Shown piece by piece: positions 1 to 64,000 of a DNA stretch of 64,000 nt (position 1 is the stretch's first letter; each line of letters begins with the position of its first letter). Both the position numbers and the translations under genes were made by a program. The DNA comes from Tenacibaculum sp. Bg11-29. GTDB taxonomy: Bacteria > Bacteroidota > Bacteroidia > Flavobacteriales > Flavobacteriaceae. The DNA is taken from assembly GCF_002836595.1 (NCBI RefSeq), contig NZ_PJBB01000003.1, positions 4,314,501 through 4,378,500 of the forward strand, given 5' to 3'. The notes beneath the pieces are model-generated. The model had not been told where the DNA came from and did not search any database. It saw only the letters and a program-made list of their open reading frames with translations.

Positions 1-436
1 GATCTAAAATCATACTTCCAGTACCTTCTAAGAAAAAACCTTCCTCCTCTGCTTTAGAATAATCTATTACATTCTTTATTTCAAAGCCTTTTTCTTCTAA
101 AGCTTCTAATACATCTTCACGTTTCTCTAAACGTCTATTTTCTGCAAACATAGGATAAATAGCTACATCGCCATTCTCATGAAAAGAAATCCAGTTATTA
201 GGAAACAACGCATCTGGTGTATCTGGTTCTTTGGTATCATTAATAATGATAACCTCTATTCCCTTAGCTTTTAATTTAACTACAAACGCATCAAACTCTT
301 GCTGTGCTTTTGCATTAACTGTAACAGGTAACATACCTGATAATTCTTGCTGATAATAATTATTTACAGCTGTTTGTTCGTTCATTCTAAAACTAGCTGG
401 ACGAACCATTAAAATAGTATTGGTAGTTTGTTGCAT
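1..436 (-). CDS. ctlX: Citrulline utilization hydrolase CtlX-like amidinotransferase, partial
   Basis: The gene starts at an ATG at 434-436 and runs off the left edge, so only about 145 N-terminal residues are visible. The translation begins MQQTTNTILMVRPASFRMNE and contains a PNNWISFH segment, which resembles the CtlX/arginine-deiminase-related branch of the amidinotransferase superfamily. Members of this superfamily cleave or transfer amidino or ureido groups with a Cys-His-Asp/Glu centre. The catalytic Cys would lie in the missing C-terminal part. It lies 32 bases downstream of the flavin monooxygenase gene on the same strand and may share its transcript. Other amidinohydrolases such as dimethylargininase are possible. 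Confidence 0.72.
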   Translation of the reverse strand, partial: MQQTTNTILMVRPASFRMNEQTAVNNYYQQELSGMLPVTVNAKAQQEFDAFVVKLKAKGIEVIIINDTKEPDTPDALFPNNWISFHENGDVAIYPMFAENRRLEKREDVLEALEEKGFEIKNVIDYSKAEEEGFFLEGTGSMILD

Positions 437-468
437 AGCGCAAAAGTGTAATTGTTAATTTTTCTAAT

Positions 469-1509
469 TTATTTCTTACTTATTATATCTGCTAAATAGC
501 TGGCATCTTTAGATACGCCACCCAAGGTTGCAGAGCCTCTAGTAAACATCCATGGTAAACCAATAAAATATAAACCTTCAATATTACTTACACCTCTGTA
601 GTTTTTAGGATAGCTATTTTCATCTAATTCTAAACCTTCAATCCATTTAAAATTTGGGCGGTACCCTGTTGACCAAATAATATTTTTTATTGAAGATACT
701 TTACTCTTCTCAAATGTAATGTCATTATTTAATGCATCTTTTGTTCTACCTACACAAATCACATTTTTTCTAGAAAGAATTTCTTTAACATCAGTTCCAA
801 TAACTGGCTGTGAAAAAGAACTAATTTTTTTTCCTATCCAACTATATTTACTATAACTTAAAAACCCTATTATTGTAAACCACCACCATAATGTTTTACC
901 TAAAAATTGCTGAGGTAATGATTTAACAGTAGTATCTCCAGAAAAATAAACTTTTCTAGAAGTATCTTTAGATATTTCATTTAAAATTTGATATCCAGAA
1001 TCTCCGCCTCCTACAACCAATGCATCACCTTCTTTTAGTTGGGCAGCACTTTTATAGTAATTACTATGCATTTGAAGTATACCCTCTGATATTTTAGTAT
1101 GACAAGGAGGTGTATATGGAATATGAAAAGGACCTGTAGCAATAATTACATTTTTGGCTTCAACCTCCCCCTCTTTGTAAGTTACATGAAAACCTTTTTC
1201 TGTTTTACGTACCGATGTAACTAAGGTATTTAACTGCACAGGAATACTGTTTTTTTCCACATACGTTTTAAAATAATCACTAACTTCAAATTTAGTTGGA
1301 TAATGTCCTTTTGGAGCATCAAACTTTAAACCTGGTAAATGATTATACTCTGTTGGTGTGAATAGCTTTAAAGAATCCCATCGATTTAACCAAGAAGCTC
1401 CAATTTCTTTTTCTCCATCTAGAACTAAAAAGTCCTTATCCATCTTTTTTAAATGGTAAGCCATAGATAATCCTGCTTGTGCTCCTCCAATTATTATATA
1501 ATCTAACAT
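469..1509 (-). CDS. Flavin-containing monooxygenase-like NAD(P)/FAD oxidoreductase
   Basis: This 346-residue protein has an FAD-binding dinucleotide fold at the N-terminus (GGAQAG, residues 8-13) and a second NAD(P)-binding motif (GGGDSG, 167-172). Between them is an HSNYY segment (148-152), which resembles the H-S-x-x-Y part of the FMO fingerprint. The domain order FAD fold, linker, NADPH fold fits CzcO/YUCCA-like monooxygenases, which oxygenate small N-, S- or carbonyl-containing substrates. The substrate cannot be told from sequence. It is cytosolic, with no signal peptide. It is divergent from the SDR gene at 1711, with a candidate promoter at 1534-1541, and is probably cotranscribed with the ctlX-like gene. 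Confidence 0.85.
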   Translation of the reverse strand: MLDYIIIGGAQAGLSMAYHLKKMDKDFLVLDGEKEIGASWLNRWDSLKLFTPTEYNHLPGLKFDAPKGHYPTKFEVSDYFKTYVEKNSIPVQLNTLVTSVRKTEKGFHVTYKEGEVEAKNVIIATGPFHIPYTPPCHTKISEGILQMHSNYYKSAAQLKEGDALVVGGGDSGYQILNEISKDTSRKVYFSGDTTVKSLPQQFLGKTLWWWFTIIGFLSYSKYSWIGKKISSFSQPVIGTDVKEILSRKNVICVGRTKDALNNDITFEKSKVSSIKNIIWSTGYRPNFKWIEGLELDENSYPKNYRGVSNIEGLYFIGLPWMFTRGSATLGGVSKDASYLADIISKK

Positions 1510-1533
1510 TTAGCCTCTTTATTATTACTTTTT

Positions 1534-1541
1534 CAAAGGTA
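1534..1541 (-). promoter_or_regulatory. Candidate -7 box for the flavin monooxygenase gene
   Basis: On the minus strand this reads TACCTTTG, a match to the Bacteroidota -7 consensus TAnnTTTG, about 25 bases upstream of the start codon. No good -33 TTTG is seen at 19-21 bases, so the call is tentative. The rest of the 200-base divergent region (1510-1710) shows nothing else clear. Confidence 0.4.
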
Positions 1542-1710
1542 AAACTATAAGATCTTAGTTATTCAGTATAATTGTAATATTTATTATAAAAACCTCATTT
1601 CTTAGAATACTTTAAAAATTAGATACCTATTTACTACTAAATAGTATTTTACTTTTAATAATTTTATTGCTTGAAAAAAAATAATATTTTTAATATAAAA
1701 TCATATAGAA

Positions 1711-2427
1711 ATGGAAAATTTATCTGGCAAAAAAGCTATAATTACAGGAGGTAGTAGAGGTTTAGGAAAAGCTACTGCAATTGCTTTTGCTAAACAAGGA
1801 ATAGATGTTGCTATTACTGGGCGAAACGAAGAACGTTTACGTAGTACTGTTACAGAATTAAAAACATACGGTGTACAAGCTACTTATGCTATTTTTGATG
1901 TTAGTAACTACGACCAAGTTAAAAAAGGGATACATGATATCATAACTACATTTGGTACTGTTGACATCTTAGTAAACAATGCTGGTATTGCTGCTTTTGG
2001 CACTTTTAACGACATGAAAGTAGAAGACTGGACTCGGATTATACAAACTAACTTAATGGGAATGTATTACGTTACCAAAGAGGTTTTACCTTATTTAATT
2101 GAAAAAAATGAAGGTGATATTATTAATATTTCTTCTACTGCTGGTTTAAGTGGTAATGCAACTACCTCAGCTTATTCTGCTTCAAAATTTGCAGTAATGG
2201 GTATGTCTGAATCATTAATGAAAGAGGTTCGTAAAAACAATATTAGAGTTTGTACGCTTACTCCGAGTACTATCGCTTCAGATATGTCTTTAGAATTAGG
2301 AATTACAGATGGTAATCCTGAAAAAGTATTACAGCCTGATGATTTTGCCGAATTAATTGTAGCTGGTTTAAATTTACCTAGAAGAGCTATGCTTAAAGGT
2401 GCCTCTTTATGGTCTACCAATCCATAA
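1711..2427 (+). CDS. Short-chain dehydrogenase/reductase (FabG-like)
   Basis: This 238-residue protein is a classical SDR: TGGSRGLG cofactor loop (residues 12-19), NNAG (89-92), catalytic Ser at about 141-142 and the Y155-x3-K159 pair in AYSASK. The family uses NAD(P)H to reduce or oxidise carbonyl/hydroxyl groups. The sequence is similar to 3-oxoacyl-ACP reductases, but no fatty-acid genes are nearby, so the true substrate is open. An Arg in the loop after TGG and TGRNEER after the second strand suggest NADPH preference. It is a single-gene unit that ends at a bidirectional terminator shared with the retron operon. Confidence 0.9.
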   Translation: MENLSGKKAIITGGSRGLGKATAIAFAKQGIDVAITGRNEERLRSTVTELKTYGVQATYAIFDVSNYDQVKKGIHDIITTFGTVDILVNNAGIAAFGTFNDMKVEDWTRIIQTNLMGMYYVTKEVLPYLIEKNEGDIINISSTAGLSGNATTSAYSASKFAVMGMSESLMKEVRKNNIRVCTLTPSTIASDMSLELGITDGNPEKVLQPDDFAELIVAGLNLPRRAMLKGASLWSTNP

Positions 2428-2434
2428 ATATTAT

Positions 2435-2484
2435 AACGATGCCTTTCCCTTTTTTATTAGTAAGGGGGAAACGCATCGTTTTTA
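2435..2484. terminator. Bidirectional hairpin terminator between the SDR gene and the retron RT
   Basis: An inverted repeat with outer arms AACGATGC and GCATCGTT and inner CTTTCCC/GGGGGAAA-type pairing lies between two convergent genes, with a T-run on the plus side and A/T-rich DNA on the other. It can end transcription from both sides. It marks the 3' end of the retron operon. Confidence 0.8.
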
Positions 2485-2488
2485 ATTA

Positions 2489-3994
2489 TTATTTTTTAAA
2501 GAAAGAAACTATTTTTTTAAAGAAGCTAGATACTTTGTGTTCATTTGTAGCTTCAGTACTATTACTTGCATATTTTGCTGCATGATTCTCTTTATAAGAA
2601 TGCGCTTTTAAGATTTCTCCTACTTGACTTTTATACTTAGCCCCCTTTATCTTATCTACTTGATAAATATAATTTGCATAACCATCAATTTCAGCCAATA
2701 CATTAAGCCCTCCATTCCATGTTTTTCCTTGTATTCCTTCTTTTTCTATTTGAAACAATAAAGCTCTAAAACGTTTTAATGATTTCTTATTTATATTCAG
2801 TTTTTCATTAACTACAATACCTGTTACCTCTTGCCTTTCATTACGTTTCATAATTCGTAACTTATCAGGGTGTAACTTAAAATTTTCTTCTGTAATAATT
2901 TTTTTAGAATATTTTAATATCGCTGTAATATGTTTAAACTGTTCTTGATTTCCTGAAAAAGTAGTATCATCTACATAACGAGAATACATAAAACCATATT
3001 TAGTAGCCAAACCATCTAATCGATAATCCATTTTACTACATAAAATATTTGTTATCGCCGGACTACATGGAGATCCTTGTGGTAAAAATCGATCGCCTCT
3101 TTGTGTAAAATAATTTTCACCTAATAAAGAAAGGTCTAAAATTTTAGATTCGGAACATAATAATGAAAAGATCACTGCTAATTGCTCTGAATATCCTAGT
3201 GATTTAAAAACTCCTTTTATTCTTTTATAAGTTACTGATGGAAAAAAGTTTTGTAAATCTTGATTAATAACTACCGCTTTATTTACATGAGTTTCAGCAT
3301 TACTAACAATAGATCGTTCTTTTACACAACCATGCGCCTTTTTGTGAACCGTTACTTTATTTAAAATATTTTCTAAAATAAAGTGTTGTGCTCTTTTTAA
3401 TCGAGGCATTGGAGCTGAAATTAATCGGTATCCTCCCGATTTCTTTGCTACTTTAAATCGTTTGTAATGATGAATCTTTGAATTTTTTCTAGAAAAGGCT
3501 AAAAATCGGAGTTCATTCACCGTTATTTTCATAGCTTCAGCTAACTCTTTTGCTGACTCATAAACTGGTAAATCGTTTTCTTTAAGTCTTGCAACGTTCG
3601 TTTCAGTATCATTTAATTGATGAGAATATCCATCACCTATATAAACAATCTCTTCTTTTTTTGTTTGCTGCCACTTTGCTGCTTTTTCCTTACGGATTAA
3701 CGCTCTCTTTAACGCAGTTTCTTTTTGTTTCTCTTTAGATAACTTCTTTCTTTCTTTATGCTTATTTGCAATAAAAGCTTCTGTATCTTCTATAGATTTC
3801 TCTTTTTTAACAAGTGCTGTTAAATTACTTGAAAGCTCTCTTTCTTCTTTTAAAAATGCATTTGCTTTTTCGAAATCTACTTCATTATCACCCCAAAAAC
3901 CTAATCGTTTCATTTCTGAAAGAATAAATTCATCTTTAGATGATTCTTTAATTTTATCGTAAATTTCTTGTCTTCTCGTAGCTGAATTATCCAT
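2489..3994 (-). CDS. Retron reverse transcriptase
   Basis: The RT uses the msr-msd RNA next to it as template and primer to make msDNA. In a 501-residue protein from the ATG at 3994, the retron-specific NAxxH motif is NAETH (232-236). RT motif A is QDLQNFFPS (catalytic Asp 246), then PQGSPCSPAITN (from 305), the catalytic YVDD (340-343) and the retron region-Y signature VTG (390-392). Residues about 35-110 are a highly charged Lys/Glu-rich extension, probably coiled coil, before the RT core; this is longer than in short retron RTs. A further in-frame start, TTG at 4042, would lie inside the msd region and upstream of the a2 arm, so ATG 3994, ten bases after a2, is preferred. It is last in the operon with the WGR/HEAT and SWIM genes. 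Confidence 0.95.
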   Translation of the reverse strand: MDNSATRRQEIYDKIKESSKDEFILSEMKRLGFWGDNEVDFEKANAFLKEERELSSNLTALVKKEKSIEDTEAFIANKHKERKKLSKEKQKETALKRALIRKEKAAKWQQTKKEEIVYIGDGYSHQLNDTETNVARLKENDLPVYESAKELAEAMKITVNELRFLAFSRKNSKIHHYKRFKVAKKSGGYRLISAPMPRLKRAQHFILENILNKVTVHKKAHGCVKERSIVSNAETHVNKAVVINQDLQNFFPSVTYKRIKGVFKSLGYSEQLAVIFSLLCSESKILDLSLLGENYFTQRGDRFLPQGSPCSPAITNILCSKMDYRLDGLATKYGFMYSRYVDDTTFSGNQEQFKHITAILKYSKKIITEENFKLHPDKLRIMKRNERQEVTGIVVNEKLNINKKSLKRFRALLFQIEKEGIQGKTWNGGLNVLAEIDGYANYIYQVDKIKGAKYKSQVGEILKAHSYKENHAAKYASNSTEATNEHKVSSFFKKIVSFFKK

Positions 3995-4004
3995 AACAAA
4001 AAAA

Positions 4005-4235
4005 GGTAGCAATAAGATGTATGTTTTTTTCCCTTCGTACAATTCTAAAGACTGAATTGAACAACTCCAGTGAAATAGGTACTAGTGTACTGTTTCACTT
4101 CGAAGAAGTATAACCGGAAACGGTACACTAGTACCTATTTCACAAGTTAAGTTCGAGTCAGTGACGCGTTCGGTGTCTGTAAGCTAGATTGGCGATACAC
4201 CAATCAAATTGCAAGGTTTTTATCTTATTACTACC
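4005..4235 (-). ncRNA. Retron msr-msd non-coding RNA
   Basis: About 231 nt between the SWIM gene stop and the RT start fold as a retron RNA. The a1 arm (4222-4235) pairs with the a2 arm (4005-4018) over 14 bp with one G-U. Inside lies an msr stem-loop (4187-4192 with 4200-4205, 7-nt loop). The msd hairpin has a perfect 21-bp stem (4070-4090 with 4123-4143), continuing after one mismatch for 5 bp (4092-4096 with 4117-4121). The 20-nt tip can itself fold (4097-4101 with 4105-4109). The lower part is extended by short helices (4063-4066/4145-4148, 4059-4062/4151-4154, 4050-4053/4156-4159). A G at 4212, just after a1, is a candidate branch guanosine. The msDNA would be plus-strand sense. Exact msr/msd borders are inferred. 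Confidence 0.9.
4070..4143 (-). repeat. Long inverted repeat forming the msd stem
   Basis: Positions 4070-4090 and 4123-4143 are perfect reverse complements (21 bp), with a 32-base loop that adds five more pairs after one T/G position. This pairing is T-G in the plus-strand msDNA and A-C in the RNA. The repeat is the core of the msd element. Confidence 0.95.
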
Positions 4236-4253
4236 AAGGTTTAAATATATTAA

Positions 4254-5882
4254 TTATTTTTTATCAAAAGTGATTCTTGTTGCTAAAATATGCTCACAAG
4301 GTCCTTTTGTCATTTTATTTTGATGATAATAACTGCAAGTACACTTAGCATCAACGATTTGAAAATCATTGTTAATATGTACACTTGTTCTATAACTATC
4401 ACTCACTACGGCATATATCTTTATAACATTACTATCATTTTCTATTTCTAACTCCGAAACAGCTCCTGACTCCATTAATTGATACGCTGTTTTATCTATT
4501 TCATTCGAAAAACGTAACGATTCTAAATCAATTCCATCTTTCTTTAATTCTCTAATTCGGTATACGTTGTTTTTTAAATCGTACACTACTTTTCCTGCCT
4601 GTGTAAAAGTTTGTAACGATTGCTGTACAACCGTTTTATCTAAAGCCAAATTCTTGGCTAAACTTTCTTCCGTATTAAACCAATCTTTACGCAACGCTAA
4701 ATAAATACTCTGCATGGTGGTTGCAGGTACTTGCCCTCTTGGAGAAAGCAAATCTAAATTCGTGGTTTTCGTCCAATCATTAGCTGTCCAACCAGACAAT
4801 CCTAATGTAAAATACATATCATTTGCCAAGTGTGCTATATAAAAAGACGGCATACCGCTACCCAATAAATGAACTGTAAACTTATTCGTAATTGGCAATA
4901 GTCTTTCTAAAATAGTTATACGTCTTCTTCCCCAAACTCTAATTTCATGGGCTTCATTACCTTTATATATAGATTTTAAACATGTAATTTCTATATTCCA
5001 AGGTTCAAAAACAGCTACAATAGGTTGCCCAGGTTTTAATATATATTTTATAGCTCTTGGCCCTTTTTTTTCTTTGTATCTTTTTAATACAGTTATAAAA
5101 TTAGCGATATCAACAGCATCTAAATCAAATGATACTTTATCACTTGTCATAGCTGTACTTACTTGTAAAAAACCGCGCACCCAACTATCTGGCAAATCAA
5201 TTTTAACTTCTCTATAAATATCTTCTCCTGTTGTTCTTACATCAAAGCCTTTAGGATCTACTTTAAATTCTGTTTCTTTATAACTACGTATCTTTTGAAA
5301 CTCATTATACAATGTTTTTGAATAATCGATATTTGTAGTACCACATTTAAACTCACTTATGTTGTTAAAAACATCATAACCACATGATAATTTTCCATAA
5401 ACAGATTCATCTTTACTAAAACATTCAAAAAATACCTGATCAGGATGTACTGTAATCACCGGATCTAACACTAACCAAGCTGCATAATCTCGTGTGTATA
5501 AATACTTAAAATATTTTCGTTGTGCTTCGTAAAAGGGCTTTGTAACTTCTTCTCTCTTAGAACGTAATTTTTTTAATTGTTCCTGAATATTTTTTACGTC
5601 TGTTTTTACACCAGCTAATGCTGCTGTTGCTTCTGCTACCCAAATATCTTCTTGGCTCTTTAACCAAGCTAAATATTCGGTATTATCTTTAGGTTTAAAA
5701 TTAAAATCAGCTGTAACAACGCTATGTAAGGTTGAAATAGCTTCTCTAAATGGAATCTTTTTATCTAAACTTCCTACAAAATAAGTAGGTTCTCTTAATA
5801 CATCTGGCGCAAAACTAACCCCTGTAGAAGACATACTGTTATTAACACTACTGCTACCACTATATTTAAAATTAAATTTCAT
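4254..5882 (-). CDS. SWIM zinc-finger protein of the retron operon
   Basis: This 542-residue protein ends in a SWIM zinc finger: C514-x-C516-x12-C529-x-H531, the CxCx(n)CxH pattern thought to bind nucleic acid or protein. Residues about 85-125 are charged and helical, possibly coiled coil. The stretch around 400-450 (after SPRGQVPATTMQ) looks like a winged-helix-like region, in line with the WH-SWIM accessory protein I recall for type XIII retrons. There is no signal peptide, so it should be cytosolic. It starts 14 bases after the WGR/HEAT gene and ends 18 bases before the a1 arm of the msr-msd RNA. An effector, or a partner that senses the msDNA-RT complex, is the likely role, by analogy with other tripartite retrons; this is inferred. 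Confidence 0.8.
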   Translation of the reverse strand: MKFNFKYSGSSSVNNSMSSTGVSFAPDVLREPTYFVGSLDKKIPFREAISTLHSVVTADFNFKPKDNTEYLAWLKSQEDIWVAEATAALAGVKTDVKNIQEQLKKLRSKREEVTKPFYEAQRKYFKYLYTRDYAAWLVLDPVITVHPDQVFFECFSKDESVYGKLSCGYDVFNNISEFKCGTTNIDYSKTLYNEFQKIRSYKETEFKVDPKGFDVRTTGEDIYREVKIDLPDSWVRGFLQVSTAMTSDKVSFDLDAVDIANFITVLKRYKEKKGPRAIKYILKPGQPIVAVFEPWNIEITCLKSIYKGNEAHEIRVWGRRRITILERLLPITNKFTVHLLGSGMPSFYIAHLANDMYFTLGLSGWTANDWTKTTNLDLLSPRGQVPATTMQSIYLALRKDWFNTEESLAKNLALDKTVVQQSLQTFTQAGKVVYDLKNNVYRIRELKKDGIDLESLRFSNEIDKTAYQLMESGAVSELEIENDSNVIKIYAVVSDSYRTSVHINNDFQIVDAKCTCSYYHQNKMTKGPCEHILATRITFDKK

Positions 5883-5896
5883 TTTTCTTCTTAACT

Positions 5897-8800
5897 TTAT
5901 TTAATTAATAATGGTATTGCTACATCTGAGTGCTTTTCAGAAATAGTTAATAATATATCTATAATTTTATCTTTATCAGTAACCGTTTTGGTATCTAAAA
6001 TGGTATTTAAAATTCGTACTGTCATTAAAGCTACTTCTTTATATTTTTTAGATTCTTTTTCTAAAAAAGAGTATACTCTGGTCTTTGTAGCTCTATTAGA
6101 GTTAATGTAAAACAAGGTCGTTTTAAAGTAATCTTCTAATTTTAAAATTACCCCTACATTATCTGAAGCATACGTATCTAAGTAATTGGTTGTAAAAAAC
6201 TGCATACTCTTTGCTGGGTGCTCTTGTAAGCTAACGAGTAAAGGCAGTCCTTTTTCTTCTGAAAAATGTTTTACCGCCATACTTCGTCCTAAGTATTGCA
6301 CTTGCTCTTTTACATGATCACATACATATAATAACATTTGTACAGTCCAATTTTTGGCATCTATATGTTCACTAAAATAATCACATCCCCAGTCAATAAC
6401 ATCTTGCCAATTGGTATTAAAAATAGGCAATGCTTCTTCTAATTCGTAATTTACCCTAGCTACGTTATTTTTAAAGTAAGTTTGTAATCCTGTTCTTATA
6501 GAAAACACATCACTGTGAGCTAAACGTATTAAATCTGACATACTTAGAGCACTCATGCTTATGCTACTTTCAAAAATCGGAGTTCCTAGCTTTTGTGCAA
6601 ATTCATATTTTGATAGCACTAATGTTATTATTCCTTCTTTTGATAACTCTTTTAAATCAGCTCCGTATAACTGTATTAAAGTTTCATAACAGTTCTCATG
6701 CAAGCCTTCATAATTTTCATCTTCTGTTATATATGCTAATAATTGTTTTAATAAGCCATCCTTAAACTCGCTATCTAATTTTGTTAATCTATCAACCGTA
6801 GGTCGAATTGCCTTCCTTACTTCAGAGTATTCAGAAAAACAAAAACTAACGATATCTTGTTTATTTTCTATTAAATATTTATCAGGAAAGTGTGTTAAAA
6901 GTTCAATACCTGCACTTCTTAACACTTCTTCTTCTGACGTTATATATTCTTTATAATTTTCTTTAAATAAATCATAAGCAGGCGTAGCGTTATGTTTCGC
7001 TAAGTTGATTGCGAATAATTTATTTGTTACAGAATTTGAAGCTGCTAATTCCACGATTACTTTAACAGGAGTACCACTCAATAATTTACCAAATAAAGTA
7101 TTTCCTATTAAATAATTTACTGCTATTAGAAAATCGAGCGAGTAATTAGACGACTCTTTAAATAATTCTTGCAAATAATCTATTGATAAAATAGTATTAT
7201 AAGCTATACTTTTTTGATATACATCTCTTAAATAATCTATTACTAAAACCTCATCAGTAAGTAATAGTTTTGTAACCAAAGAACTACTTATTAAATAAGA
7301 AGTCTTGTATTTCTTTAACCAATTTAAACCTAATTCGACTGCTTTATCATTTTTAGATGATAACAATGTTATTAAAATAGTTTCTTCTGGTTGACTTGTT
7401 GCATATTTTTCTTCTAACAATGCTGTTACTAAATCTAATACCTTTGGATGTTTATGAGCTAGTAATTTTGAAAATATTTCGTCAGATAGGTTTTCTAAAA
7501 AGTGAGAGTTATCTTTTATTATACGTAAACAAAAATCTACTGCAATTGTACTTTTAGCATTTGCTAGTATGTATAATACTTCAGTTGGTTTTTTATTCCA
7601 AACACTAGACAACATTTCTTCTCTTACAACTTCGTTAGTTGTACTTTCTATATAATACCATTTATTCTTTTGCTCTTTAAACCTACTTGAGCTACCATAT
7701 AAAATATACATTAAAGCAGAAAATTGATGGTATTTAGGATAACACTTCTTTTCTACATCGTAATTTCTTGTTGCGGGATTATATACATAATCATGCTCTA
7801 CACTCTCTGTTACCTGATCTTCATCATCATCTAAAACACATAGTATTTCAGTGGCATATTGAATATAGGTTTCTTGATTTTCAACACTTAAGTTATATAT
7901 ATATTTATAACTATTTTTAGTAAAGTAATCTTTTGTTTTACCAGAAAAAGCTATTCCTGGATTTTGTTTTTTCTTTTCTTCAAAAGCATAAACCCATTCT
8001 CCTTTTACACTTGGGTAATCAGAAGTATAACCTGCTTTACCAATTGCTATTTGTTTAGATAGTAGCGCAAAAAAATGTGTATCATTTATTATGCAAGCCG
8101 CTCTATATATATAACGTATAGATTTAAATGTGTTTACTTTTAAAGGAACTTTTTCTAATAATTTAAATAATTCATCCCTTAAAGTATCATTATCATACGC
8201 ATATAAATATGCATAAAATAAGAACATTGGGTTTTCTTTGTTCTTTCCTAAAAACTGTAAAGCTAAAGGTGTTATTTCTTCTTCAGAAATGTGTTTAGCA
8301 ACCTCGGCATGTACTATTTGTTTATCCTTAGCACTTCCATATCTTAATATATAAGCACAAGCTACTCTACCTACAATTGTTTTTAGGTGATGGTTTTTAA
8401 AAACCTTTAGAATTTCTGCTACGTAATTAGATTGGTTAAATTCTGCTAATACAGTAATTGTATTGTACTGCTCAAATTCATCTAAAGAATGGATAAATTG
8501 AGCTATTTGTGGTATTGCTTCTCTAATTTTTAAAACGCCTACTCTTGCAATAATTTTAGATACTTTCCAATTTCTTGTATAGGTACCTTTTATTGCTTGC
8601 GCTAAGTATTTTAAAATTGTTTCTTTTCTTGCAGTGTTTTCGTCTTTATGTAAACTTTCGTCTACTTTAATCGACTCTTGTAAGATTTCTGAATACCCTT
8701 TCTTCTCCTTGCTTTCCACTAAGCTATTAAAAGTTTTTTGAGCTTCTTCATAAGATACAGGAAAAACTGTTTTTGTTCCTTCTCTTAAATTTGCACCTCT

Positions 8801-8917
8801 TCTACCGTACCTAAAGTTTACAACAAATAAATCTTGACTCTCGCATAAATCTACTTCATAAACTTTGTCTGATTTTTCGTCTGAAAAATATAATTTTTTC
8901 TGTTTAATTAATTTCAA
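5897..8917 (-). CDS. WGR-domain and HEAT/ARM-repeat protein of the retron operon
   Basis: This 1006-residue protein opens with a WGR domain (about residues 1-80, core FRYGRRG at 35-41, with Tyr in place of Trp), a fold found in PARPs and MolR-like proteins and thought to bind nucleic acid. The remainder is a long alpha-helical solenoid with HEAT/ARM-like repeats. There are no membrane segments. The start codon is TTG: the only nearby upstream in-frame ATG (8924-8926) is followed at once by a stop. It is first in the retron operon and sits 82 bases after thiF. By analogy with other retrons it may be the toxic effector or a scaffold holding RT-msDNA; the sequence shows no catalytic motif. Confidence 0.85.
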   Translation of the reverse strand: MKLIKQKKLYFSDEKSDKVYEVDLCESQDLFVVNFRYGRRGANLREGTKTVFPVSYEEAQKTFNSLVESKEKKGYSEILQESIKVDESLHKDENTARKETILKYLAQAIKGTYTRNWKVSKIIARVGVLKIREAIPQIAQFIHSLDEFEQYNTITVLAEFNQSNYVAEILKVFKNHHLKTIVGRVACAYILRYGSAKDKQIVHAEVAKHISEEEITPLALQFLGKNKENPMFLFYAYLYAYDNDTLRDELFKLLEKVPLKVNTFKSIRYIYRAACIINDTHFFALLSKQIAIGKAGYTSDYPSVKGEWVYAFEEKKKQNPGIAFSGKTKDYFTKNSYKYIYNLSVENQETYIQYATEILCVLDDDEDQVTESVEHDYVYNPATRNYDVEKKCYPKYHQFSALMYILYGSSSRFKEQKNKWYYIESTTNEVVREEMLSSVWNKKPTEVLYILANAKSTIAVDFCLRIIKDNSHFLENLSDEIFSKLLAHKHPKVLDLVTALLEEKYATSQPEETILITLLSSKNDKAVELGLNWLKKYKTSYLISSSLVTKLLLTDEVLVIDYLRDVYQKSIAYNTILSIDYLQELFKESSNYSLDFLIAVNYLIGNTLFGKLLSGTPVKVIVELAASNSVTNKLFAINLAKHNATPAYDLFKENYKEYITSEEEVLRSAGIELLTHFPDKYLIENKQDIVSFCFSEYSEVRKAIRPTVDRLTKLDSEFKDGLLKQLLAYITEDENYEGLHENCYETLIQLYGADLKELSKEGIITLVLSKYEFAQKLGTPIFESSISMSALSMSDLIRLAHSDVFSIRTGLQTYFKNNVARVNYELEEALPIFNTNWQDVIDWGCDYFSEHIDAKNWTVQMLLYVCDHVKEQVQYLGRSMAVKHFSEEKGLPLLVSLQEHPAKSMQFFTTNYLDTYASDNVGVILKLEDYFKTTLFYINSNRATKTRVYSFLEKESKKYKEVALMTVRILNTILDTKTVTDKDKIIDILLTISEKHSDVAIPLLIK

Positions 8918-8999
8918 GCTTTACATTTTTTTACACTCTAAATATATAACTTATTTAGAACAAGATAAATTTCTTTATATATCTTTTATAAAAAAATAA
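8918..8999 (-). other. thiF-retron intergenic region without a clear terminator or promoter
   Basis: The 82 bases between thiF and the retron operon are A/T-only in long runs. A 7-bp hairpin is visible (arms CTAAATA and TATTTAG near 8940-8960), but it has no GC-rich stem or T-run of a terminator. No TAnnTTTG box is seen on the minus strand. Read-through from the thiamine operon is therefore possible. Confidence 0.4.
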
Positions 9000-10055
9000 T
9001 TACATGAAACCTCCTTTTAAGTTTACAAAACTCATACCTAAATTTTCATCTTCTAAAAACGCTATCGCCCTTTTACTTCGCATACCTGATTTACAATACA
9101 CTACAAGTGGTTTATCTGTTTTTAACTCTTTAAAACGTTGTGGTAATTCTCCTAATGGAATATGTTGTCCGTTAATATAATTTTGTTCACGTTCCCAATT
9201 TTCACGTACGTCTAATAAATTATACTTAGCTATATTATTTTGTAATTCATCTAAAGTAATTTCATTTTCAATAGTATGTATTCCACAGAAAAAGTCGTAA
9301 TCTTTTTCTAATTCAGTGATCTCTATATTTGCTGATTTTTCAAATTTTAATAGCATTTGACGCATACTTAAAGTATCATACATCAATAGTATATTTGCTA
9401 ACACCTCACCTATTTCTAAAATAATTTTAATCGTTTCGTTTGCTTGTAAACTTCCTATAATTCCTGGTAACACACCTAAAACACCAATTTGTGAACAGTT
9501 TGGTGATTCATCTGGTTTTGGTGGTGTTGGATATAAACATCTGTACGTAGCGCTTCCTTTATAATTAAAAACACTTACTTGTCCTTCAAATTTAAAGATT
9601 GCACCATACACCAATGGTTTGTTTGTTATTACCGCAGCATCATTTGTTAAGTATCTTGTGGAAAAGTTATCACTTCCATCTACAATTACATCATATTTAT
9701 TGAATAATGAAATGGCATTTTCTCTCGTCAATTTTTCTTTATAAACAGAAAAATTCACAAAGGGATTTAATTTTGATAAGCGTTTTGCTGCTGTTTCAGC
9801 TTTAGAAAAACCAATATCATCAATTCTGTATAAAATTTGACGTTGTAAATTACTTTGATCAACTACATCATCATCTATAATTCCGATGTTTCCAACACCT
9901 ACTGCTGTTAAATATTGCAATACAGGGCAACCCAATCCGCCAGCTCCTATTACCAAAACCTTCGCTTGTTTTAATTTTAATTGCCCTTTTTCTCCTATTT
10001 TATCTAAAATAAGATGACGGTTGTATTGTTTTTGTTCCTGCGCTGTTAACTTCAT
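9000..10055 (-). CDS. thiF: ThiF/MoeB-type sulfur-carrier adenylyltransferase with rhodanese domain
   Basis: This E1-like enzyme adenylates the C-terminal Gly of ThiS so that it can accept sulfur. The 351-residue protein has the nucleotide fold GAGGLG (37-42), the DDDVVD and SNLQRQ segments typical of MoeB/ThiF, and a C-terminal rhodanese domain (about 255-351) with active-site Cys321 in CKSGMRS, so adenylation and sulfur transfer are fused. The rhodanese domain stops right after GGFM, which is short but near the usual end. As the last gene of the thiamine operon it fits thiF; the alternative is a molybdopterin MoeB/MoeZ, but no moa/moe genes are present. Confidence 0.88.
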   Translation of the reverse strand: MKLTAQEQKQYNRHLILDKIGEKGQLKLKQAKVLVIGAGGLGCPVLQYLTAVGVGNIGIIDDDVVDQSNLQRQILYRIDDIGFSKAETAAKRLSKLNPFVNFSVYKEKLTRENAISLFNKYDVIVDGSDNFSTRYLTNDAAVITNKPLVYGAIFKFEGQVSVFNYKGSATYRCLYPTPPKPDESPNCSQIGVLGVLPGIIGSLQANETIKIILEIGEVLANILLMYDTLSMRQMLLKFEKSANIEITELEKDYDFFCGIHTIENEITLDELQNNIAKYNLLDVRENWEREQNYINGQHIPLGELPQRFKELKTDKPLVVYCKSGMRSKRAIAFLEDENLGMSFVNLKGGFM

Positions 10056-10071
10056 TTCTTCTTCTGTTATA

Positions 10072-10410
10072 TTATTTTCTTCTAATTAAAAAAGAATTAA
10101 ATGACTTTGTAGACTTCATTTGTTGTTGCCAAAATAATAAAGGAAATGAGATTATTAATGTTGCTATTACACCATAAAAGATACTCAATCCTATTGATAA
10201 AACAACTCCTATTCCAATTCCTATTAGTAATATTTTTTTATCTATTTCTGCTTTAATGTCATTAACATGTTTTTTATCTGTTTTTCCACAACTCAGACAG
10301 TTTATAGAAAACTCTGAGCCTTTTTCCATTTGCAAATCAGGTCTTGTTTGAGATTTTGACTTTATAATCACATCTTTCTTACATGACATACAATTTGTAT
10401 ATAATTTCAT
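10072..10410 (-). CDS. Small membrane protein with zinc-ribbon-like CxxC pairs, in the thi operon
   Basis: I do not recognise this 112-residue protein. It has two CxxC pairs (CMSC at 7-10, CLSC at 38-41), suggesting a zinc ribbon or a metal/redox site, then two hydrophobic segments (about 60-78 and 81-98) and a basic tail, so it is probably a small inner-membrane protein. It lies between thiH and thiF with 18 and 16 bases to its neighbours, so it is cotranscribed under the TPP riboswitch. A role in thiazole sulfur transfer, metal supply or thiamine transport could be imagined, but nothing in the sequence shows it. Confidence 0.75.
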   Translation of the reverse strand: MKLYTNCMSCKKDVIIKSKSQTRPDLQMEKGSEFSINCLSCGKTDKKHVNDIKAEIDKKILLIGIGIGVVLSIGLSIFYGVIATLIISFPLLFWQQQMKSTKSFNSFLIRRK

Positions 10411-10428
10411 TTTTTATTTACTTAGCAA

Positions 10429-11547
10429 TTAATTTTTAAAGGCTTCCCAATCTTTCCAAACAACTTCTAACCCTTGCTCTTTTAGCATTTTCACAACCTC
10501 TTCGGTACTTCGTTCATCAGAAATTTCAAACTGCTCTAACGATTGTGGTTCTACTGAATAACCTCCTGGGTTTGTTTTTGATTCTGCACTGATAGATGTA
10601 GTTCCTAAATTAACAATATTATTTCTAAAAACTTCACTTTCTCTTGTTGACATTGATAATTCTATATCTTCATCAAACAAACGAAATGCACAAATTAATT
10701 GTACTAAATCTGAATCAGTCATTTCTACTTTTGGTTCTAATCCGCCAGAATGTGGTCGTAACCTTGGAAACGAAATAGAATACTTCGTTTTCCAATATGT
10801 TTTTTGTAAATACTTTAAATGTAATGCTGTAAAAAAACTATCGGCACGCCAATCTTCTAATCCGAATAAAGCACCTAAACCTATTTTATGAATTCCTGCT
10901 TTTCCTAATCTATCTGGCGTATCTAAACGATAATTAAAATTAGATTTTTTTCCCTTTGGATGATGTTTCTTATACGCTGCTCTATGATACGTTTCTTGAT
11001 ATACCAACACCGCATACAATCCTGCATCAATTAACGATTCATATTCATCCTGATCTAAAGGTTGCACTTCAATCGTAATATTTGAAAATTGAGAACGAAT
11101 TAATTGAATAGCATTTTTTATATAAGAAACTCCTACAGTTTTATTCGCTTCACCTGTAACTAACAATATATGGTCATAGCCTTTTTCTTTTAAAAAAGCG
11201 ACTTCTTTTAAAATTTCTGGATCAGTTAACGTACGTCTAGGTATTTTATTAGTCATACTAAAACCACAGTATGTACAAATATTCTGACATTCGTTACTTA
11301 AATACATTGGCGCATACATTTGTATGGTATTTCCAAATCGTTTTTTAGTAAGTAAACTACTCTTCTGTGCCATTTGCTCGATGTACGGACGTGCAGCTGG
11401 AGATATTAAGGCTTTAAAATCTTCTAAATCAAGTTTATCTTTTGATAAAGCATGTTCTACCTCAACGGTTGTTTTATGAAAGATGCTTTTTAAAGTATCT
11501 TCCCAATTATAAGTATCGAATGTTGTTTTAAAATTTTGTTTTACCAC
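10429..11547 (-). CDS. thiH: 2-iminoacetate synthase ThiH
   Basis: A radical SAM enzyme that cleaves tyrosine to dehydroglycine (2-iminoacetate) and p-cresol for thiazole synthesis under low-oxygen conditions. The 372-residue protein has the 4Fe-4S motif C87-x3-C91-x2-C94, followed by GFSMTNKIPR, as expected of ThiH. The length is typical. It follows thiG in the operon with a 109-base gap that holds a palindromic repeat. Having ThiH rather than the glycine oxidase ThiO indicates the tyrosine-dependent route. Confidence 0.95.
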   Translation of the reverse strand: MVKQNFKTTFDTYNWEDTLKSIFHKTTVEVEHALSKDKLDLEDFKALISPAARPYIEQMAQKSSLLTKKRFGNTIQMYAPMYLSNECQNICTYCGFSMTNKIPRRTLTDPEILKEVAFLKEKGYDHILLVTGEANKTVGVSYIKNAIQLIRSQFSNITIEVQPLDQDEYESLIDAGLYAVLVYQETYHRAAYKKHHPKGKKSNFNYRLDTPDRLGKAGIHKIGLGALFGLEDWRADSFFTALHLKYLQKTYWKTKYSISFPRLRPHSGGLEPKVEMTDSDLVQLICAFRLFDEDIELSMSTRESEVFRNNIVNLGTTSISAESKTNPGGYSVEPQSLEQFEISDERSTEEVVKMLKEQGLEVVWKDWEAFKN

Positions 11548-11571
11548 AATTTACTTTTTTAATGCTGTCAT

Positions 11572-11655
11572 CGTCATTGCGAATTAAATAAAATGGAATA
11601 AAGCAATCTGCTTACTATTGTAAAAGATTACTTCGTCGTACCTCCTCGTAATAAC
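11572..11655. repeat. Dispersed palindromic repeat, copy 1 (thiG-thiH)
   Basis: An imperfect palindrome of about 85 bases. The left half reads CGTCATTGCGA then AAGCAATCT, and the right half reads AGATTACTTCGTCGT then CCTCGTAATAAC. It matches copy 2 at 14012 and half-copy 3 at 14723. It resembles the non-coding REP-like repeats common in Bacteroidota genomes, from memory. It ends 1 base before the thiG stop. Confidence 0.75.
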
Positions 11656-11656
11656 C

Positions 11657-12427
11657 TTAATTCAGAAACGACGTTAACGGACTGCTTGCTTCAGCTTGCT
11701 GCCTTATTGGAGCTAATTTTGCTTCATAAGCCATTCTACCTGCTTCTACCGCCATTTTAAACGCCTTTGCCATTGCTACTGGGTTTTTAGATACTGCAAT
11801 CGCCGTATTTACCAACACCGCATCTGCTCCCAATTCCATTGCGTATGCTGCATGTGATGGTGCTCCAATACCTGCATCGACAATTACAGGAACATTAGAC
11901 TGTTCGATAATTATTTCTAAAAAATCTTGTGTTTTTAAGCCTTTATTACTTCCTATCGGTGCACCTAATGGCATTACGCATTGTGTTCCTACCTCTTCTA
12001 AACGCTTACATAAAACAGGATCGGCATGAATATAAGGCATTACTATAAATCCTAATTTCACCAATTCTTCTGCCGCTTTTAATGTTTCAATAGCGTCAGG
12101 TAATAAATACCTAGGATCGGGATGTATTTCTAATTTCACCCAATTTGTTTCTAACGCTTCTCTAGATAATTCTGCTGCAAAAACCGCTTCTTTTGCCGTT
12201 CTAACTCCAGATGTATTGGGTAATAAATTAATATGAGCATGATTTAAATGCCCTAAAATATCATCTTCTTTATTTTGAACATCTACTCTTTTTAAAGCAA
12301 CAGTTACCAATTCGCTTTCAGAAGCTAACAATGCTTCTTTCATCAAGATTGAAGAACTAAATTTCCCTGTTCCTGTGAATAAACGTGATGTAAATTCTTT
12401 ATCTGCTATTTTTAAATACTGATTCAT
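11657..12427 (-). CDS. thiG: Thiazole synthase ThiG
   Basis: ThiG condenses 1-deoxy-xylulose 5-phosphate, dehydroglycine and sulfur from thiocarboxylated ThiS into the thiazole phosphate. The 256-residue TIM-barrel has the Schiff-base lysine in WVKLEIHPD (K98) and the phosphate-binding GAPIGSNKG and [11 protein letters not shown] segments. Length and motifs are normal. It is in the operon between thiE and thiH. Confidence 0.96.
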
Positions 12428-12486
12428 CTTATTTCTTATTAGGTTGATCGTAGTTGAGACCTTTTTATAATTTTTTTAAAATAAAA

Positions 12487-12512
12487 ATCGCTCGACTGCG
12501 CTCGAAGAGACA
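12487..12512. repeat. Short dispersed repeat CTCGACTGCGCTCGA family, copy 1
   Basis: This thiE-thiG gap element reads CTCGACTGCGCTCGAAGAGACA-like, with the self-complementary core CGACTGCGCTCG-like. Related copies are at 13941 (same orientation) and 14803 (opposite orientation), all between thi genes. Confidence 0.65.
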
Positions 12513-12519
12513 TATAAAA

Positions 12520-13167
12520 CTACTTGTCATCCATTTTATACACTTGCTCTTGCATACTTGGAGCACTTAAAATTTTATGAAAAACAGGAATACTTGTAAA
12601 ATCATTTGTTATTGCTCCTGATACTGCTACACCATAAACACCAGCATGTACAATTCCTGCAACATCATCTAAAGTAATACCACCAATGGCTATTATTGGA
12701 GTTTCTGTTTCTAACTCTTCAACTATTTTCTTGTATCCTTCAACTCCTAAAACAGGACTTAAATTCTTTTTAGTTTCTGTGAATTGAAAAGGGCCTAAAC
12801 CAATGTAATCAACTTTTTTATCAAGTAATTTTTTACAATCTTCTAACGTATTTGCTGTTCCACCAATTGAATAAAACTTACCCAAATAATCGCGAACTTT
12901 TAACGGACATGCATCTTTTTCTCCTAAATGAACACCATCTGCTTTTACTTCTTTAGCAACTTTATAGTAATCGTTTATAATTAATCGCGTTTGAAAATGC
13001 ATTGTTATTTCTCTCGCTTGCTTTGCTGTTTCTAAAATCGTTTTAGGATCAAAACCTTTTAAACGAAGTTGCACCCATTCCGCTCCAGATGCACAAGAAT
13101 TTTGTATATTATCTAAATGCTCTTGAGCCGTTTTGCCTTGTGTTATATACTGTAATTTACTTATCAT
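12520..13167 (-). CDS. thiE: Thiamine phosphate synthase ThiE
   Basis: ThiE joins HMP pyrophosphate with thiazole phosphate to make thiamine phosphate. The 215-residue TIM-barrel shows QLRLK (33-37), RLIINDYY (from 61), DGVHLGE (77-83) and the GLGPFQFTETK phosphate/PPi loop, all typical of functional ThiE. It overlaps closely with thiD upstream (1 base between) and so is translationally linked. A second ThiE-like protein is coded at 14057; this copy has the better catalytic motifs. Confidence 0.93.
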   Translation of the reverse strand: MISKLQYITQGKTAQEHLDNIQNSCASGAEWVQLRLKGFDPKTILETAKQAREITMHFQTRLIINDYYKVAKEVKADGVHLGEKDACPLKVRDYLGKFYSIGGTANTLEDCKKLLDKKVDYIGLGPFQFTETKKNLSPVLGVEGYKKIVEELETETPIIAIGGITLDDVAGIVHAGVYGVAVSGAITNDFTSIPVFHKILSAPSMQEQVYKMDDK

Positions 13168-13168
13168 A

Positions 13169-13924
13169 TTATTTGTAATTATGGGTTCCTAAGAGAGATT
13201 CATTTGAATTTAAAAATTGTTCTGTATACCATTTCGTGTTTTTACAAGCATCTTCTAAAGGAATATCTAGCGCTAAGTTTGCCGCCAATGCCGATGACAA
13301 AACACAACCGCTTCCATGCTTTTCAAAAACAGTTTCAGCGATAGGCGGAATATTCATTTTTACTATTTTACTATAATATACTTCGTCCCATCCTTTTTTA
13401 TCTTCTCTATGACCTCCTTTTAAATAAATATTTGTTCTTTCTGAAATGAACTCAATCGTCTCTTCTATGTTTTTACTAGGAAATAATTCTTGTATTTCGT
13501 TATAATTTGGTGTAATAATAGTACAATTGCATAATACTTTTTCAAATATATTTAGACTTCCATCTTCATGGAAATCAAACCCTGCACTTGCTTTTAAGAT
13601 TGGGTCTAAAACTATTTTTATCTCCGGATTTAACTTTTTTAAAGTTAGAACGACTTCTAATAAAATATCCCAAGATTGAATGATTCCTATTTTTACTACA
13701 GAAATTGAAAAACGTTCAAACAATGTTTCAATCTGAGCTATTATGATTTGTTTATCTATCCAAACACAATCTTTAAATGTAATATCATTTTGAACAGTAA
13801 CGGCGGTACATACTGATAGCCCGTACAAACCATGCGCTTCAAATGTTTTAATATCTGAAGTAATTCCTGCTCCGCTTGATGGGTCTAAACCTGCAATGGT
13901 TAGTATGTAATTTTTATTATTCAA
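13169..13924 (-). CDS. thiD: Hydroxymethylpyrimidine (phosphate) kinase ThiD
   Basis: ThiD phosphorylates HMP and HMP phosphate to give HMP pyrophosphate for ThiE. The 251-residue ribokinase-family protein begins with the AGLDPSSGAG substrate loop (residues 11-20) and carries the catalytic anion-hole motif KHGSGC near the C-terminus. It is separated from the upstream TenI-like gene by 132 bases with two repeat elements. Fusion or separate forms both occur in Bacteroidota; this is the stand-alone form. Confidence 0.95.
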   Translation of the reverse strand: MNNKNYILTIAGLDPSSGAGITSDIKTFEAHGLYGLSVCTAVTVQNDITFKDCVWIDKQIIIAQIETLFERFSISVVKIGIIQSWDILLEVVLTLKKLNPEIKIVLDPILKASAGFDFHEDGSLNIFEKVLCNCTIITPNYNEIQELFPSKNIEETIEFISERTNIYLKGGHREDKKGWDEVYYSKIVKMNIPPIAETVFEKHGSGCVLSSALAANLALDIPLEDACKNTKWYTEQFLNSNESLLGTHNYK

Positions 13925-13940
13925 ATTATTTTTTATTTAG

Positions 13941-13966
13941 TTCTCGACTTCGCTCGAACTGACAGA
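13941..13966. repeat. Short dispersed repeat CTCGACTGCGCTCGA family, copy 2
   Basis: Reads TTCTCGACTTCGCTCGAAC then TGACAG, 15 bases after the thiD start. It is the same family and orientation as the element at 12487. Confidence 0.65.
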
Positions 13967-14011
13967 GCAACAAAATTATTTAATTATACTTTTTTATAAT
14001 AACTTTTTACT

Positions 14012-14086
14012 TGTCATTGCGAATAGCATGAAGCAATCTATTATTCTACTGACAGATTACATCGTCGTTTCCTCCTCGTAATGACG
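14012..14086. repeat. Dispersed palindromic repeat, copy 2, reaching into the TenI-like gene
   Basis: The left half has GTCATTGCGA and AAGCAATCT, and the right half AGATTAC, ATCGTCGTTTCC, CCTCGTAATGACG. It is a close relative of copy 1. The right half overlaps the last ten or so codons of the gene at 14057-14659, so the repeat supplies the stop codon and C-terminal residues. Confidence 0.75.
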
Positions 14087-14659
14087 CTTAATTTTTTTAA
14101 AACTCTCTACAGGGTTTTCGGTATTCCAAACACCTCCTAAAACTCCTATTCCTTCAAAACCTAATTGAATTGTTTCAGCTATAGTTTCGGTGTTAATTCC
14201 TCCCATTCCAACAATTGGTTTATCAATATTTGTTACATCAAACCCTCGTCCTTCATACCCTTCTTTTGAAATAGATGAAAAAACTGGACTTAATAAATGG
14301 TAATCAAACTCAATATCACAAGCTGCTAACTCTTCTGGTTCATGAAAAGAACTACTCATGGTTTTTCCTAACATATTTAGCCCTATAAAATATCTACTTC
14401 CGTTTTCTAAAGCATCTCGCCTTTTTTGTTCTTGAAAATGGATTCCTTTTAAATTGAATTCATTTGTTAACTCATGAAAATAATGAACAACTATTTTAGT
14501 ATGATATTTTTTTTCTATCTGATTTAAATACGAAACATGCGCTTCATAATCTTTAAATGGTTTTCTAAGATGATAATATTGTAACCCTGCTTCAAATAAT
14601 TGGTGCAGAATTACAATTTCATTTTCTACATCTTTTTCTGGGGCAATAAGTACAATCAT
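14057..14659 (-). CDS. TenI/ThiE-like thiamine phosphate synthase paralogue
   Basis: This 200-residue TIM-barrel is a ThiE/TenI homologue: YHLRKP (residues about 29-34), GIHFQE and GMGGI near the end are recognisable. The RLIIND segment of true ThiE is replaced by KIVVHYFHEL and the PPi loop is altered, so it may be a TenI-type thiazole tautomerase instead of a second synthase. TenI aromatises the ThiG product. The C-terminus RHYEEETTM is encoded by a dispersed palindromic repeat and so is probably not conserved. It lies between thiC and thiD with repeat-rich gaps on both sides. Confidence 0.82.
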   Translation of the reverse strand: MIVLIAPEKDVENEIVILHQLFEAGLQYYHLRKPFKDYEAHVSYLNQIEKKYHTKIVVHYFHELTNEFNLKGIHFQEQKRRDALENGSRYFIGLNMLGKTMSSSFHEPEELAACDIEFDYHLLSPVFSSISKEGYEGRGFDVTNIDKPIVGMGGINTETIAETIQLGFEGIGVLGGVWNTENPVESFKKIKRHYEEETTM

Positions 14660-14722
14660 ATTAGTTTGATTTTAGTAACTACTAATTTTCTGTAAAAATA
14701 ATCTAATTTATTATTGAAATGC

Positions 14723-14757
14723 TAGATTACTTCATCGTTTCCTCCTCGTAATGACAG
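14723..14757. repeat. Dispersed palindromic repeat, copy 3 (half element)
   Basis: Only the right half is clear: AGATTACTTCATCGTTTCC then CCTCGTAATGACAG. The left arm in the bases before it is degenerate. Confidence 0.65.
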
Positions 14758-14802
14758 ATGTTTTTTTCGGGTTAGGGATTGTAGTGGCATCCTTTTTTAT
14801 TG

Positions 14803-14829
14803 TCACCTTGAGCGAAGTCGAAAGGTTAA
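14803..14829. repeat. Short dispersed repeat CTCGACTGCGCTCGA family, copy 3, inverted
   Basis: Reads TGTCACCTTGAGCGAAGTCG then AAAGG, the reverse complement type of the elements at 12487 and 13941. It lies between thiC and the TenI-like gene. Confidence 0.65.
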
Positions 14830-14860
14830 ACAATAAAAAAGATATAACGAAAAGCACGAC

Positions 14861-14883
14861 TACGCCTTTTTTCAAGGCGTAGG
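14861..14883. other. Hairpin just downstream of thiC
   Basis: Perfect 9-bp arms CTACGCCTT and AAGGCGTAG around a 5-base loop, 15 bases after the thiC stop. There is no following T-run on the minus strand, so it may be an mRNA 3'-end stabiliser or processing site more than a terminator. Confidence 0.6.
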
Positions 14884-14898
14884 AACCTCCTAATTATT

Positions 14899-16993
<2,095 letters not shown>

Positions 16994-17031
16994 ATTTATA
17001 TAATATTACTGTAAACCGAATGGTAGTAACT

Positions 17032-17047
17032 CGATATAATTTTATCG
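17032..17047 (-). promoter_or_regulatory. Candidate expression-platform hairpin of the TPP riboswitch
   Basis: Arms CGATA (17032-17036) and TATCG (17043-17047) lie between the riboswitch aptamer and the thiS start. An alternative TATC-TTC-GATA pairing with the 3' side of the aptamer (17041-17053 region) is possible, so the two could be mutually exclusive. Without a T-run, translational control is more likely than termination. Confidence 0.45.
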
Positions 17048-17052
17048 AAGAT

Positions 17053-17133
17053 AACTTTTCCCTACGCTGGTATTAACCAAATCAGGTTCTAAGGATTTTT
17101 CTCAAACTAATTTAATAGCTACTCCTAAAGTTT
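17053..17133 (-). promoter_or_regulatory. TPP (THI-box) riboswitch
   Basis: On the minus strand the conserved TPP aptamer is plain: the TTGAGA-type element, then ACCTGATTTGG and TAATACCAGCGTAGGGA. P1 pairs AACTTT (17127-17132) with AAAGTT (17053-17058). It is 60 bases before thiS and would shut off the whole thi operon when thiamine pyrophosphate is plentiful. Confidence 0.96.
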
Positions 17134-17139
17134 ACATGA

Positions 17140-17168
17140 CAAATGTATTCTTATTTTTTAAAAAACAA
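17140..17168 (-). promoter_or_regulatory. Promoter of the thiamine operon
   Basis: On the minus strand a -33 TTG (17166-17168) lies 18 bases upstream of TACATTTG (17140-17147), a perfect TAnnTTTG -7 box. Transcription would start almost at the first base of the riboswitch P1 helix. Confidence 0.7.
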
Positions 17169-17690
17169 GTTTTTTATTCTTGTTATTTAATACTCCTTCT
17201 CAATTATCATTCGCTTATACCTAAAAAACAAACAGTTAAAACCTTTTCATAAAAACAACTCTTTTTTTCTTATACTTTTAACATATAAAACACATAAAAG
17301 GTGGAGTAAAAACCACTTGAAAAACGTTTTCTATGAGATAATTTATAGGATACGCTAACCGAAAAGCCTTATGAGTAGGTAAACTAACCAAACTTATTAT
17401 AAATACTAAAACATAAGCAAAAAAGAAACATTTGAAGATGGATTGGCTGCTTACCTCTCTTTAATAGCAGAAAATCATAAAGTATTTAATGGGGCATTAA
17501 ACGGATTGTAGACGTAATTTACACATCAAGTTAAGTATTAATGTAAATTGTATTTGATATAAATTATCGTTTTAAGTGCGTTGCTTCGATACCTCTTTCT
17601 AAGGTTATTTGGTAAGCAATTGTTGATATTTATCAATCTTTATACGGTAGATCTCAAATTAATTACGCTAAATATAATTAGTATAATTAA
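17169..17690. other. Non-coding stretch, possibly a decayed gene
   Basis: About 520 bases between the thi promoter and the arginase terminator hold no intact gene. A short plus-strand reading frame near 17420-17510 (ending FNGALNGL then stop) and fragments near 17600-17680 look protein-like in places but are broken by stops and shifts. I cannot name a parent family. Confidence 0.35.
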
Positions 17691-17691
17691 T

Positions 17692-17730
17692 AAAAGCCTG
17701 TCTTTTTTACTAAAAGGACAGGCTTTGTTT
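17692..17730 (-). terminator. Terminator after the arginase gene
   Basis: Perfect 10-bp stem AAAGCCTGTC (17693-17702) with GACAGGCTTT (17717-17726), A/T-rich flanks, 18 bases beyond the arginase stop. Confidence 0.8.
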
Positions 17731-17748
17731 ATGTAAAAATATTCTTTT

Positions 17749-18708
17749 TTATAACTCTTTAATAGTTTTTGCAACTTGTTGAAGTACGTCAAAAGCTGTT
17801 TCTGCCATTTTATTCCCTTTAAAATCTAATAATGGATTTACTTCTACAAATTCAACACAAACTACTTTTTTACTTTCTAATAGTCCGTTTATAATTTTTA
17901 CAATCTCTTTATCATCAAAACCTTTAGGAACAGGTGTACCTGTACCATAAGAAATCATATCGCAATCCATTGCGTCAACATCAAAAGATACATAAATAAC
18001 ATCACAATCAGATAATTTATCTAATGCTTCGTTAACACAAACTTCTAACCCACGATAACGAACCTCTGCAACCATATAGTTTTTAATACCATACTTTTCC
18101 ATTTGTTTTTCCTCTGGTTCTTCAGTATCTCGAACTCCAAAAAAAACAATATCCTCGGGTAACGCTTTCTGACCTGGAATTCCAATATTTTTCATTCGAT
18201 CCCATAGCTCTGCCGTTTCCCTACTAACATCATTTACCTGACAATCTAAATTATCATCAGCAATGACTGCTCCTAATGGCATTCCGTGAATATTTCCTGA
18301 AGGAGAGGTATAAGGTGTGTGCAAATCTCCATGAGCATCAATCCAAACAACTCCAACTCTTTTTGTTGGGTTTGCTGATTTAACACCACTTATAGTACCT
18401 AAAGCAGATGAATGATCTCCAGAGATAACTATAGGAAATTTACCTTCCTGTAAATTCACCTTTACGTGGTTACTTACTCTTTTACACTGATTAAAAACAC
18501 TTCTTATTTGCTTACCAAACGAATTGTTTTTTTTGTTATAAACAGATTCATTTTCTGTGATAACATCTTCAAACTCAAAACGATTAAAAAAATCGTTATT
18601 TTGATTGATTGCTGCTATTTCAATAGCATCTATCCCCATATCAGAACCACGTGTTCCTGCTCCGATATCTGATCTGTTTTTGATAATTTTAATTTCTTTC
18701 ATCATCAA
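17749..18708 (-). CDS. rocF: Arginase
   Basis: This ureohydrolase of 319 residues hydrolyses arginine to ornithine and urea. The dimanganese site is visible: GDHS (97-100), DAHGD (D124, H126, D128) and SFDVDAMD (D243, D245). The length and the VPKGFDDKEI region fit arginases better than agmatinases or formiminoglutamases. It starts MMMKEIKIIKN; any of the three Met could be used. It is 53 bases downstream of gltA behind a hairpin, and ends at a strong terminator. Confidence 0.88.
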   Translation of the reverse strand: MMMKEIKIIKNRSDIGAGTRGSDMGIDAIEIAAINQNNDFFNRFEFEDVITENESVYNKKNNSFGKQIRSVFNQCKRVSNHVKVNLQEGKFPIVISGDHSSALGTISGVKSANPTKRVGVVWIDAHGDLHTPYTSPSGNIHGMPLGAVIADDNLDCQVNDVSRETAELWDRMKNIGIPGQKALPEDIVFFGVRDTEEPEEKQMEKYGIKNYMVAEVRYRGLEVCVNEALDKLSDCDVIYVSFDVDAMDCDMISYGTGTPVPKGFDDKEIVKIINGLLESKKVVCVEFVEVNPLLDFKGNKMAETAFDVLQQVAKTIKEL

Positions 18709-18720
18709 TTATATTTAATA

Positions 18721-18753
18721 AAAAATGCCATTTAAATTTTAAATGACATTTTT
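18721..18753 (-). terminator. Hairpin terminator between gltA and arginase
   Basis: Arms AAAAATG and CATTTTT outside and CATTTAAA/TTTAAATG inside, with one mismatch and almost no loop. It follows the gltA stop in the direction of transcription... the gltA stop is at 18762, so the hairpin lies in the 53-base gap before the arginase start. Confidence 0.65.
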
Positions 18754-18761
18754 AGTTTATT

Positions 18762-20048
18762 TTATCTTTTACTTACTTTTACGAATGGTCTGTAGTTTTC
18801 ACCTGTATAAACTTGACGTGGACGTCCGATAGGCTCTTTTCCTAAACGCATTTCTTTCCATTGCGCAATCCAACCTGGTAAACGACCTAATGCAAACATT
18901 ACTGTAAACATTTCTACTGGAATACCCATAGCACGATAAATAATTCCTGAGTAAAAATCTACATTTGGATATAATTTACGTTTTACGAAATACTCATCAT
19001 TTAATGCTTCTTGCTCTAATGATTTTGCAATTTCTAAAATTGGATCATCAATACCTAAATCAGCTAAAACTTCATCAGCAGCAACTTTAATAATTTTTGC
19101 TCTTGGATCAAAATTCTTATAAACACGGTGTCCGAATCCCATTAAACGGAAAGGGTCGTTTTTATCTTTTGCTTTCGACATGTACTTTTTAGTGTCTCCA
19201 CCATCTTGCCTAATAGCTTCTAACATTTCTAATACTGCTTGGTTTGCTCCACCATGTAATGGTCCCCATAATGCAGAAATCCCTGCAGAAAGCGATGCAA
19301 ATAATCCAGCATGAGAAGAGCCTACAATTCTTACTGTAGATGTAGAACAGTTTTGTTCGTGATCTGCATGTAATATTAATAATTTATCAAGAGCGTCTTT
19401 TACTATTGGGTTTATTACGTACTCTTCTGTTGGCTTTTCAAACATCATTTTCATAACATTCTCTACATAACCTAAATTATTACTTCCATAATTTAAAGGT
19501 AAACCTTGCTTCTTACGCATTGTCCAAGCTACTAAAACAGGAAATTTTGCTAATATCTTAACAATAGCATTGTACATTTCTTCTTCAGAATCAACATTTA
19601 CAGAGGTAGGATTAAATGCTACTAATGCACTTGTTAAAGAAGATAAAACACCCATTGGATGAGCCGTTCTAGGAAATGCTTCTATAATTTTTTTTATATC
19701 TTCATCTACAATCGCTTTTTCTCTAATATCATTATGAAACTTGTCTAGTTGAATTTTTGTAGGTAATTCTCCAAAAATTAACAAATAAGCAACTTCTAAA
19801 AAATCAGCTTTATCTGCTAATTCTTCAATTGAATAACCTCTATATCTTAAAATTCCTTCTTCTCCATTTAAAAATGTAATAGCACTCTGGCAAGAGCCTG
19901 TATTCTTATATCCTGGATCTATTGTTATAACACCTTCGGTAACCCCTCTTAATGTTTTAATATTAATCGCAGTTTCATTTTCTGTTCCTTTTATTAATGG
20001 AAACTCATACGTGTTATCACCAATTTGTAGTTTTGCTATATCTGACAT
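18762..20048 (-). CDS. gltA: Citrate synthase
   Basis: It condenses oxaloacetate with acetyl-CoA at the entry to the TCA cycle. The 428-residue protein has the catalytic-histidine segments LHGGANQAVL and GFGHRVYKNFDPRA, and an N-terminal extension with the GYKNTGSCQSAITFLNGEEGILRYRGY segment broken up as in type-II (hexameric, NADH-sensitive in Gram-negatives) enzymes. Length and motifs are normal. Upstream is a possible promoter at 20085-20092; no TCA partner genes are adjacent. Confidence 0.96.
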   Translation of the reverse strand: MSDIAKLQIGDNTYEFPLIKGTENETAINIKTLRGVTEGVITIDPGYKNTGSCQSAITFLNGEEGILRYRGYSIEELADKADFLEVAYLLIFGELPTKIQLDKFHNDIREKAIVDEDIKKIIEAFPRTAHPMGVLSSLTSALVAFNPTSVNVDSEEEMYNAIVKILAKFPVLVAWTMRKKQGLPLNYGSNNLGYVENVMKMMFEKPTEEYVINPIVKDALDKLLILHADHEQNCSTSTVRIVGSSHAGLFASLSAGISALWGPLHGGANQAVLEMLEAIRQDGGDTKKYMSKAKDKNDPFRLMGFGHRVYKNFDPRAKIIKVAADEVLADLGIDDPILEIAKSLEQEALNDEYFVKRKLYPNVDFYSGIIYRAMGIPVEMFTVMFALGRLPGWIAQWKEMRLGKEPIGRPRQVYTGENYRPFVKVSKR

Positions 20049-20084
20049 TTTTATCTCTTAAATTTTAATGATTGTAGTTGATTG

Positions 20085-20092
20085 CGAAGATA
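20085..20092 (-). promoter_or_regulatory. Candidate -7 box of gltA
   Basis: Reads TATCTTCG on the minus strand, one base off TAnnTTTG, with TTTC 19 bases upstream in place of TTTG, about 37 bases before the start codon. Confidence 0.4.
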
Positions 20093-20186
20093 CCATTTTT
20101 TGTAGTATTTTGAAAATTGGTTTTGATAGAATTTTATCATTAAAAGCGTAAAAATGCAAAGGCTATTAATTAATTCTTATAAACAT

Positions 20187-20219
20187 AAAAACCTTGTTAG
20201 AAGTTCTAACAAGGTTTTT
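20187..20219 (-). terminator. Terminator after eno
   Basis: Perfect 16-bp stem AAAAACCTTGTTAGAA with its complement around a 1-base loop, 21 bases beyond the eno stop. The T-run lies in the 3' arm. Confidence 0.85.
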
Positions 20220-20240
20220 ATAACATAATTAAGTATATGC

Positions 20241-21542
<1,302 letters not shown>

Positions 21543-21551
21543 TTAATATAG

Positions 21552-21580
21552 ATTCCCGTGATTTTTAAAACCACGGGAAT
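21552..21580 (-). terminator. Hairpin between carA and eno
   Basis: A 9-bp stem (ATTCCCGTG with CACGGGAAT) lies in the 133-base gap after carA. T-runs are present only in the loop, so it may end the carA transcript or lie in the eno leader. A second inverted repeat (TAATTAGTT/AACTAATTA, 21623-21646) is in the same gap. Confidence 0.5.
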
Positions 21581-21663
21581 GTTATTTTTATAATTGCTAA
21601 TTTACAAATAGTAGTTGTTTTTTAATTAGTTAGAAAAAACTAATTACGAAAACGTTTACGCTT

Positions 21664-22770
21664 TTACTTTTGTTTTTTGATGTTTTCTATAAATTCATCA
21701 AATAAGTATTCCGCATCATGTGGTCCAGGACTTGCTTCTGGATGGTATTGAACAGAGAATACATTTTTAGACTTCATTCTAATTCCAGCAACTGTATGAT
21801 CATTTAAATGTACATGTGTAATTTCAACATCATTATGCGCTTCAGTTTCTTCTCTATTAATAGCAAATCCATGATTCTGAGAAGTAATTTCACCTTTTCC
21901 TGTAATTAAATTTTTTACAGGGTGATTAATACCTCTATGTCCATTATGCATTTTATAAGTAGAAATTCCGTTAGCTAAAGCAATTACTTGGTGCCCTAAA
22001 CAGATACCAAATAAAGGTAAATTTCTTGCTATAATTTCTTTTGCTGTATTTTGTGCATCTACCAAAGGCTCAGGATCTCCTGGTCCATTTGAAATAAAAT
22101 AACCATCAGGATTAAAATCACTCATCTGTTCAAAAGTAACATTATAAGGATATACTTTTATATACGCTCCTCTTTTAACAAAGTTTCTTAAAATATTCTT
22201 TTTTATACCGATGTCTAAAGCTGATATTTTTATTGATGAATTTTCATCTCCAACAAAATAAGGTTCTTTAGTTGACACTTTAGAAGCTAACTCTAAACCA
22301 ACCATATTTGGCGTATCAGCTAATTGTTTCTTTAATGCGTCAATATTATCTACATCAGTAGAAATAATAGCATTCATAGCTCCATTGTCTCTTATGTATG
22401 CTACTAATGCTCTTGTATCTACATCAGAAATGGCTACTAAATTATGTTCCTTAAACCAATCAAATAAATTCCCATCTGAATCTACTCGAGAATGCGTAAA
22501 GCTAAAATTACGACAAATTAATCCTGAAATTTTAATGCTTTCAGACTCAACTTCCTCTTTGTTAATTCCATAATTACCAATATGTGCATTGGTTGTTACC
22601 ATTAATTGACCAAAGTAAGAAGGATCTGTAAATACTTCTTGATAACCAGTCATTCCTGTATTGAAACAAATTTCTCCTGTTGAAGTTCCCTCAATTCCAA
22701 TAGATTTCCCGTAGAAAATGGTTCCATCTGCTAAAAGAACTAATGCTTTTTTACGTTGTTGATATTTCAT
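21664..22770 (-). CDS. carA: Carbamoyl-phosphate synthase small subunit
   Basis: CarA is the glutaminase subunit that passes ammonia to CarB for carbamoyl phosphate in arginine and pyrimidine synthesis. The 368-residue protein has the N-terminal CPSase_sm domain and a C-terminal class-I glutamine amidotransferase domain with the nucleophile Cys in FGICLGHQV and the His-Glu pair in QYHPEASPGPHD. The motifs are intact. carB is not adjacent here, so the subunits are coded apart. It follows rplQ, behind a terminator. Confidence 0.97.
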   Translation of the reverse strand: MKYQQRKKALVLLADGTIFYGKSIGIEGTSTGEICFNTGMTGYQEVFTDPSYFGQLMVTTNAHIGNYGINKEEVESESIKISGLICRNFSFTHSRVDSDGNLFDWFKEHNLVAISDVDTRALVAYIRDNGAMNAIISTDVDNIDALKKQLADTPNMVGLELASKVSTKEPYFVGDENSSIKISALDIGIKKNILRNFVKRGAYIKVYPYNVTFEQMSDFNPDGYFISNGPGDPEPLVDAQNTAKEIIARNLPLFGICLGHQVIALANGISTYKMHNGHRGINHPVKNLITGKGEITSQNHGFAINREETEAHNDVEITHVHLNDHTVAGIRMKSKNVFSVQYHPEASPGPHDAEYLFDEFIENIKKQK

Positions 22771-22814
22771 TTAGTGTATGTTGTGTTGTATCTTTTGAGT
22801 GCAAAAATATAAAA

Positions 22815-22848
22815 AAAAAGGGATAAACATTAAATGTTTATCCCTTTG
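22815..22848 (-). terminator. Terminator of the alpha ribosomal operon
   Basis: Perfect stem AAAGGGATAAACATT with its complement, no real loop, followed on the minus strand by a run of nine T. It lies 25 bases after the rplQ stop. Confidence 0.88.
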
Positions 22849-22873
22849 ATATAGTTTATAAAAATTTTCATTT

Positions 22874-23344
22874 TTATTCTTCTTCTTGTGAAGTTTGAGT
22901 TTCAACAGCTGCATCAGCAGTCTTTGCTCCACGACGACTACGACGAGTGTTCTTCTTAGCTTTGTTTCCTTTTGGATTGTATAATTCGTTATAATCAACT
23001 AATTCTACCATTGCCATAGGAGCATTATCTCCCTGACGGTTTCCTAATTTGATGATACGTATATATCCTCCTGGTCTATCAGCTACTTTTACAGATATTT
23101 CTTTGAATAATTCGGTTACAGCTTCTTTGCTACGTAAATAACTGAATACTGTACGACGATTATGAGTCGTATCTGTTTTAGACTTTGTAATTATAGGTTC
23201 GATAAACGTACGAAAAGCTTTTGCTTTAGCTACTGTTGTGTTAATACGTTTATGTTCAATTAAAGAACATCCCATATTTGCTAACATTGCTTTTCTGTGC
23301 GCTGTTTGTCTTCCTAAATGATTAAATTTCTTTCCGTGTCTCAT
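22874..23344 (-). CDS. rplQ: 50S ribosomal protein L17
   Basis: Core L17 (residues 1-116, starting [21 protein letters not shown]) lines the exit-tunnel side of the 50S subunit. A basic/Ala/Glu-rich tail (about 117-156) extends beyond the usual bacterial length, as is common in Bacteroidota. It is the last gene of the alpha operon, 60 bases after rpoA, and ends at a strong terminator. Confidence 0.98.
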
Positions 23345-23404
23345 GACATTTGGTTTTGGCTTTCATCTTGCTACAACCCTTTCTGGGGAGCAAAATATGA
23401 AAGG

Positions 23405-24397
23405 TTAATCTCTATCTAATTTGTATTTGCTTAAGTCCATTCCAAAATTAAGGCTCTTATTTGCCACTAACTCATCTAATTCAGTTAATGATTTTTTACC
23501 AAAATTTCTAAATTTCATTAAATCGCTTTTGTTGAAAGATACTAAATCTCCTAAAGTATCAACTTCAGCAGCTTTTAAACAGTTTAAAGCACGAACTGAT
23601 AAATCCATATCAACTAATTTCGTCTTTAATAACTGACGCATATGTAATGACTCCTCATCATATGTTTCAGTTTGAGCTATTTCATCTGCCTCTAAAGTGA
23701 TACGCTCATCAGAGAATAACATAAAGTGGTGGATTAGAATCTTAGCTGCTTCTGTTAAGGCATCTTTAGGGTTTATAGAACCGTCAGTATCGATATCGAA
23801 AACTAATTTTTCGTAATCTGTCTTTTGTTCTACACGATAATTTTCAACAGCATATTTTACATTCTTTATTGGAGTGTAAATAGAATCTGTAAAAATTGTT
23901 CCTAATGGTGCACCTGCTCTTTTGTTTTCTTCTGCTGGTACAAAACCTCTACCTTTTTCGATAGTAATTTCAGCATTGAAATTTACAGATTTATCCATGT
24001 TACATATTACTAAATCTGGATTTAGTACCTGAAAACCTGATGTAAATTTCTGTAAATCTCCAGCAGTTAATTGCTCTTGACCTGATACTGCAATAGATAC
24101 TGTTTCTCTATCAGTCTCTTCAATTTGCTTCTTAAAACGAACTTGTTTTAAGTTTAAGATGATTTCTGTTGCATCTTCTACTACTCCTTGAATTGTTGAG
24201 AACTCATGATCAACACTGTCTACGCGTAATGATGTAATAGCAAACCCTTCTAATGAAGATAATAAAACTCTTCTTAAAGCGTTTCCAACTGTTAATCCAA
24301 AACCTGGTTCAAGAGGTCTGAATTCAAATCTACCTGTAAAATCAGTAGATTCAATCATTATTACCTTGTCAGGCTTTTGAAAATTTAAAATTGCCAT
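23405..24397 (-). CDS. rpoA: RNA polymerase alpha subunit
   Basis: The 330-residue alpha subunit has the N-terminal dimerisation/assembly domain ([23 protein letters not shown] region, about 25-50) and the C-terminal DNA- and activator-binding domain (about 250-320, with [16 protein letters not shown] and [14 protein letters not shown]). Both are intact. It sits between rpsD and rplQ, as in most bacteria. Confidence 0.98.
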
Positions 24398-24491
24398 TTT
24401 TCTTCGTTTTAATTGTTACTTAGTTGCGCGGTTTGTTAGTTTGAAGAAATACCAACAGACCCTTTGGCTAAGTAACAATATAAATAATTTA

Positions 24492-25097
24492 TTATTTAGA
24501 ATATAATTCTACAATTAATTGTTCCTTGATATTTTCAGGGATCTGTAATCTCTCTGGAGCTTTAATAAAAGTTCCTGATTTTAAATCAGAATTCCAACTT
24601 AACCATTCGTATACATTACTATTGTTTGTTAATGCACTTTCAATAGCTACTAATGATTTAGATTTTTCTCTTACAGCAACAACATCACCTGCTTGTAAAT
24701 TATAAGAAGGAATATTTACAATTTCTCCATTTACAGTAATGTGACGGTGAGATACTAATTGACGAGCTCCACTACGAGAGTTAGAAACTCCTAATCTGTA
24801 TACTACATTGTCTAAACGAGACTCACATAATTGTAATAAAACCTCACCTGTAATTCCTTTAGAAGCAGAAGCGCTTTTAAATAAATTAGAGAATTGACGT
24901 TCTAAAATACCATACATGTATTTCGCTTTTTGCTTCTCCATTAACTGAGTAGAATACTCAGATTTCTTACCTCTTCTTCTAGCATTTCCATGCTGTCCTG
25001 GTGGGTAGTTTCTTTTTTCGAAATTTTTATCATCTCCAAAAATTGCTTCACCAAATTTACGAGAAATCTTAGTTTTAGGTCCTGTATATCTTGCCAT
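24492..25097 (-). CDS. rpsD: 30S ribosomal protein S4
   Basis: The 201-residue S4 is a 16S rRNA assembly initiator. The S4 RNA-binding domain is at about 93-155 ([21 protein letters not shown]). No zinc-binding Cys set is present at the N-terminus, so it is the C-minus form. It is 132 bases downstream of rpsK; the gap has a possible promoter, so rpsD-rpoA-rplQ could be transcribed on its own. Confidence 0.98.
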
Positions 25098-25186
25098 TTC
25101 TTATTGTTTTAGTAGGGATTATGAATTAAGGCTTACTCCTTCGATAATCTTATTCCTACCTTAGTTAAAATATTTTTAATTGCGCA

Positions 25187-25194
25187 CAAAAGTA
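25187..25194 (-). promoter_or_regulatory. Candidate internal promoter before rpsD
   Basis: TACTTTTG on the minus strand is a perfect TAnnTTTG box, 90 bases upstream of rpsD. No TTTG at the right distance, so the promoter is a possibility only. The rest of the 132-base gap shows no other element. Confidence 0.4.
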
Positions 25195-25229
25195 CACTAG
25201 ATAAAATATAAGTTGAAAACTAATTCAGC

Positions 25230-25616
25230 TTATACTCTTCTTCTTTTAGGTGGACGACATCCATTGTGAGGAATAGGAGTAACATCAACGATTTCAGTTA
25301 CTTCAATTCCAGCATTATGGATAGATCTGATTGCAGATTCTCTACCGTTACCTGGTCCTTTAACGTACACTTTTACTTTACGTAATCCTGCTTCTTTTGC
25401 AACGTTTGCACAATCTTCTGCGGCTAATTGAGCTGCGTATGGAGTATTCTTTTTAGAACCTCTAAAACCCATTTTACCTGCAGATGACCAAGAAATAACG
25501 TCACCTTTTTTGTTTGTTAAAGAAATAATAATGTTGTTGAATGATGCAGTTACGTGAGCTTCACCTACTGATTCTATTACAACTTTACGCTTTTTTGTTA
25601 TTTTAGACTTTGCCAT
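25230..25616 (-). CDS. rpsK: 30S ribosomal protein S11
   Basis: 128 residues, with the S11 signature region [19 protein letters not shown] and the basic C-terminus PPKRRRV. It binds the platform of the 30S subunit near the E-site. It lies 79 bases after rpsM and 132 before rpsD. Confidence 0.98.
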
Positions 25617-25695
25617 GATTATTATAGTTTTAGTAATTTAGTTTTCTAACTTTATAGTTTTACAACTATTATTAGATCTTTATTACTTATCTAAC

Positions 25696-26061
25696 TTATT
25701 TTTTCTTGTTAGCTACAGTTTTTCTCTTACCTTTTCTTGTACGAGAGTTATTCTTAGTTCTTTGACCTCTTAATGGAAGACCAAGTCTGTGACGAATACC
25801 TCTTTGACATCCGATGTCCATTAAACGTTTAATACTTATTTGAACTTCTGAACGTAACTCTCCTTCAATAGTAAAAGTTCCTATTTGCTCACGAATCGCT
25901 GCAATTTGATCATCGTTCCAATCTTGAACTTTGATGCTCTCGTCAATTTTTGTTGCTGCTAAAACTTCTTTAGCTCTGCTGTTTCCTATACCAAAGATGT
26001 AAGTTAAAGCGATAACACCTCTTTTATTCTTTGGAATATCAATACCTGCTATTCTTGCCAT
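25696..26061 (-). CDS. rpsM: 30S ribosomal protein S13
   Basis: 121 residues, beginning [15 protein letters not shown], with the H2TH/tail features [20 protein letters not shown] and a basic tail. S13 is in the 30S head and contacts P-site tRNA. The start ATG overlaps the rpmJ stop by one base (TAATG), so the two are translationally coupled. Confidence 0.98.
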
Positions 26062-26177
26062 TACCCTTGTCTTTGTTTAAATCTAGGATTCTTTTTGTTT
26101 ATTACGTATAATCTGCCTTTTCTTCGTACAATCTTGCACTCGGCACTTCTTTTCTTTAATGATGCTCTTACTTTCAT
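26061..26177 (-). CDS. rpmJ: 50S ribosomal protein L36
   Basis: A 38-codon gene beginning [15 protein letters not shown] and ending NPRFKQRQG. It is the short L36 of the 50S subunit. Only one Cys is left (C14), so it is the zinc-free (C-minus) form. It starts at ATG 26175-26177, lies 12 bases after infA and overlaps the rpsM start by one base. Confidence 0.97.
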
Positions 26178-26189
26178 CAGTGTGTGTTT

Positions 26190-26405
26190 TTAGTATCTGT
26201 AAGTAATTCTTGCCTTTGATAAATCATACGGACTCATTTCTAACTTTACCTTATCTCCTGGTAATAGTTTGATATAATGCATACGCATTTTACCTGAAAT
26301 GTGAGCCGTAACAACATGTCCGTTTTCTAATTCTACACGAAACATTGCATTTGATAATGCTTCTGTAATCGTTCCGTCTTGTTGAATTGCTGGTTGTTTA
26401 GCCAT
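26190..26405 (-). CDS. infA: Translation initiation factor IF-1
   Basis: 71-residue OB-fold protein ([37 protein letters not shown] broken across residues 15-52) that binds the 30S A-site during initiation. It lies 1 base after secY and 12 before rpmJ. No adk or map gene intervenes, unlike in many bacteria. Confidence 0.98.
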
Positions 26406-26406
26406 A

Positions 26407-27729
26407 TTATTTTAATGATTTTCTGTTACTGTTACCTGTTTTCATTAAACCATCGTAACGACTGTTTAATAAATACGAGTTTATTTGCTGAATAGTATCT
26501 ATCGCAACTCCAACCATAATGATTAAAGATGTTCCTCCAAAAAACATTGCCCAGTTTTGAGTAACTCCAAACTTTACAATGATAGCAGGTAAAATTGATA
26601 AAGCTGCTAAAAATAAAGACCCTGGGAAAGTTATCTTAGATAACACAGCGTCTAAATAATTTGCAGTTTCTTCTCCTGGCTTATATCCTGGAACGAAACC
26701 ATTGCTTCTTTTTAAATCTTCAGCCATTTTATTAGTTGGGATCGTAATCGCCGTATAAAAATAACTAAAAATAATAATTAAGACTGCAAATATAACGTTA
26801 TACCATAATCCGAAATTGTCGGTTAAACTGTTTAATGCTGGGAATTTTTGTCCTAAAGCTACAGGTAAAAACATAATAGCTTGTGCAAAAATAATTGGCA
26901 TTACTCCAGATGCATTCAATTTTAAAGGAATGTACTGGCGTGCACCGTCAACATCTTTAATATCTGTAACTGCTGTACGACGAGCGTATTGAACTGCAAC
27001 TTTACGTACTGCTGTAACTAATAATACGGTTAACAAAATTACTACAAACCAAACTATTAGTTCGATTAGAATCATCATAATACCTCCTGCTCCAGCTGAA
27101 TTCTTAGAAACTAATTCTTGAATAAAAGCCGCTGGGAAGTTAGCTATAATACCTACAGTAATTAATAATGAAATTCCATTACCAACTCCTTTGTCTGTAA
27201 TACGCTCTCCTAACCACATTGCAAAAACTGTTCCTGCAGTTAAAAGTATTATAGATGATACCCAAAAAGTAGCTCCTGTTACTAAAAATGCTTCAGGTCC
27301 TAATCCCATTTGGTTTTGAATAATCCCAATATAGGTTGGTGCTTGAAACAAAGTAATAGCAATTGTAAGCCATCTTGTTATTTGTGTAATCTTCTTACGT
27401 CCACTTTCTCCATCTTTTTGTAACTTCTGTAAATATGGTACCGCGATACCCATTAACTGAACTACAATTGATGCAGAAATATAAGGCATTATACCAAGAG
27501 CCATTACTGACGCTCTAGCAAATGCCCCACCTGTAAATGCGTTTAATAAACCTAAAAGTCCACCAGAAGTACTGTCTTGTAAAGCTGATAACTGAGTTGG
27601 GTCAATTCCAGGTAATGGAACTGCCGCCATAAAACGGTAAACAGCAATTAAACCTAAAGTTAAAAGTAATTTCTCCTTTAACTCTTCTATCTTCCAAATG
27701 TCCTTTAATGTATTTATAAAATTCATCAT
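26407..27729 (-). CDS. secY: Protein translocase subunit SecY
   Basis: The 440-residue channel subunit of the SecYEG inner-membrane translocon. Ten hydrophobic segments are recognisable, with [12 protein letters not shown] in the N-terminal part (about 35-46) and the conserved [13 protein letters not shown] cytosolic loop near 338-350. It is embedded in the spc operon between rplO and infA. The length is typical. Confidence 0.98.
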
Positions 27730-27738
27730 TTACAGTGA

Positions 27739-28188
27739 TTATAATGTAACTACTTCACCTCCTGCTGCTTCGATAGCCGCTTTTGCTGTTGCAGTAAATT
27801 TATGTACAGTTACGTTTAATTTAGCTTTTAACTCACCACCACCTAGTATTTTTACTAAATCGGTTTTACGAGCTAAGCGGTTTTCTACTAAAACCTCTAA
27901 AGTAATTGTATCTGTAATTTTTCCGTTTTCTACTAATCCCTGTAACTTATCTAAATTAACACCAACATACTCTTTACGATTAATGTTTGTGAAACCAAAT
28001 TTAGGTACACGTCTTTGAAGTGGCATTTGACCTCCTTCAAATCCTATTTTACGAGAATAACCAGAACGAGATTTCTGACCGTTATGACCTCTTGTAGAGG
28101 TACCTCCATGTCCAGAACCTTCTCCACGAGCGATTCTTTTACCGCTCTTTGTAGATCCTACTGCAGGTTTTAAGTTGTGTAAACTCAT
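27739..28188 (-). CDS. rplO: 50S ribosomal protein L15
   Basis: 149 residues with the Gly-rich N-terminus GEGSGHGGTSTRGHNGQKSR broken at residues 22-42 and the VLGGGELKAKLNV-type core (here ILGGGELKAKLNV). It is a late-assembly 50S protein. It lies 9 bases from secY. Confidence 0.97.
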   Translation of the reverse strand: MSLHNLKPAVGSTKSGKRIARGEGSGHGGTSTRGHNGQKSRSGYSRKIGFEGGQMPLQRRVPKFGFTNINRKEYVGVNLDKLQGLVENGKITDTITLEVLVENRLARKTDLVKILGGGELKAKLNVTVHKFTATAKAAIEAAGGEVVTL

Positions 28189-28199
28189 CTTATATTGTC

Positions 28200-28382
28200 T
28201 TATTTAATTTCTTCTACAGAAACTAAGTGTGAAACTGTTTTTACCATACCCAAAATTGTAGCTGTTGCATTGTGCTCTACAGTTTGGTTTAATTTACGTA
28301 AACCTAATGCCTCTAACGTTGCTTTTTGACTTTTAAGGCGACCGATTTTACTTCTTACTTGTGTAACTTTAATTTTACTCAT
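28200..28382 (-). CDS. rpmD: 50S ribosomal protein L30
   Basis: 60 residues, MSKIKVTQVRSKIGRLKSQKATLEALGLRK across positions 1-30, the small ferredoxin-like L30. It lies 11 bases from both rpsE and rplO. Confidence 0.97.
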   Translation of the reverse strand: MSKIKVTQVRSKIGRLKSQKATLEALGLRKLNQTVEHNATATILGMVKTVSHLVSVEEIK

Positions 28383-28393
28383 CGTCTTAAATT

Positions 28394-28915
28394 TTAACCG
28401 TTAAAAACTTTCTCTAAAGAAATACCTCTTTGCTTTGCAATAGTTGCAGCATTACGTAATTGTAATAAAGCATCAAAAGTTGCTTTAACTACGTTGTGAG
28501 GGTTTGATGATCCTTGAGATTTAGATAATACGTCTTTAATACCAACAGATTCAAGTACTGAACGTACTGCTCCACCGGCGATAACTCCCGTACCATGTGA
28601 GGCTGGCTTGATAAATACTTTCGCACCACCAAACTTACCTTTTTGTTCGTGAGGTAAGGTCCCGTCTAAAAGAGGAATACGTACTAAACTTTTCTTAGCA
28701 TCTTCTATTGCTTTTGCAATTGCAGAAGCTACATCTTTAGATTTTCCTAATCCATGACCAACAACACCGTTACCATCTCCAACTATTACGATTGCAGAGA
28801 AACCAAATGCTCTACCCCCTTTAGTTACTTTGGTAACACGTTGTACACCTACTAACTTATCTACAAGCTCTAATCCGCTTGGTTTTACTCTTTCTACGTT
28901 TTTATATCCTAACAT
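28394..28915 (-). CDS. rpsE: 30S ribosomal protein S5
   Basis: 173 residues with the dsRBD-like N-terminal domain ([19 protein letters not shown]) and the [16 protein letters not shown] signature. S5 is at the mRNA entry channel and supports translational fidelity. It lies 11 bases from rplR and rpmD. Confidence 0.98.
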
Positions 28916-28926
28916 AATATAATTTC

Positions 28927-29277
28927 TTAAAATTTTAAACCAGCTTCTCTAGCAGCTTCAGCTAATACTTTAACTCTACCGTGGTATAAAAACCCATTTC
29001 TATCAAAAGAAATAGCTTCAAAACCTTTTGCTGCAGCTCTTTCAGCAATCGCTTTACCTACTGCAGTAGCAGCTTCTGATTTAGAACCAGATGTAATTTC
29101 TTTATCTCTTGATGATGCAGATGCTAATGTTACACCAGTAACGTCATCAATTAATTGAGCATAAATTTCTTTGTTACTTCTAAAAACTGACAACCTAGGT
29201 TTAACAGCTGTTCCAGTAATAACTTTTCTAATTCTATACTTTATTCGTTGTCTTCTTTCAAGCTTTGATAATGCCAT
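28927..29277 (-). CDS. rplR: 50S ribosomal protein L18
   Basis: 116 residues, with [19 protein letters not shown] and the C-terminal [17 protein letters not shown] typical of L18, which carries 5S rRNA onto the 50S subunit together with L5. It is 18 bases after rplF. Confidence 0.98.
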
Positions 29278-29295
29278 AATAATTTCTCTTATTTA

Positions 29296-29841
29296 TTATG
29301 CAGATTTACCTGCTTTTCTTCTTAATATCTCTCCTACAAACTTAATACCTTTCCCTTTATATGGCTCTGGAGCACGGAAAGAACGGATTTTAGCCGCAAC
29401 TTGACCAACTAATTGTTTGTCAAATGAAGATAACTTAATGATTGGGTTTTTACCTTTGTCAGATACTGTTTCAACCTTTACTTCAGGAGCTAAGTTTAAA
29501 ACAATGTTATGAGAAAAACCTAAAGCTAAATCTAATTTTTGCCCTTGGTTAGATGCTCTATAACCTACACCAACTAATTCTAATTCCTTAGTATAACCCT
29601 TAGTAACACCTTCAATCATATTACTGATTAAAGCACGATATAAACCGTGTGCTGCTCTATGATCTTTACTATCTGATGCTCTTTTAACTCTTAAAACACC
29701 ATCTTCAATTTCTGCAGTAATTTCAGATTTTAACTCTTGAGTTAATTCTCCTAGTTTACCTTTTACTGTAACCACATTTCCGTCTACTTTAACTTCAACA
29801 CCTTGTGGTAATGCGATTGGATTTTTTCCTATTCTACTCAT
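29296..29841 (-). CDS. rplF: 50S ribosomal protein L6
   Basis: 181 residues, two repeated L6 domains; the signature PEPYKGKGIKFVGE lies near the C-terminus. L6 is near the sarcin-ricin loop and factor-binding site. It is 12 bases after rpsH. Confidence 0.98.
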   Translation of the reverse strand: MSRIGKNPIALPQGVEVKVDGNVVTVKGKLGELTQELKSEITAEIEDGVLRVKRASDSKDHRAAHGLYRALISNMIEGVTKGYTKELELVGVGYRASNQGQKLDLALGFSHNIVLNLAPEVKVETVSDKGKNPIIKLSSFDKQLVGQVAAKIRSFRAPEPYKGKGIKFVGEILRRKAGKSA

Positions 29842-29853
29842 TGTACAAAGTGA

Positions 29854-30252
29854 TTAATAAACGTAACATAATACTTCTCCACCAACATTTTCTTGTTTAG
29901 CTTTCTTGTTTGTCATTACACCTTTAGATGTAGAAACAATAGCAATACCTAAACCGTTTAATACTCTTGGCATCTCTTTAGAGCCAACGTATTTACGTAA
30001 ACCTGGTGTTGAAATTCTTTGAATCTTTCTGATTACTGATTCTTTCGTGTCTCTGTCGTATTTTAAAGCAATCTTAATTGTTCCCTGAACTTTATCGTCA
30101 TTGAACTGATAACTTAAAACATAACCTTGATCGAACAAAATTTTCGTCATTTCCTTCTTCAGTTTTGAAGCAGGAATCTCAACTACTCGATGATTTGCTG
30201 CAATAGCATTTCTCACTCGAGTAAGAAAATCCGCAATTGGATCTGTATACAT
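29854..30252 (-). CDS. rpsH: 30S ribosomal protein S8
   Basis: 132 residues, starting MYTDPIADFLTRVRNA, with the C-terminal STSKGVMTNKKAK signature. S8 binds the central domain of 16S rRNA and in other bacteria represses its own operon. Here it is the first gene after a terminator and a 355-base gap, so it heads a separate transcription unit. Confidence 0.98.
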   Translation of the reverse strand: MYTDPIADFLTRVRNAIAANHRVVEIPASKLKKEMTKILFDQGYVLSYQFNDDKVQGTIKIALKYDRDTKESVIRKIQRISTPGLRKYVGSKEMPRVLNGLGIAIVSTSKGVMTNKKAKQENVGGEVLCYVY

Positions 30253-30267
30253 AATTAATTAAATTGA

Positions 30268-30304
30268 GGTTTTGGTATTCGATAATTATTATAATTATCA
30301 AACC
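30268..30304 (-). promoter_or_regulatory. Structured leader hairpin upstream of rpsH
   Basis: Outer arms GGTTT (30268-30272) and AAACC (30300-30304) and an inner perfect 8-bp stem GATAATTA (30281-30288) with TAATTATC (30292-30299) lie 16 bases before the rpsH start. It may be a site for feedback by S8 or another ribosomal protein; this is inferred. Confidence 0.5.
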
Positions 30305-30413
30305 TGAAACCAGTTAATATTCTTTTTTTGCTTTTTCTGGTGAATCTCATAAGCATTATACTATTTACTAGTATTTACCTACAAGGCATAATTCATCCTA
30401 TAAAAACAGAATG

Positions 30414-30421
30414 CAAATATA
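30414..30421 (-). promoter_or_regulatory. Candidate promoter -7 box for the rpsH-rplQ part
   Basis: TATATTTG on the minus strand is a perfect TAnnTTTG, about 160 bases upstream of rpsH. No clear TTTG at -33. It lies downstream of the rpsN terminator, where a new promoter is needed. Confidence 0.5.
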
Positions 30422-30539
30422 CATAAACTTTTGTAAAATAGAACCTTTTTAAGACTTATCATTTTGAGTCTTAATTTATTGGCTATTAATGTGTTTATTT
30501 TTTTCATAGAAAGACAATTAAAACAGCAAAAAAAAATAG

Positions 30540-30583
30540 GTAAAAACAAAAAAGGTATACAACTGTTAAAAGTTGTATACCTT
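30540..30583 (-). terminator. Strong terminator after rpsN inside the spc operon
   Basis: Perfect 13-bp stem: 30552-30564 pairs with 30571-30583 around a 6-base loop, followed on the minus strand by TTTTGTTTTT. It is 25 bases after the rpsN stop. A weaker 6-bp hairpin (30451-30456/30467-30472) lies further on in the same 355-base gap. Confidence 0.85.
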
Positions 30584-30607
30584 ATGTTTATGTATAAAAA
30601 GTGCTGT

Positions 30608-30877
30608 TTACCAGCTTGCCTTCTTAACTCCTGGAATTAATCCTTGGTTAGCCATTTCACGGAAAGTAACACGTGAAACTCCGAACTGACGCATATATCC
30701 TTTAGGACGTCCTGTTAATTTACAACGATTGTGCATTCTAACTGGTGATGCATTCTTTGGTAACTTTTGTAATCCTTCGTAGTCTCCAGCTTCTTTTAAA
30801 GCTTTTCTCTTCTCTGCATACTTAGCTACCACTTTAGCTCTTTTGCGCTCACGCGCTTTCATTGATTCTTTAGCCAT
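30608..30877 (-). CDS. rpsN: 30S ribosomal protein S14
   Basis: 89 residues, the long S14 type with a single Cys in [19 protein letters not shown] and thus no zinc finger (C-minus). It assembles in the 30S head. It is the last gene of the S10-spc transcript before a strong terminator. Confidence 0.98.
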
Positions 30878-30880
30878 CTT

Positions 30881-31432
30881 TTAGTTCTTTTTAAATGGTA
30901 AACCTAATTCAGTTAATAATGATTTAGCTTCTTTATCAGTGTTTGCAGATGTTACAAAAGTAATATCCATACCACTAATTTTTTTTACTTGATCAATATT
31001 AATTTCAGGGTAAATGATTTGTTCAGTAATTCCTAAATTGTAATTACCTCTACCATCAAAACCATTCGCTTTAATTCCGTTAAAATCTCTTACACGTGGT
31101 AAAGAAGCCGTAACTAATCTATCTAAAAATTCGTACATTTTAACTCCTCTTAACGTAACTTTCACACCAATTGGCATTCCTTTACGTAATTTAAAGTTTG
31201 CAACATCTTTCTTAGATATAGTTGAAACTGCTTTTTGACCTGTAATTGTACTTAACTCGTCAATAGCGTATTCTATTAATTTCTTATCTGCTATAGCTGC
31301 ACCAACACCTTTATTTACAACAATTTTTTGTAACTTAGGTACTTGCATTATATTACTATAACCGAATTCTTCAGTAAGAGCTTTTATAACTCTGCTCTTG
31401 TACTCCTCTTTTAATCTTGGTACGTAACTCAT
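30881..31432 (-). CDS. rplE: 50S ribosomal protein L5
   Basis: 183 residues, with [13 protein letters not shown] and [15 protein letters not shown], typical of L5, which binds 5S rRNA and contacts P-site tRNA. It lies 3 bases before rpsN and 2 after rplX. Confidence 0.98.
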
Positions 31433-31434
31433 TG

Positions 31435-31743
31435 TTATATTGCTTTATCTGATTTCTTTGAAAATCTAATTTTCTTATCTCCCTCTACTTTATAACCAAC
31501 TTTTACAGCTTCACCATTTTCGATTAATGCTAAGTTAGATATATGTAGTGAAGCTTCTTTTTTTACAATTCCTCCTTGAGGACTAGCAGCACTTGGTTTA
31601 GTGTGTTTAGACACCATATTAACTCCTTCTACTAACACTCTATCCTTATCTCTAAGAATTTGTAAAACTTTACCTTCCGATCCTTTATGATCTCCTGCTA
31701 ATACTTTAACAGTATCTCCTGATTTGATTTTGAACTTCTTCAT
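31435..31743 (-). CDS. rplX: 50S ribosomal protein L24
   Basis: 102 residues with an N-terminal KOW motif ([20 protein letters not shown], residues 7-26). L24 starts 50S assembly. It is 12 bases after rplN. Confidence 0.98.
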
Positions 31744-31755
31744 CTTAATGTCGAT

Positions 31756-32124
31756 TTAAAGCACTTCAGGTGCTAATGATACTATCTTCATAAATTGCTT
31801 ATCACGTAATTCACGGGCAACAGGACCAAATACACGTGTTCCTCTCATCTCCTCTGTAGGATTTAAAAGTACACAAGCATTATCATCAAATCTGATATAT
31901 GATCCGTCCTTACGTCTAATTTCCTTTTTAGTACGAACAACAACTGCACGAGATACTTGACCTTTTTTTACACTTCCGTTTGGAGTTGCAGACTTTACAG
32001 TAACTACAATTTTATCTCCAACACTAGCATAACGCTTTCTTGTTCCTCCTAAAACTCTTATCACTAAAACTTCTTTTGCTCCAGTGTTATCTGCGACTCT
32101 TAATCTTGATTCTGTCTGTAACAT
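31756..32124 (-). CDS. rplN: 50S ribosomal protein L14
   Basis: 122 residues, with the L14 start [18 protein letters not shown] and the [28 protein letters not shown] segment split over residues 86-109. It is on the 50S interface side near the factor site. It lies 1 base after rpsQ. Confidence 0.98.
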
Positions 32125-32125
32125 A

Positions 32126-32383
32126 TTATTTAGCTCTTTCTAAGATTTCTACTAATCTCCAACGTTTAGATTTACTCATAGGACGTGTTTCCATTATCCT
32201 AACTGTATCACCTTCGTTGCAGTCATTCTTCTCGTCATGTGCAACGTACTTCTTCGTCTTTAATACGAATTTACCGTACATTGGGTGCTTGGTTCTTTTT
32301 ACCTCGTTAACAACAATAGATTTCTCCATTTTGTTACTAGATACTACACCTATTCTCTCTTTTCTAAGATTTCTTTTTTCCAT
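32126..32383 (-). CDS. rpsQ: 30S ribosomal protein S17
   Basis: 85-residue OB-fold protein with [21 protein letters not shown] and the [18 protein letters not shown] signature. It binds the 5' domain of 16S rRNA. It is 18 bases after rpmC. Confidence 0.98.
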
Positions 32384-32401
32384 CTTTAAAACTGACTAGA
32401 A

Positions 32402-32593
32402 TTATTGTAATTCTCTTTTAGTTAACTCTGTAGCAATTCTTGCTACAGTTTTTCTTAAGCTTTTAATCTGCATTGGGTTTTCCAATGGAGTTATGGCGTG
32501 AGCCATCTTAAGATCCGTATAATTTTTCTTTAACGTTACTAACCTTCCTTGTAAGTCGGTAGTTGTTAATTCTTTAATTTCTGATTGTTTCAT
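32402..32593 (-). CDS. rpmC: 50S ribosomal protein L29
   Basis: 63 residues, two-helix protein with KSLRKTVARIATELTKREL at the end, typical of L29 at the exit tunnel. It lies 11 bases after rplP. Confidence 0.98.
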   Translation of the reverse strand: MKQSEIKELTTTDLQGRLVTLKKNYTDLKMAHAITPLENPMQIKSLRKTVARIATELTKRELQ

Positions 32594-32604
32594 TCTATAT
32601 AGAA

Positions 32605-33036
32605 TTAAGCGTTAAAATCAAAATCTCTTGCGATAACAAACCTAGTTTTCACTGGAAGTTTCTGTGCTGCTAAACGTAAAGCTTCTTTTGCAACATTCAT
32701 TGGCACTCCACCAACTTCAAACAAAATTCTTCCTGGTTTAATAACTGACACGAAATGATCTGGTGCACCTTTACCTTTACCCATACGTACTTCTAATGGC
32801 TTCTTGGTAATAGGTTTGTCTGGAAATATTTTAATCCAAAGCTGACCTTCTCTTTTCATATGACGAGTTGCCGCAATACGAGCTGCCTCTATTTGGCGAG
32901 ATGTAAGTAAGTTCTGATCTAATGATTTGATACCAAACATTCCGTTAGAAAGTTGAGTACCTCTACCAGAGTTACCATTCATATTTCCTTTCGCCTTCTG
33001 TACCTTACGGTATTTTACTCTTTTTGGCTGTAACAT
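32605..33036 (-). CDS. rplP: 50S ribosomal protein L16
   Basis: 143 residues, beginning [16 protein letters not shown], with the conserved [13 protein letters not shown] segment that lies near the A-site. Slightly longer than the common 135-139 residues. It is 22 bases after rpsC. Confidence 0.98.
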
Positions 33037-33058
33037 TTTTAATTTCTAATTTTAAAAA

Positions 33059-33784
33059 TTATTTTCTTCTGCGAGGTTGTTGTGGACGTTTATTACCACC
33101 ACCTTTATTAGCACCACCTTTTTGTTTAGATAATCCTACTAATGGAGATAATTCGCGTTTTCCATAAACCTCACCTTTCATGATCCATACCTTAATACCT
33201 AATCTTCCGTATTGTGTATGTGCCTCAACAAGTGCGTAATCAATGTCTGCTCTAAAAGTAGAAAGAGGAATTCTTCCTTCTTTATAATGCTCAGAACGTG
33301 CCATTTCAGCTCCATTTAAACGACCAGATATTTGGATTTTAATCCCTTCTGAATTCATTCTCATTGCAGCAGTAATAGCCATTTTAGTAGCACGCTTGTA
33401 AGAAATTCTATTTTCAATTTGACGTGCAACACTTGCTGCAACTAATTTAGCATCTAATTCTGGACGCTTAATTTCAAAAATATTAATTTGAACTTCTTTT
33501 CCTGTAATTTTCTTAAGCTCTTCTTTTAACTTGTCTACCTCTTGACCTCCTTTACCAATAATGATACCTGGACGAGCAGTAGTGATAGTAACGGTTACAA
33601 GTTTAAGTGTGCGCTCAATAATTATTCTTGATACACTTGCTTTAAATAAACGAGCATTAATATACTCTCTTATTTTAAAATCTTCCGCTAATTTATCTCC
33701 GTAGTCATTTCCACCATACCAGTTAGATTCCCATCCTCTGATAATTCCTAAACGATTCCCTATTGGATTTGTTTTTTGTCCCAT
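33059..33784 (-). CDS. rpsC: 30S ribosomal protein S3
   Basis: 241 residues, with a KH RNA-binding domain ([18 protein letters not shown]) and the C-terminal S3 domain. The tail ([19 protein letters not shown]) is Gly/Arg-rich. S3 is at the mRNA entry site. It lies 11 bases after rplV. Confidence 0.98.
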
Positions 33785-33795
33785 GTCTACTTCAA

Positions 33796-34203
33796 TTAAT
33801 TACTTTGAATATTTTTACTTCCTAACTCTAAAGTAACGTGATTAGAACGCTTACGAATTCTATGTGCACGACCTTGTGGAGCTGGTCTTAATCTTTTTAA
33901 CATACCTGCGCTATCAACACAAATAGTCTTCACAAATAATCCAGCATCTTCGATACTAGCATCTTCATTCTTAGCTTGCCAGTTTGCAATTGCAGACATT
34001 AACAATTTCTCTAAGTTTCTTGATGCTTCTTTTGGACTAAATTTTAAAATTTGTAAAGCTTTTTCAACCTCTACTCCTCTTACTAGATCTGCTACCAAAC
34101 GCATTTTTCTTGGTGATGTAGGACAATTAGTTATTTTAGCAAAAGCTCTTGACTTTCTTGCTTCTTTTAACTGTAATGCCATGTTATGTTTACGACTTCC
34201 CAT
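33796..34203 (-). CDS. rplV: 50S ribosomal protein L22
   Basis: 135 residues; [14 protein letters not shown] near the start and the tunnel hairpin [20 protein letters not shown] at 106-125 are typical. The first seven residues (MGSRKHN) could be untranslated if Met8 is used. It lies 9 bases after rpsS. Confidence 0.98.
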
Positions 34204-34212
34204 AATTTCCTA

Positions 34213-34491
34213 CTATTTTTTTCCTTTATTTTTTGCACCAGCGTGCCCTCTAAAAGAACGTGTTGGTGAAAATTCGCCTAATTTATGACCTACCATGTTT
34301 TCTGTAACGTAAACTGGTACAAACTGACGTCCGTTATGAACAGCAATTGTTTGCCCTACGAAATCTGGAGTAATCATACTTGCTCTTGACCAAGTTTTGA
34401 TAACTGATTTACTCTCAGTTTCAACGTTAGTTAACACTTTTTTCTCTAGTTTATAGTGAACGAAAGGTCCTTTTTTTAATGATCTTGCCAT
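34213..34491 (-). CDS. rpsS: 30S ribosomal protein S19
   Basis: 92 residues, [19 protein letters not shown], with the [16 protein letters not shown] signature. Located in the 30S head near S13. It lies 3 bases after rplB. Confidence 0.98.
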
Positions 34492-34494
34492 GGT

Positions 34495-35319
34495 TTATTT
34501 CTTTCTACGTTCTATAATATACTTATTACTAGCTTTAGTTTTAGATCTAGTCTTAAACCCTTTAGCTGGAATACCGTTTCTTGATCTTGGATGTCCTCCT
34601 GAAGAACGTCCTTCACCACCACCCATTGGGTGATCAACAGGATTCATACGTACAGCATTAACTCTTGGTCTCTTACCTAACCATCTTGATCTACCTGCTT
34701 TACCAGAAACTAGTAATTGGTGATCTGAATTAGATACAACCCCGATAGTTGCCATACAAGTTAACAAGATTAATCTTGTTTCACCTGAAGGTAACTTAAC
34801 TGTTGCATATTTACCATCTCTTGCCATTAATTGAGCGAATGAACCAGCAGAACGAGCCATAACAGCTCCTTGACCTGGATGTAACTCAATACAAGAAATT
34901 GTAGTTCCTAAAGGAATTTCGCTTAAGTACATAGCATTTCCAATTTCTGGAGCTAAGTTCTTACCTGAAACGATTACCTGACCTACTGTTAAACCGTTTT
35001 GTGCAATTACATAACGCTTTTCACCATCAGCATAACTAAGTAAAGCAATAAATGCAGTACGATTTGGATCGTACTCTATAGTTTTTACTGTTGCAGGGAT
35101 ACCTTGTTTATCTCTTTTAAAATCGATAATACGGTATTTTTGTTTATGACCTCCACCGATGTTACGTGTAGTCATTCTACCCTGGTTGTTTCGACCTCCA
35201 GATCGTTTTTTCGGAGCAAGTAAACTTTTCTCCGGCTTATCAGTTGTTATGGTGTCGAACCCATTTACAACTCTAAAACGCTGACCTGGTGTTATTGGTT
35301 TTAATTTTCTAACTGACAT
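34495..35319 (-). CDS. rplB: 50S ribosomal protein L2
   Basis: 274 residues, one of the most conserved 50S proteins and needed for subunit joining and peptidyl transfer. [20 protein letters not shown] carries the conserved His of the loop near the catalytic centre. It lies 11 bases after rplW. Confidence 0.98.
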
Positions 35320-35330
35320 TTTGTCTTTTC

Positions 35331-35621
35331 TTAAAGATTGTTATAAAAATCAATAGTTTCTCCTTCAGATACCTGAACGATCGCTTTTTTGTATCCACTT
35401 GTTATTCCTGTAACTAAACCTTTCTTAGTATGCTTAGTTTTTCTTTTAAGAGGATAATTCATTGTCTTAACAGACTTTATTGCTACACCATAAGTTGCTT
35501 CAACAGCACCTTTGATTTCCAATTTATTAGCTTTACTGTTTACAACAAATGCATAACGGTTATTCACCTCACTATCATTTGTCGCTTTTTCCGTAATAAT
35601 AGGTTTTATTAAAATACTCAT
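35331..35621 (-). CDS. rplW: 50S ribosomal protein L23
   Basis: 96 residues with the [12 protein letters not shown] start and [15 protein letters not shown] core. L23 at the tunnel exit is the docking site for trigger factor and SRP. It lies 8 bases after rplD. Confidence 0.98.
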
Positions 35622-35629
35622 TTCTTTGC

Positions 35630-36259
35630 CTATTTACTTAAGTTAGATTGAATTCCTTCTAAAGTGCTTTCAGAAATAATTACTTTCTTAGCGTCTAAAA
35701 CACTGTATGTAATAACTCCTGTAGCATTTACTACTTTAGTTTCTTTTATGTTACGAGATGATAAGTAAACATTGTCACTAGCTTCTCCTAATATAAATAA
35801 AGACTTTTTAGAGTCTAATTCTAAAGCTTTTAAAACATTGATAAATTCTTTAGTTTTTGGAGTTTCAAAATTAAAATCTTCAACAACAACTATATTATTA
35901 TCTTTTGCTTGTATACTTAAAGCTGACTTACGTGCTAAACGCTTTAAGTTCTTATTTAACTTGAAAGAGTAGCTTCTTGGTCTTGGTCCAAACATACGTC
36001 CACCACCTCTGAAAACTCCAGATTTGATAGAACCAGCACGTGCAGTACCTGTTCCTTTCTGCTTCTTAATCTTTCTTGTACTACCAGCTATCTCTGCTCT
36101 TTCTTTAGACTTGTGAGTTCCTTGTCTTTGATTAGCCAAGTACTGCTTTACATCTAAATAAATTGCGTGATCATTTGGTTCAATACCGAATACCTCGTTA
36201 GAAAGTTCAACTTTTCTACCGGTATCTTTTCCTGTAATATCTAAAACTGCTACTTTCAT
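35630..36259 (-). CDS. rplD: 50S ribosomal protein L4
   Basis: 209 residues with the internal extended loop [22 protein letters not shown] that reaches into the tunnel. In E. coli L4 represses the S10 operon by attenuation; the leader of this operon also has a terminator (36973-37002), so a similar role could exist here. It overlaps the rplC stop by one base. Confidence 0.98.
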
Positions 36260-36876
36260 TATTTTTCGATAGTTACAAAAGTATTCTTGTGACCAGGAAT
36301 TGCTCCCTTTACTACGATAAGATTCTTATCAGCAACCACTTTTAATACTTTTAAATTTTGAACTTTTACTTTGTCTCCACCCATACGACCTGCCATACGC
36401 ATTCCTTTGAATACTCTTGCAGGATATGATGCAGCACCAATCGAACCAGGAGCTCTTAAACGGTTATGTTGACCGTGAGTTGCTTGACCAACACCGGCAA
36501 ATCCATGACGTTTAACAACACCTTGAAAACCTTTACCTTTTGAAACCCCAGAAACATCTACGAATTCTCCTTCAGTAAAGTGCTCAACAGTAATTGAATC
36601 ACCTAATTTATACTCTCCGTCAAATCCTTGAAATTCAATGACTTTTTTCTTAGCAGATGTACCAGCTTTTTTAAAGTGTCCATCTAAAGCTTTATTCGAG
36701 CTTTTTGCTTTTTTGTCATCGAAACCAAGTTGTACCGCACTATAGCCGTCTACCTCTTCGGTTCTGACTTGGGTAACCACGCATGGCCCTGCTTCGATTA
36801 CTGTACAAGGAATATTCTTCCCGTTTGCATCGAATAAGCTGGTCATACCTACTTTTCTACCTATTAACCCAGACAT
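36259..36876 (-). CDS. rplC: 50S ribosomal protein L3
   Basis: 205 residues, with [18 protein letters not shown] and [15 protein letters not shown] of the L3 loop near the peptidyl-transferase centre. It is the first gene after the S10-operon leader, because rpsJ is left behind a terminator. The 282-base leader is unusual for an inner gene. Confidence 0.98.
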
Positions 36877-36972
36877 ATTTGTTAATTTTAAGACGATAGA
36901 TTTTTATCCAGCGCGTCTATTAATAATAATTATTTGAAACAAATGTTTCAGTTTTCCTTTTAAATTTAACGT

Positions 36973-37002
36973 AAAAAAAAGAGCGAAAAACATCTTCACT
37001 CT
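36973..37002 (-). terminator. Probable attenuator in the S10-operon (rplC) leader
   Basis: On the minus strand AGAGTGAAG pairs with TTTCGCTCT around the 5-base loop ATGTT (two G-U), followed by eight T. It is a complete intrinsic terminator placed between the promoter at 37103-37133 and the rplC start. Upstream hairpins (GAAA/TTTC with ACACC/GGTGT, and AATTCTG/CAGAGTT) could control it. Confidence 0.75.
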
Positions 37003-37102
37003 GAATTTGTTTTTACCATTTTTCCTTCGCGAAACCCTCAGGACATGTTAAACTCTGATTAAAACCAGAATTTTTACACCACGAAACCTAGATTTCGGTG
37101 TG

Positions 37103-37133
37103 CAAAAGTATAAAAAACTTTCGGTTTAACAAA
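37103..37133 (-). promoter_or_regulatory. Promoter of the S10 operon (rplC onward)
   Basis: TTTG (37130-37133), 19 bases, then TACTTTTG (37103-37110) on the minus strand: a perfect Bacteroidota promoter. The -33 box lies in the loop of the rpsJ terminator, so termination and re-initiation overlap. About 220 bases of leader follow. Confidence 0.85.
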
Positions 37134-37148
37134 ATTAAACCGAAAGTT
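37112..37148 (-). terminator. Terminator of the str operon after rpsJ
   Basis: Perfect 14-bp stem (37116-37129 with 37135-37148) around a 5-base loop, followed on the minus strand by TTTTTTATA. It starts 10 bases after the rpsJ stop. Confidence 0.88.
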
Positions 37149-37158
37149 AGTCATTTAC

Positions 37159-37464
37159 TTATACTTTAATTTCAACTTCAACTCCACTAGGTAACTCAAG
37201 TTTCATTAAAGCATCAATAGTTTTCGAAGAAGAACTATAGATATCTAATAATCTTTTGTAAGCAGATAATTGAAATTGCTCTCTAGATTTTTTGTTTACG
37301 TGTGGTGAACGTAATACAGTAAAAATCTTTTTATTTGTTGGTAAAGGAATTGGTCCGTTTACTACAGCTCCAGTTGACTTTACTGTCTTTACGATTTTTT
37401 CAGCAGATTTATCTACTAAGTTGTAATCGTAAGATTTTAATTTAATTCTAATTTTTTGGCTCAT
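37159..37464 (-). CDS. rpsJ: 30S ribosomal protein S10
   Basis: 101 residues, with the [35 protein letters not shown] stretch across 34-64. S10 is in the 30S head and also serves NusB antitermination. It is joined to the str operon here (12 bases after fusA) and cut off from rplC by a terminator. Confidence 0.98.
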
Positions 37465-37476
37465 CTTAATATCTTA

Positions 37477-39594
37477 TTAACCTTTAGATTTTGCAATTAC
37501 ATCCTCAGAAACGTTTGATGGAGTTTCAGTATAGTGAGAAAATTCCATAGTAGAAGTAGCTCTACCAGAAGACATAGTTCTTAAAGCAGTAACATACCCG
37601 AACATTTCAGATAATGGTACTAATGCTTTTACAACTTTAGCTCCAGCACGATCACTCATATCGTTAACCTGACCTCTTCTTCTATTTAAATCTCCTACGA
37701 TATCTCCCATATTTTCTTCAGGAGTTAATACTTCAACCTTCATTAATGGCTCCATAATTCTGGCTTTAGCAGCTTTAGAAGCAGCTTTATAACCCATTTT
37801 TGCAGCTAACTCAAAAGATAATGCATCAGAATCCACAGGGTGGAAAGATCCATCTCTTAAAGTTACTTTCATTGAATCCATTTCATATCCTGCTAAAGGA
37901 CCGTTCTTCATAGCTTCTTTGAATCCTTTCTCTACAGAAGGAATAAACTCTTTAGGAACGTTACCCCCTTTAATTACAGATTTAAATTGTAAACCTTGAA
38001 CACCTTCATCAGCTGGCTCCATAGTAAATGCAATATCAGCAAACTTACCACGACCACCAGATTGTTTCTTATAAACTTCTCTATGTTCCGCAACAGCTGT
38101 AATAGCTTCTTTGTATTCTACTTGTGGCTGACCTTCGTTAACTTCTACTTTGAATTCACGTTTTAAACGATCAACAATAATATCTAAGTGTAACTCACCC
38201 ATTCCAGAAATAATAGTCTGTCCTGAAGCTTCATCTGTTCTTACTGTAAATGTAGGATCTTCTTCTGCTAACTTAGCTAAAGACATTCCTAATTTATCAA
38301 CATCTGCTTTAGTTTTAGGCTCAACCGCGATACCAATTACTGGATCAGGGAAGTCCATCGATTCTAAAACAATAGGATGCTTTTCATCAGATAAAGTATC
38401 TCCTGTTTTAATAGATTTAAATCCTACTGCAGCACCAATATCTCCTGCTTCGATATAATCGATAGCATTTTGCTTATTAGCATGCATTTGATAGATCCGT
38501 GAAATACGTTCTTTTTTACCTGAGCGGTTATTTAAAACGTAAGAACCTGCATTTAAACGACCAGAATATGCTCTAAAAAAGGCTAAACGACCAACGAAAG
38601 GATCTGTTGCTATTTTAAATGCTAAAGCAGCAAATGGCTCCTTTACATCTGGCTTTCTTCTCTCTTCTTTATCTGTGTCTGGATTTACACCTATAACAGC
38701 TTCCTTATCCATTGGTGAAGGTAAATAACGACATACAGCATCTAATAAGAACTGAACACCTTTATTTTTAAACGCTGATCCACAAATCATAGGAATGATA
38801 GACATATCCATTACTGCAGCACGAAGCGCAGCATGCACTTCATCTTCAGTAATTGAATTTTCATCTTCCATGTATTTTTCTAAAAGATTCTCATCATAAG
38901 CAGCAACTTCTTCAATAAGTTTACCACGTAATTCAGCAGCCTCTTCTTTTAAATCTTCTGGAATATCAATGATATCAAATGTAGCTCCTTGAGTTTCATC
39001 ATGCCATACGATAGCACGGTTCTTCACTAAATCTACAATACCTTTAAAATCATCTTCATCACCAATGTTCATTACAATTGGCACTGCATTTGACTTTAAC
39101 ATGTCCTTAACTTGCTGACATACTGCCATAAAATTAGATCCTTGACGGTCCATTTTATTAACAAATCCAATACGTGGTACTTTATAATTATCAGCAAGTC
39201 TCCAGTTAGTTTCAGATTGAGGCTCAACACCATCAACTGCACTAAATAAGAAAACTAATCCATCAAGTACTCTTAATGAACGATTTACTTCAACTGTAAA
39301 ATCAACGTGACCTGGAGTATCAATAATATTAAAGTGATATCCTTTGGTTTCATCAGTTGGTTCTCCATTATTCAAAGGAAACTTCCACTCACAAGTAGTT
39401 GCAGCAGAAGTAATTGTAATACCTCTTTCTTGCTCTTGCTCCATCCAATCCATAGTTGCGGCACCATCATGTACCTCACCTATTTTATGACTAACACCTG
39501 TATAATACAATACACGTTCTGTAGTAGTGGTTTTACCTGCATCAATATGAGCAGCAATTCCAATATTTCTAGTAAATTTTAAATCTCTAGCCAT
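37477..39594 (-). CDS. fusA: Elongation factor G
   Basis: This 705-residue GTPase drives translocation. The G-domain shows [12 protein letters not shown] (P-loop), RGITITSAA (switch I), DTPGHVDF (switch II) and NKMDRQG. Domains II-V follow in the normal order, with ERGITI and RSGETE-like C-terminal features. It is the main EF-G, since it is between rpsG and rpsJ. tuf is not in this window. Confidence 0.98.
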
Positions 39595-39597
39595 TTC

Positions 39598-40074
39598 TTA
39601 GAATCTAAAGTGTGAGAATGCTTTGTTAGCTTCGGCCATTTTATGCGTATCTGTACGCTTTTTAACAGCTGCCCCTTCTTCTTTAGCTGCTGCTAAAATT
39701 TCAGCGGCTAAACGTTGTGCCATTGTTTTCTCATTACGCTTACGCGTATAAGTAATCATCCATTTAATTGCCATAGACACTTTACGGTCTGGGCGAATTT
39801 GCATTGGAATTTGGAATGTTGCTCCACCAACACGACGAGAACGAACCTCTACATGTGGCATTACATTTGACAAACCATCTTTCCAAACTTCTAAGGCTGA
39901 TTTTTCTTCGTCAGTCTTTTTTTCGTTTACGATATCCATTGCATCGTAAAATACTTTAAAAGCTACAGATTTTTTACCATCCCACATTAAGTTGTTTACA
40001 AAACGTGTTACCAATTGGTCATTAAACCTTGGATCTGGTAAAAGAACTCTTTTTTTCGCTTTTCTTTTTCTCAT
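39598..40074 (-). CDS. rpsG: 30S ribosomal protein S7
   Basis: 158 residues with [22 protein letters not shown] and the [18 protein letters not shown] signature. It is an assembly initiator of the 30S head and binds at the E-site. It lies 32 bases after rpsL and 3 before fusA. Confidence 0.98.
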
Positions 40075-40106
40075 GTCTTTACATTAAAAAAGTTAATTGA
40101 TTAATT

Positions 40107-40481
40107 TTACTTCTTTGGGCGTTTTGCACCGTATTTAGACCTACGTTGGGTTCTACCCTCAACTCCTGCAGTATCTAGCGCACCACGAACTACGTGATAC
40201 TTAACACCTGGCAAATCTTTTACCCTTCCACCTCTAACTAATACTATCGAGTGCTCTTGCAAGTTGTGTCCTTCACCTGGGATATACGCGTTAATTTCGT
40301 TACCATTTGTTAATCTAACCCTTGCAACCTTTCTCATCGCTGAGTTAGGTTTCTTAGGTGTAGTGGTATACACACGCGTACAAACTCCACGTCTCTGAGG
40401 ACAAGCTTGTAATGCAGCCGATTTACTCTTCTTAGTTATTTTGGTTCTTCCTTTACGAACTAATTGTTGAATAGTTGGCAT
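40107..40481 (-). CDS. rpsL: 30S ribosomal protein S12
   Basis: 124 residues, decoding-centre protein. The two streptomycin-sensitivity positions have the wild-type lysines: [11 protein letters not shown] and [10 protein letters not shown]. It is the first gene of the str operon, with a perfect promoter at 40537-40567 and a 5' hairpin. Confidence 0.98.
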
Positions 40482-40515
40482 ACTATTATTACTTGTTTTT
40501 AATTTGTACTAACAT

Positions 40516-40533
40516 TACTCTTTTCAAAAGAGT
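40516..40533 (-). other. Hairpin at the 5' end of the str-operon mRNA
   Basis: ACTCTTTT pairs with AAAAGAGT with a 1-base centre. It would sit at the very start of the transcript, just after the -7 box, where it could protect the mRNA or bind a repressor. Confidence 0.5.
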
Positions 40534-40536
40534 GTG

Positions 40537-40567
40537 CAAATGTACAATTAATTTCTAACTATTCAAA
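40537..40567 (-). promoter_or_regulatory. Promoter of the str operon (rpsL)
   Basis: TTTG (40564-40567), 19 bases, then TACATTTG (40537-40544) on the minus strand, a perfect Bacteroidota promoter about 56 bases upstream of rpsL. The 322-base divergent region also contains the susC promoter at 40746; the rest is featureless A/T-rich DNA. Confidence 0.85.
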
Positions 40568-40745
40568 TATCAATGAATTATTTTAAAAAAGAACTTAATA
40601 AAGTCTTTCATCAGCAAATCACTTATTTTTAAAACCCAGACATACTATTATAAGACAACATACTTTACAAATTTCACGAAAAACCAACACCAACCTTAAA
40701 ATACTCTTAACATATTAAATTAATTATATTTTTTACGTTAAAAAG

Positions 40746-40775
40746 TTGTCATTTTAATATAAATTCATGAATTTA
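40746..40775 (+). promoter_or_regulatory. Candidate promoter of the first susCD unit
   Basis: TTG (40746-40748), 19 bases, TGAATTTA (40768-40775). The -7 box is a variant, but the second susCD unit has the same arrangement (TTG-N19-TGATTTTA), and the two leaders share TTAATTAATTCAAATAATTA. Conservation supports function. Confidence 0.55.
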
Positions 40776-40803
40776 GCGGTTAATTAATTCAAATAATTAC
40801 ACA

Positions 40804-43800
40804 ATGAAAACAAAGTTTAATGGGATTTTAACGCTGTTTCTAGCGTTAATTGTGCAAATTTCCTTTGCACAAGACAGAACAATTTCGGGAACTGTTACTG
40901 ATGAAACTGGTCCACTACCAGGCGTTAGTATTCTGAAAAAAGGTACTACACTTGGTGTAGAAACAGATTTCAATGGGAAATACTCAATCAAAGCTAAAAC
41001 TGGTGATGTTTTAGTATTTAATTTTGTAGGAATGAAGAGTGTTGAAAAAACTGTTGATACCTCAATAGCTATTAACATTACTATGGTTAGTGACAATGTT
41101 TTAGACGAGATTGTTGTTACTGCCTTAGGTATATCTAGAGACAAAAAATCATTAGGTTATTCAACTCAAGAAGTTAAAGGCGAGGCACTTACAACAAATA
41201 AGAGTGGTAACTTTGTTAACGCACTATCTGGTAAAGCCTCTGGTATTCAAATCAGGAAGAATAACAATATGGGTGGTTCTACTAACGTTGTAATACGTGG
41301 TAATGCTTCTCTTACAGGAAGTAACCAAGCCTTATTTGTTATTGATGGTGTACCAATTAGTAACGCAAACTCAAATTCAACGAGTCAAGGTAATGCTGTA
41401 GGTGGCTACTATGATTATGGTAATGCCGCTTCAGATATCAATCCTGAGGACATCGAATCTATCAATATTCTTAAAGGAGCTGCCGCTTCTGCATTATATG
41501 GATCGAGAGCTGCCAATGGTGTTATAATGATTACAACAAAAAAAGGGAAGGATTCACAAGGAATAGGTGTAACAATCAACTCTGGAATGACATTTGGTAA
41601 AATTGACAAAAGCACTTTTGCCAATTACCAAACTAAATATGGTGCTGGTTATGGACCATATTATTCTGGACCAGGTAGTCACTGGAACATTGAAGATGTA
41701 ACTGGTGATGGAAATGACGACCAAGTTGCAGTATATACTGAAGATGGCTCTTATGGTGCCGCATTTGACCCCAGCTTACTTGTTTACCAATGGGATTCTT
41801 TTGACCCAGAATCTCCGAATTACAGGACTGCAACCCCTTGGGTTAACGCAAAAAATGGCCCTATTACATTTTACGAATCTCCTGTAACAATAACAAACTC
41901 TATATCTTTAGATCAATCTACTGAAAAAGGTAACTATAGAATAAATTATACTCAGTTTGATCAATCAGGGTTAATGCCAAATAGTTCGCAAAAGAAGCAC
42001 AATTTCTCAATGAGTGGAAGTCTTAAAATGAATGATAAATTCACAGCCACAGCTTACGCTAACTACATAAAAACTAGCGCCAAAGGACGTAACTCTACTG
42101 GATATGGCGACAACATAAATTCGATGTTTAGACAATGGTGGCAAACAAACGTTGACTTAAAACAACAAAAAGACAGCTATTTCGCTACAGGAAGAAATGT
42201 AACATGGAATCCAAAGACCTCAAAAGCTGGATCTGTTCCAATATTTTGGGACAACCCTTATTGGGCAAGATATGAAAACTACCAAAGTGACTCTAGAGAT
42301 CGTTTTGTAGGTAATGTTTCATTAAACTATGAAATAAATGACTGGCTAAATGTAACTGGTAGAATTGCTACTGATACTTATAATGAAATACAAGAAGAAA
42401 GAAGAGCTAACGGTAGTGTTGCTTCAGCATTTGGAGTAAGTCGAGGAAATGTAGATTCTGGATATGGTAGAAGAAATATCTCAAACACTGAAACTAATTA
42501 TGACTTAATGTTTAATCTTGACAAAGATTTAACTGAAAAAATAAACTTAAAAGCTATAGTAGGTACAAACATTAGACGAAACACTTTTAAATCTATTTAT
42601 TCTTCAACTGCAGGTGGGCTGAGTGTCCCTAAGCTTTATTCTTTACAAAACAGTGGAGGTCCTTTACCTTTAGCTATCGAAAGAGACGAACGAATTGGGG
42701 TAGACGGTATATACGGTAGTGCTTCTTTTGGTTATAACGACACTTTCTTTATAGATGCGACAGTAAGAAGAGACCATTCTTCTACTTTACCGAAAGACAA
42801 CAGTTCATTCATCTACCCTTCTTTTGCAGGTAGTTTTGTATTCTCTAAATTAACTAATTTTGATTGGTTATCTTTTGGTAAATTAAGAGCCAACTATGCT
42901 GAAGTAGGTAATAGTGCTCCTTTTGATTTTTTATATGACACTTACGATGTAAATATTCCTCCAGGAACATCAAGTACATCTGTAGATAACACAAAAAAGA
43001 ACCCAAATTTAAAACCTGAAAGAACAAAAAGTTTTGAAATTGGTTTAGATATGAAATTATTAAAAAATCGTTTAGGCTTCGATATAGCTTATTACAAAAC
43101 TAATTCTGTAGATCAGATTGTAAGAGTTCCCGTATCAACAGCTTCAGGTTACTTAAACAAAGTACTAAATGCTGGAGAAATCGAGAATAAAGGTATAGAA
43201 TTATCTTTAACAGGTACACCTATAAAAACTGATAATTTTACTTGGAATACTAATGTAAATTGGTCTAAAAACAAAAGTAAAGTTCTTTCATTAGAAGATG
43301 GAATTACTAATTTACAGTTAGGTTCTTTTCAAGGTGGAGTAACTATTAACGCAACAGTAGGTCAACCGTACGGTGTTATTCAAGGTACAGATTACACGTA
43401 TTTAGATGGAGAAAAGGTTGTTGATGCAGCAACTGGTCAGTATGTTAAATCAACTACTTCTGATAAAGTAATTGGAGATACTAACCCTGATTGGTTAATG
43501 GGTATTTCAAACAACTTTAAGTATAAAAATTTCTCTTTAAGTTTCTTGATTGATATTCAAAAAGGAGGTAGTATTTTCTCTTTAGATCAATATTATGGTT
43601 TAGCAACAGGTTTGTATGCTGAAACGGCTTACACTAATGACTTAGGAAACCCTGTAAGAAATCCATTAGTATTTAATCAATATGATACAGATGGAGCAGG
43701 AATACCTTCAGCTGGTTATGTAGCTACAAGTGGTGGTTTTATTAACTCTGGCGTTAATGCTGATGGCTCTGTAAATACCACTCGTATTAGAGCTGATAGA

Positions 43801-44097
43801 TTTGGGGCTTTTGGATACAGAAGAGGATTACCTAATTCGGCTTTTGTTTATGACGCTAGTTATGTCAAATTAAGAGAGGTTGCTATTACATATAACTTCA
43901 CAAAAGAATTATTAAATAACACTTTCTTAACAGGTGGTTCAATTAGCTTTACTGGTTCTAACTTATGGATAATACACAAGAACCTTCCACACGCTGATCC
44001 AGAATCTGGTTTATCAGCAGGTAACTTACAAGGATATTCTGTAGGATCTCTTCCTACAACAAGAGATTTTGGATTTAACGTTAAATTACAATTCTAA
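40804..44097 (+). CDS. SusC/RagA-family TonB-linked outer membrane protein
   Basis: A 1097-residue TonB-dependent transporter for a nutrient captured by its SusD partner. In order: signal peptide (cleavage near ISFA-QD, about 22), carboxypeptidase D regulatory-like domain (about 25-100), TonB box/plug start DEIVVTALG (about 103), plug (SGKASGIQIR...IRGNASL...VIDGVPI; GAAASALYGSRAANGVIMITTKKGK), then a large beta-barrel ending in aromatic F. The length is normal. It is 12 bases before a susD-like gene. Its first ~35 codons and its leader are almost identical in DNA to those of the susC at 45792. The substrate is unknown because no CAZyme or regulator is near. Confidence 0.95.
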   Translation: MKTKFNGILTLFLALIVQISFAQDRTISGTVTDETGPLPGVSILKKGTTLGVETDFNGKYSIKAKTGDVLVFNFVGMKSVEKTVDTSIAINITMVSDNVLDEIVVTALGISRDKKSLGYSTQEVKGEALTTNKSGNFVNALSGKASGIQIRKNNNMGGSTNVVIRGNASLTGSNQALFVIDGVPISNANSNSTSQGNAVGGYYDYGNAASDINPEDIESINILKGAAASALYGSRAANGVIMITTKKGKDSQGIGVTINSGMTFGKIDKSTFANYQTKYGAGYGPYYSGPGSHWNIEDVTGDGNDDQVAVYTEDGSYGAAFDPSLLVYQWDSFDPESPNYRTATPWVNAKNGPITFYESPVTITNSISLDQSTEKGNYRINYTQFDQSGLMPNSSQKKHNFSMSGSLKMNDKFTATAYANYIKTSAKGRNSTGYGDNINSMFRQWWQTNVDLKQQKDSYFATGRNVTWNPKTSKAGSVPIFWDNPYWARYENYQSDSRDRFVGNVSLNYEINDWLNVTGRIATDTYNEIQEERRANGSVASAFGVSRGNVDSGYGRRNISNTETNYDLMFNLDKDLTEKINLKAIVGTNIRRNTFKSIYSSTAGGLSVPKLYSLQNSGGPLPLAIERDERIGVDGIYGSASFGYNDTFFIDATVRRDHSSTLPKDNSSFIYPSFAGSFVFSKLTNFDWLSFGKLRANYAEVGNSAPFDFLYDTYDVNIPPGTSSTSVDNTKKNPNLKPERTKSFEIGLDMKLLKNRLGFDIAYYKTNSVDQIVRVPVSTASGYLNKVLNAGEIENKGIELSLTGTPIKTDNFTWNTNVNWSKNKSKVLSLEDGITNLQLGSFQGGVTINATVGQPYGVIQGTDYTYLDGEKVVDAATGQYVKSTTSDKVIGDTNPDWLMGISNNFKYKNFSLSFLIDIQKGGSIFSLDQYYGLATGLYAETAYTNDLGNPVRNPLVFNQYDTDGAGIPSAGYVATSGGFINSGVNADGSVNTTRIRADRFGAFGYRRGLPNSAFVYDASYVKLREVAITYNFTKELLNNTFLTGGSISFTGSNLWIIHKNLPHADPESGLSAGNLQGYSVGSLPTTRDFGFNVKLQF

Positions 44098-44109
44098 AAA
44101 AAAAACACA

Positions 44110-45669
44110 ATGAAAAAAATACTAATTTTAGTAGCAGCAATATTTATTGCTTCTTGTTCTGACAATTTAGAAAGTCTAAATCAGAACATAAAAGACCCTG
44201 CCACTGTACCTGGAGAAAGCTTATTCTCTGGAGCACAAAAGGCATTAGCGGATCAAGTTGTTGATCTAAACGTCAACAATAACAACACAAAACTATGGTC
44301 GCAGTTTCTTCAGGAAACAACGTATACAGACGAGAGTAACTACGATCAATTGACTCGAAATATTCCTCAACAACATTGGGATATATTATTTAAAGATGTA
44401 TTAAAAGATTTAAATGAGGCTGAAAAAGTTATTACAGCAACAAATTACACAACTTCTGATTTGAATGCTTTAAAACCTAATAAACTAGCTATTATTGAAA
44501 TTTTAAATGTTTACACTTATGCGCTATTAGTTGAAACTTTTGGAAATGTACCATATACAGAAGCTTTAGACATTGACAACCCATTACCAAAGTATGATGA
44601 TGGATTAACAGTGTATAAAGATCTAATTGTTCGTTTAACAACTGCAATTAACTCACTAGATACTAGTTTAGGTAGTTATCGTACAGCAGATAATGTTTAC
44701 GATGGAGATGTAACAAAATGGAAAAAATTCGCAGCTTCTTTAAAATTAAGAATGGGTATTTTACTATCTGACGTAGACAATACATTAGCAAAATCTACCG
44801 TTGAATCAGCAATTGCTACTGGTATTTTCACAAGTAATACTGATAATGCCGATTTCACCTACTATTCTGCGGATCCAAACACAAACCCTATTCATGACAA
44901 CTTAGTATTAAGTGGTAGAAGTGATTTTGTTGCTGCAAAAACTATTATAGAAATAATGCAACCAAGACTTTATGAATATTTGACAGATACTAACGAAGAC
45001 GGAACAATAGACACAAAAGATGCTGCAACAGTTGTCCCAGGATCTGTAACATTTACAGACCCTAGAATGGCTTATTATTTTGACTCAAATATAGACGCTG
45101 ATCCCTCAGTAAGCCAAACAGTATATTTAGGTGGAGGAATTGGTAGTACTGCCGGTTTTAGCAAACACTCTCATGTATCTGATTTTGTTCAAGCTGCTAC
45201 CACTAAAGGAGTTCTTCTTGATTATGCAGAGGTAGAGTTTTTATTAGCTGAAGCTGCTGCTCGTACTTTTGTAGTAGGTGGTACTGCTAAAGAACATTAT
45301 GATGCTGCAATTACAGCTTCTTTTGAAGACTGGGGTCTTTCTTCTGCTGATGCAGTAGGATACTTAGCTGCACCAACTGTAGATTATGCAACTGTTTTAG
45401 CTGCTAGTACTGCGACTATGCCTTGGAAAGAAGTTATTGGTAATCAAAAATGGATTGCATTATACAACCGAGGATTAGAAGCATGGACATCAATAAGACT
45501 TTTAGATTTCCCAGCAATGGCAACACCCGCCGATGCTGTTTCTGGATTTCCAAACAGATATACATACCCTGTAATCGAACAAACTTTAAACGGTAGTAAC
45601 TATACTGCTGCAGCTGCAGCCATAGGAACAGATACAGCTGAACAAAAGTTGTTTTGGGATATGAATTAA
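44110..45669 (+). CDS. SusD/RagB-family lipoprotein
   Basis: A 519-residue surface lipoprotein that caps the SusC barrel and binds its ligand. Signal peptide II with lipobox IASC (Cys16), then an all-helical TPR-type SusD fold (LNVYTYALLVETFGNVPYTEALD and the LLDYAEVEFLLAEAAAR segment are typical of SusD-like/RagB). The C-terminal VSGFPNRYTYPVIEQTLNG motif is that of the SusD_2-type end. It ends at a terminator, so the pair forms one unit. Confidence 0.93.
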   Translation: MKKILILVAAIFIASCSDNLESLNQNIKDPATVPGESLFSGAQKALADQVVDLNVNNNNTKLWSQFLQETTYTDESNYDQLTRNIPQQHWDILFKDVLKDLNEAEKVITATNYTTSDLNALKPNKLAIIEILNVYTYALLVETFGNVPYTEALDIDNPLPKYDDGLTVYKDLIVRLTTAINSLDTSLGSYRTADNVYDGDVTKWKKFAASLKLRMGILLSDVDNTLAKSTVESAIATGIFTSNTDNADFTYYSADPNTNPIHDNLVLSGRSDFVAAKTIIEIMQPRLYEYLTDTNEDGTIDTKDAATVVPGSVTFTDPRMAYYFDSNIDADPSVSQTVYLGGGIGSTAGFSKHSHVSDFVQAATTKGVLLDYAEVEFLLAEAAARTFVVGGTAKEHYDAAITASFEDWGLSSADAVGYLAAPTVDYATVLAASTATMPWKEVIGNQKWIALYNRGLEAWTSIRLLDFPAMATPADAVSGFPNRYTYPVIEQTLNGSNYTAAAAAIGTDTAEQKLFWDMN

Positions 45670-45692
45670 CTAAATAATTTTCACAATTTTTT

Positions 45693-45720
45693 AACGTTCT
45701 GATTTTATCAGAGCGTTTTT
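45693..45720 (+). terminator. Terminator after the first susCD pair
   Basis: Arms AACG-TCTGAT and ATCAGA-CGTT with one mismatch, followed by six T; 23 bases after the susD stop. Confidence 0.82.
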
Positions 45721-45733
45721 TATGTTAAAAAAA

Positions 45734-45763
45734 TTGTTTTTTTAAGATAAAATTATGATTTTA
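45734..45763 (+). promoter_or_regulatory. Candidate promoter of the second susCD unit
   Basis: TTG (45734-45736), 19 bases, TGATTTTA (45756-45763), the same spacing as in the first susCD unit, with the same leader up to the start codon. Confidence 0.55.
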
Positions 45764-45791
45764 GCAATTAATTAATTCAAATAATTACACA

Positions 45792-48700
45792 ATGAGAACA
45801 AAGTTTAATGGAATTTTAACGCTATTTCTAGCGTTAATTGTGCAAATATCTTTCGCACAAGACAGAACAATTTCGGGAACTGTCACTGATGAGTCAGGAC
45901 CACTACCTGGAGTTACTGTATTAAAAAAAGGTACCACAAGTGGTACAGAAACAGATTTTGAAGGTAAATATTCTATCAAATCAAAAACAGGAGATGTACT
46001 TGTTTTTAGTTTTGTTGGTATGAAAACCATTCAAAAAACAGTATCTAACTCGAGTAAAATCAACCTTGTTATGGAGAATGATAATCTCCTTGAAGAAGTT
46101 GTTGTTACCGCCTTAGGTATAAAAAAAGAAGCGAGAACATTAGGATATGGTACCGATGTTGTAAAAGGTAAAGATCTAGTAGTAGCTAGAGAAAGTAATA
46201 TCCTTAACTCTATTCAAGGTAAAGCTACCGGTGTTCAAATAACAAACTCTGGCGGTAATGTAGGTGGATCTAGTAAAATAATTATTAGAGGGGTTTCTTC
46301 TTTATCTGGTAGAAATAGCCCTATCTGGGTTGTTGATGGTATTTTGATTAATGATAGTCAAACTGCAGGAGGTAGTAGAATTTCAGGAAATAGAGATTTC
46401 GGAAACGGTGCTTCTGTTGTTAATCCTGATGATGTAGAATCTCTTACTATTTTAAAAGGTGCAGCAGCAACTGCATTATATGGGTCTAGAGCAGCTGCAG
46501 GTGCTATTATTGTAACAACTAAAAGAGGTAAAGCAAGCCCTGATGGTAATGCTACAGTATCAATTAGTTCTTCTCTTAGAGTTGATGACTTATTTAGAGT
46601 ACCTGATTATCAGCAAGAATATGCAATGGGTACTCAAGGTAAGTTTAATGGAGGTAGTGTTGGTTTTGACTGGGGTCCGAAGATTAGTGGTCAAATTGTA
46701 GATAACTTACCTGTAACAGGTTTAACAGGGAAATTAACAGCTGTAAAAGATAATGGTATCCGTGATTTCTTTAGATCTGGATACACAAACATTAATAATT
46801 TTTCTATTTCAGATGCTACTGAAAGAATGGATTACAGATTAAGTATAACATCTCTTAATCAAACAGGTATAGTACCTGGAAGTGAATTTAATCGTTTAAA
46901 CTTTAACTTTAATGCTGGTGTTAAACATAGTGATAAGTTAGAGTCTAGATTTGGTATTCAATATACAAATGCAGAAACTATAGGTACAGCTCCTTCAGGA
47001 GCTAATGATCCTAATATAATTGGTTTAAGTAGTTTTAGTAGTACATTAGATCAAAAATTATTTTCTCCTTGGGTTGACACTAATGGAAATCAAATAAACC
47101 ATGTTAAAGGAGATGATAGAGTTTTAGCTAACAATCCTCTATTTTTAAGAAATGAAAATCAGAATGATAGAGAAGATGATCGTTATATCGGTTATTTTCA
47201 ATTAGCATATAAGCCAATTACTGATTTATCTTTATCTGCTAGAGTTGGTTTCGATTTAGAAGATGATAGACGACTATTAGAGAATAGTAAAACTACTGTA
47301 GGTAGATTATTAGGTACTTTTGATTCTGATAATATTAGACGTAATGTATTGACTGGAGATTTTATCGCAAATTACACTACTAATTTAAGTGATGATTTAT
47401 CTTTAAATCTTTTAACTGGTATTCAATATAATTCAAGACTGTTTGAAAGACAACGTATTCGAGGTACTGATTTAGCTGTTCCTGAGTTATTTAGCCCTGG
47501 TAATGCAGCACAAACTATTGCTACAAGAGATTTTGCTGAATCAAGGTTAATAGGAGCTTATGGTTCTGCAGAACTTGGATATAAAAATTGGGCAACTCTT
47601 ACATTAACAGCTCGTAATGACTGGTCTTCTACATTACCTAAAGATAACAATTCATTTTTTTACCCTTCAGCTAGTTTAGCTTTTGTGTTTACTGATGCTT
47701 TTGATATTTCAAACGATATTTTAACTTATGGTAAATTCAGAACAAGTTGGGCACAAGTAGGTAATGATACTGGTGCATATCAACTAGATTTCACTTATAA
47801 CCCTATAAGTACTGCTAACGGCCAATATGGTTTAAATAATAATTTTCCTTATAATGGGGCTTTAGCATATTCTAAAAGTAATACAATACCTCCTGCAAAT
47901 TTAAAGCCAGAGTCACAAACTTCTTATGAATTTGGTTTTGATCTTCGTATGTTTAAGAACAAGTTATCAATTGATTTCTCTTACTTTAATAGTAGAAATG
48001 AGGATCAAATATTAAATATTGCTATTCCTGAATCTACAGGTTTTGCTCAAAAAACAGCAAATGTAGGTCGAGTAGACCAAAAAGGTTTTGAAATCGGTCT
48101 TGATTTAACTGCAATATCTACAGAAAATTTTTCTTGGAATACTGGGATAAATTTCTCTAAGGCTAATTCTGAAGTTATTGAATTAGTTGAAGGTTTAGAA
48201 CGTATTACACTTTCTTCTGCTTTTGGTAACGTACAAGTTATTGCTGAACCAGGAAAACCTTTTCAATTATATGCTAACGATTATATTAGAGATGAAGAGA
48301 CAGGTAGACCAATAATAGATCCTACTACTGGTAGAAGGCAAGCTGGTGATTTTAAATCTTTTGGTTCTGTTTTACCTGACTGGACAGCTGGTTTTACAAA
48401 TCGTATCAGTTATAAAGGTTTTACTTTAAATGCTACTATTGATGCTAAATGGGGTGGTGTAATGAAGTCATCTACTGTTGAAAATTTACAAACAGGTGGT
48501 TTAGTTAAAGAAACATTAGTTGGTCGTGAAGGTACTGTTATTGATACGGAAGGTATTCTTGTTACAACGGACCCTATTACTGGAGTCGTAACAAGAAAAG
48601 ATAATGATGTTCCTTTAAGAAACGCTCAAGATTTTTGGACTTCTTTAGATGACGGTTCTGTATCTGCTCCTTTTATATTTGATGCTTCTTTTGTAAAATT

Positions 48701-48941
48701 AAGAGAAGTTAGTTTAAATTACGCATTTCCGTCTCGTTATTTAAACAATGGAAATGGTTTTTTTAAGACTCTTTCTATCGGTGTAGAAGGTAGAAACTTA
48801 GCTTTATTATACTCTAAAGTTCCACATATTGACCCTGAATCTAATTTATTCGGATCTGGTGGTGCTGGTGGTTTTGGTATAGAAAGAGCAAGTACTCCTT
48901 CTACAAGAAGTGTAGGACTTAGTGTTAAAATGACATTTTAA
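45792..48941 (+). CDS. SusC/RagA-family TonB-linked outer membrane protein
   Basis: A 1049-residue TonB-dependent transporter. Signal peptide, carboxypeptidase-D-like domain and TonB box (EEVVVTALG) closely match the SusC at 40804, but the plug and barrel differ strongly, so the ligand is probably different. Plug motifs (QGKATGVQIT, IRGVSSLSG, WVVDGILI, GAAATALYGSRAAAGAIIVTTKRGK in parts) and the aromatic end (KMTF) are intact. It is followed after 20 bases by a susD-like gene. Confidence 0.95.
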   Translation: MRTKFNGILTLFLALIVQISFAQDRTISGTVTDESGPLPGVTVLKKGTTSGTETDFEGKYSIKSKTGDVLVFSFVGMKTIQKTVSNSSKINLVMENDNLLEEVVVTALGIKKEARTLGYGTDVVKGKDLVVARESNILNSIQGKATGVQITNSGGNVGGSSKIIIRGVSSLSGRNSPIWVVDGILINDSQTAGGSRISGNRDFGNGASVVNPDDVESLTILKGAAATALYGSRAAAGAIIVTTKRGKASPDGNATVSISSSLRVDDLFRVPDYQQEYAMGTQGKFNGGSVGFDWGPKISGQIVDNLPVTGLTGKLTAVKDNGIRDFFRSGYTNINNFSISDATERMDYRLSITSLNQTGIVPGSEFNRLNFNFNAGVKHSDKLESRFGIQYTNAETIGTAPSGANDPNIIGLSSFSSTLDQKLFSPWVDTNGNQINHVKGDDRVLANNPLFLRNENQNDREDDRYIGYFQLAYKPITDLSLSARVGFDLEDDRRLLENSKTTVGRLLGTFDSDNIRRNVLTGDFIANYTTNLSDDLSLNLLTGIQYNSRLFERQRIRGTDLAVPELFSPGNAAQTIATRDFAESRLIGAYGSAELGYKNWATLTLTARNDWSSTLPKDNNSFFYPSASLAFVFTDAFDISNDILTYGKFRTSWAQVGNDTGAYQLDFTYNPISTANGQYGLNNNFPYNGALAYSKSNTIPPANLKPESQTSYEFGFDLRMFKNKLSIDFSYFNSRNEDQILNIAIPESTGFAQKTANVGRVDQKGFEIGLDLTAISTENFSWNTGINFSKANSEVIELVEGLERITLSSAFGNVQVIAEPGKPFQLYANDYIRDEETGRPIIDPTTGRRQAGDFKSFGSVLPDWTAGFTNRISYKGFTLNATIDAKWGGVMKSSTVENLQTGGLVKETLVGREGTVIDTEGILVTTDPITGVVTRKDNDVPLRNAQDFWTSLDDGSVSAPFIFDASFVKLREVSLNYAFPSRYLNNGNGFFKTLSIGVEGRNLALLYSKVPHIDPESNLFGSGGAGGFGIERASTPSTRSVGLSVKMTF

Positions 48942-48961
48942 ATAAAATTAAAATTAAAAAA

Positions 48962-50380
48962 ATGAAAAAAATAAAATCAATCGTACTTGCTTGTTCAGTT
49001 GCTATAGCTTCTTTTACAGCATGTAATGATACTTTAGATATAAATACAGATCCGTTGTCTGCTAGTTCAGCCGATCCTAATGTAATTTTACCATATGTCT
49101 TTGTACAACATTCAGCAAGAAAAGTTACAGAATTAGGTACAAGAATTTGTGATGTATCACAATACATCTCAGCTACATTTAATAGTCCAAAGCTAGGTAA
49201 TGTTAGTGGTACTCTTAGTGGTAATACATGGGGTATGTTATACTCTCAAATATTAGGAAATTTACAACTTGTAATAAATGATGCTGAAGCTAGTGGTGCT
49301 ACTAGTAATAACGTAAATGCTATTGCTAAAATACTTAGTGCTAACGCCTTTTATGAAGCTACTAGTATATGGGGAGATGTTCCTTTTACTGAAGCTCTTG
49401 ATGGAGTAGCATTTCCTTCACCTAAATTTGACAATCAAGAAACAGTATTGAATGGTGTTGTTCGTTTATTAGACGAATCTATTGTTTTAATAGATGCTAT
49501 TCCTGCTGATGCATTTATTATAAACCCTAACTCAGACATGTATTATGGTGGAGACATGAGTAAATGGAGAATATTGGCAAATTCATTAAAATTAAGATCT
49601 CTTATGCTTCTTAAATCTGGTGGCGCTGATGTTACAACTCAAATTAATGCAGCTCTTTCACAACCTTTAATGCAGAGTAATTCTGAAGCTGCTTTTTTAG
49701 AGTACGCAGGAGGTCCTGGAGCAAGCAATGGTACATTTACAATTATTACTGCTTTTTTTGGTCCTGATAATGAAAGTCAAAACGTTTTTGGCCCTGGTGA
49801 TCCAATTGATAATTTATTAAATGGCTCTGGTGATCCTAGATGGGATTTATGGGTAGCTAGAAATACACTTCCAGCTCCTGGTAATGCAGTTTTCCCAGAT
49901 ACTTCTACATCTGTTTTAAGTAACAATGTTATAAGAGCTACCCTTGCGGATGTATTAATGCAACCTTCTGAGATAGATTTATATAAAGCGCAATTGGCTT
50001 TAGAAGGTTTTGCAACTGCTGGTTCAGCAATGGTTAACTACCAGAATGGAATTAAAAACTCTATAGAATGGTGGGGTAAAGATGGGTCTAATATTGTTAA
50101 TACTGTTAGTGATGCAGATATTGCCCTTTATTTAGGGACTTTAACTACTCCTACAATTAATGATGTTTATAATGAACAATATTTAGCTTCGTTTTTAATG
50201 CCTGTATTAGCTTGGAATAATGTTAGAAGAAATAAAGTTCCGGTATTAGCAACGCCTCCTGGTTCAAGTATTCCGACTTTTCTTAAAAGATTTAACTATC
50301 CACCAGATGAGATTGGTGCGAATGTAAATACTCCAAGTCCTTTGCCTACAAATACACCAATGTGGTTTGAAAACTTATAA
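48962..50380 (+). CDS. SusD/RagB-family (SusD_2-like) lipoprotein
   Basis: A 472-residue lipoprotein with lipobox FTAC (Cys21) and SusD-like helices (ANAFYEATSIWGDVPFTEALDG, MSKWRILANSLKLRSLMLL). It should cap the SusC barrel coded just upstream. The C-terminal RRNKVPVLATPPGSS...FLKRFNYPPDEIGAN segment is typical of SusD_2-type proteins. It is 14 bases before a small lipoprotein gene. Confidence 0.93.
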   Translation: MKKIKSIVLACSVAIASFTACNDTLDINTDPLSASSADPNVILPYVFVQHSARKVTELGTRICDVSQYISATFNSPKLGNVSGTLSGNTWGMLYSQILGNLQLVINDAEASGATSNNVNAIAKILSANAFYEATSIWGDVPFTEALDGVAFPSPKFDNQETVLNGVVRLLDESIVLIDAIPADAFIINPNSDMYYGGDMSKWRILANSLKLRSLMLLKSGGADVTTQINAALSQPLMQSNSEAAFLEYAGGPGASNGTFTIITAFFGPDNESQNVFGPGDPIDNLLNGSGDPRWDLWVARNTLPAPGNAVFPDTSTSVLSNNVIRATLADVLMQPSEIDLYKAQLALEGFATAGSAMVNYQNGIKNSIEWWGKDGSNIVNTVSDADIALYLGTLTTPTINDVYNEQYLASFLMPVLAWNNVRRNKVPVLATPPGSSIPTFLKRFNYPPDEIGANVNTPSPLPTNTPMWFENL

Positions 50381-50394
50381 TAAAAAAAAGTAAG

Positions 50395-50901
50395 ATGAAA
50401 AAAAATATATTATTATTATTTATGTCTTTAAGCCTTTTAGTAGGATGTAATGACAATTTTGATGCAGATGAAGCTGGTTTAAACCTAGAAGTTATTCCTG
50501 GTACCTATGTAGCTTTTAACCCAGATGGAGCAGTTAATACTTATAGTTTAGCTGCGTCTAATGGAGATGATTTAGATGTTAGTGTTGAAATACCTAATAA
50601 TGTAAATGCTCTTGATAACACTACAGTTACTTACACTTTTGGTGGAACTGCTGTATTTGGTGTTGATTATACTATTGCTGGAGCTACTACTGCTGGTGGT
50701 AGTGTTGTAATTATGCATAGTCAAGGTACTGATGCTAATGATAACCTTGCTGATAACGAAGATATAGTTGTTACAGTATTATCAGCTACTACAAGAGTAC
50801 TTGAGATAACACTTACGGGAGCTTCTAGCCCTGATGGTGAAATTAGAGTAGGTAGAACTGGTTCTGCACCATTAACAACAGCAACTATCAGTCTTAACTA
50901 A
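50395..50901 (+). CDS. Small Calx-beta-like lipoprotein of the second susCD unit
   Basis: This 168-residue protein has a lipobox LVGC (Cys18) and one predicted beta-sandwich rich in Asp, Gly, Thr (VTYTFGGTAVFGVDYT, LADNEDIVVTVLSATTR), which resembles a Calx-beta domain. It is 14 bases after the susD gene and before the terminator, so it is cotranscribed. It may be an extra surface-exposed binding protein of the uptake complex (a SusE/F-like role); this is inferred from position. Confidence 0.75.
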   Translation: MKKNILLLFMSLSLLVGCNDNFDADEAGLNLEVIPGTYVAFNPDGAVNTYSLAASNGDDLDVSVEIPNNVNALDNTTVTYTFGGTAVFGVDYTIAGATTAGGSVVIMHSQGTDANDNLADNEDIVVTVLSATTRVLEITLTGASSPDGEIRVGRTGSAPLTTATISLN

Positions 50902-50940
50902 TTAAAACTATCATCAAATAAACTTTTTATTTGATATTTA

Positions 50941-50972
50941 AAACCTGTAGATAAATTTCTACAGGTTTTTTT
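50941..50972 (+). terminator. Terminator of the second susCD unit
   Basis: Perfect 11-bp stem AAACCTGTAGA (50941-50951) with TCTACAGGTTT (50958-50968), followed by T-rich DNA; 40 bases after the lipoprotein stop. Confidence 0.85.
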
Positions 50973-51003
50973 ATTTTTAATTTTTTTATAAATATTAACT
51001 CTA

Positions 51004-51011
51004 TACATTTG
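51004..51011 (+). promoter_or_regulatory. -7 box of rlmB with almost no leader
   Basis: TACATTTG is a perfect TAnnTTTG box, ending only four bases before the ATG at 51016. The -33 region is T-rich without TTTG. Transcription would start at or within a few bases of the start codon. Confidence 0.5.
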
Positions 51012-51015
51012 CAAT

Positions 51016-51753
51016 ATGGAAGAAAACACTACTATTTTTGGTATTAGAGCTATAATTGAAGCTATTGAAAGTGACGCTTCACTTAATAAAGTATATTTAC
51101 AAAAAGGTCTTAGAGGAGATTTATTTTTTGAACTAGACAGGTTATTAAGGAAAAATAAAATATCAACAAGTGTTGTGCCTACTGAAAAATTAGATCGTTT
51201 ATCTAAACATAGTAATCATCAAGGTGCGGTAGCTAAAATTTCTCCAATTAATTTTCATGATTTGGAAACCTTAATTGAAACTACTTTAGAATCGGACAAA
51301 ACGCCTTTATTTTTACTTTTAGATCAAGTATCAGACGTAAGAAATTTTGGTGCTATCATTAGAACAGCAGAATGTACAGGTGTAGATGGTATAATTATTC
51401 AAAAAAGTGGTAGTGCTCCAGTAAATGCAGAAACAATAAAAACTTCTGCTGGTGCAGCTTTCAAAATGCCAATTTGCAAAGTAGATCATATTAAGGACGC
51501 AATGTTTCAATTACAGGCAGCTGGTGTTAAATTTGTAGCAGCTACAGAGAAAACTGAAGATAATGTATATGATGTAGATTTTAATCAACCTATTGCTATT
51601 ATAATGGGCTCTGAACATAAAGGAGTAAGTAACTCTGTCTTAAAAATGGCTGATTATAAAGCTAAACTTCCTTTATTGGGAGAAATTGAATCTTTAAATG
51701 TTTCGGTTGCTTGTGGAGTATTTCTGTATGAGACAATAAGACAAAGAAAATAA
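51016..51753 (+). CDS. rlmB: 23S rRNA (guanosine-2'-O-)-methyltransferase RlmB/TrmH family
   Basis: A 245-residue SPOUT methyltransferase that methylates ribose 2'-O using SAM. N-terminal SpoU substrate-binding domain (about 1-75, FGIRAIIEAIE) and C-terminal trefoil-knot domain with motif 1 QVSDVRNFGAIIRTAECTGVDG (partly), motif 2 IIMGSEHKGVSNSVLK and motif 3 LNVSVACGVFLYE. This matches RlmB, which modifies G2251 of 23S rRNA, although the close relatives TrmH/TsnR cannot be fully excluded. Confidence 0.9.
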   Translation: MEENTTIFGIRAIIEAIESDASLNKVYLQKGLRGDLFFELDRLLRKNKISTSVVPTEKLDRLSKHSNHQGAVAKISPINFHDLETLIETTLESDKTPLFLLLDQVSDVRNFGAIIRTAECTGVDGIIIQKSGSAPVNAETIKTSAGAAFKMPICKVDHIKDAMFQLQAAGVKFVAATEKTEDNVYDVDFNQPIAIIMGSEHKGVSNSVLKMADYKAKLPLLGEIESLNVSVACGVFLYETIRQRK

Positions 51754-51764
51754 TATCTAAAAAT

Positions 51765-51793
51765 AAAAAATCCTGCTTTATGCAGGATTTTTT
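51765..51793. terminator. Bidirectional terminator between rlmB and the rhomboid gene
   Basis: AAAAATCCTGC pairs with GCAGGATTTTT (TTTAT loop); A-run and T-run on either side, in the 38-base convergent gap. Confidence 0.88.
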
Positions 51794-52499
51794 ATTTCTC
51801 TTCTTTATAAAAATATTTATAATTTAATTCAGGTAATTCATCTTCTTCTAATATTACTGGTGGTACATAATTACCGTTCTCATCAAACATTTTATCAAAT
51901 TCTGTTTTTGAAAATTCATATTTTTCTTTTACAATTCCGCTTTTTCTATATAAAAAAGACAAAATAACACCTGTAATTAATCCCGATAAATGTCCCTCCC
52001 ACGACATTCCTTCCTTTATTGGTAGCACATACCAAATCATACTTCCATATAAAAATATTGTAATTAAAGAAACTGAAACTAATCTATAATGTTTTTTTAT
52101 TAAGCCACTAAAAAAAACAAAGCTAAAAAGCAAATATACAATTCCACTTGCACCAATGTGATAAGACTCTCTTGCTATAATCCATGTTAAAATACCTGTA
52201 AGTAAACCTCCGTATACCAAAACTTTAACTGCTACCTTTTTATAAAAATAAAAAAGGCAAGTAGACAGCACAAATAAAGGAATAGAATTATTAAATAAAT
52301 GATTAGTATCACCATGTATAAACGGCGAACTAAAAACCCCTAATATCCCGTTTATTTCCCTTGGGAAAATCCCAAACTTATTGAAATTAAATCCAAATTT
52401 AATTTCAATCCAATAGATAAACCATATTAGAAAAACAGCAGTGAATGGAAATAGAAAAATACTGTTCGAAAATTTTAATTGATTATTTGTTTTCATCAT
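51792..52499 (-). CDS. Rhomboid-family intramembrane serine protease
   Basis: It should cleave transmembrane substrates in the inner membrane. About six hydrophobic segments; the catalytic Ser is in GASGIVYLL and the catalytic His in GHLSGLITG. HGDTNHLFNNSIPLF has the conserved HxxxN of helix 2. I take the start MMKTNNQLK (52499), because a start at 52550 would leave only 22 bases to the divergent rarA gene and its promoter, and would add 17 residues (MTDVPKILFGFIFVILR) that are unusual for the family. The C-terminal acidic tail is cytosolic. Confidence 0.85.
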   Translation of the reverse strand: MMKTNNQLKFSNSIFLFPFTAVFLIWFIYWIEIKFGFNFNKFGIFPREINGILGVFSSPFIHGDTNHLFNNSIPLFVLSTCLFYFYKKVAVKVLVYGGLLTGILTWIIARESYHIGASGIVYLLFSFVFFSGLIKKHYRLVSVSLITIFLYGSMIWYVLPIKEGMSWEGHLSGLITGVILSFLYRKSGIVKEKYEFSKTEFDKMFDENGNYVPPVILEEDELPELNYKYFYKEEK

Positions 52500-52572
52500 T
52501 CTTAAAATAACAAAAATAAATCCAAACAATATTTTCGGAACATCTGTCATAAATCTTTTCTATTTTTACGGC

Positions 52573-53844
52573 ATGAATCAACCTTTGGCAGAAAGAATAC
52601 GTCCACTACATTTATCAGACTATATTAGTCAACAACACTTAGTAGGTGAAAACGGAATTTTAACAAATCACATAAAACAAGGAATAATCCCTTCTTTAAT
52701 ACTTTGGGGACCTCCAGGAATCGGAAAAACTACTTTAGCTAATATTATTGCGAATGAATCTGGTCGTCCATTTTATACTTTAAGTGCGATAAGTTCTGGC
52801 GTAAAAGATGTACGAGAAGTAATTGAGAAAGCCAAGAAAGGTGGAGGATTGTTCACTCAAAAAAATCCAATTCTATTTATTGATGAGATTCATCGTTTTA
52901 GTAAATCACAACAAGACTCTTTATTAGGTGCTGTAGAAAAAGGTTGGGTAACTTTAATTGGTGCTACTACAGAAAACCCTAGTTTTGAAGTTATACCTGC
53001 CCTACTCTCTCGTTGTCAAGTATATATTTTAAATTCCTTTGATAAAGATGATTTAATAGCATTGCTGCATAGAGCAATGAAAAAAGACGAATTTATTTCT
53101 AAGAAGGAAATTAAATTAAAAGAAACTGATGCTTTATTACAAGTATCTGGTGGTGATGCTCGTAAATTATTAAACATTTTTGAACTTTTAGTAGCTGCTG
53201 ATAATAAAATTGAAATTACAAATAAGCTTGTACTATCAAAAATTCAGAATAATACAGTTCGTTATGATAAAACTGGTGAACAACACTATGATATTGTATC
53301 AGCTTTTATAAAATCGATTAGAGGTAGTGACCCCAACGCCGCAGTATATTGGTTAGCAAGAATGATTGAAGGAGGTGAAGATGTTAAATTTATTGCCAGA
53401 AGAATGCTTATTGCCGCTTCTGAAGATATAGGTAATGCAAACCCTACTGCGCTTATAATGGCTAATACTACATTTCAATCAGTTGCTGTAATAGGAAATC
53501 CTGAATCTAGAATTATATTAAGTCAATGTGCTATTTATTTAGCAAATTCAGCAAAAAGTAATGCTTCATATATGGCTATTGGTGAAGCTCAAAACTTAGT
53601 AAGAACAACCGGTGATTTATCAATACCATTGCACTTAAGGAATGCTCCTACAAAATTAATGAAAGATTTAGATTATGGTAAAGAGTACCAGTATTCTCAT
53701 AATTACAAAGGTAATTTTGTTAATCAAGAATTTTTACCTAATGAAATCAAAAACACTAAATTATACGAGCCTGGTAATAATGCTCGTGAAAATCAGTTTA
53801 GAGATTTATTAAAACAGCGTTGGAAGGATAAATATAATTACTAA
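52573..53844 (+). CDS. rarA: Replication-associated recombination protein A (RarA/MgsA)
   Basis: A 423-residue AAA+ ATPase of the clamp-loader branch that works at stalled replication forks. Walker [10 protein letters not shown] (46-54), Walker [10 protein letters not shown], sensor region [11 protein letters not shown] and the C-terminal RarA-specific helical domain ([20 protein letters not shown]). Length is typical. It ends at a bidirectional terminator. Confidence 0.96.
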
Positions 53845-53871
53845 AAAAAGAGGGCAATAAACCCTCTTTTT
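53845..53871. terminator. Bidirectional terminator after rarA
   Basis: Perfect 10-bp stem AAAAAGAGGG with CCCTCTTTTT around a 7-base loop, between convergent rarA and the secreted-protein gene. Confidence 0.88.
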
Positions 53872-53883
53872 AAAATATACACT

Positions 53884-54630
53884 TTAAAATTTAATTTGAT
53901 AATTCTCAATGAATTTAAGACCTTTTGAATAAAATTCTACAACCCATATATTATTATCTTTATATAAAATTCCCTTTTTATTTTTTAAAATAAAAACATC
54001 TTCAACACTCGTTTTTAATATTTGATAAACTACTTCAGGTTTTGTATTTATTAATTGAAATCCGTTTACAGTTGGCTGTGCATATAAACTAATTACATTT
54101 GCGTATTTTATATTCTTAGTTGTCCTTTTACGATCACTAATAACCTTTAATTTTGAGGGTTTATTTATCTTTTTAACCTCTTTTTGAATAGAAATACTCG
54201 CAACAGGTTCATACTTATATTTTATTTTTTTTATAGATTCAAATGAGTTTCGGATTGCTTCATGATATGCCTTTTTATAATCTTTTTCTTTACTAATTCC
54301 TTCTTTAGATGAATATATTATTTTACCAGAACAATCACGTAACTCAACAATTGTTTTTGTTGTAAATAAACTTGAATTATTCTTAACCGTTCCAAATAAA
54401 GCTAAACATTTATTATTTACTAAATCTTCAGGTAAATTTTCATCAGCTAAAAAAACAACAAATCCATATTTATTAAATAAAAACTTGGTTAGTGAACTTG
54501 TTTGATATTTATCCTTTTCTTTAACAAAATCAAATTTATTAGGTACAATAACATATTTATATTTATTGACCTGTTTTTGTGAAAATATTGATGTTGTTAT
54601 CATCAATAAAATAAAAAATATTTTCTTCAT
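53884..54630 (-). CDS. Hypothetical secreted protein
   Basis: Not recognised. This 248-residue protein has an N-terminal signal peptide (MKKIFFILLMITTSIFSQ, cleavage near residue 18), then a soluble Lys-rich domain. The early NKYKYVIVPNKFDFVKEKDKYQTSSLTKFLF segment (about 22-52) resembles a motif found in some periplasmic Bacteroidota proteins with a conserved KYKYVIVP-KF start, of unknown role. It is 1 base after the DUF5723-like gene and is thus cotranscribed. Confidence 0.7.
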   Translation of the reverse strand: MKKIFFILLMITTSIFSQKQVNKYKYVIVPNKFDFVKEKDKYQTSSLTKFLFNKYGFVVFLADENLPEDLVNNKCLALFGTVKNNSSLFTTKTIVELRDCSGKIIYSSKEGISKEKDYKKAYHEAIRNSFESIKKIKYKYEPVASISIQKEVKKINKPSKLKVISDRKRTTKNIKYANVISLYAQPTVNGFQLINTKPEVVYQILKTSVEDVFILKNKKGILYKDNNIWVVEFYSKGLKFIENYQIKF

Positions 54631-54631
54631 T

Positions 54632-56011
54632 TTAATTATATATTAAATTTATTCCAAATTGAAAAGATACACTGTTTGATTTAGCAATATCATTTATTTT
54701 AAGTAAATTATCTAACATGCCATAAACATTCACTTTCCCTATTTTTGTTGATAATCCCATTCCAATATTAGCATATGAAAAATCATCGATGGTATACGTA
54801 ACCTTAGTATTAATTTTACCTGACAGTTTCCTTTCATAAAAACTAGTTAAAGCGATTTTAGGCCCCGTTGGTCTGAAAACAGAAAACAACTGTACTCCTA
54901 CTGCATTATTATAAAATTTTTGATAACTCATATCACTACAACTCTCTTCATTCCTACTCTTTCCCCAACTATATTTATATGAACTATTAAATTTTATAGG
55001 CCGCATAACACTGTATGATTTTCTATTTTTAGTAGATGGTACCTTATTTTTAAAATCATTATTTAAATTTTGCCAATAATCATTAGTTGCTCCATCATAT
55101 TGAAAATCTATTCCAGAGAAAGTGTAATCTCCTTTTATTTCTGAATTTAAAACATCTTTAGAGTAATTTATAAAACCAATATCTAATAAACTAGCTGTAA
55201 TTTCAGTTTGACTATCTAATTTATATGTAAAACCAATATCAAAACCCAAACCTAAGTTACCTCCTAATAATGACCTACCAATTAAATCGCTTCTATCTAC
55301 AGTTTTGTCATTTTCATCATAAAACCCAGAACTTTGTATAACTGCATTAATATTATTTAGGTGGTGAGCATATTCATTATTCTTATTTAAGGCAGTTTTA
55401 AAAGAACCTGTATTTTCTGTAGATGTCGCGTTAACGATTCCTGAATAAATTTTTATTCTAGCCCCTGTTGTAAATTTTTTATTTATTTTTCTAGATACTC
55501 CTGCATGTAAAACACTAATAGCCTCAGTTTTAAAACTTATTTCAGATAACAAAAAATCCTTATTTAAATGAGCATTATTACCATCTCTTAGTAAGATTAA
55601 AACATCTTTTGGCATACTCATAAAAGCATCTAATTCGGTGTAAAAACCAAAACTTAGATAATCCCTTTTGTTTAACTCATATCCTGCGTTTAATATTTCA
55701 ATTTGAGAGTGAACCTGTATATAATCATCTGCACTAACCTTATCTATTAGATTAAAAAGTTTTGTTGTAAAATCAATATTATTATCTCTAAATAAATCTG
55801 CTACTGTTAACCCTGTTGCACCCGTTTGAAAAGAAACTCCTGATAAAACAGGAATTCCAATATGAAATTTTTGATTCATATTTACACCTGGGTTTAATAA
55901 CAATGTTTGAGGTATTTTATCAAACCCATATAGAATTTGTTTGTTTTGAGAAAAACAAATTTTAGATAGAAAAAACCCTGTAATAAATAAAATTGTAATG
56001 TATTTTTTCAT
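54632..56011 (-). CDS. DUF5723-like outer-membrane beta-barrel protein
   Basis: A 459-residue protein with a signal peptide (MKKYITILFITGFFLSKICFSQ). The mature part has alternating beta-strands, the LLLNPGVNMNQKFHIGIPVLSG start and the MKYGFD-IPQT motif (here YGFDKIPQT) seen in DUF5723/PorP-like Bacteroidota proteins, so it is probably an outer-membrane barrel. The last strand ends in QFGINLIYN. It overlaps the upstream lipoprotein gene by one base and lies 1 base before the secreted-protein gene. The function is unknown. Confidence 0.75.
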   Translation of the reverse strand: MKKYITILFITGFFLSKICFSQNKQILYGFDKIPQTLLLNPGVNMNQKFHIGIPVLSGVSFQTGATGLTVADLFRDNNIDFTTKLFNLIDKVSADDYIQVHSQIEILNAGYELNKRDYLSFGFYTELDAFMSMPKDVLILLRDGNNAHLNKDFLLSEISFKTEAISVLHAGVSRKINKKFTTGARIKIYSGIVNATSTENTGSFKTALNKNNEYAHHLNNINAVIQSSGFYDENDKTVDRSDLIGRSLLGGNLGLGFDIGFTYKLDSQTEITASLLDIGFINYSKDVLNSEIKGDYTFSGIDFQYDGATNDYWQNLNNDFKNKVPSTKNRKSYSVMRPIKFNSSYKYSWGKSRNEESCSDMSYQKFYNNAVGVQLFSVFRPTGPKIALTSFYERKLSGKINTKVTYTIDDFSYANIGMGLSTKIGKVNVYGMLDNLLKINDIAKSNSVSFQFGINLIYN

Positions 56012-56556
56012 TAATTAATTTTAAAATAAAAAACTCCTGAAGAATTAATTTTAAATGTTTTATTATCATTTACATTGATTATTGTCCCATCTAAACTTGG
56101 TAATAACTGTATTGTTGAATTCAATTCTTTCGAATTTAATATAAGTGGCGAATTTGCTATAATTATTTCATGTGAAAACTTATAATTAACTATGTCATCA
56201 GGTATCGTTATTAACGGAAATTGATAAGTAACAGTGCTATTATCATCGTAAAAAGTTAATAACAATGTAAAATTCCTATTAAATGGATTTGTAATATCAA
56301 AATGAACAACCATTCTTTCTACTTTTTCAAATACTGAGTTAGAAAAAATATCAAATCTTGATACATCAACAAACTCGGTATTCTCAACACCTATAGCATT
56401 AACAATAGACGTTTGTTTAATATCTATATTTACTAATGCAGCTACCATAGTTGGTGTTAATTCTATATTTTCAGCTTGCTTAAAATCAAGATCTTTCACA
56501 CAAGAGCTATATAAAAAAACACTTAAAATTAATATAAAAACATGTTTATTAGCCAT
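56011..56556 (-). CDS. Hypothetical lipoprotein
   Basis: Not recognised. This 181-residue protein has a lipobox YSSC (Cys19) and a predicted beta-sandwich body. It shares a one-base stop/start overlap with the barrel gene, so the two may act together on the cell surface. It starts 21 bases after yjjG. Confidence 0.72.
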   Translation of the reverse strand: MANKHVFILILSVFLYSSCVKDLDFKQAENIELTPTMVAALVNIDIKQTSIVNAIGVENTEFVDVSRFDIFSNSVFEKVERMVVHFDITNPFNRNFTLLLTFYDDNSTVTYQFPLITIPDDIVNYKFSHEIIIANSPLILNSKELNSTIQLLPSLDGTIINVNDNKTFKINSSGVFYFKIN

Positions 56557-56577
56557 AAATACCCGGACGTTTAAATT

Positions 56578-57255
56578 TTACAAAAATTGCTTTAACTCTA
56601 TTAGTGATTGAATACTTAATACACCTGATTGGGGTTTTACTTCATTTGAAAAATGAATTGCTAGCATGTTAGCGTTTAATGCCCCCATTACATCTGCTTC
56701 ATAACTATCTCCTATCATTATAGAATTTTGTGGCATTGCTTTTGCCTTCATTAAAGCAAATTCAAAGACTTTATAGTTTGGTTTTTTAACCCCTATAGAT
56801 TCTGATGTAATTATTTCTTTAAAATATGCATCTATTCCTGAATTTTCAATTTTCAATTTTTGAACTTCTTCAAAACCATTTGTAATAATATGCAATTTAT
56901 ATTTTTTATTTAAATACTCCAAAACCTCAATAGTTCCTTTAAATAAATGATTATAGTTTGGTAAATACTTAATATAATCTTCAGAAATTGTAATAATTAA
57001 ATTATCTGATACATTATAATTTAAAGTTACAAAAACTTCTTTTAATCTGTTAAATCTTAAATCTGATTTAGAAATTTTATCTTCTCGATATAACCTCCAA
57101 TATTTAAGATTTATAGGCACATAAACTTCTAGAAACTTATTTAGTTCTAATTCAATTTTTTGTTCTTCGAAAATTTGTTGAAAAGTTAATTTCGAATTTT
57201 TATCAAAATCCCAAAGGGTGTGGTCTAAATCAAAAAACACGTGCTTTATATTCAT
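56578..57255 (-). CDS. yjjG: YjjG-family noncanonical pyrimidine nucleotidase (HAD superfamily)
   Basis: A 225-residue HAD phosphatase with motif I FFDLDHTLW (D9, D11), the helical cap, motif II TNGF and motif IV MIGDSYEADVMGA. The start (VFFDLDHTLWDFDKNS) is typical of YjjG, which removes phosphate from noncanonical pyrimidine nucleotides and protects DNA from mutagens. It lies in a minus-strand run with the deacetylase-like gene upstream and the secreted genes downstream, though function does not link them. Confidence 0.85.
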   Translation of the reverse strand: MNIKHVFFDLDHTLWDFDKNSKLTFQQIFEEQKIELELNKFLEVYVPINLKYWRLYREDKISKSDLRFNRLKEVFVTLNYNVSDNLIITISEDYIKYLPNYNHLFKGTIEVLEYLNKKYKLHIITNGFEEVQKLKIENSGIDAYFKEIITSESIGVKKPNYKVFEFALMKAKAMPQNSIMIGDSYEADVMGALNANMLAIHFSNEVKPQSGVLSIQSLIELKQFL

Positions 57256-57282
57256 TCTCTTATACTTTTATTAGATGAAAAA

Positions 57283-58587
57283 TTAATTTCTTACTATTTT
57301 TAACATAGAACTATACACTCGACTCCATCCCTTCCATCGCTGATAATTACTTAAACTTTCGTTGTGAAAAACAGTTATAAAAACTCCATTTACAGCTTTA
57401 ACTTCATTTCTTAAATCCCTAATTTTACCTAAAGATTGCTTAGGTGTTAGCTTCATATAATCGTTTAAAGTAGTATCAACTAATGCAAATGGAAATATCT
57501 TTAAAGGTGTCTGAATTTCAAAGTCTAAATCATAAAAATAAAAGGGAGAGCAAGTACTTGCTCTAAAACCCGCATGACTAACATACCCCATAGAATAATC
57601 TTCTTCTATTTCTAAATCAATTAAATTTTGATATGTTTCAGGTAATGAAAACCTTAAATAGTGTTGTCTAGAGCGTCTTATTGGCATATTAATAATATTC
57701 TCTAAACGCTCTTTTTCCTTTTTTAATAATAAGTTGTTATGCATTGTATAATATGACGGATGTAAACCAACTCGAGCATAATCAACCATGTCTTTTATTA
57801 GTAATCTAAACTTACTTTTAGAAGCAGACACATTCGTATCAAAAGTAGTATAATCACCTATCAAAAAGAAAAAAATAGTTCTAACCTCATATATTTTTTT
57901 TAATTCAATAATCGATTTAAAAGTATTAAATGGGTCTTTCTTTATATTAAATAGCACTGCAAACCGATCCCAAACCGTTACTATTTTTAGGTGTATTATA
58001 TCTTTAAAAAAACCACCAATAGTTCGCACAAAACTTTTGTATTTATATGCAAAAGCATTGTCTACATCAATTGTAGAAATGTATTGATATTTTCTTGTAG
58101 AATGCTCATAAGTAGGAAATTTAAGTTTTAAAATTTCTAAAAATTTATATGCCCAAATATCAACTACTGGCTTTTCTAAAAAACCATATTTAAAAGCAAT
58201 ACTTTCTGTTGCCGAAAACCGTTCATGACTATCTTTTGTTCGCGGTAAATATTCTTCATATCTAGAAATTAAATAAAAACTAGCTGCAAAAATATCAAAA
58301 GGAATTTCTGACTGCTCTTCTGTTTCAAAAAAACAAGGAACATCACCCCATTTTTTTATATCAATCTCAAAATCCTTAACTCCTTGCTGAAACAATAATT
58401 CGTTACTTTTAACAAAAAATTCTTTTCCTAAGGCAACATTCGTATATGAAAACTTAGGACCATTGTAAGCAACAAAATCTTCAACTTTTCCTGTGAATTT
58501 AGTCTGAATTTGTAATATTCGTGTAAATATATGTTTAAAAACATAACGAACACGAGGTGTAACTTTATGTGTGTAAATAAGTATCAT
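57283..58587 (-). CDS. Polysaccharide deacetylase family protein (DUF7033-like)
   Basis: A 434-residue protein with an N-terminal domain of the DUF7033 type (about 1-150) and a NodB-like deacetylase barrel. Catalytic metal motif 1 is STIDVDNAF (Asp-Val-Asp) and motif 2 is VGLHPSYYTMHN, whose H-x6-H spacing is a variant of HxxxH. No signal peptide is seen, so it is cytosolic or part of a cytoplasmic pathway. The substrate is unknown. Its C-terminal NESLSNYQRWKGW is typical of this Bacteroidota group. It heads a five-gene minus-strand run (57283, 56578, 56011, 54632, 53884). Confidence 0.8.
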   Translation of the reverse strand: MILIYTHKVTPRVRYVFKHIFTRILQIQTKFTGKVEDFVAYNGPKFSYTNVALGKEFFVKSNELLFQQGVKDFEIDIKKWGDVPCFFETEEQSEIPFDIFAASFYLISRYEEYLPRTKDSHERFSATESIAFKYGFLEKPVVDIWAYKFLEILKLKFPTYEHSTRKYQYISTIDVDNAFAYKYKSFVRTIGGFFKDIIHLKIVTVWDRFAVLFNIKKDPFNTFKSIIELKKIYEVRTIFFFLIGDYTTFDTNVSASKSKFRLLIKDMVDYARVGLHPSYYTMHNNLLLKKEKERLENIINMPIRRSRQHYLRFSLPETYQNLIDLEIEEDYSMGYVSHAGFRASTCSPFYFYDLDFEIQTPLKIFPFALVDTTLNDYMKLTPKQSLGKIRDLRNEVKAVNGVFITVFHNESLSNYQRWKGWSRVYSSMLKIVRN

Positions 58588-59280
58588 CTGTAATTATAAA
58601 AAGTATTAGAACTTATATAAAGTTTCTTAATCTGTAAAGGCTAAAATACGCTTTTTAACTAACACGTAAATAGATCATAACTATTCATTTTTCTCTTGTC
58701 ATAAGAAATAAATTCATCTAATTAAAAACGTTTCATAATAACTGATAACTATATTTTTTCTTGAACTTATTTTATCACTTATAGAAATCTCCATCTATAA
58801 TATCCCTTTATTGTTATGACAATATAAAACTAATAACTCTACAATCTACTTACAGAACTTCTGGATTTATTCTCTTTCTAAAACAGGAAAAAACGCTATA
58901 AATTAAAAACTTAAAATTTACATATAAATTATTATTAAGAGGATTATCCACTACTTTACACACTTTAGCAAACTACCCTTTTAAAGGCTAATTATAGCCT
59001 CTATAATTTTAATAAACACGATATAAAACTCTTTAATTAGCAAAATTACCTTTTTTTTTAAGTGAAAATTAAACACTTTTAGTAATTATTTTTTTCTCTT
59101 AAAAAAAACACAACAAAACCTTTAAAACAAACGTTAAACACTCATTTTCAGAAAGATAAAAAAAACACAAAAATTAAACATTTATTAATGATTTTGTTAA
59201 ATTTCAAACGTTTATGTAGTTTTTTAACTCTAGATTTGTCGAACAAATAATAAATAATTCAACCCTTCAAAAAACAAACA
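58588..59280. other. Long A/T-rich divergent intergenic region
   Basis: Nearly 700 bases between the deacetylase-like gene and the astacin gene, with no reading frame of note. It is about 75-80% A/T by eye, with poly-A/T tracts. A TAGATTTG box at 59231-59238, 43 bases before the astacin start, fits a -7 element. I see no other structure. Confidence 0.5.
59231..59238 (+). promoter_or_regulatory. Candidate -7 box of the astacin gene
   Basis: TAGATTTG matches TAnnTTTG, without a clear TTTG 19-21 bases upstream. A 40-base leader would follow. Confidence 0.5.
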
Positions 59281-60327
59281 ATGAAACAAACAATGAAAAC
59301 CAAATGTTATTATGCTTTATTAATTTCCCTTTCACTTTTTACTGCATGTAACGAAAATGAAAATTCAGAAAACTTAACTAACCAAACAGCTCCTTCTTTA
59401 AAAACAGAGTTAGCTTTTCCAGGTCAATCTGGTGAAATTAAAAAAGGCTTTTACCAAGGAGTACCAGTAACTTATGAAGTTATTGAAGGACAATATGTTA
59501 TGGGAGGTGATGTTATATTACCGAAAGAACATGTATATGACTCTTTAGATGGTCTGGTTTTAGAACCAGGACAAAAACCGAATGCAAAAAAAAGAAGTGC
59601 AGGAGCAACAACTAATAGATGGCCTAATAGTACTGTTTATTACACAATAGGTAGTGCACCTAATAAATCTTACGTTAGAAATGCCATTGCACATTGGCAG
59701 AGTAAAACCAATTTAAAATTTGTAAAAAGAACGAATCAACCCAATTATATTTCTTTTGATGGCGGGAGTGGCTGTAGCTCTGCAATAGGAATGCAAGGAG
59801 GACGACAAGTGGTTACTTTAGGAACCAATAGACAACCATGTCAACAAGGATCTGTCATACATGAAATTGGGCATGCTATAGGTCTTTTTCATGAACAAAG
59901 TAGATCGGACAGAGATTCTTATGTTAAAATAATTGATGAAAACATAATACCGAACATGAAATACAATTTTGATAAATATTCAATAAGATATCATGGAAGT
60001 GACAATACTCCTTTTGATTTCAATTCAATTATGATGTATGCAGATTGGTCTTTCTCAAAAAATGGACGTCCAACAATTACAAGATTAAACGGTAGTTCAT
60101 ATAGCACTCAAAGAAACGGTTTATCTCCAAGAGATATTGCTGGTATTAAAAAAATGTATCCTTCTTCAGCAGGTGGAGATACATCAGGAGGAACCACGTA
60201 TCATAACAATCAAGATTATACGCTTCACGGTTTAAAAGTACATCGACAGAATAACCTATGGTGGTTTCACGATGGTAAAGACTGGAGGCAAGTAGAACTT
60301 AAAGGTACTAGTTGGTATTATGTTTAA
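59281..60327 (+). CDS. Astacin-family (M12A) zinc metalloprotease, lipoprotein
   Basis: A 348-residue surface or periplasmic protease. Lipobox FTAC (Cys23) after an N-terminal signal. A propeptide (about 25-105) is followed by the catalytic domain with the astacin signature HEIGHAIGLFHE (H194, E195, H198, H204, E205) and Met-turn SIMMYADW (249-256). After a Gly/Ser linker (about 297-303) it has a short C-terminal module with several Trp (LWWFHDGKDWRQVELKGTSWYYV). Two ATGs are near the start (59281 and 59293). It resembles flavastacin-like enzymes of flavobacteria. Confidence 0.92.
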   Translation: MKQTMKTKCYYALLISLSLFTACNENENSENLTNQTAPSLKTELAFPGQSGEIKKGFYQGVPVTYEVIEGQYVMGGDVILPKEHVYDSLDGLVLEPGQKPNAKKRSAGATTNRWPNSTVYYTIGSAPNKSYVRNAIAHWQSKTNLKFVKRTNQPNYISFDGGSGCSSAIGMQGGRQVVTLGTNRQPCQQGSVIHEIGHAIGLFHEQSRSDRDSYVKIIDENIIPNMKYNFDKYSIRYHGSDNTPFDFNSIMMYADWSFSKNGRPTITRLNGSSYSTQRNGLSPRDIAGIKKMYPSSAGGDTSGGTTYHNNQDYTLHGLKVHRQNNLWWFHDGKDWRQVELKGTSWYYV

Positions 60328-60359
60328 TAATTCAATGCTTTTTTAAATAATTAAAGTAG

Positions 60360-60390
60360 ACCAGTGGAGTTAATCTTCACTGGTTTTTTG
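60360..60390 (+). terminator. Terminator after the astacin gene
   Basis: ACCAGTGGAG pairs with CTTCACTGGT (one G-U) around TTAAT, followed by six T. Confidence 0.85.
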
Positions 60391-60452
60391 TTTATAACAA
60401 AAAAATAAACATTTAATAAAAGCATACTATAATAACAAGTTTTTAATCTTCA

Positions 60453-61139
60453 TTACAGTATTCCTTTATCTGCAAAACTAAAATACGCTTTTTTAGTAAT
60501 TATTAAATGATCTAGAAGTTTTATATCAAGTGTAATACCCGCTTCTTTTATTTTTTTTGTTAATTCTATATCTGATCTACTAGGTTCTAATGTACCCGAT
60601 GGATGGTTATGACATACAACAACACCTATTGCCGATAATTTTAATGCTTCTTTATATAACAATCGCACATCAACTACTGTTGCAGTAAAACCTCCTTTAC
60701 TTAATTGGCGTTTTGCTAATACTTTATTTGAATTATTTAAATAGAGTACCCAAAACTCTTCATGTTGCAAATCACCAATTAATAGTTGCATAATTTTTGA
60801 GACATCCAACGAACTTTTTATTTTAGAAATAGCATGACTTTCTTCATACTGCCTTCTTTTTCCAAACTCTAAAGCTGTAACAATCGAAATTGCTTTTGCT
60901 TCACCAATTCCTTTAAATTTCATTAACTCTTCTATAGATAATTTTGCTAACTCGTTTAAATCATTATTCGCTGACAATAATATTCTTTTAGATAACCCCA
61001 CTGCACTCTCTTCCCTATTACCAGATCCAATAAGTATTGCTACTAATTCTGCATCAGATAAAGCTGTATTACCTTTAATCATAAGTTTTTCTCGTGGTCT
61101 ATCGTCTAATGCCCACGACTTAATTGATATCTTTTTCAT
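60453..61139 (-). CDS. radC: RadC-family JAB-domain protein
   Basis: A 228-residue protein with an N-terminal helix-hairpin-helix segment (FKGIGEAKAISIVTALEFG, about 70-90) and a JAMM/MPN+ domain with the metal motif CHNHPSG...SRSD. RadC was named for DNA repair, but its role is debated; the domain suggests a metallopeptidase-like or nucleic acid function. Length is typical. It is divergent from trkA. Confidence 0.95.
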   Translation of the reverse strand: MKKISIKSWALDDRPREKLMIKGNTALSDAELVAILIGSGNREESAVGLSKRILLSANNDLNELAKLSIEELMKFKGIGEAKAISIVTALEFGKRRQYEESHAISKIKSSLDVSKIMQLLIGDLQHEEFWVLYLNNSNKVLAKRQLSKGGFTATVVDVRLLYKEALKLSAIGVVVCHNHPSGTLEPSRSDIELTKKIKEAGITLDIKLLDHLIITKKAYFSFADKGIL

Positions 61140-61178
61140 AGCTTTTGTATCAAATTTTTAGATAAATATAATTCATTT

Positions 61179-61210
61179 TTTGCACAACCCAAAGAAGCAT
61201 AGTATCTTTG
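61179..61210 (+). promoter_or_regulatory. Promoter of the trkAH operon
   Basis: TTTG (61179-61182), 20 bases, TATCTTTG (61203-61210), a perfect Bacteroidota promoter. It gives a leader of about 20 bases to the ATG at 61237. It also shows that an upstream TTG at 61180 cannot be the start of trkA. Confidence 0.8.
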
Positions 61211-61236
61211 TACTCTATACATTCCCAAATTTAAAC

Positions 61237-62583
61237 ATGAAGATTATTATAGCCGGTGCTGGAGACGTAGGTTTTCATTTGGCTAAACTCCTTTCTTACG
61301 AATCACAAGATACTTATGTGATCGATTTTGATGGCGAAAAGCTAAATTACATTAACAACCATTTAGACGTTATTACCAAAAAAGGTGATGCTACTTCTAT
61401 AAATTTGTTAAAAGAAATAGGTATTGATTCTGCTGATTTATTATTAGCTGTTACTGAAAGCCAAAATACAAATTTTACAATATCTGTAATAGGAAAAGCT
61501 TTGGGTGTAAAAAAAACCATCGCAAGAATTAACAACCCTGAATTTTTAAAAAACGATTCTATTAATTTTAAAGATTTTGGAGTAGACTTCATGATTTCTC
61601 CTGAAGCTTTAGCTGCAGAAGAAATAAAATTACTTTTAAACCAGTCTTCTTTTAATGATACCGTTGCTTTCGAAAATGGGGTATTTAATATTATGGGAAC
61701 AACGCTCGGGTATAAATCTCCAATATTAGACCTAACAGTTAAAGAGGCTAAAGAAAAATTTAGTCTAGTCGATTTTATTACGATTGCTATAAAACGCGAA
61801 GGGATTGCTCAAACCATTATTCCTCGTGGAGATACTACTTATAAAATAAACGATCAAGTATATTTCTCAGTACCTAGTTACAGTATAGATAAACTACACC
61901 CTATCATTGGTAAAAAACAAATAGCTATTAAGAATGTAATGATTCTTGGTGGTAGTAGTATTGGTCGAAAAACATCAAGAAGTCTTTGTAAAGATAATTT
62001 TAAAGTAAAACTGATTGAGCGTAAAAGAGAAAAAGCATTAAATCTTGCTGAAGATTTAATAGATACTTTGGTTATTCATGGTGATGGTAGAGATTTAGAG
62101 CTTTTAGAAGAAGAAAATATTAGAGAAATGGATGCTTTTATTGCTGTTACTGGTGATTCTGAAACAAATATTATGTCTTGTTTAGTCGCAAAATCTAAGG
62201 GAGTTAAAAAAACCGTAGCTTTAGTTGAAAACATGGACTACATCAACATTTCTCAAACTATAGGTATTGATACACTTATTAATAAAAAACTAATAGCTGC
62301 AAGTAATATTTTTCGTCATATACGTAAAGGAGAAATTTTAGCTTTAGCTAACTTACATAATATTGATGCTGAAGTTTTTGAATTTGAAGTACAAGAAAAA
62401 GCTAAGGTAACATTAAAATCAATTAAAGAACTACGTTTTCCTAGAGAAGCTGTTATTGGAGGTGTAATAAGAAACGGAAAACCTCACATGTCATTTGGTA
62501 ACTTTCAATTACAAAGTGGAGACAAAGCAATTGTTTTTTGCTTACCAGAAGCAATATCAATTGTAGAAGATTTATTCAACTAA
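61237..62583 (+). CDS. trkA: Trk potassium uptake regulatory subunit TrkA
   Basis: A 448-residue peripheral membrane protein with two RCK modules. The first begins with the NAD-binding GAGDVGFHLA (residues 6-15 from Met at 61237); the second contains MILGGSSIGRKTS. Each has a TrkA_C domain. It gates TrkH with NAD(H) or nucleotide. The start is MKIIIAGAG because the promoter lies at 61179-61210. The stop overlaps the trkH start by one base (TAATG). Confidence 0.95.
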   Translation: MKIIIAGAGDVGFHLAKLLSYESQDTYVIDFDGEKLNYINNHLDVITKKGDATSINLLKEIGIDSADLLLAVTESQNTNFTISVIGKALGVKKTIARINNPEFLKNDSINFKDFGVDFMISPEALAAEEIKLLLNQSSFNDTVAFENGVFNIMGTTLGYKSPILDLTVKEAKEKFSLVDFITIAIKREGIAQTIIPRGDTTYKINDQVYFSVPSYSIDKLHPIIGKKQIAIKNVMILGGSSIGRKTSRSLCKDNFKVKLIERKREKALNLAEDLIDTLVIHGDGRDLELLEEENIREMDAFIAVTGDSETNIMSCLVAKSKGVKKTVALVENMDYINISQTIGIDTLINKKLIAASNIFRHIRKGEILALANLHNIDAEVFEFEVQEKAKVTLKSIKELRFPREAVIGGVIRNGKPHMSFGNFQLQSGDKAIVFCLPEAISIVEDLFN

Positions 62584-64000
62584 TGGAAAATCTTAATCTA
62601 AAATTAATTTACCGTTTTTTAGGAGTAACAGCCATTCTTAATGGATTGTTTATGTGGCTTTCATTGCCTTTTAGTTTTTATTATGATGAACCTTCTAAAT
62701 GGGGTATTTTAAGCGCTGGTATTATTACAATAACCTCTGGATTAATTCTTTATTTTTTTAATAAACCAGATAACAAAAAAATTCAAAAAAAAGAAGGATA
62801 CCTTATTGTAACTTTTGGATGGTTAACATTATCAATTACAGGAATGCTTCCGTACCTTTTATCTGGCAGTATTCCATCTATAACAAATGCTTTTTTTGAA
62901 ACTATTTCAGGTTATTCAACTACAGGTTCATCTATATTAACAGATATAGAATCTATGCCTAAAGGAATTTTGTTTTGGCGTAGTGCTACTCATTGGATTG
63001 GTGGTATGGGTATTATAGTACTTACTATAGCAATACTACCTTTATTAGGTATTGGCGGAATGCAATTATTTATGGCAGAAGCTCCTGGGCCATCAGCAGA
63101 TAAATTACACCCACGTATTACCGATACAGCTAAACGATTATGGCAAATTTATGTATTACTAACCGTTGTTCAATTTTTGCTCTTAAAAGTAGCAGGAATG
63201 AACTGGTTTGACGCCCTTAATCATGCTATGGCAACTGTTAGTACTGGTGGTTTTTCAACCAAAAACGCAAGTGTTGCTCATTGGAATGGAGCTCCTATGA
63301 TACAGTATATTATCATATTTTTTATGTTTATTGCTGGTACAAACTTCGTGCTTACCTACTTTGCTTTAAAAGGAAAAGTAAGAAAAGTAATACAAAGTGA
63401 AGAATTTAAATATTATCTATTTGGCACGTTAATAATAGCTAGTATTGTAGCAATAATGATTATTTTTTACCAAGACCCATTATTGCATACTACAATTAAA
63501 CATCCTATGGTTTACGGTAAAGTTGAAAGCGCTATAAGACATGCCTTATTTTCTGTAATATCAGTAATTACGACTACAGGTTTTGTTACTGCTGACTTTA
63601 CAATGTGGAGCTTTTTTGTAACAGCAATTTTCTTCTCTTTATTTTTCTTGGGTGGTTCTGCTGGTTCTACATCTGGTGGTGTAAAGATTGTTAGACATAT
63701 TGTAATGTTAAAAAGTAGTTTTTTAGAATTTAAAAAATCACTACATCCCAATGCTATAATTCCTGTTCGTTATGATGGTAAAGCTGTAAAGCAAACCATT
63801 ATATTCAACATACTTTCTTTCTTTGTTCTGTACATGTTAATTTTTGTAATAGGTACAGTAATACTTACTTTTTTTGAATTAGATTTTTATTCTGCATTAG
63901 GTGCTTGTGCATCGTCTTTAGGTAATATTGGTCCTGCATTAGGTAGCGTAAGTCCTGTAAATAATTTTAATCACTTATCTACAGGAGCAAAATGGTTTTG
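62583..64000 (+). CDS. trkH: Trk potassium uptake transporter TrkH, partial
   Basis: A polytopic inner-membrane potassium channel/transporter, cut by the right edge after 472 codons. Start MENLNLKLIYRFLG at 62583, sharing one base with the trkA stop. Selectivity-filter-type loops with Gly are visible (SGYSTTGSSIL, VSTGGFST, TTTGFVTAD, SSLGNIGPALG), and the HWIGGMGIIVL and FFLGGSAGSTSGGVKIVR segments are typical. It works with TrkA as a complex. Confidence 0.95.
   Translation, partial: MENLNLKLIYRFLGVTAILNGLFMWLSLPFSFYYDEPSKWGILSAGIITITSGLILYFFNKPDNKKIQKKEGYLIVTFGWLTLSITGMLPYLLSGSIPSITNAFFETISGYSTTGSSILTDIESMPKGILFWRSATHWIGGMGIIVLTIAILPLLGIGGMQLFMAEAPGPSADKLHPRITDTAKRLWQIYVLLTVVQFLLLKVAGMNWFDALNHAMATVSTGGFSTKNASVAHWNGAPMIQYIIIFFMFIAGTNFVLTYFALKGKVRKVIQSEEFKYYLFGTLIIASIVAIMIIFYQDPLLHTTIKHPMVYGKVESAIRHALFSVISVITTTGFVTADFTMWSFFVTAIFFSLFFLGGSAGSTSGGVKIVRHIVMLKSSFLEFKKSLHPNAIIPVRYDGKAVKQTIIFNILSFFVLYMLIFVIGTVILTFFELDFYSALGACASSLGNIGPALGSVSPVNNFNHLSTGAKWF

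Follow-up and report, generated by a model that had tools for sequence, protein, structure and literature searches.

The window, a stretch of 64,000 nucleotides from Tenacibaculum sp. Bg11-29, comes from a genome close to that of Tenacibaculum ovolyticum, with 96% identity between the SWIM proteins, and carries on its minus strand a unit that reads, in the sense of transcription, WGR/HEAT gene, SWIM gene, structured RNA and reverse transcriptase (RT) gene. All four elements that a preliminary description had placed in one minus-strand unit are found within 2489..8917, and the RT motifs it named (NAETH, YVDD and VTG) are present in the window translation. The parts are:

5897..8917, minus strand: WGR/HEAT-repeat protein, 1006 aa, TTG start; PADLOC WGR_XIII 971 bits
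4254..5882, minus strand: SWIM protein, 542 aa; PADLOC SWIM_XIII 732 bits; model mean pLDDT 76.3
4785..5783, minus strand: predicted PCNA-type clamp fold, residues 34-366 of the SWIM protein
5475..5681, minus strand: helical insert in the predicted clamp, about residues 68-136, from the secondary structure of the SWIM model
4548..4730, minus strand: winged-helix-like segment, about residues 385-445; H-H-H-E-E order in the model, fold named by eye
4281..4382, minus strand: SWIM zinc finger, residues 501-534, CxC...GPCxH; Pfam PF04434, 25.8 bits
4005..4235, minus strand: msr-msd RNA (retron ncRNA), from covariation in 24 close loci and covariance-model matches
4222..4235, minus strand: a1 arm, terminal inverted repeat, pairing kept in close loci
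4187..4205, minus strand: msr hairpin GATTGG...CCAATC, from the fold and close-locus comparison
4051..4162, minus strand: msd long hairpin (putative msDNA duplex template), an inverted repeat with compensatory changes along the stem
4005..4018, minus strand: a2 arm, terminal inverted repeat, pairing kept in close loci
2489..3994, minus strand: retron RT, 501 aa, ATG at 3994; PADLOC RT_XIII 592 bits, Pfam RVT_1
2492..2524, minus strand: basic/aromatic RT C-terminal tail FFKKIVSFFKK, from the window translation

The TTG at 4042 in the list of open reading frames would start the RT inside the RNA; relatives share the ATG at 3994, 10 nt past a2. The WGR gene opens with TTG (8915-8917), as in 17/17 flavobacterial-type relatives checked, and ATG stands there in 8/8 others checked. 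Elsewhere in the window, Rfam matches a Flavo-1 RNA (14761-14865, plus strand), a TPP riboswitch (17042-17136, minus strand) and an S4 leader (25117-25149, minus strand).

Type, linkage and genomic site of the locus

The locus is almost certainly a complete type XIII retron, and so belongs to an already known retron type. In a PADLOC model search the RT, SWIM and WGR/HEAT proteins match RT_XIII, SWIM_XIII and WGR_XIII, the last also matching HEAT-ARM_XIII at 65 bits; the best models of the RT are retron RTs, the one next to RT_XIII (592 bits) scoring 291 bits. Type XIII is reportedly a class of the Mestre et al. classification with ARM/HEAT and WH-SWIM partners, and the preliminary description, right about the content of the locus, was also right about its type as far as PADLOC model names go. 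A role in phage defence is likely. Literature term searches turned up no anti-phage test of type XIII retrons, and "type XIII" with "retron" matched a single passage, a mention of PADLOC in the available text of a Variovorax study.

The accessory genes are tied to a retron RT in other genomes, as had been expected. A contig scan with the SWIM protein found 70 loci, which, because they were found through this protein, cannot show how often it occurs away from a retron; in 60 of them all three genes have matches, arranged WGR, SWIM, RT on a single strand (a few of these genes are cut by contig ends, and the WGR match of L066 is a 520-aa ORF only). Two loci without WGR both lie at a contig start. 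Eight have no RT: in seven the contig stops 1-1376 bases past the SWIM gene, and the eighth, L047 from Moorena, has WGR, SWIM and the RNA (10653-10874) and no RT within 9 kb; a PmbA/TldD-type gene on the opposite strand comes next there. A separate census took in 395 genomes of the window's phylum, drawn independently of SWIM. Scores above 500 bits for SWIM_XIII and for RT_XIII occur there in the same 6 genomes, the two genes lying a short distance apart on a single contig in each. Gene order is not fixed, since two of them (G321 and G325) read RNA, RT, WGR, SWIM; in a third (G316) WGR gives a weak match that a contig end truncates, and the covariance model described below found no RNA. The wider SWIM family is large, with at least 5798 of 8000 scored candidates matching at E 0.001.

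In G003, one of four retron-free relatives read, about 0.12 kb separates the 346-aa gene (window 469-1509) from the ThiF-like gene, and neither the SDR gene nor the retron has a match at the site, the segment concerned being window 1510-8999. In G008 the retron lies between SDR and ThiF as in the window, and positions in G018 agree (SDR and ThiF-like are names given by eye). The segment therefore varies within the genus. In the other three retron-free relatives read, the thiamine genes alone match.

The msr-msd RNA

The terminal repeats a1 and a2 are 14 nt long and 93% complementary, and the 241-nt stretch 4020-4260 folds with a z-score of -6.6, none of 200 shuffles being equally stable. Across 24 close loci, the window included, 20 of 76 predicted pairs show compensatory changes. 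A covariance model built from these loci finds the RNA in 44/45 further retron loci searched (partial in L056); the one miss is L039, whose contig stops 139 bases past SWIM, and L036 and L049, whose contigs end at once after SWIM, were left out. It also finds the RNA in L088, L093, L094 and L096, and in 0/9 loci that lack an RT and are described below. A wider alignment retained 63/79 rows once antisense matches and a partial match had been removed. Its 48 copies from beyond the close flavobacterial loci have standard pairs in 93.0% of pair cells, against 35-42% when one side is slid by 1-3 columns, and both-side changes occur in 65/76 pairs against 39-45/76 in the slid versions, which have fewer cells; this alignment leans towards the model structure because it was fitted to it.

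Eight loci carry the RNA in tandem downstream of a single SWIM gene: four copies in L038, three in L051 and two each in L040, L041, L053, L054, L058 and L079. The copies are mutually 46-73% identical (seven loci compared, with three of L038's four copies), and a type XIII RT gene follows them in 7/8 loci, the contig of L041 ending first. Tandem RNAs suggest that one RT makes several msDNAs. Five Saprospiraceae loci (L037, L038, L040, L051 and L054) have a gap of 1.1-1.6 kb separating SWIM from the RT, which is explained by 2-4 RNAs in four of them and by one in L037. Repeated msr-msd copies with no RT within a kilobase are described for retron Nex1 (Ne160) in the accessible part of PMC6868368.

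Accessory proteins, RT tails and the sister pair

The preliminary description spoke of two nucleic-acid-binding accessory proteins, a phrase that leaves out what makes up most of the SWIM protein, a predicted PCNA-type clamp. The model is laid out as clamp, winged helix and SWIM zinc finger, and residues 34-366 of the predicted structure have a two-domain clamp fold; the prediction comes from one model (mean pLDDT 76.3) based on 39 sequences. In all 39 alignment rows the finger residues C514, C516, C529 and H531 are invariant. One of the four supposed inner clamp helices is not basic, and the predicted fold may not form a ring. When the SWIM protein was run as a profile against PDB sequences, the 4 matches with E no higher than 10 included no clamp. 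A relationship to E. coli YehQ outside the zinc finger was considered for the SWIM protein but found no support (hhalign probability 9%, SWIM region only). PCNA-type clamps are not known as the usual replication clamps of bacteria.

The partner protein has its WGR domain at residues 11-78 (Pfam WGR, 27.3 bits). Its AlphaFold2 model (mean pLDDT 87.9) predicts a small beta domain, the WGR, and mostly helices after residue 95 in a HEAT-like solenoid, for which Foldseek returned large helical-repeat proteins at low TM-score. Pfam, NCBIfam and PADLOC gave no enzymatic domain above cut-off in either accessory protein, and no enzyme turned up in the PDB-sequence searches.

The RT tails were sorted by criteria fixed after the tails had been seen (Kyte-Doolittle 1.6 over 19 residues, a Trp pattern and a moment cut-off; L111, with an open end, and L119, with no ORF, dropped). 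A short basic amphipathic end is found in 26/27 flavobacterial RTs, that of the window included; its tail is basic/aromatic with no TM-like segment, and the amphipathic label also falls on 5/34 control RT ORFs. The other 34 locus RTs comprise 15 with a Trp tip, 11 with a TM segment, 3 amphipathic and 5 with none of these forms. In the set of the 120 best relatives of one Vibrio RT, a TM-like stretch close to the end occurs in 99 (100/120 under another tail definition), 7 are amphipathic and 14 have none; among the best 120 relatives of the L055 RT, 113 have a Trp tip (e.g. PWWKLW), 4 are amphipathic, 1 has a TM segment and 2 have none. Both sets are best matches, mutually related and partly the same genes as the loci. 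Besides its 5 amphipathic ends, the control set, drawn from the window's phylum and perhaps partly non-retron (L005 and L117 are the same gene), has 1 TM, 0 Trp tips and 28 with none. On a FastTree tree of 181 RT cores (every second of 240 listed proteins plus 61 locus RTs; 85/173 inner branches well supported), the four tail labels need at least 21 changes, 11 of them involving "none", and the well-supported branches force at least 7 changes for TM, at least 7 for amphipathic and at least 4 for Trp tip. Because the forms swap with one another yet share only a likely affinity for membranes, they suggest a membrane tether. Against this stand the 5/34 non-flavobacterial type XIII RTs and 14/120 Vibrio-set RTs with no recognised tail form.

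Another possible role for the tail is as a peptide that docks on the clamp, and the window tail, FxxIxxFF, and other flavobacterial tails can be read as PIP-box-like. On that reading the clamp-like SWIM protein would be a processivity or docking factor of the RT, bound through the tail, and the WGR/HEAT protein would be the effector. We consider this unlikely. The predicted clamp fold and the FxxIxxFF tail are what one might expect of it, and a loose PIP-like pattern of our own does occur in the last 60 residues of 7/27 flavobacterial RTs (the window's through its copy L003) and 2/34 others; such tails are nevertheless a minority, non-flavobacterial tails are mostly TM-like or Trp tips, and the 16-20-kb loci in which a SWIM relative was found showed no match to an RT.

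Those loci hold a second kind of pair. In the census, shorter SWIM proteins of about 450 aa occur in 9 genomes, G321 having both kinds (a G061 hit at 17.5 bits was set aside). At the nine RT-less loci (L083-L087 and L089-L092), a large gene of 907-1050 codons lies directly upstream of SWIM in 9/9, and no match to the window RT was found within 16-20 kb. These large partners are interrelated (24-87% identity to the first), and Pfam gives DUF6493-DUF7824-DUF7825 in the three searched (L083, L090 and L091), with WGR in L083 and L090 and absent from L091. The RT-less and retron SWIM proteins align by hhalign at 99.6% (E 4.9e-25, 427 columns, 8 of the 9 RT-less proteins included) with a gap at the insert, and the large partners align with the retron WGR/HEAT protein over the WGR alone. 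Five bpX/bpMoxR genes (2485-9230) of the MoxR-vWA-beta-propeller kind come directly after the L090 pair and share its strand, and at L088 a bpX cluster (12013-18151) is convergent to a type XIII retron; at L083, L084 and L085 the neighbours that were tested show no relationship to bpX/bpMoxR genes. A term search of the text of PMC7159879, on MoxR-vWA-beta-propeller systems, found no mention of WGR, SWIM, PCNA or clamp, and a literature term search did not find DUF6493. The sister pair allows the proposed effector to be studied apart from the retron.

A tentative mechanism and comparison with known systems

We speculate that RT and msDNA are held at the membrane and that a clamp/WGR pair is released from them to stop replication, a mechanism that, taken whole, has somewhat less than an even chance of being right. 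By analogy with retron biology, the RT would make msDNA from the RNA at 4005-4235 and keep it bound, and the C-terminal tail, to judge from its forms, would anchor the complex to the inner membrane. The SWIM protein may grip the msDNA duplex stem with its PCNA-like clamp, capped by the WGR/HEAT protein. Phage factors that cut, coat or modify the msDNA could set the pair free, and the freed pair might then use its clamp, WGR, winged-helix and SWIM surfaces to settle on DNA ends or forks, stopping replication so that infection would end together with the cell. We propose an effector that occupies DNA rather than cutting it because the searches recognised no catalytic domain. The WGR, SWIM and RNA of L047, standing there with no RT, would be unexpected if the pair is toxic unless held by msDNA.

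A broader reading, more doubtful than likely, is that type XIII retrons in general are membrane-tethered msDNA complexes holding a bacterial PCNA-type clamp, joined to winged-helix and SWIM domains and partnered by the WGR/HEAT protein, on the msDNA duplex. The clamp pair would be an older DNA-binding effector module that also occurs free of retrons, to which an RT with one or more RNAs, up to four different ones in some lineages, was added as a sensor.

Another reading is a guard of the classic kind, in which the WGR/HEAT or SWIM protein would be an unrecognised enzyme whose activity RT and msDNA keep off, in the way of other retron types. An enzyme may escape motif searches, as type IX illustrates, where the accessible part of PMC13405049 pairs a winged-helix protein with a HEPN RNase that has no canonical motif. 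We nonetheless hold such a guard to be rather improbable, given that Pfam, NCBIfam and PADLOC show no enzymatic domain above a cut-off for either accessory protein and that the models predict a WGR protein mostly helical after residue 95 and a SWIM protein made of clamp, winged helix and zinc finger. That the system instead serves host DNA metabolism, in repair or replication-fork monitoring, is very unlikely, although all its parts (clamp, WGR, SWIM and winged helix) belong to DNA-handling types, as full-length SWIM_XIII is patchy (6/395 phylum genomes), the segment is absent in a relative, and other retron types are defensive in such literature as was available.

If the membrane-held clamp mechanism is right, a DNA clamp working with a retron would add a new means of guarding DNA replication or stopping it; the retron effectors known so far are enzymes or membrane proteins. 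The clamp reading, if true, would give type XIII retrons a concrete, testable mechanism, one that we infer from the predicted clamp, the tail pattern and the retron-free sister pair together.

Set beside type XIII as PADLOC models it, the window locus has the same gene set beside an RNA, all three proteins match best over most of their length, and we saw no difference in content; the model names make no mention of a clamp, an RT tail or tandem RNAs. Retron-Nex2 (msDNA Ne144) of Nannocystis exedens may belong to the same type: the RT with UniProt accession Q8VRM1 (P0279), which we infer to be RT-Nex2, scores 620 bits to RT_XIII (next model 343) and ends in KKGWKLF, a Trp tip. RT-Nex2 (Ne144) is listed among myxococcal RTs with an extended N-terminus in the available text of PMC6868368. 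The RT-less DUF6493 and SWIM pair of Bacteroidota resembles the retron in its related SWIM protein, its gene order and its WGR (L083 and L090), but has no RT or RNA that we found and no helical insert in the SWIM protein. PCNA and other sliding clamps would share the fold of SWIM residues 34-366; unlike PCNA, to which identity is about 8%, the window protein has a helical insert of about 69 residues and a fused winged helix and SWIM finger. Type IX retron Kva2 (HEPN and WH), as far as the accessible part of PMC13405049 goes, shares an operon of two accessory genes, RNA and RT, and its winged-helix protein cradles the msDNA stem loop, a winged-helix part being predicted in the window protein too; whereas the Kva2 effector is a HEPN RNase, no nuclease was recognised at the window locus, where winged helix and predicted clamp are parts of one fused protein.
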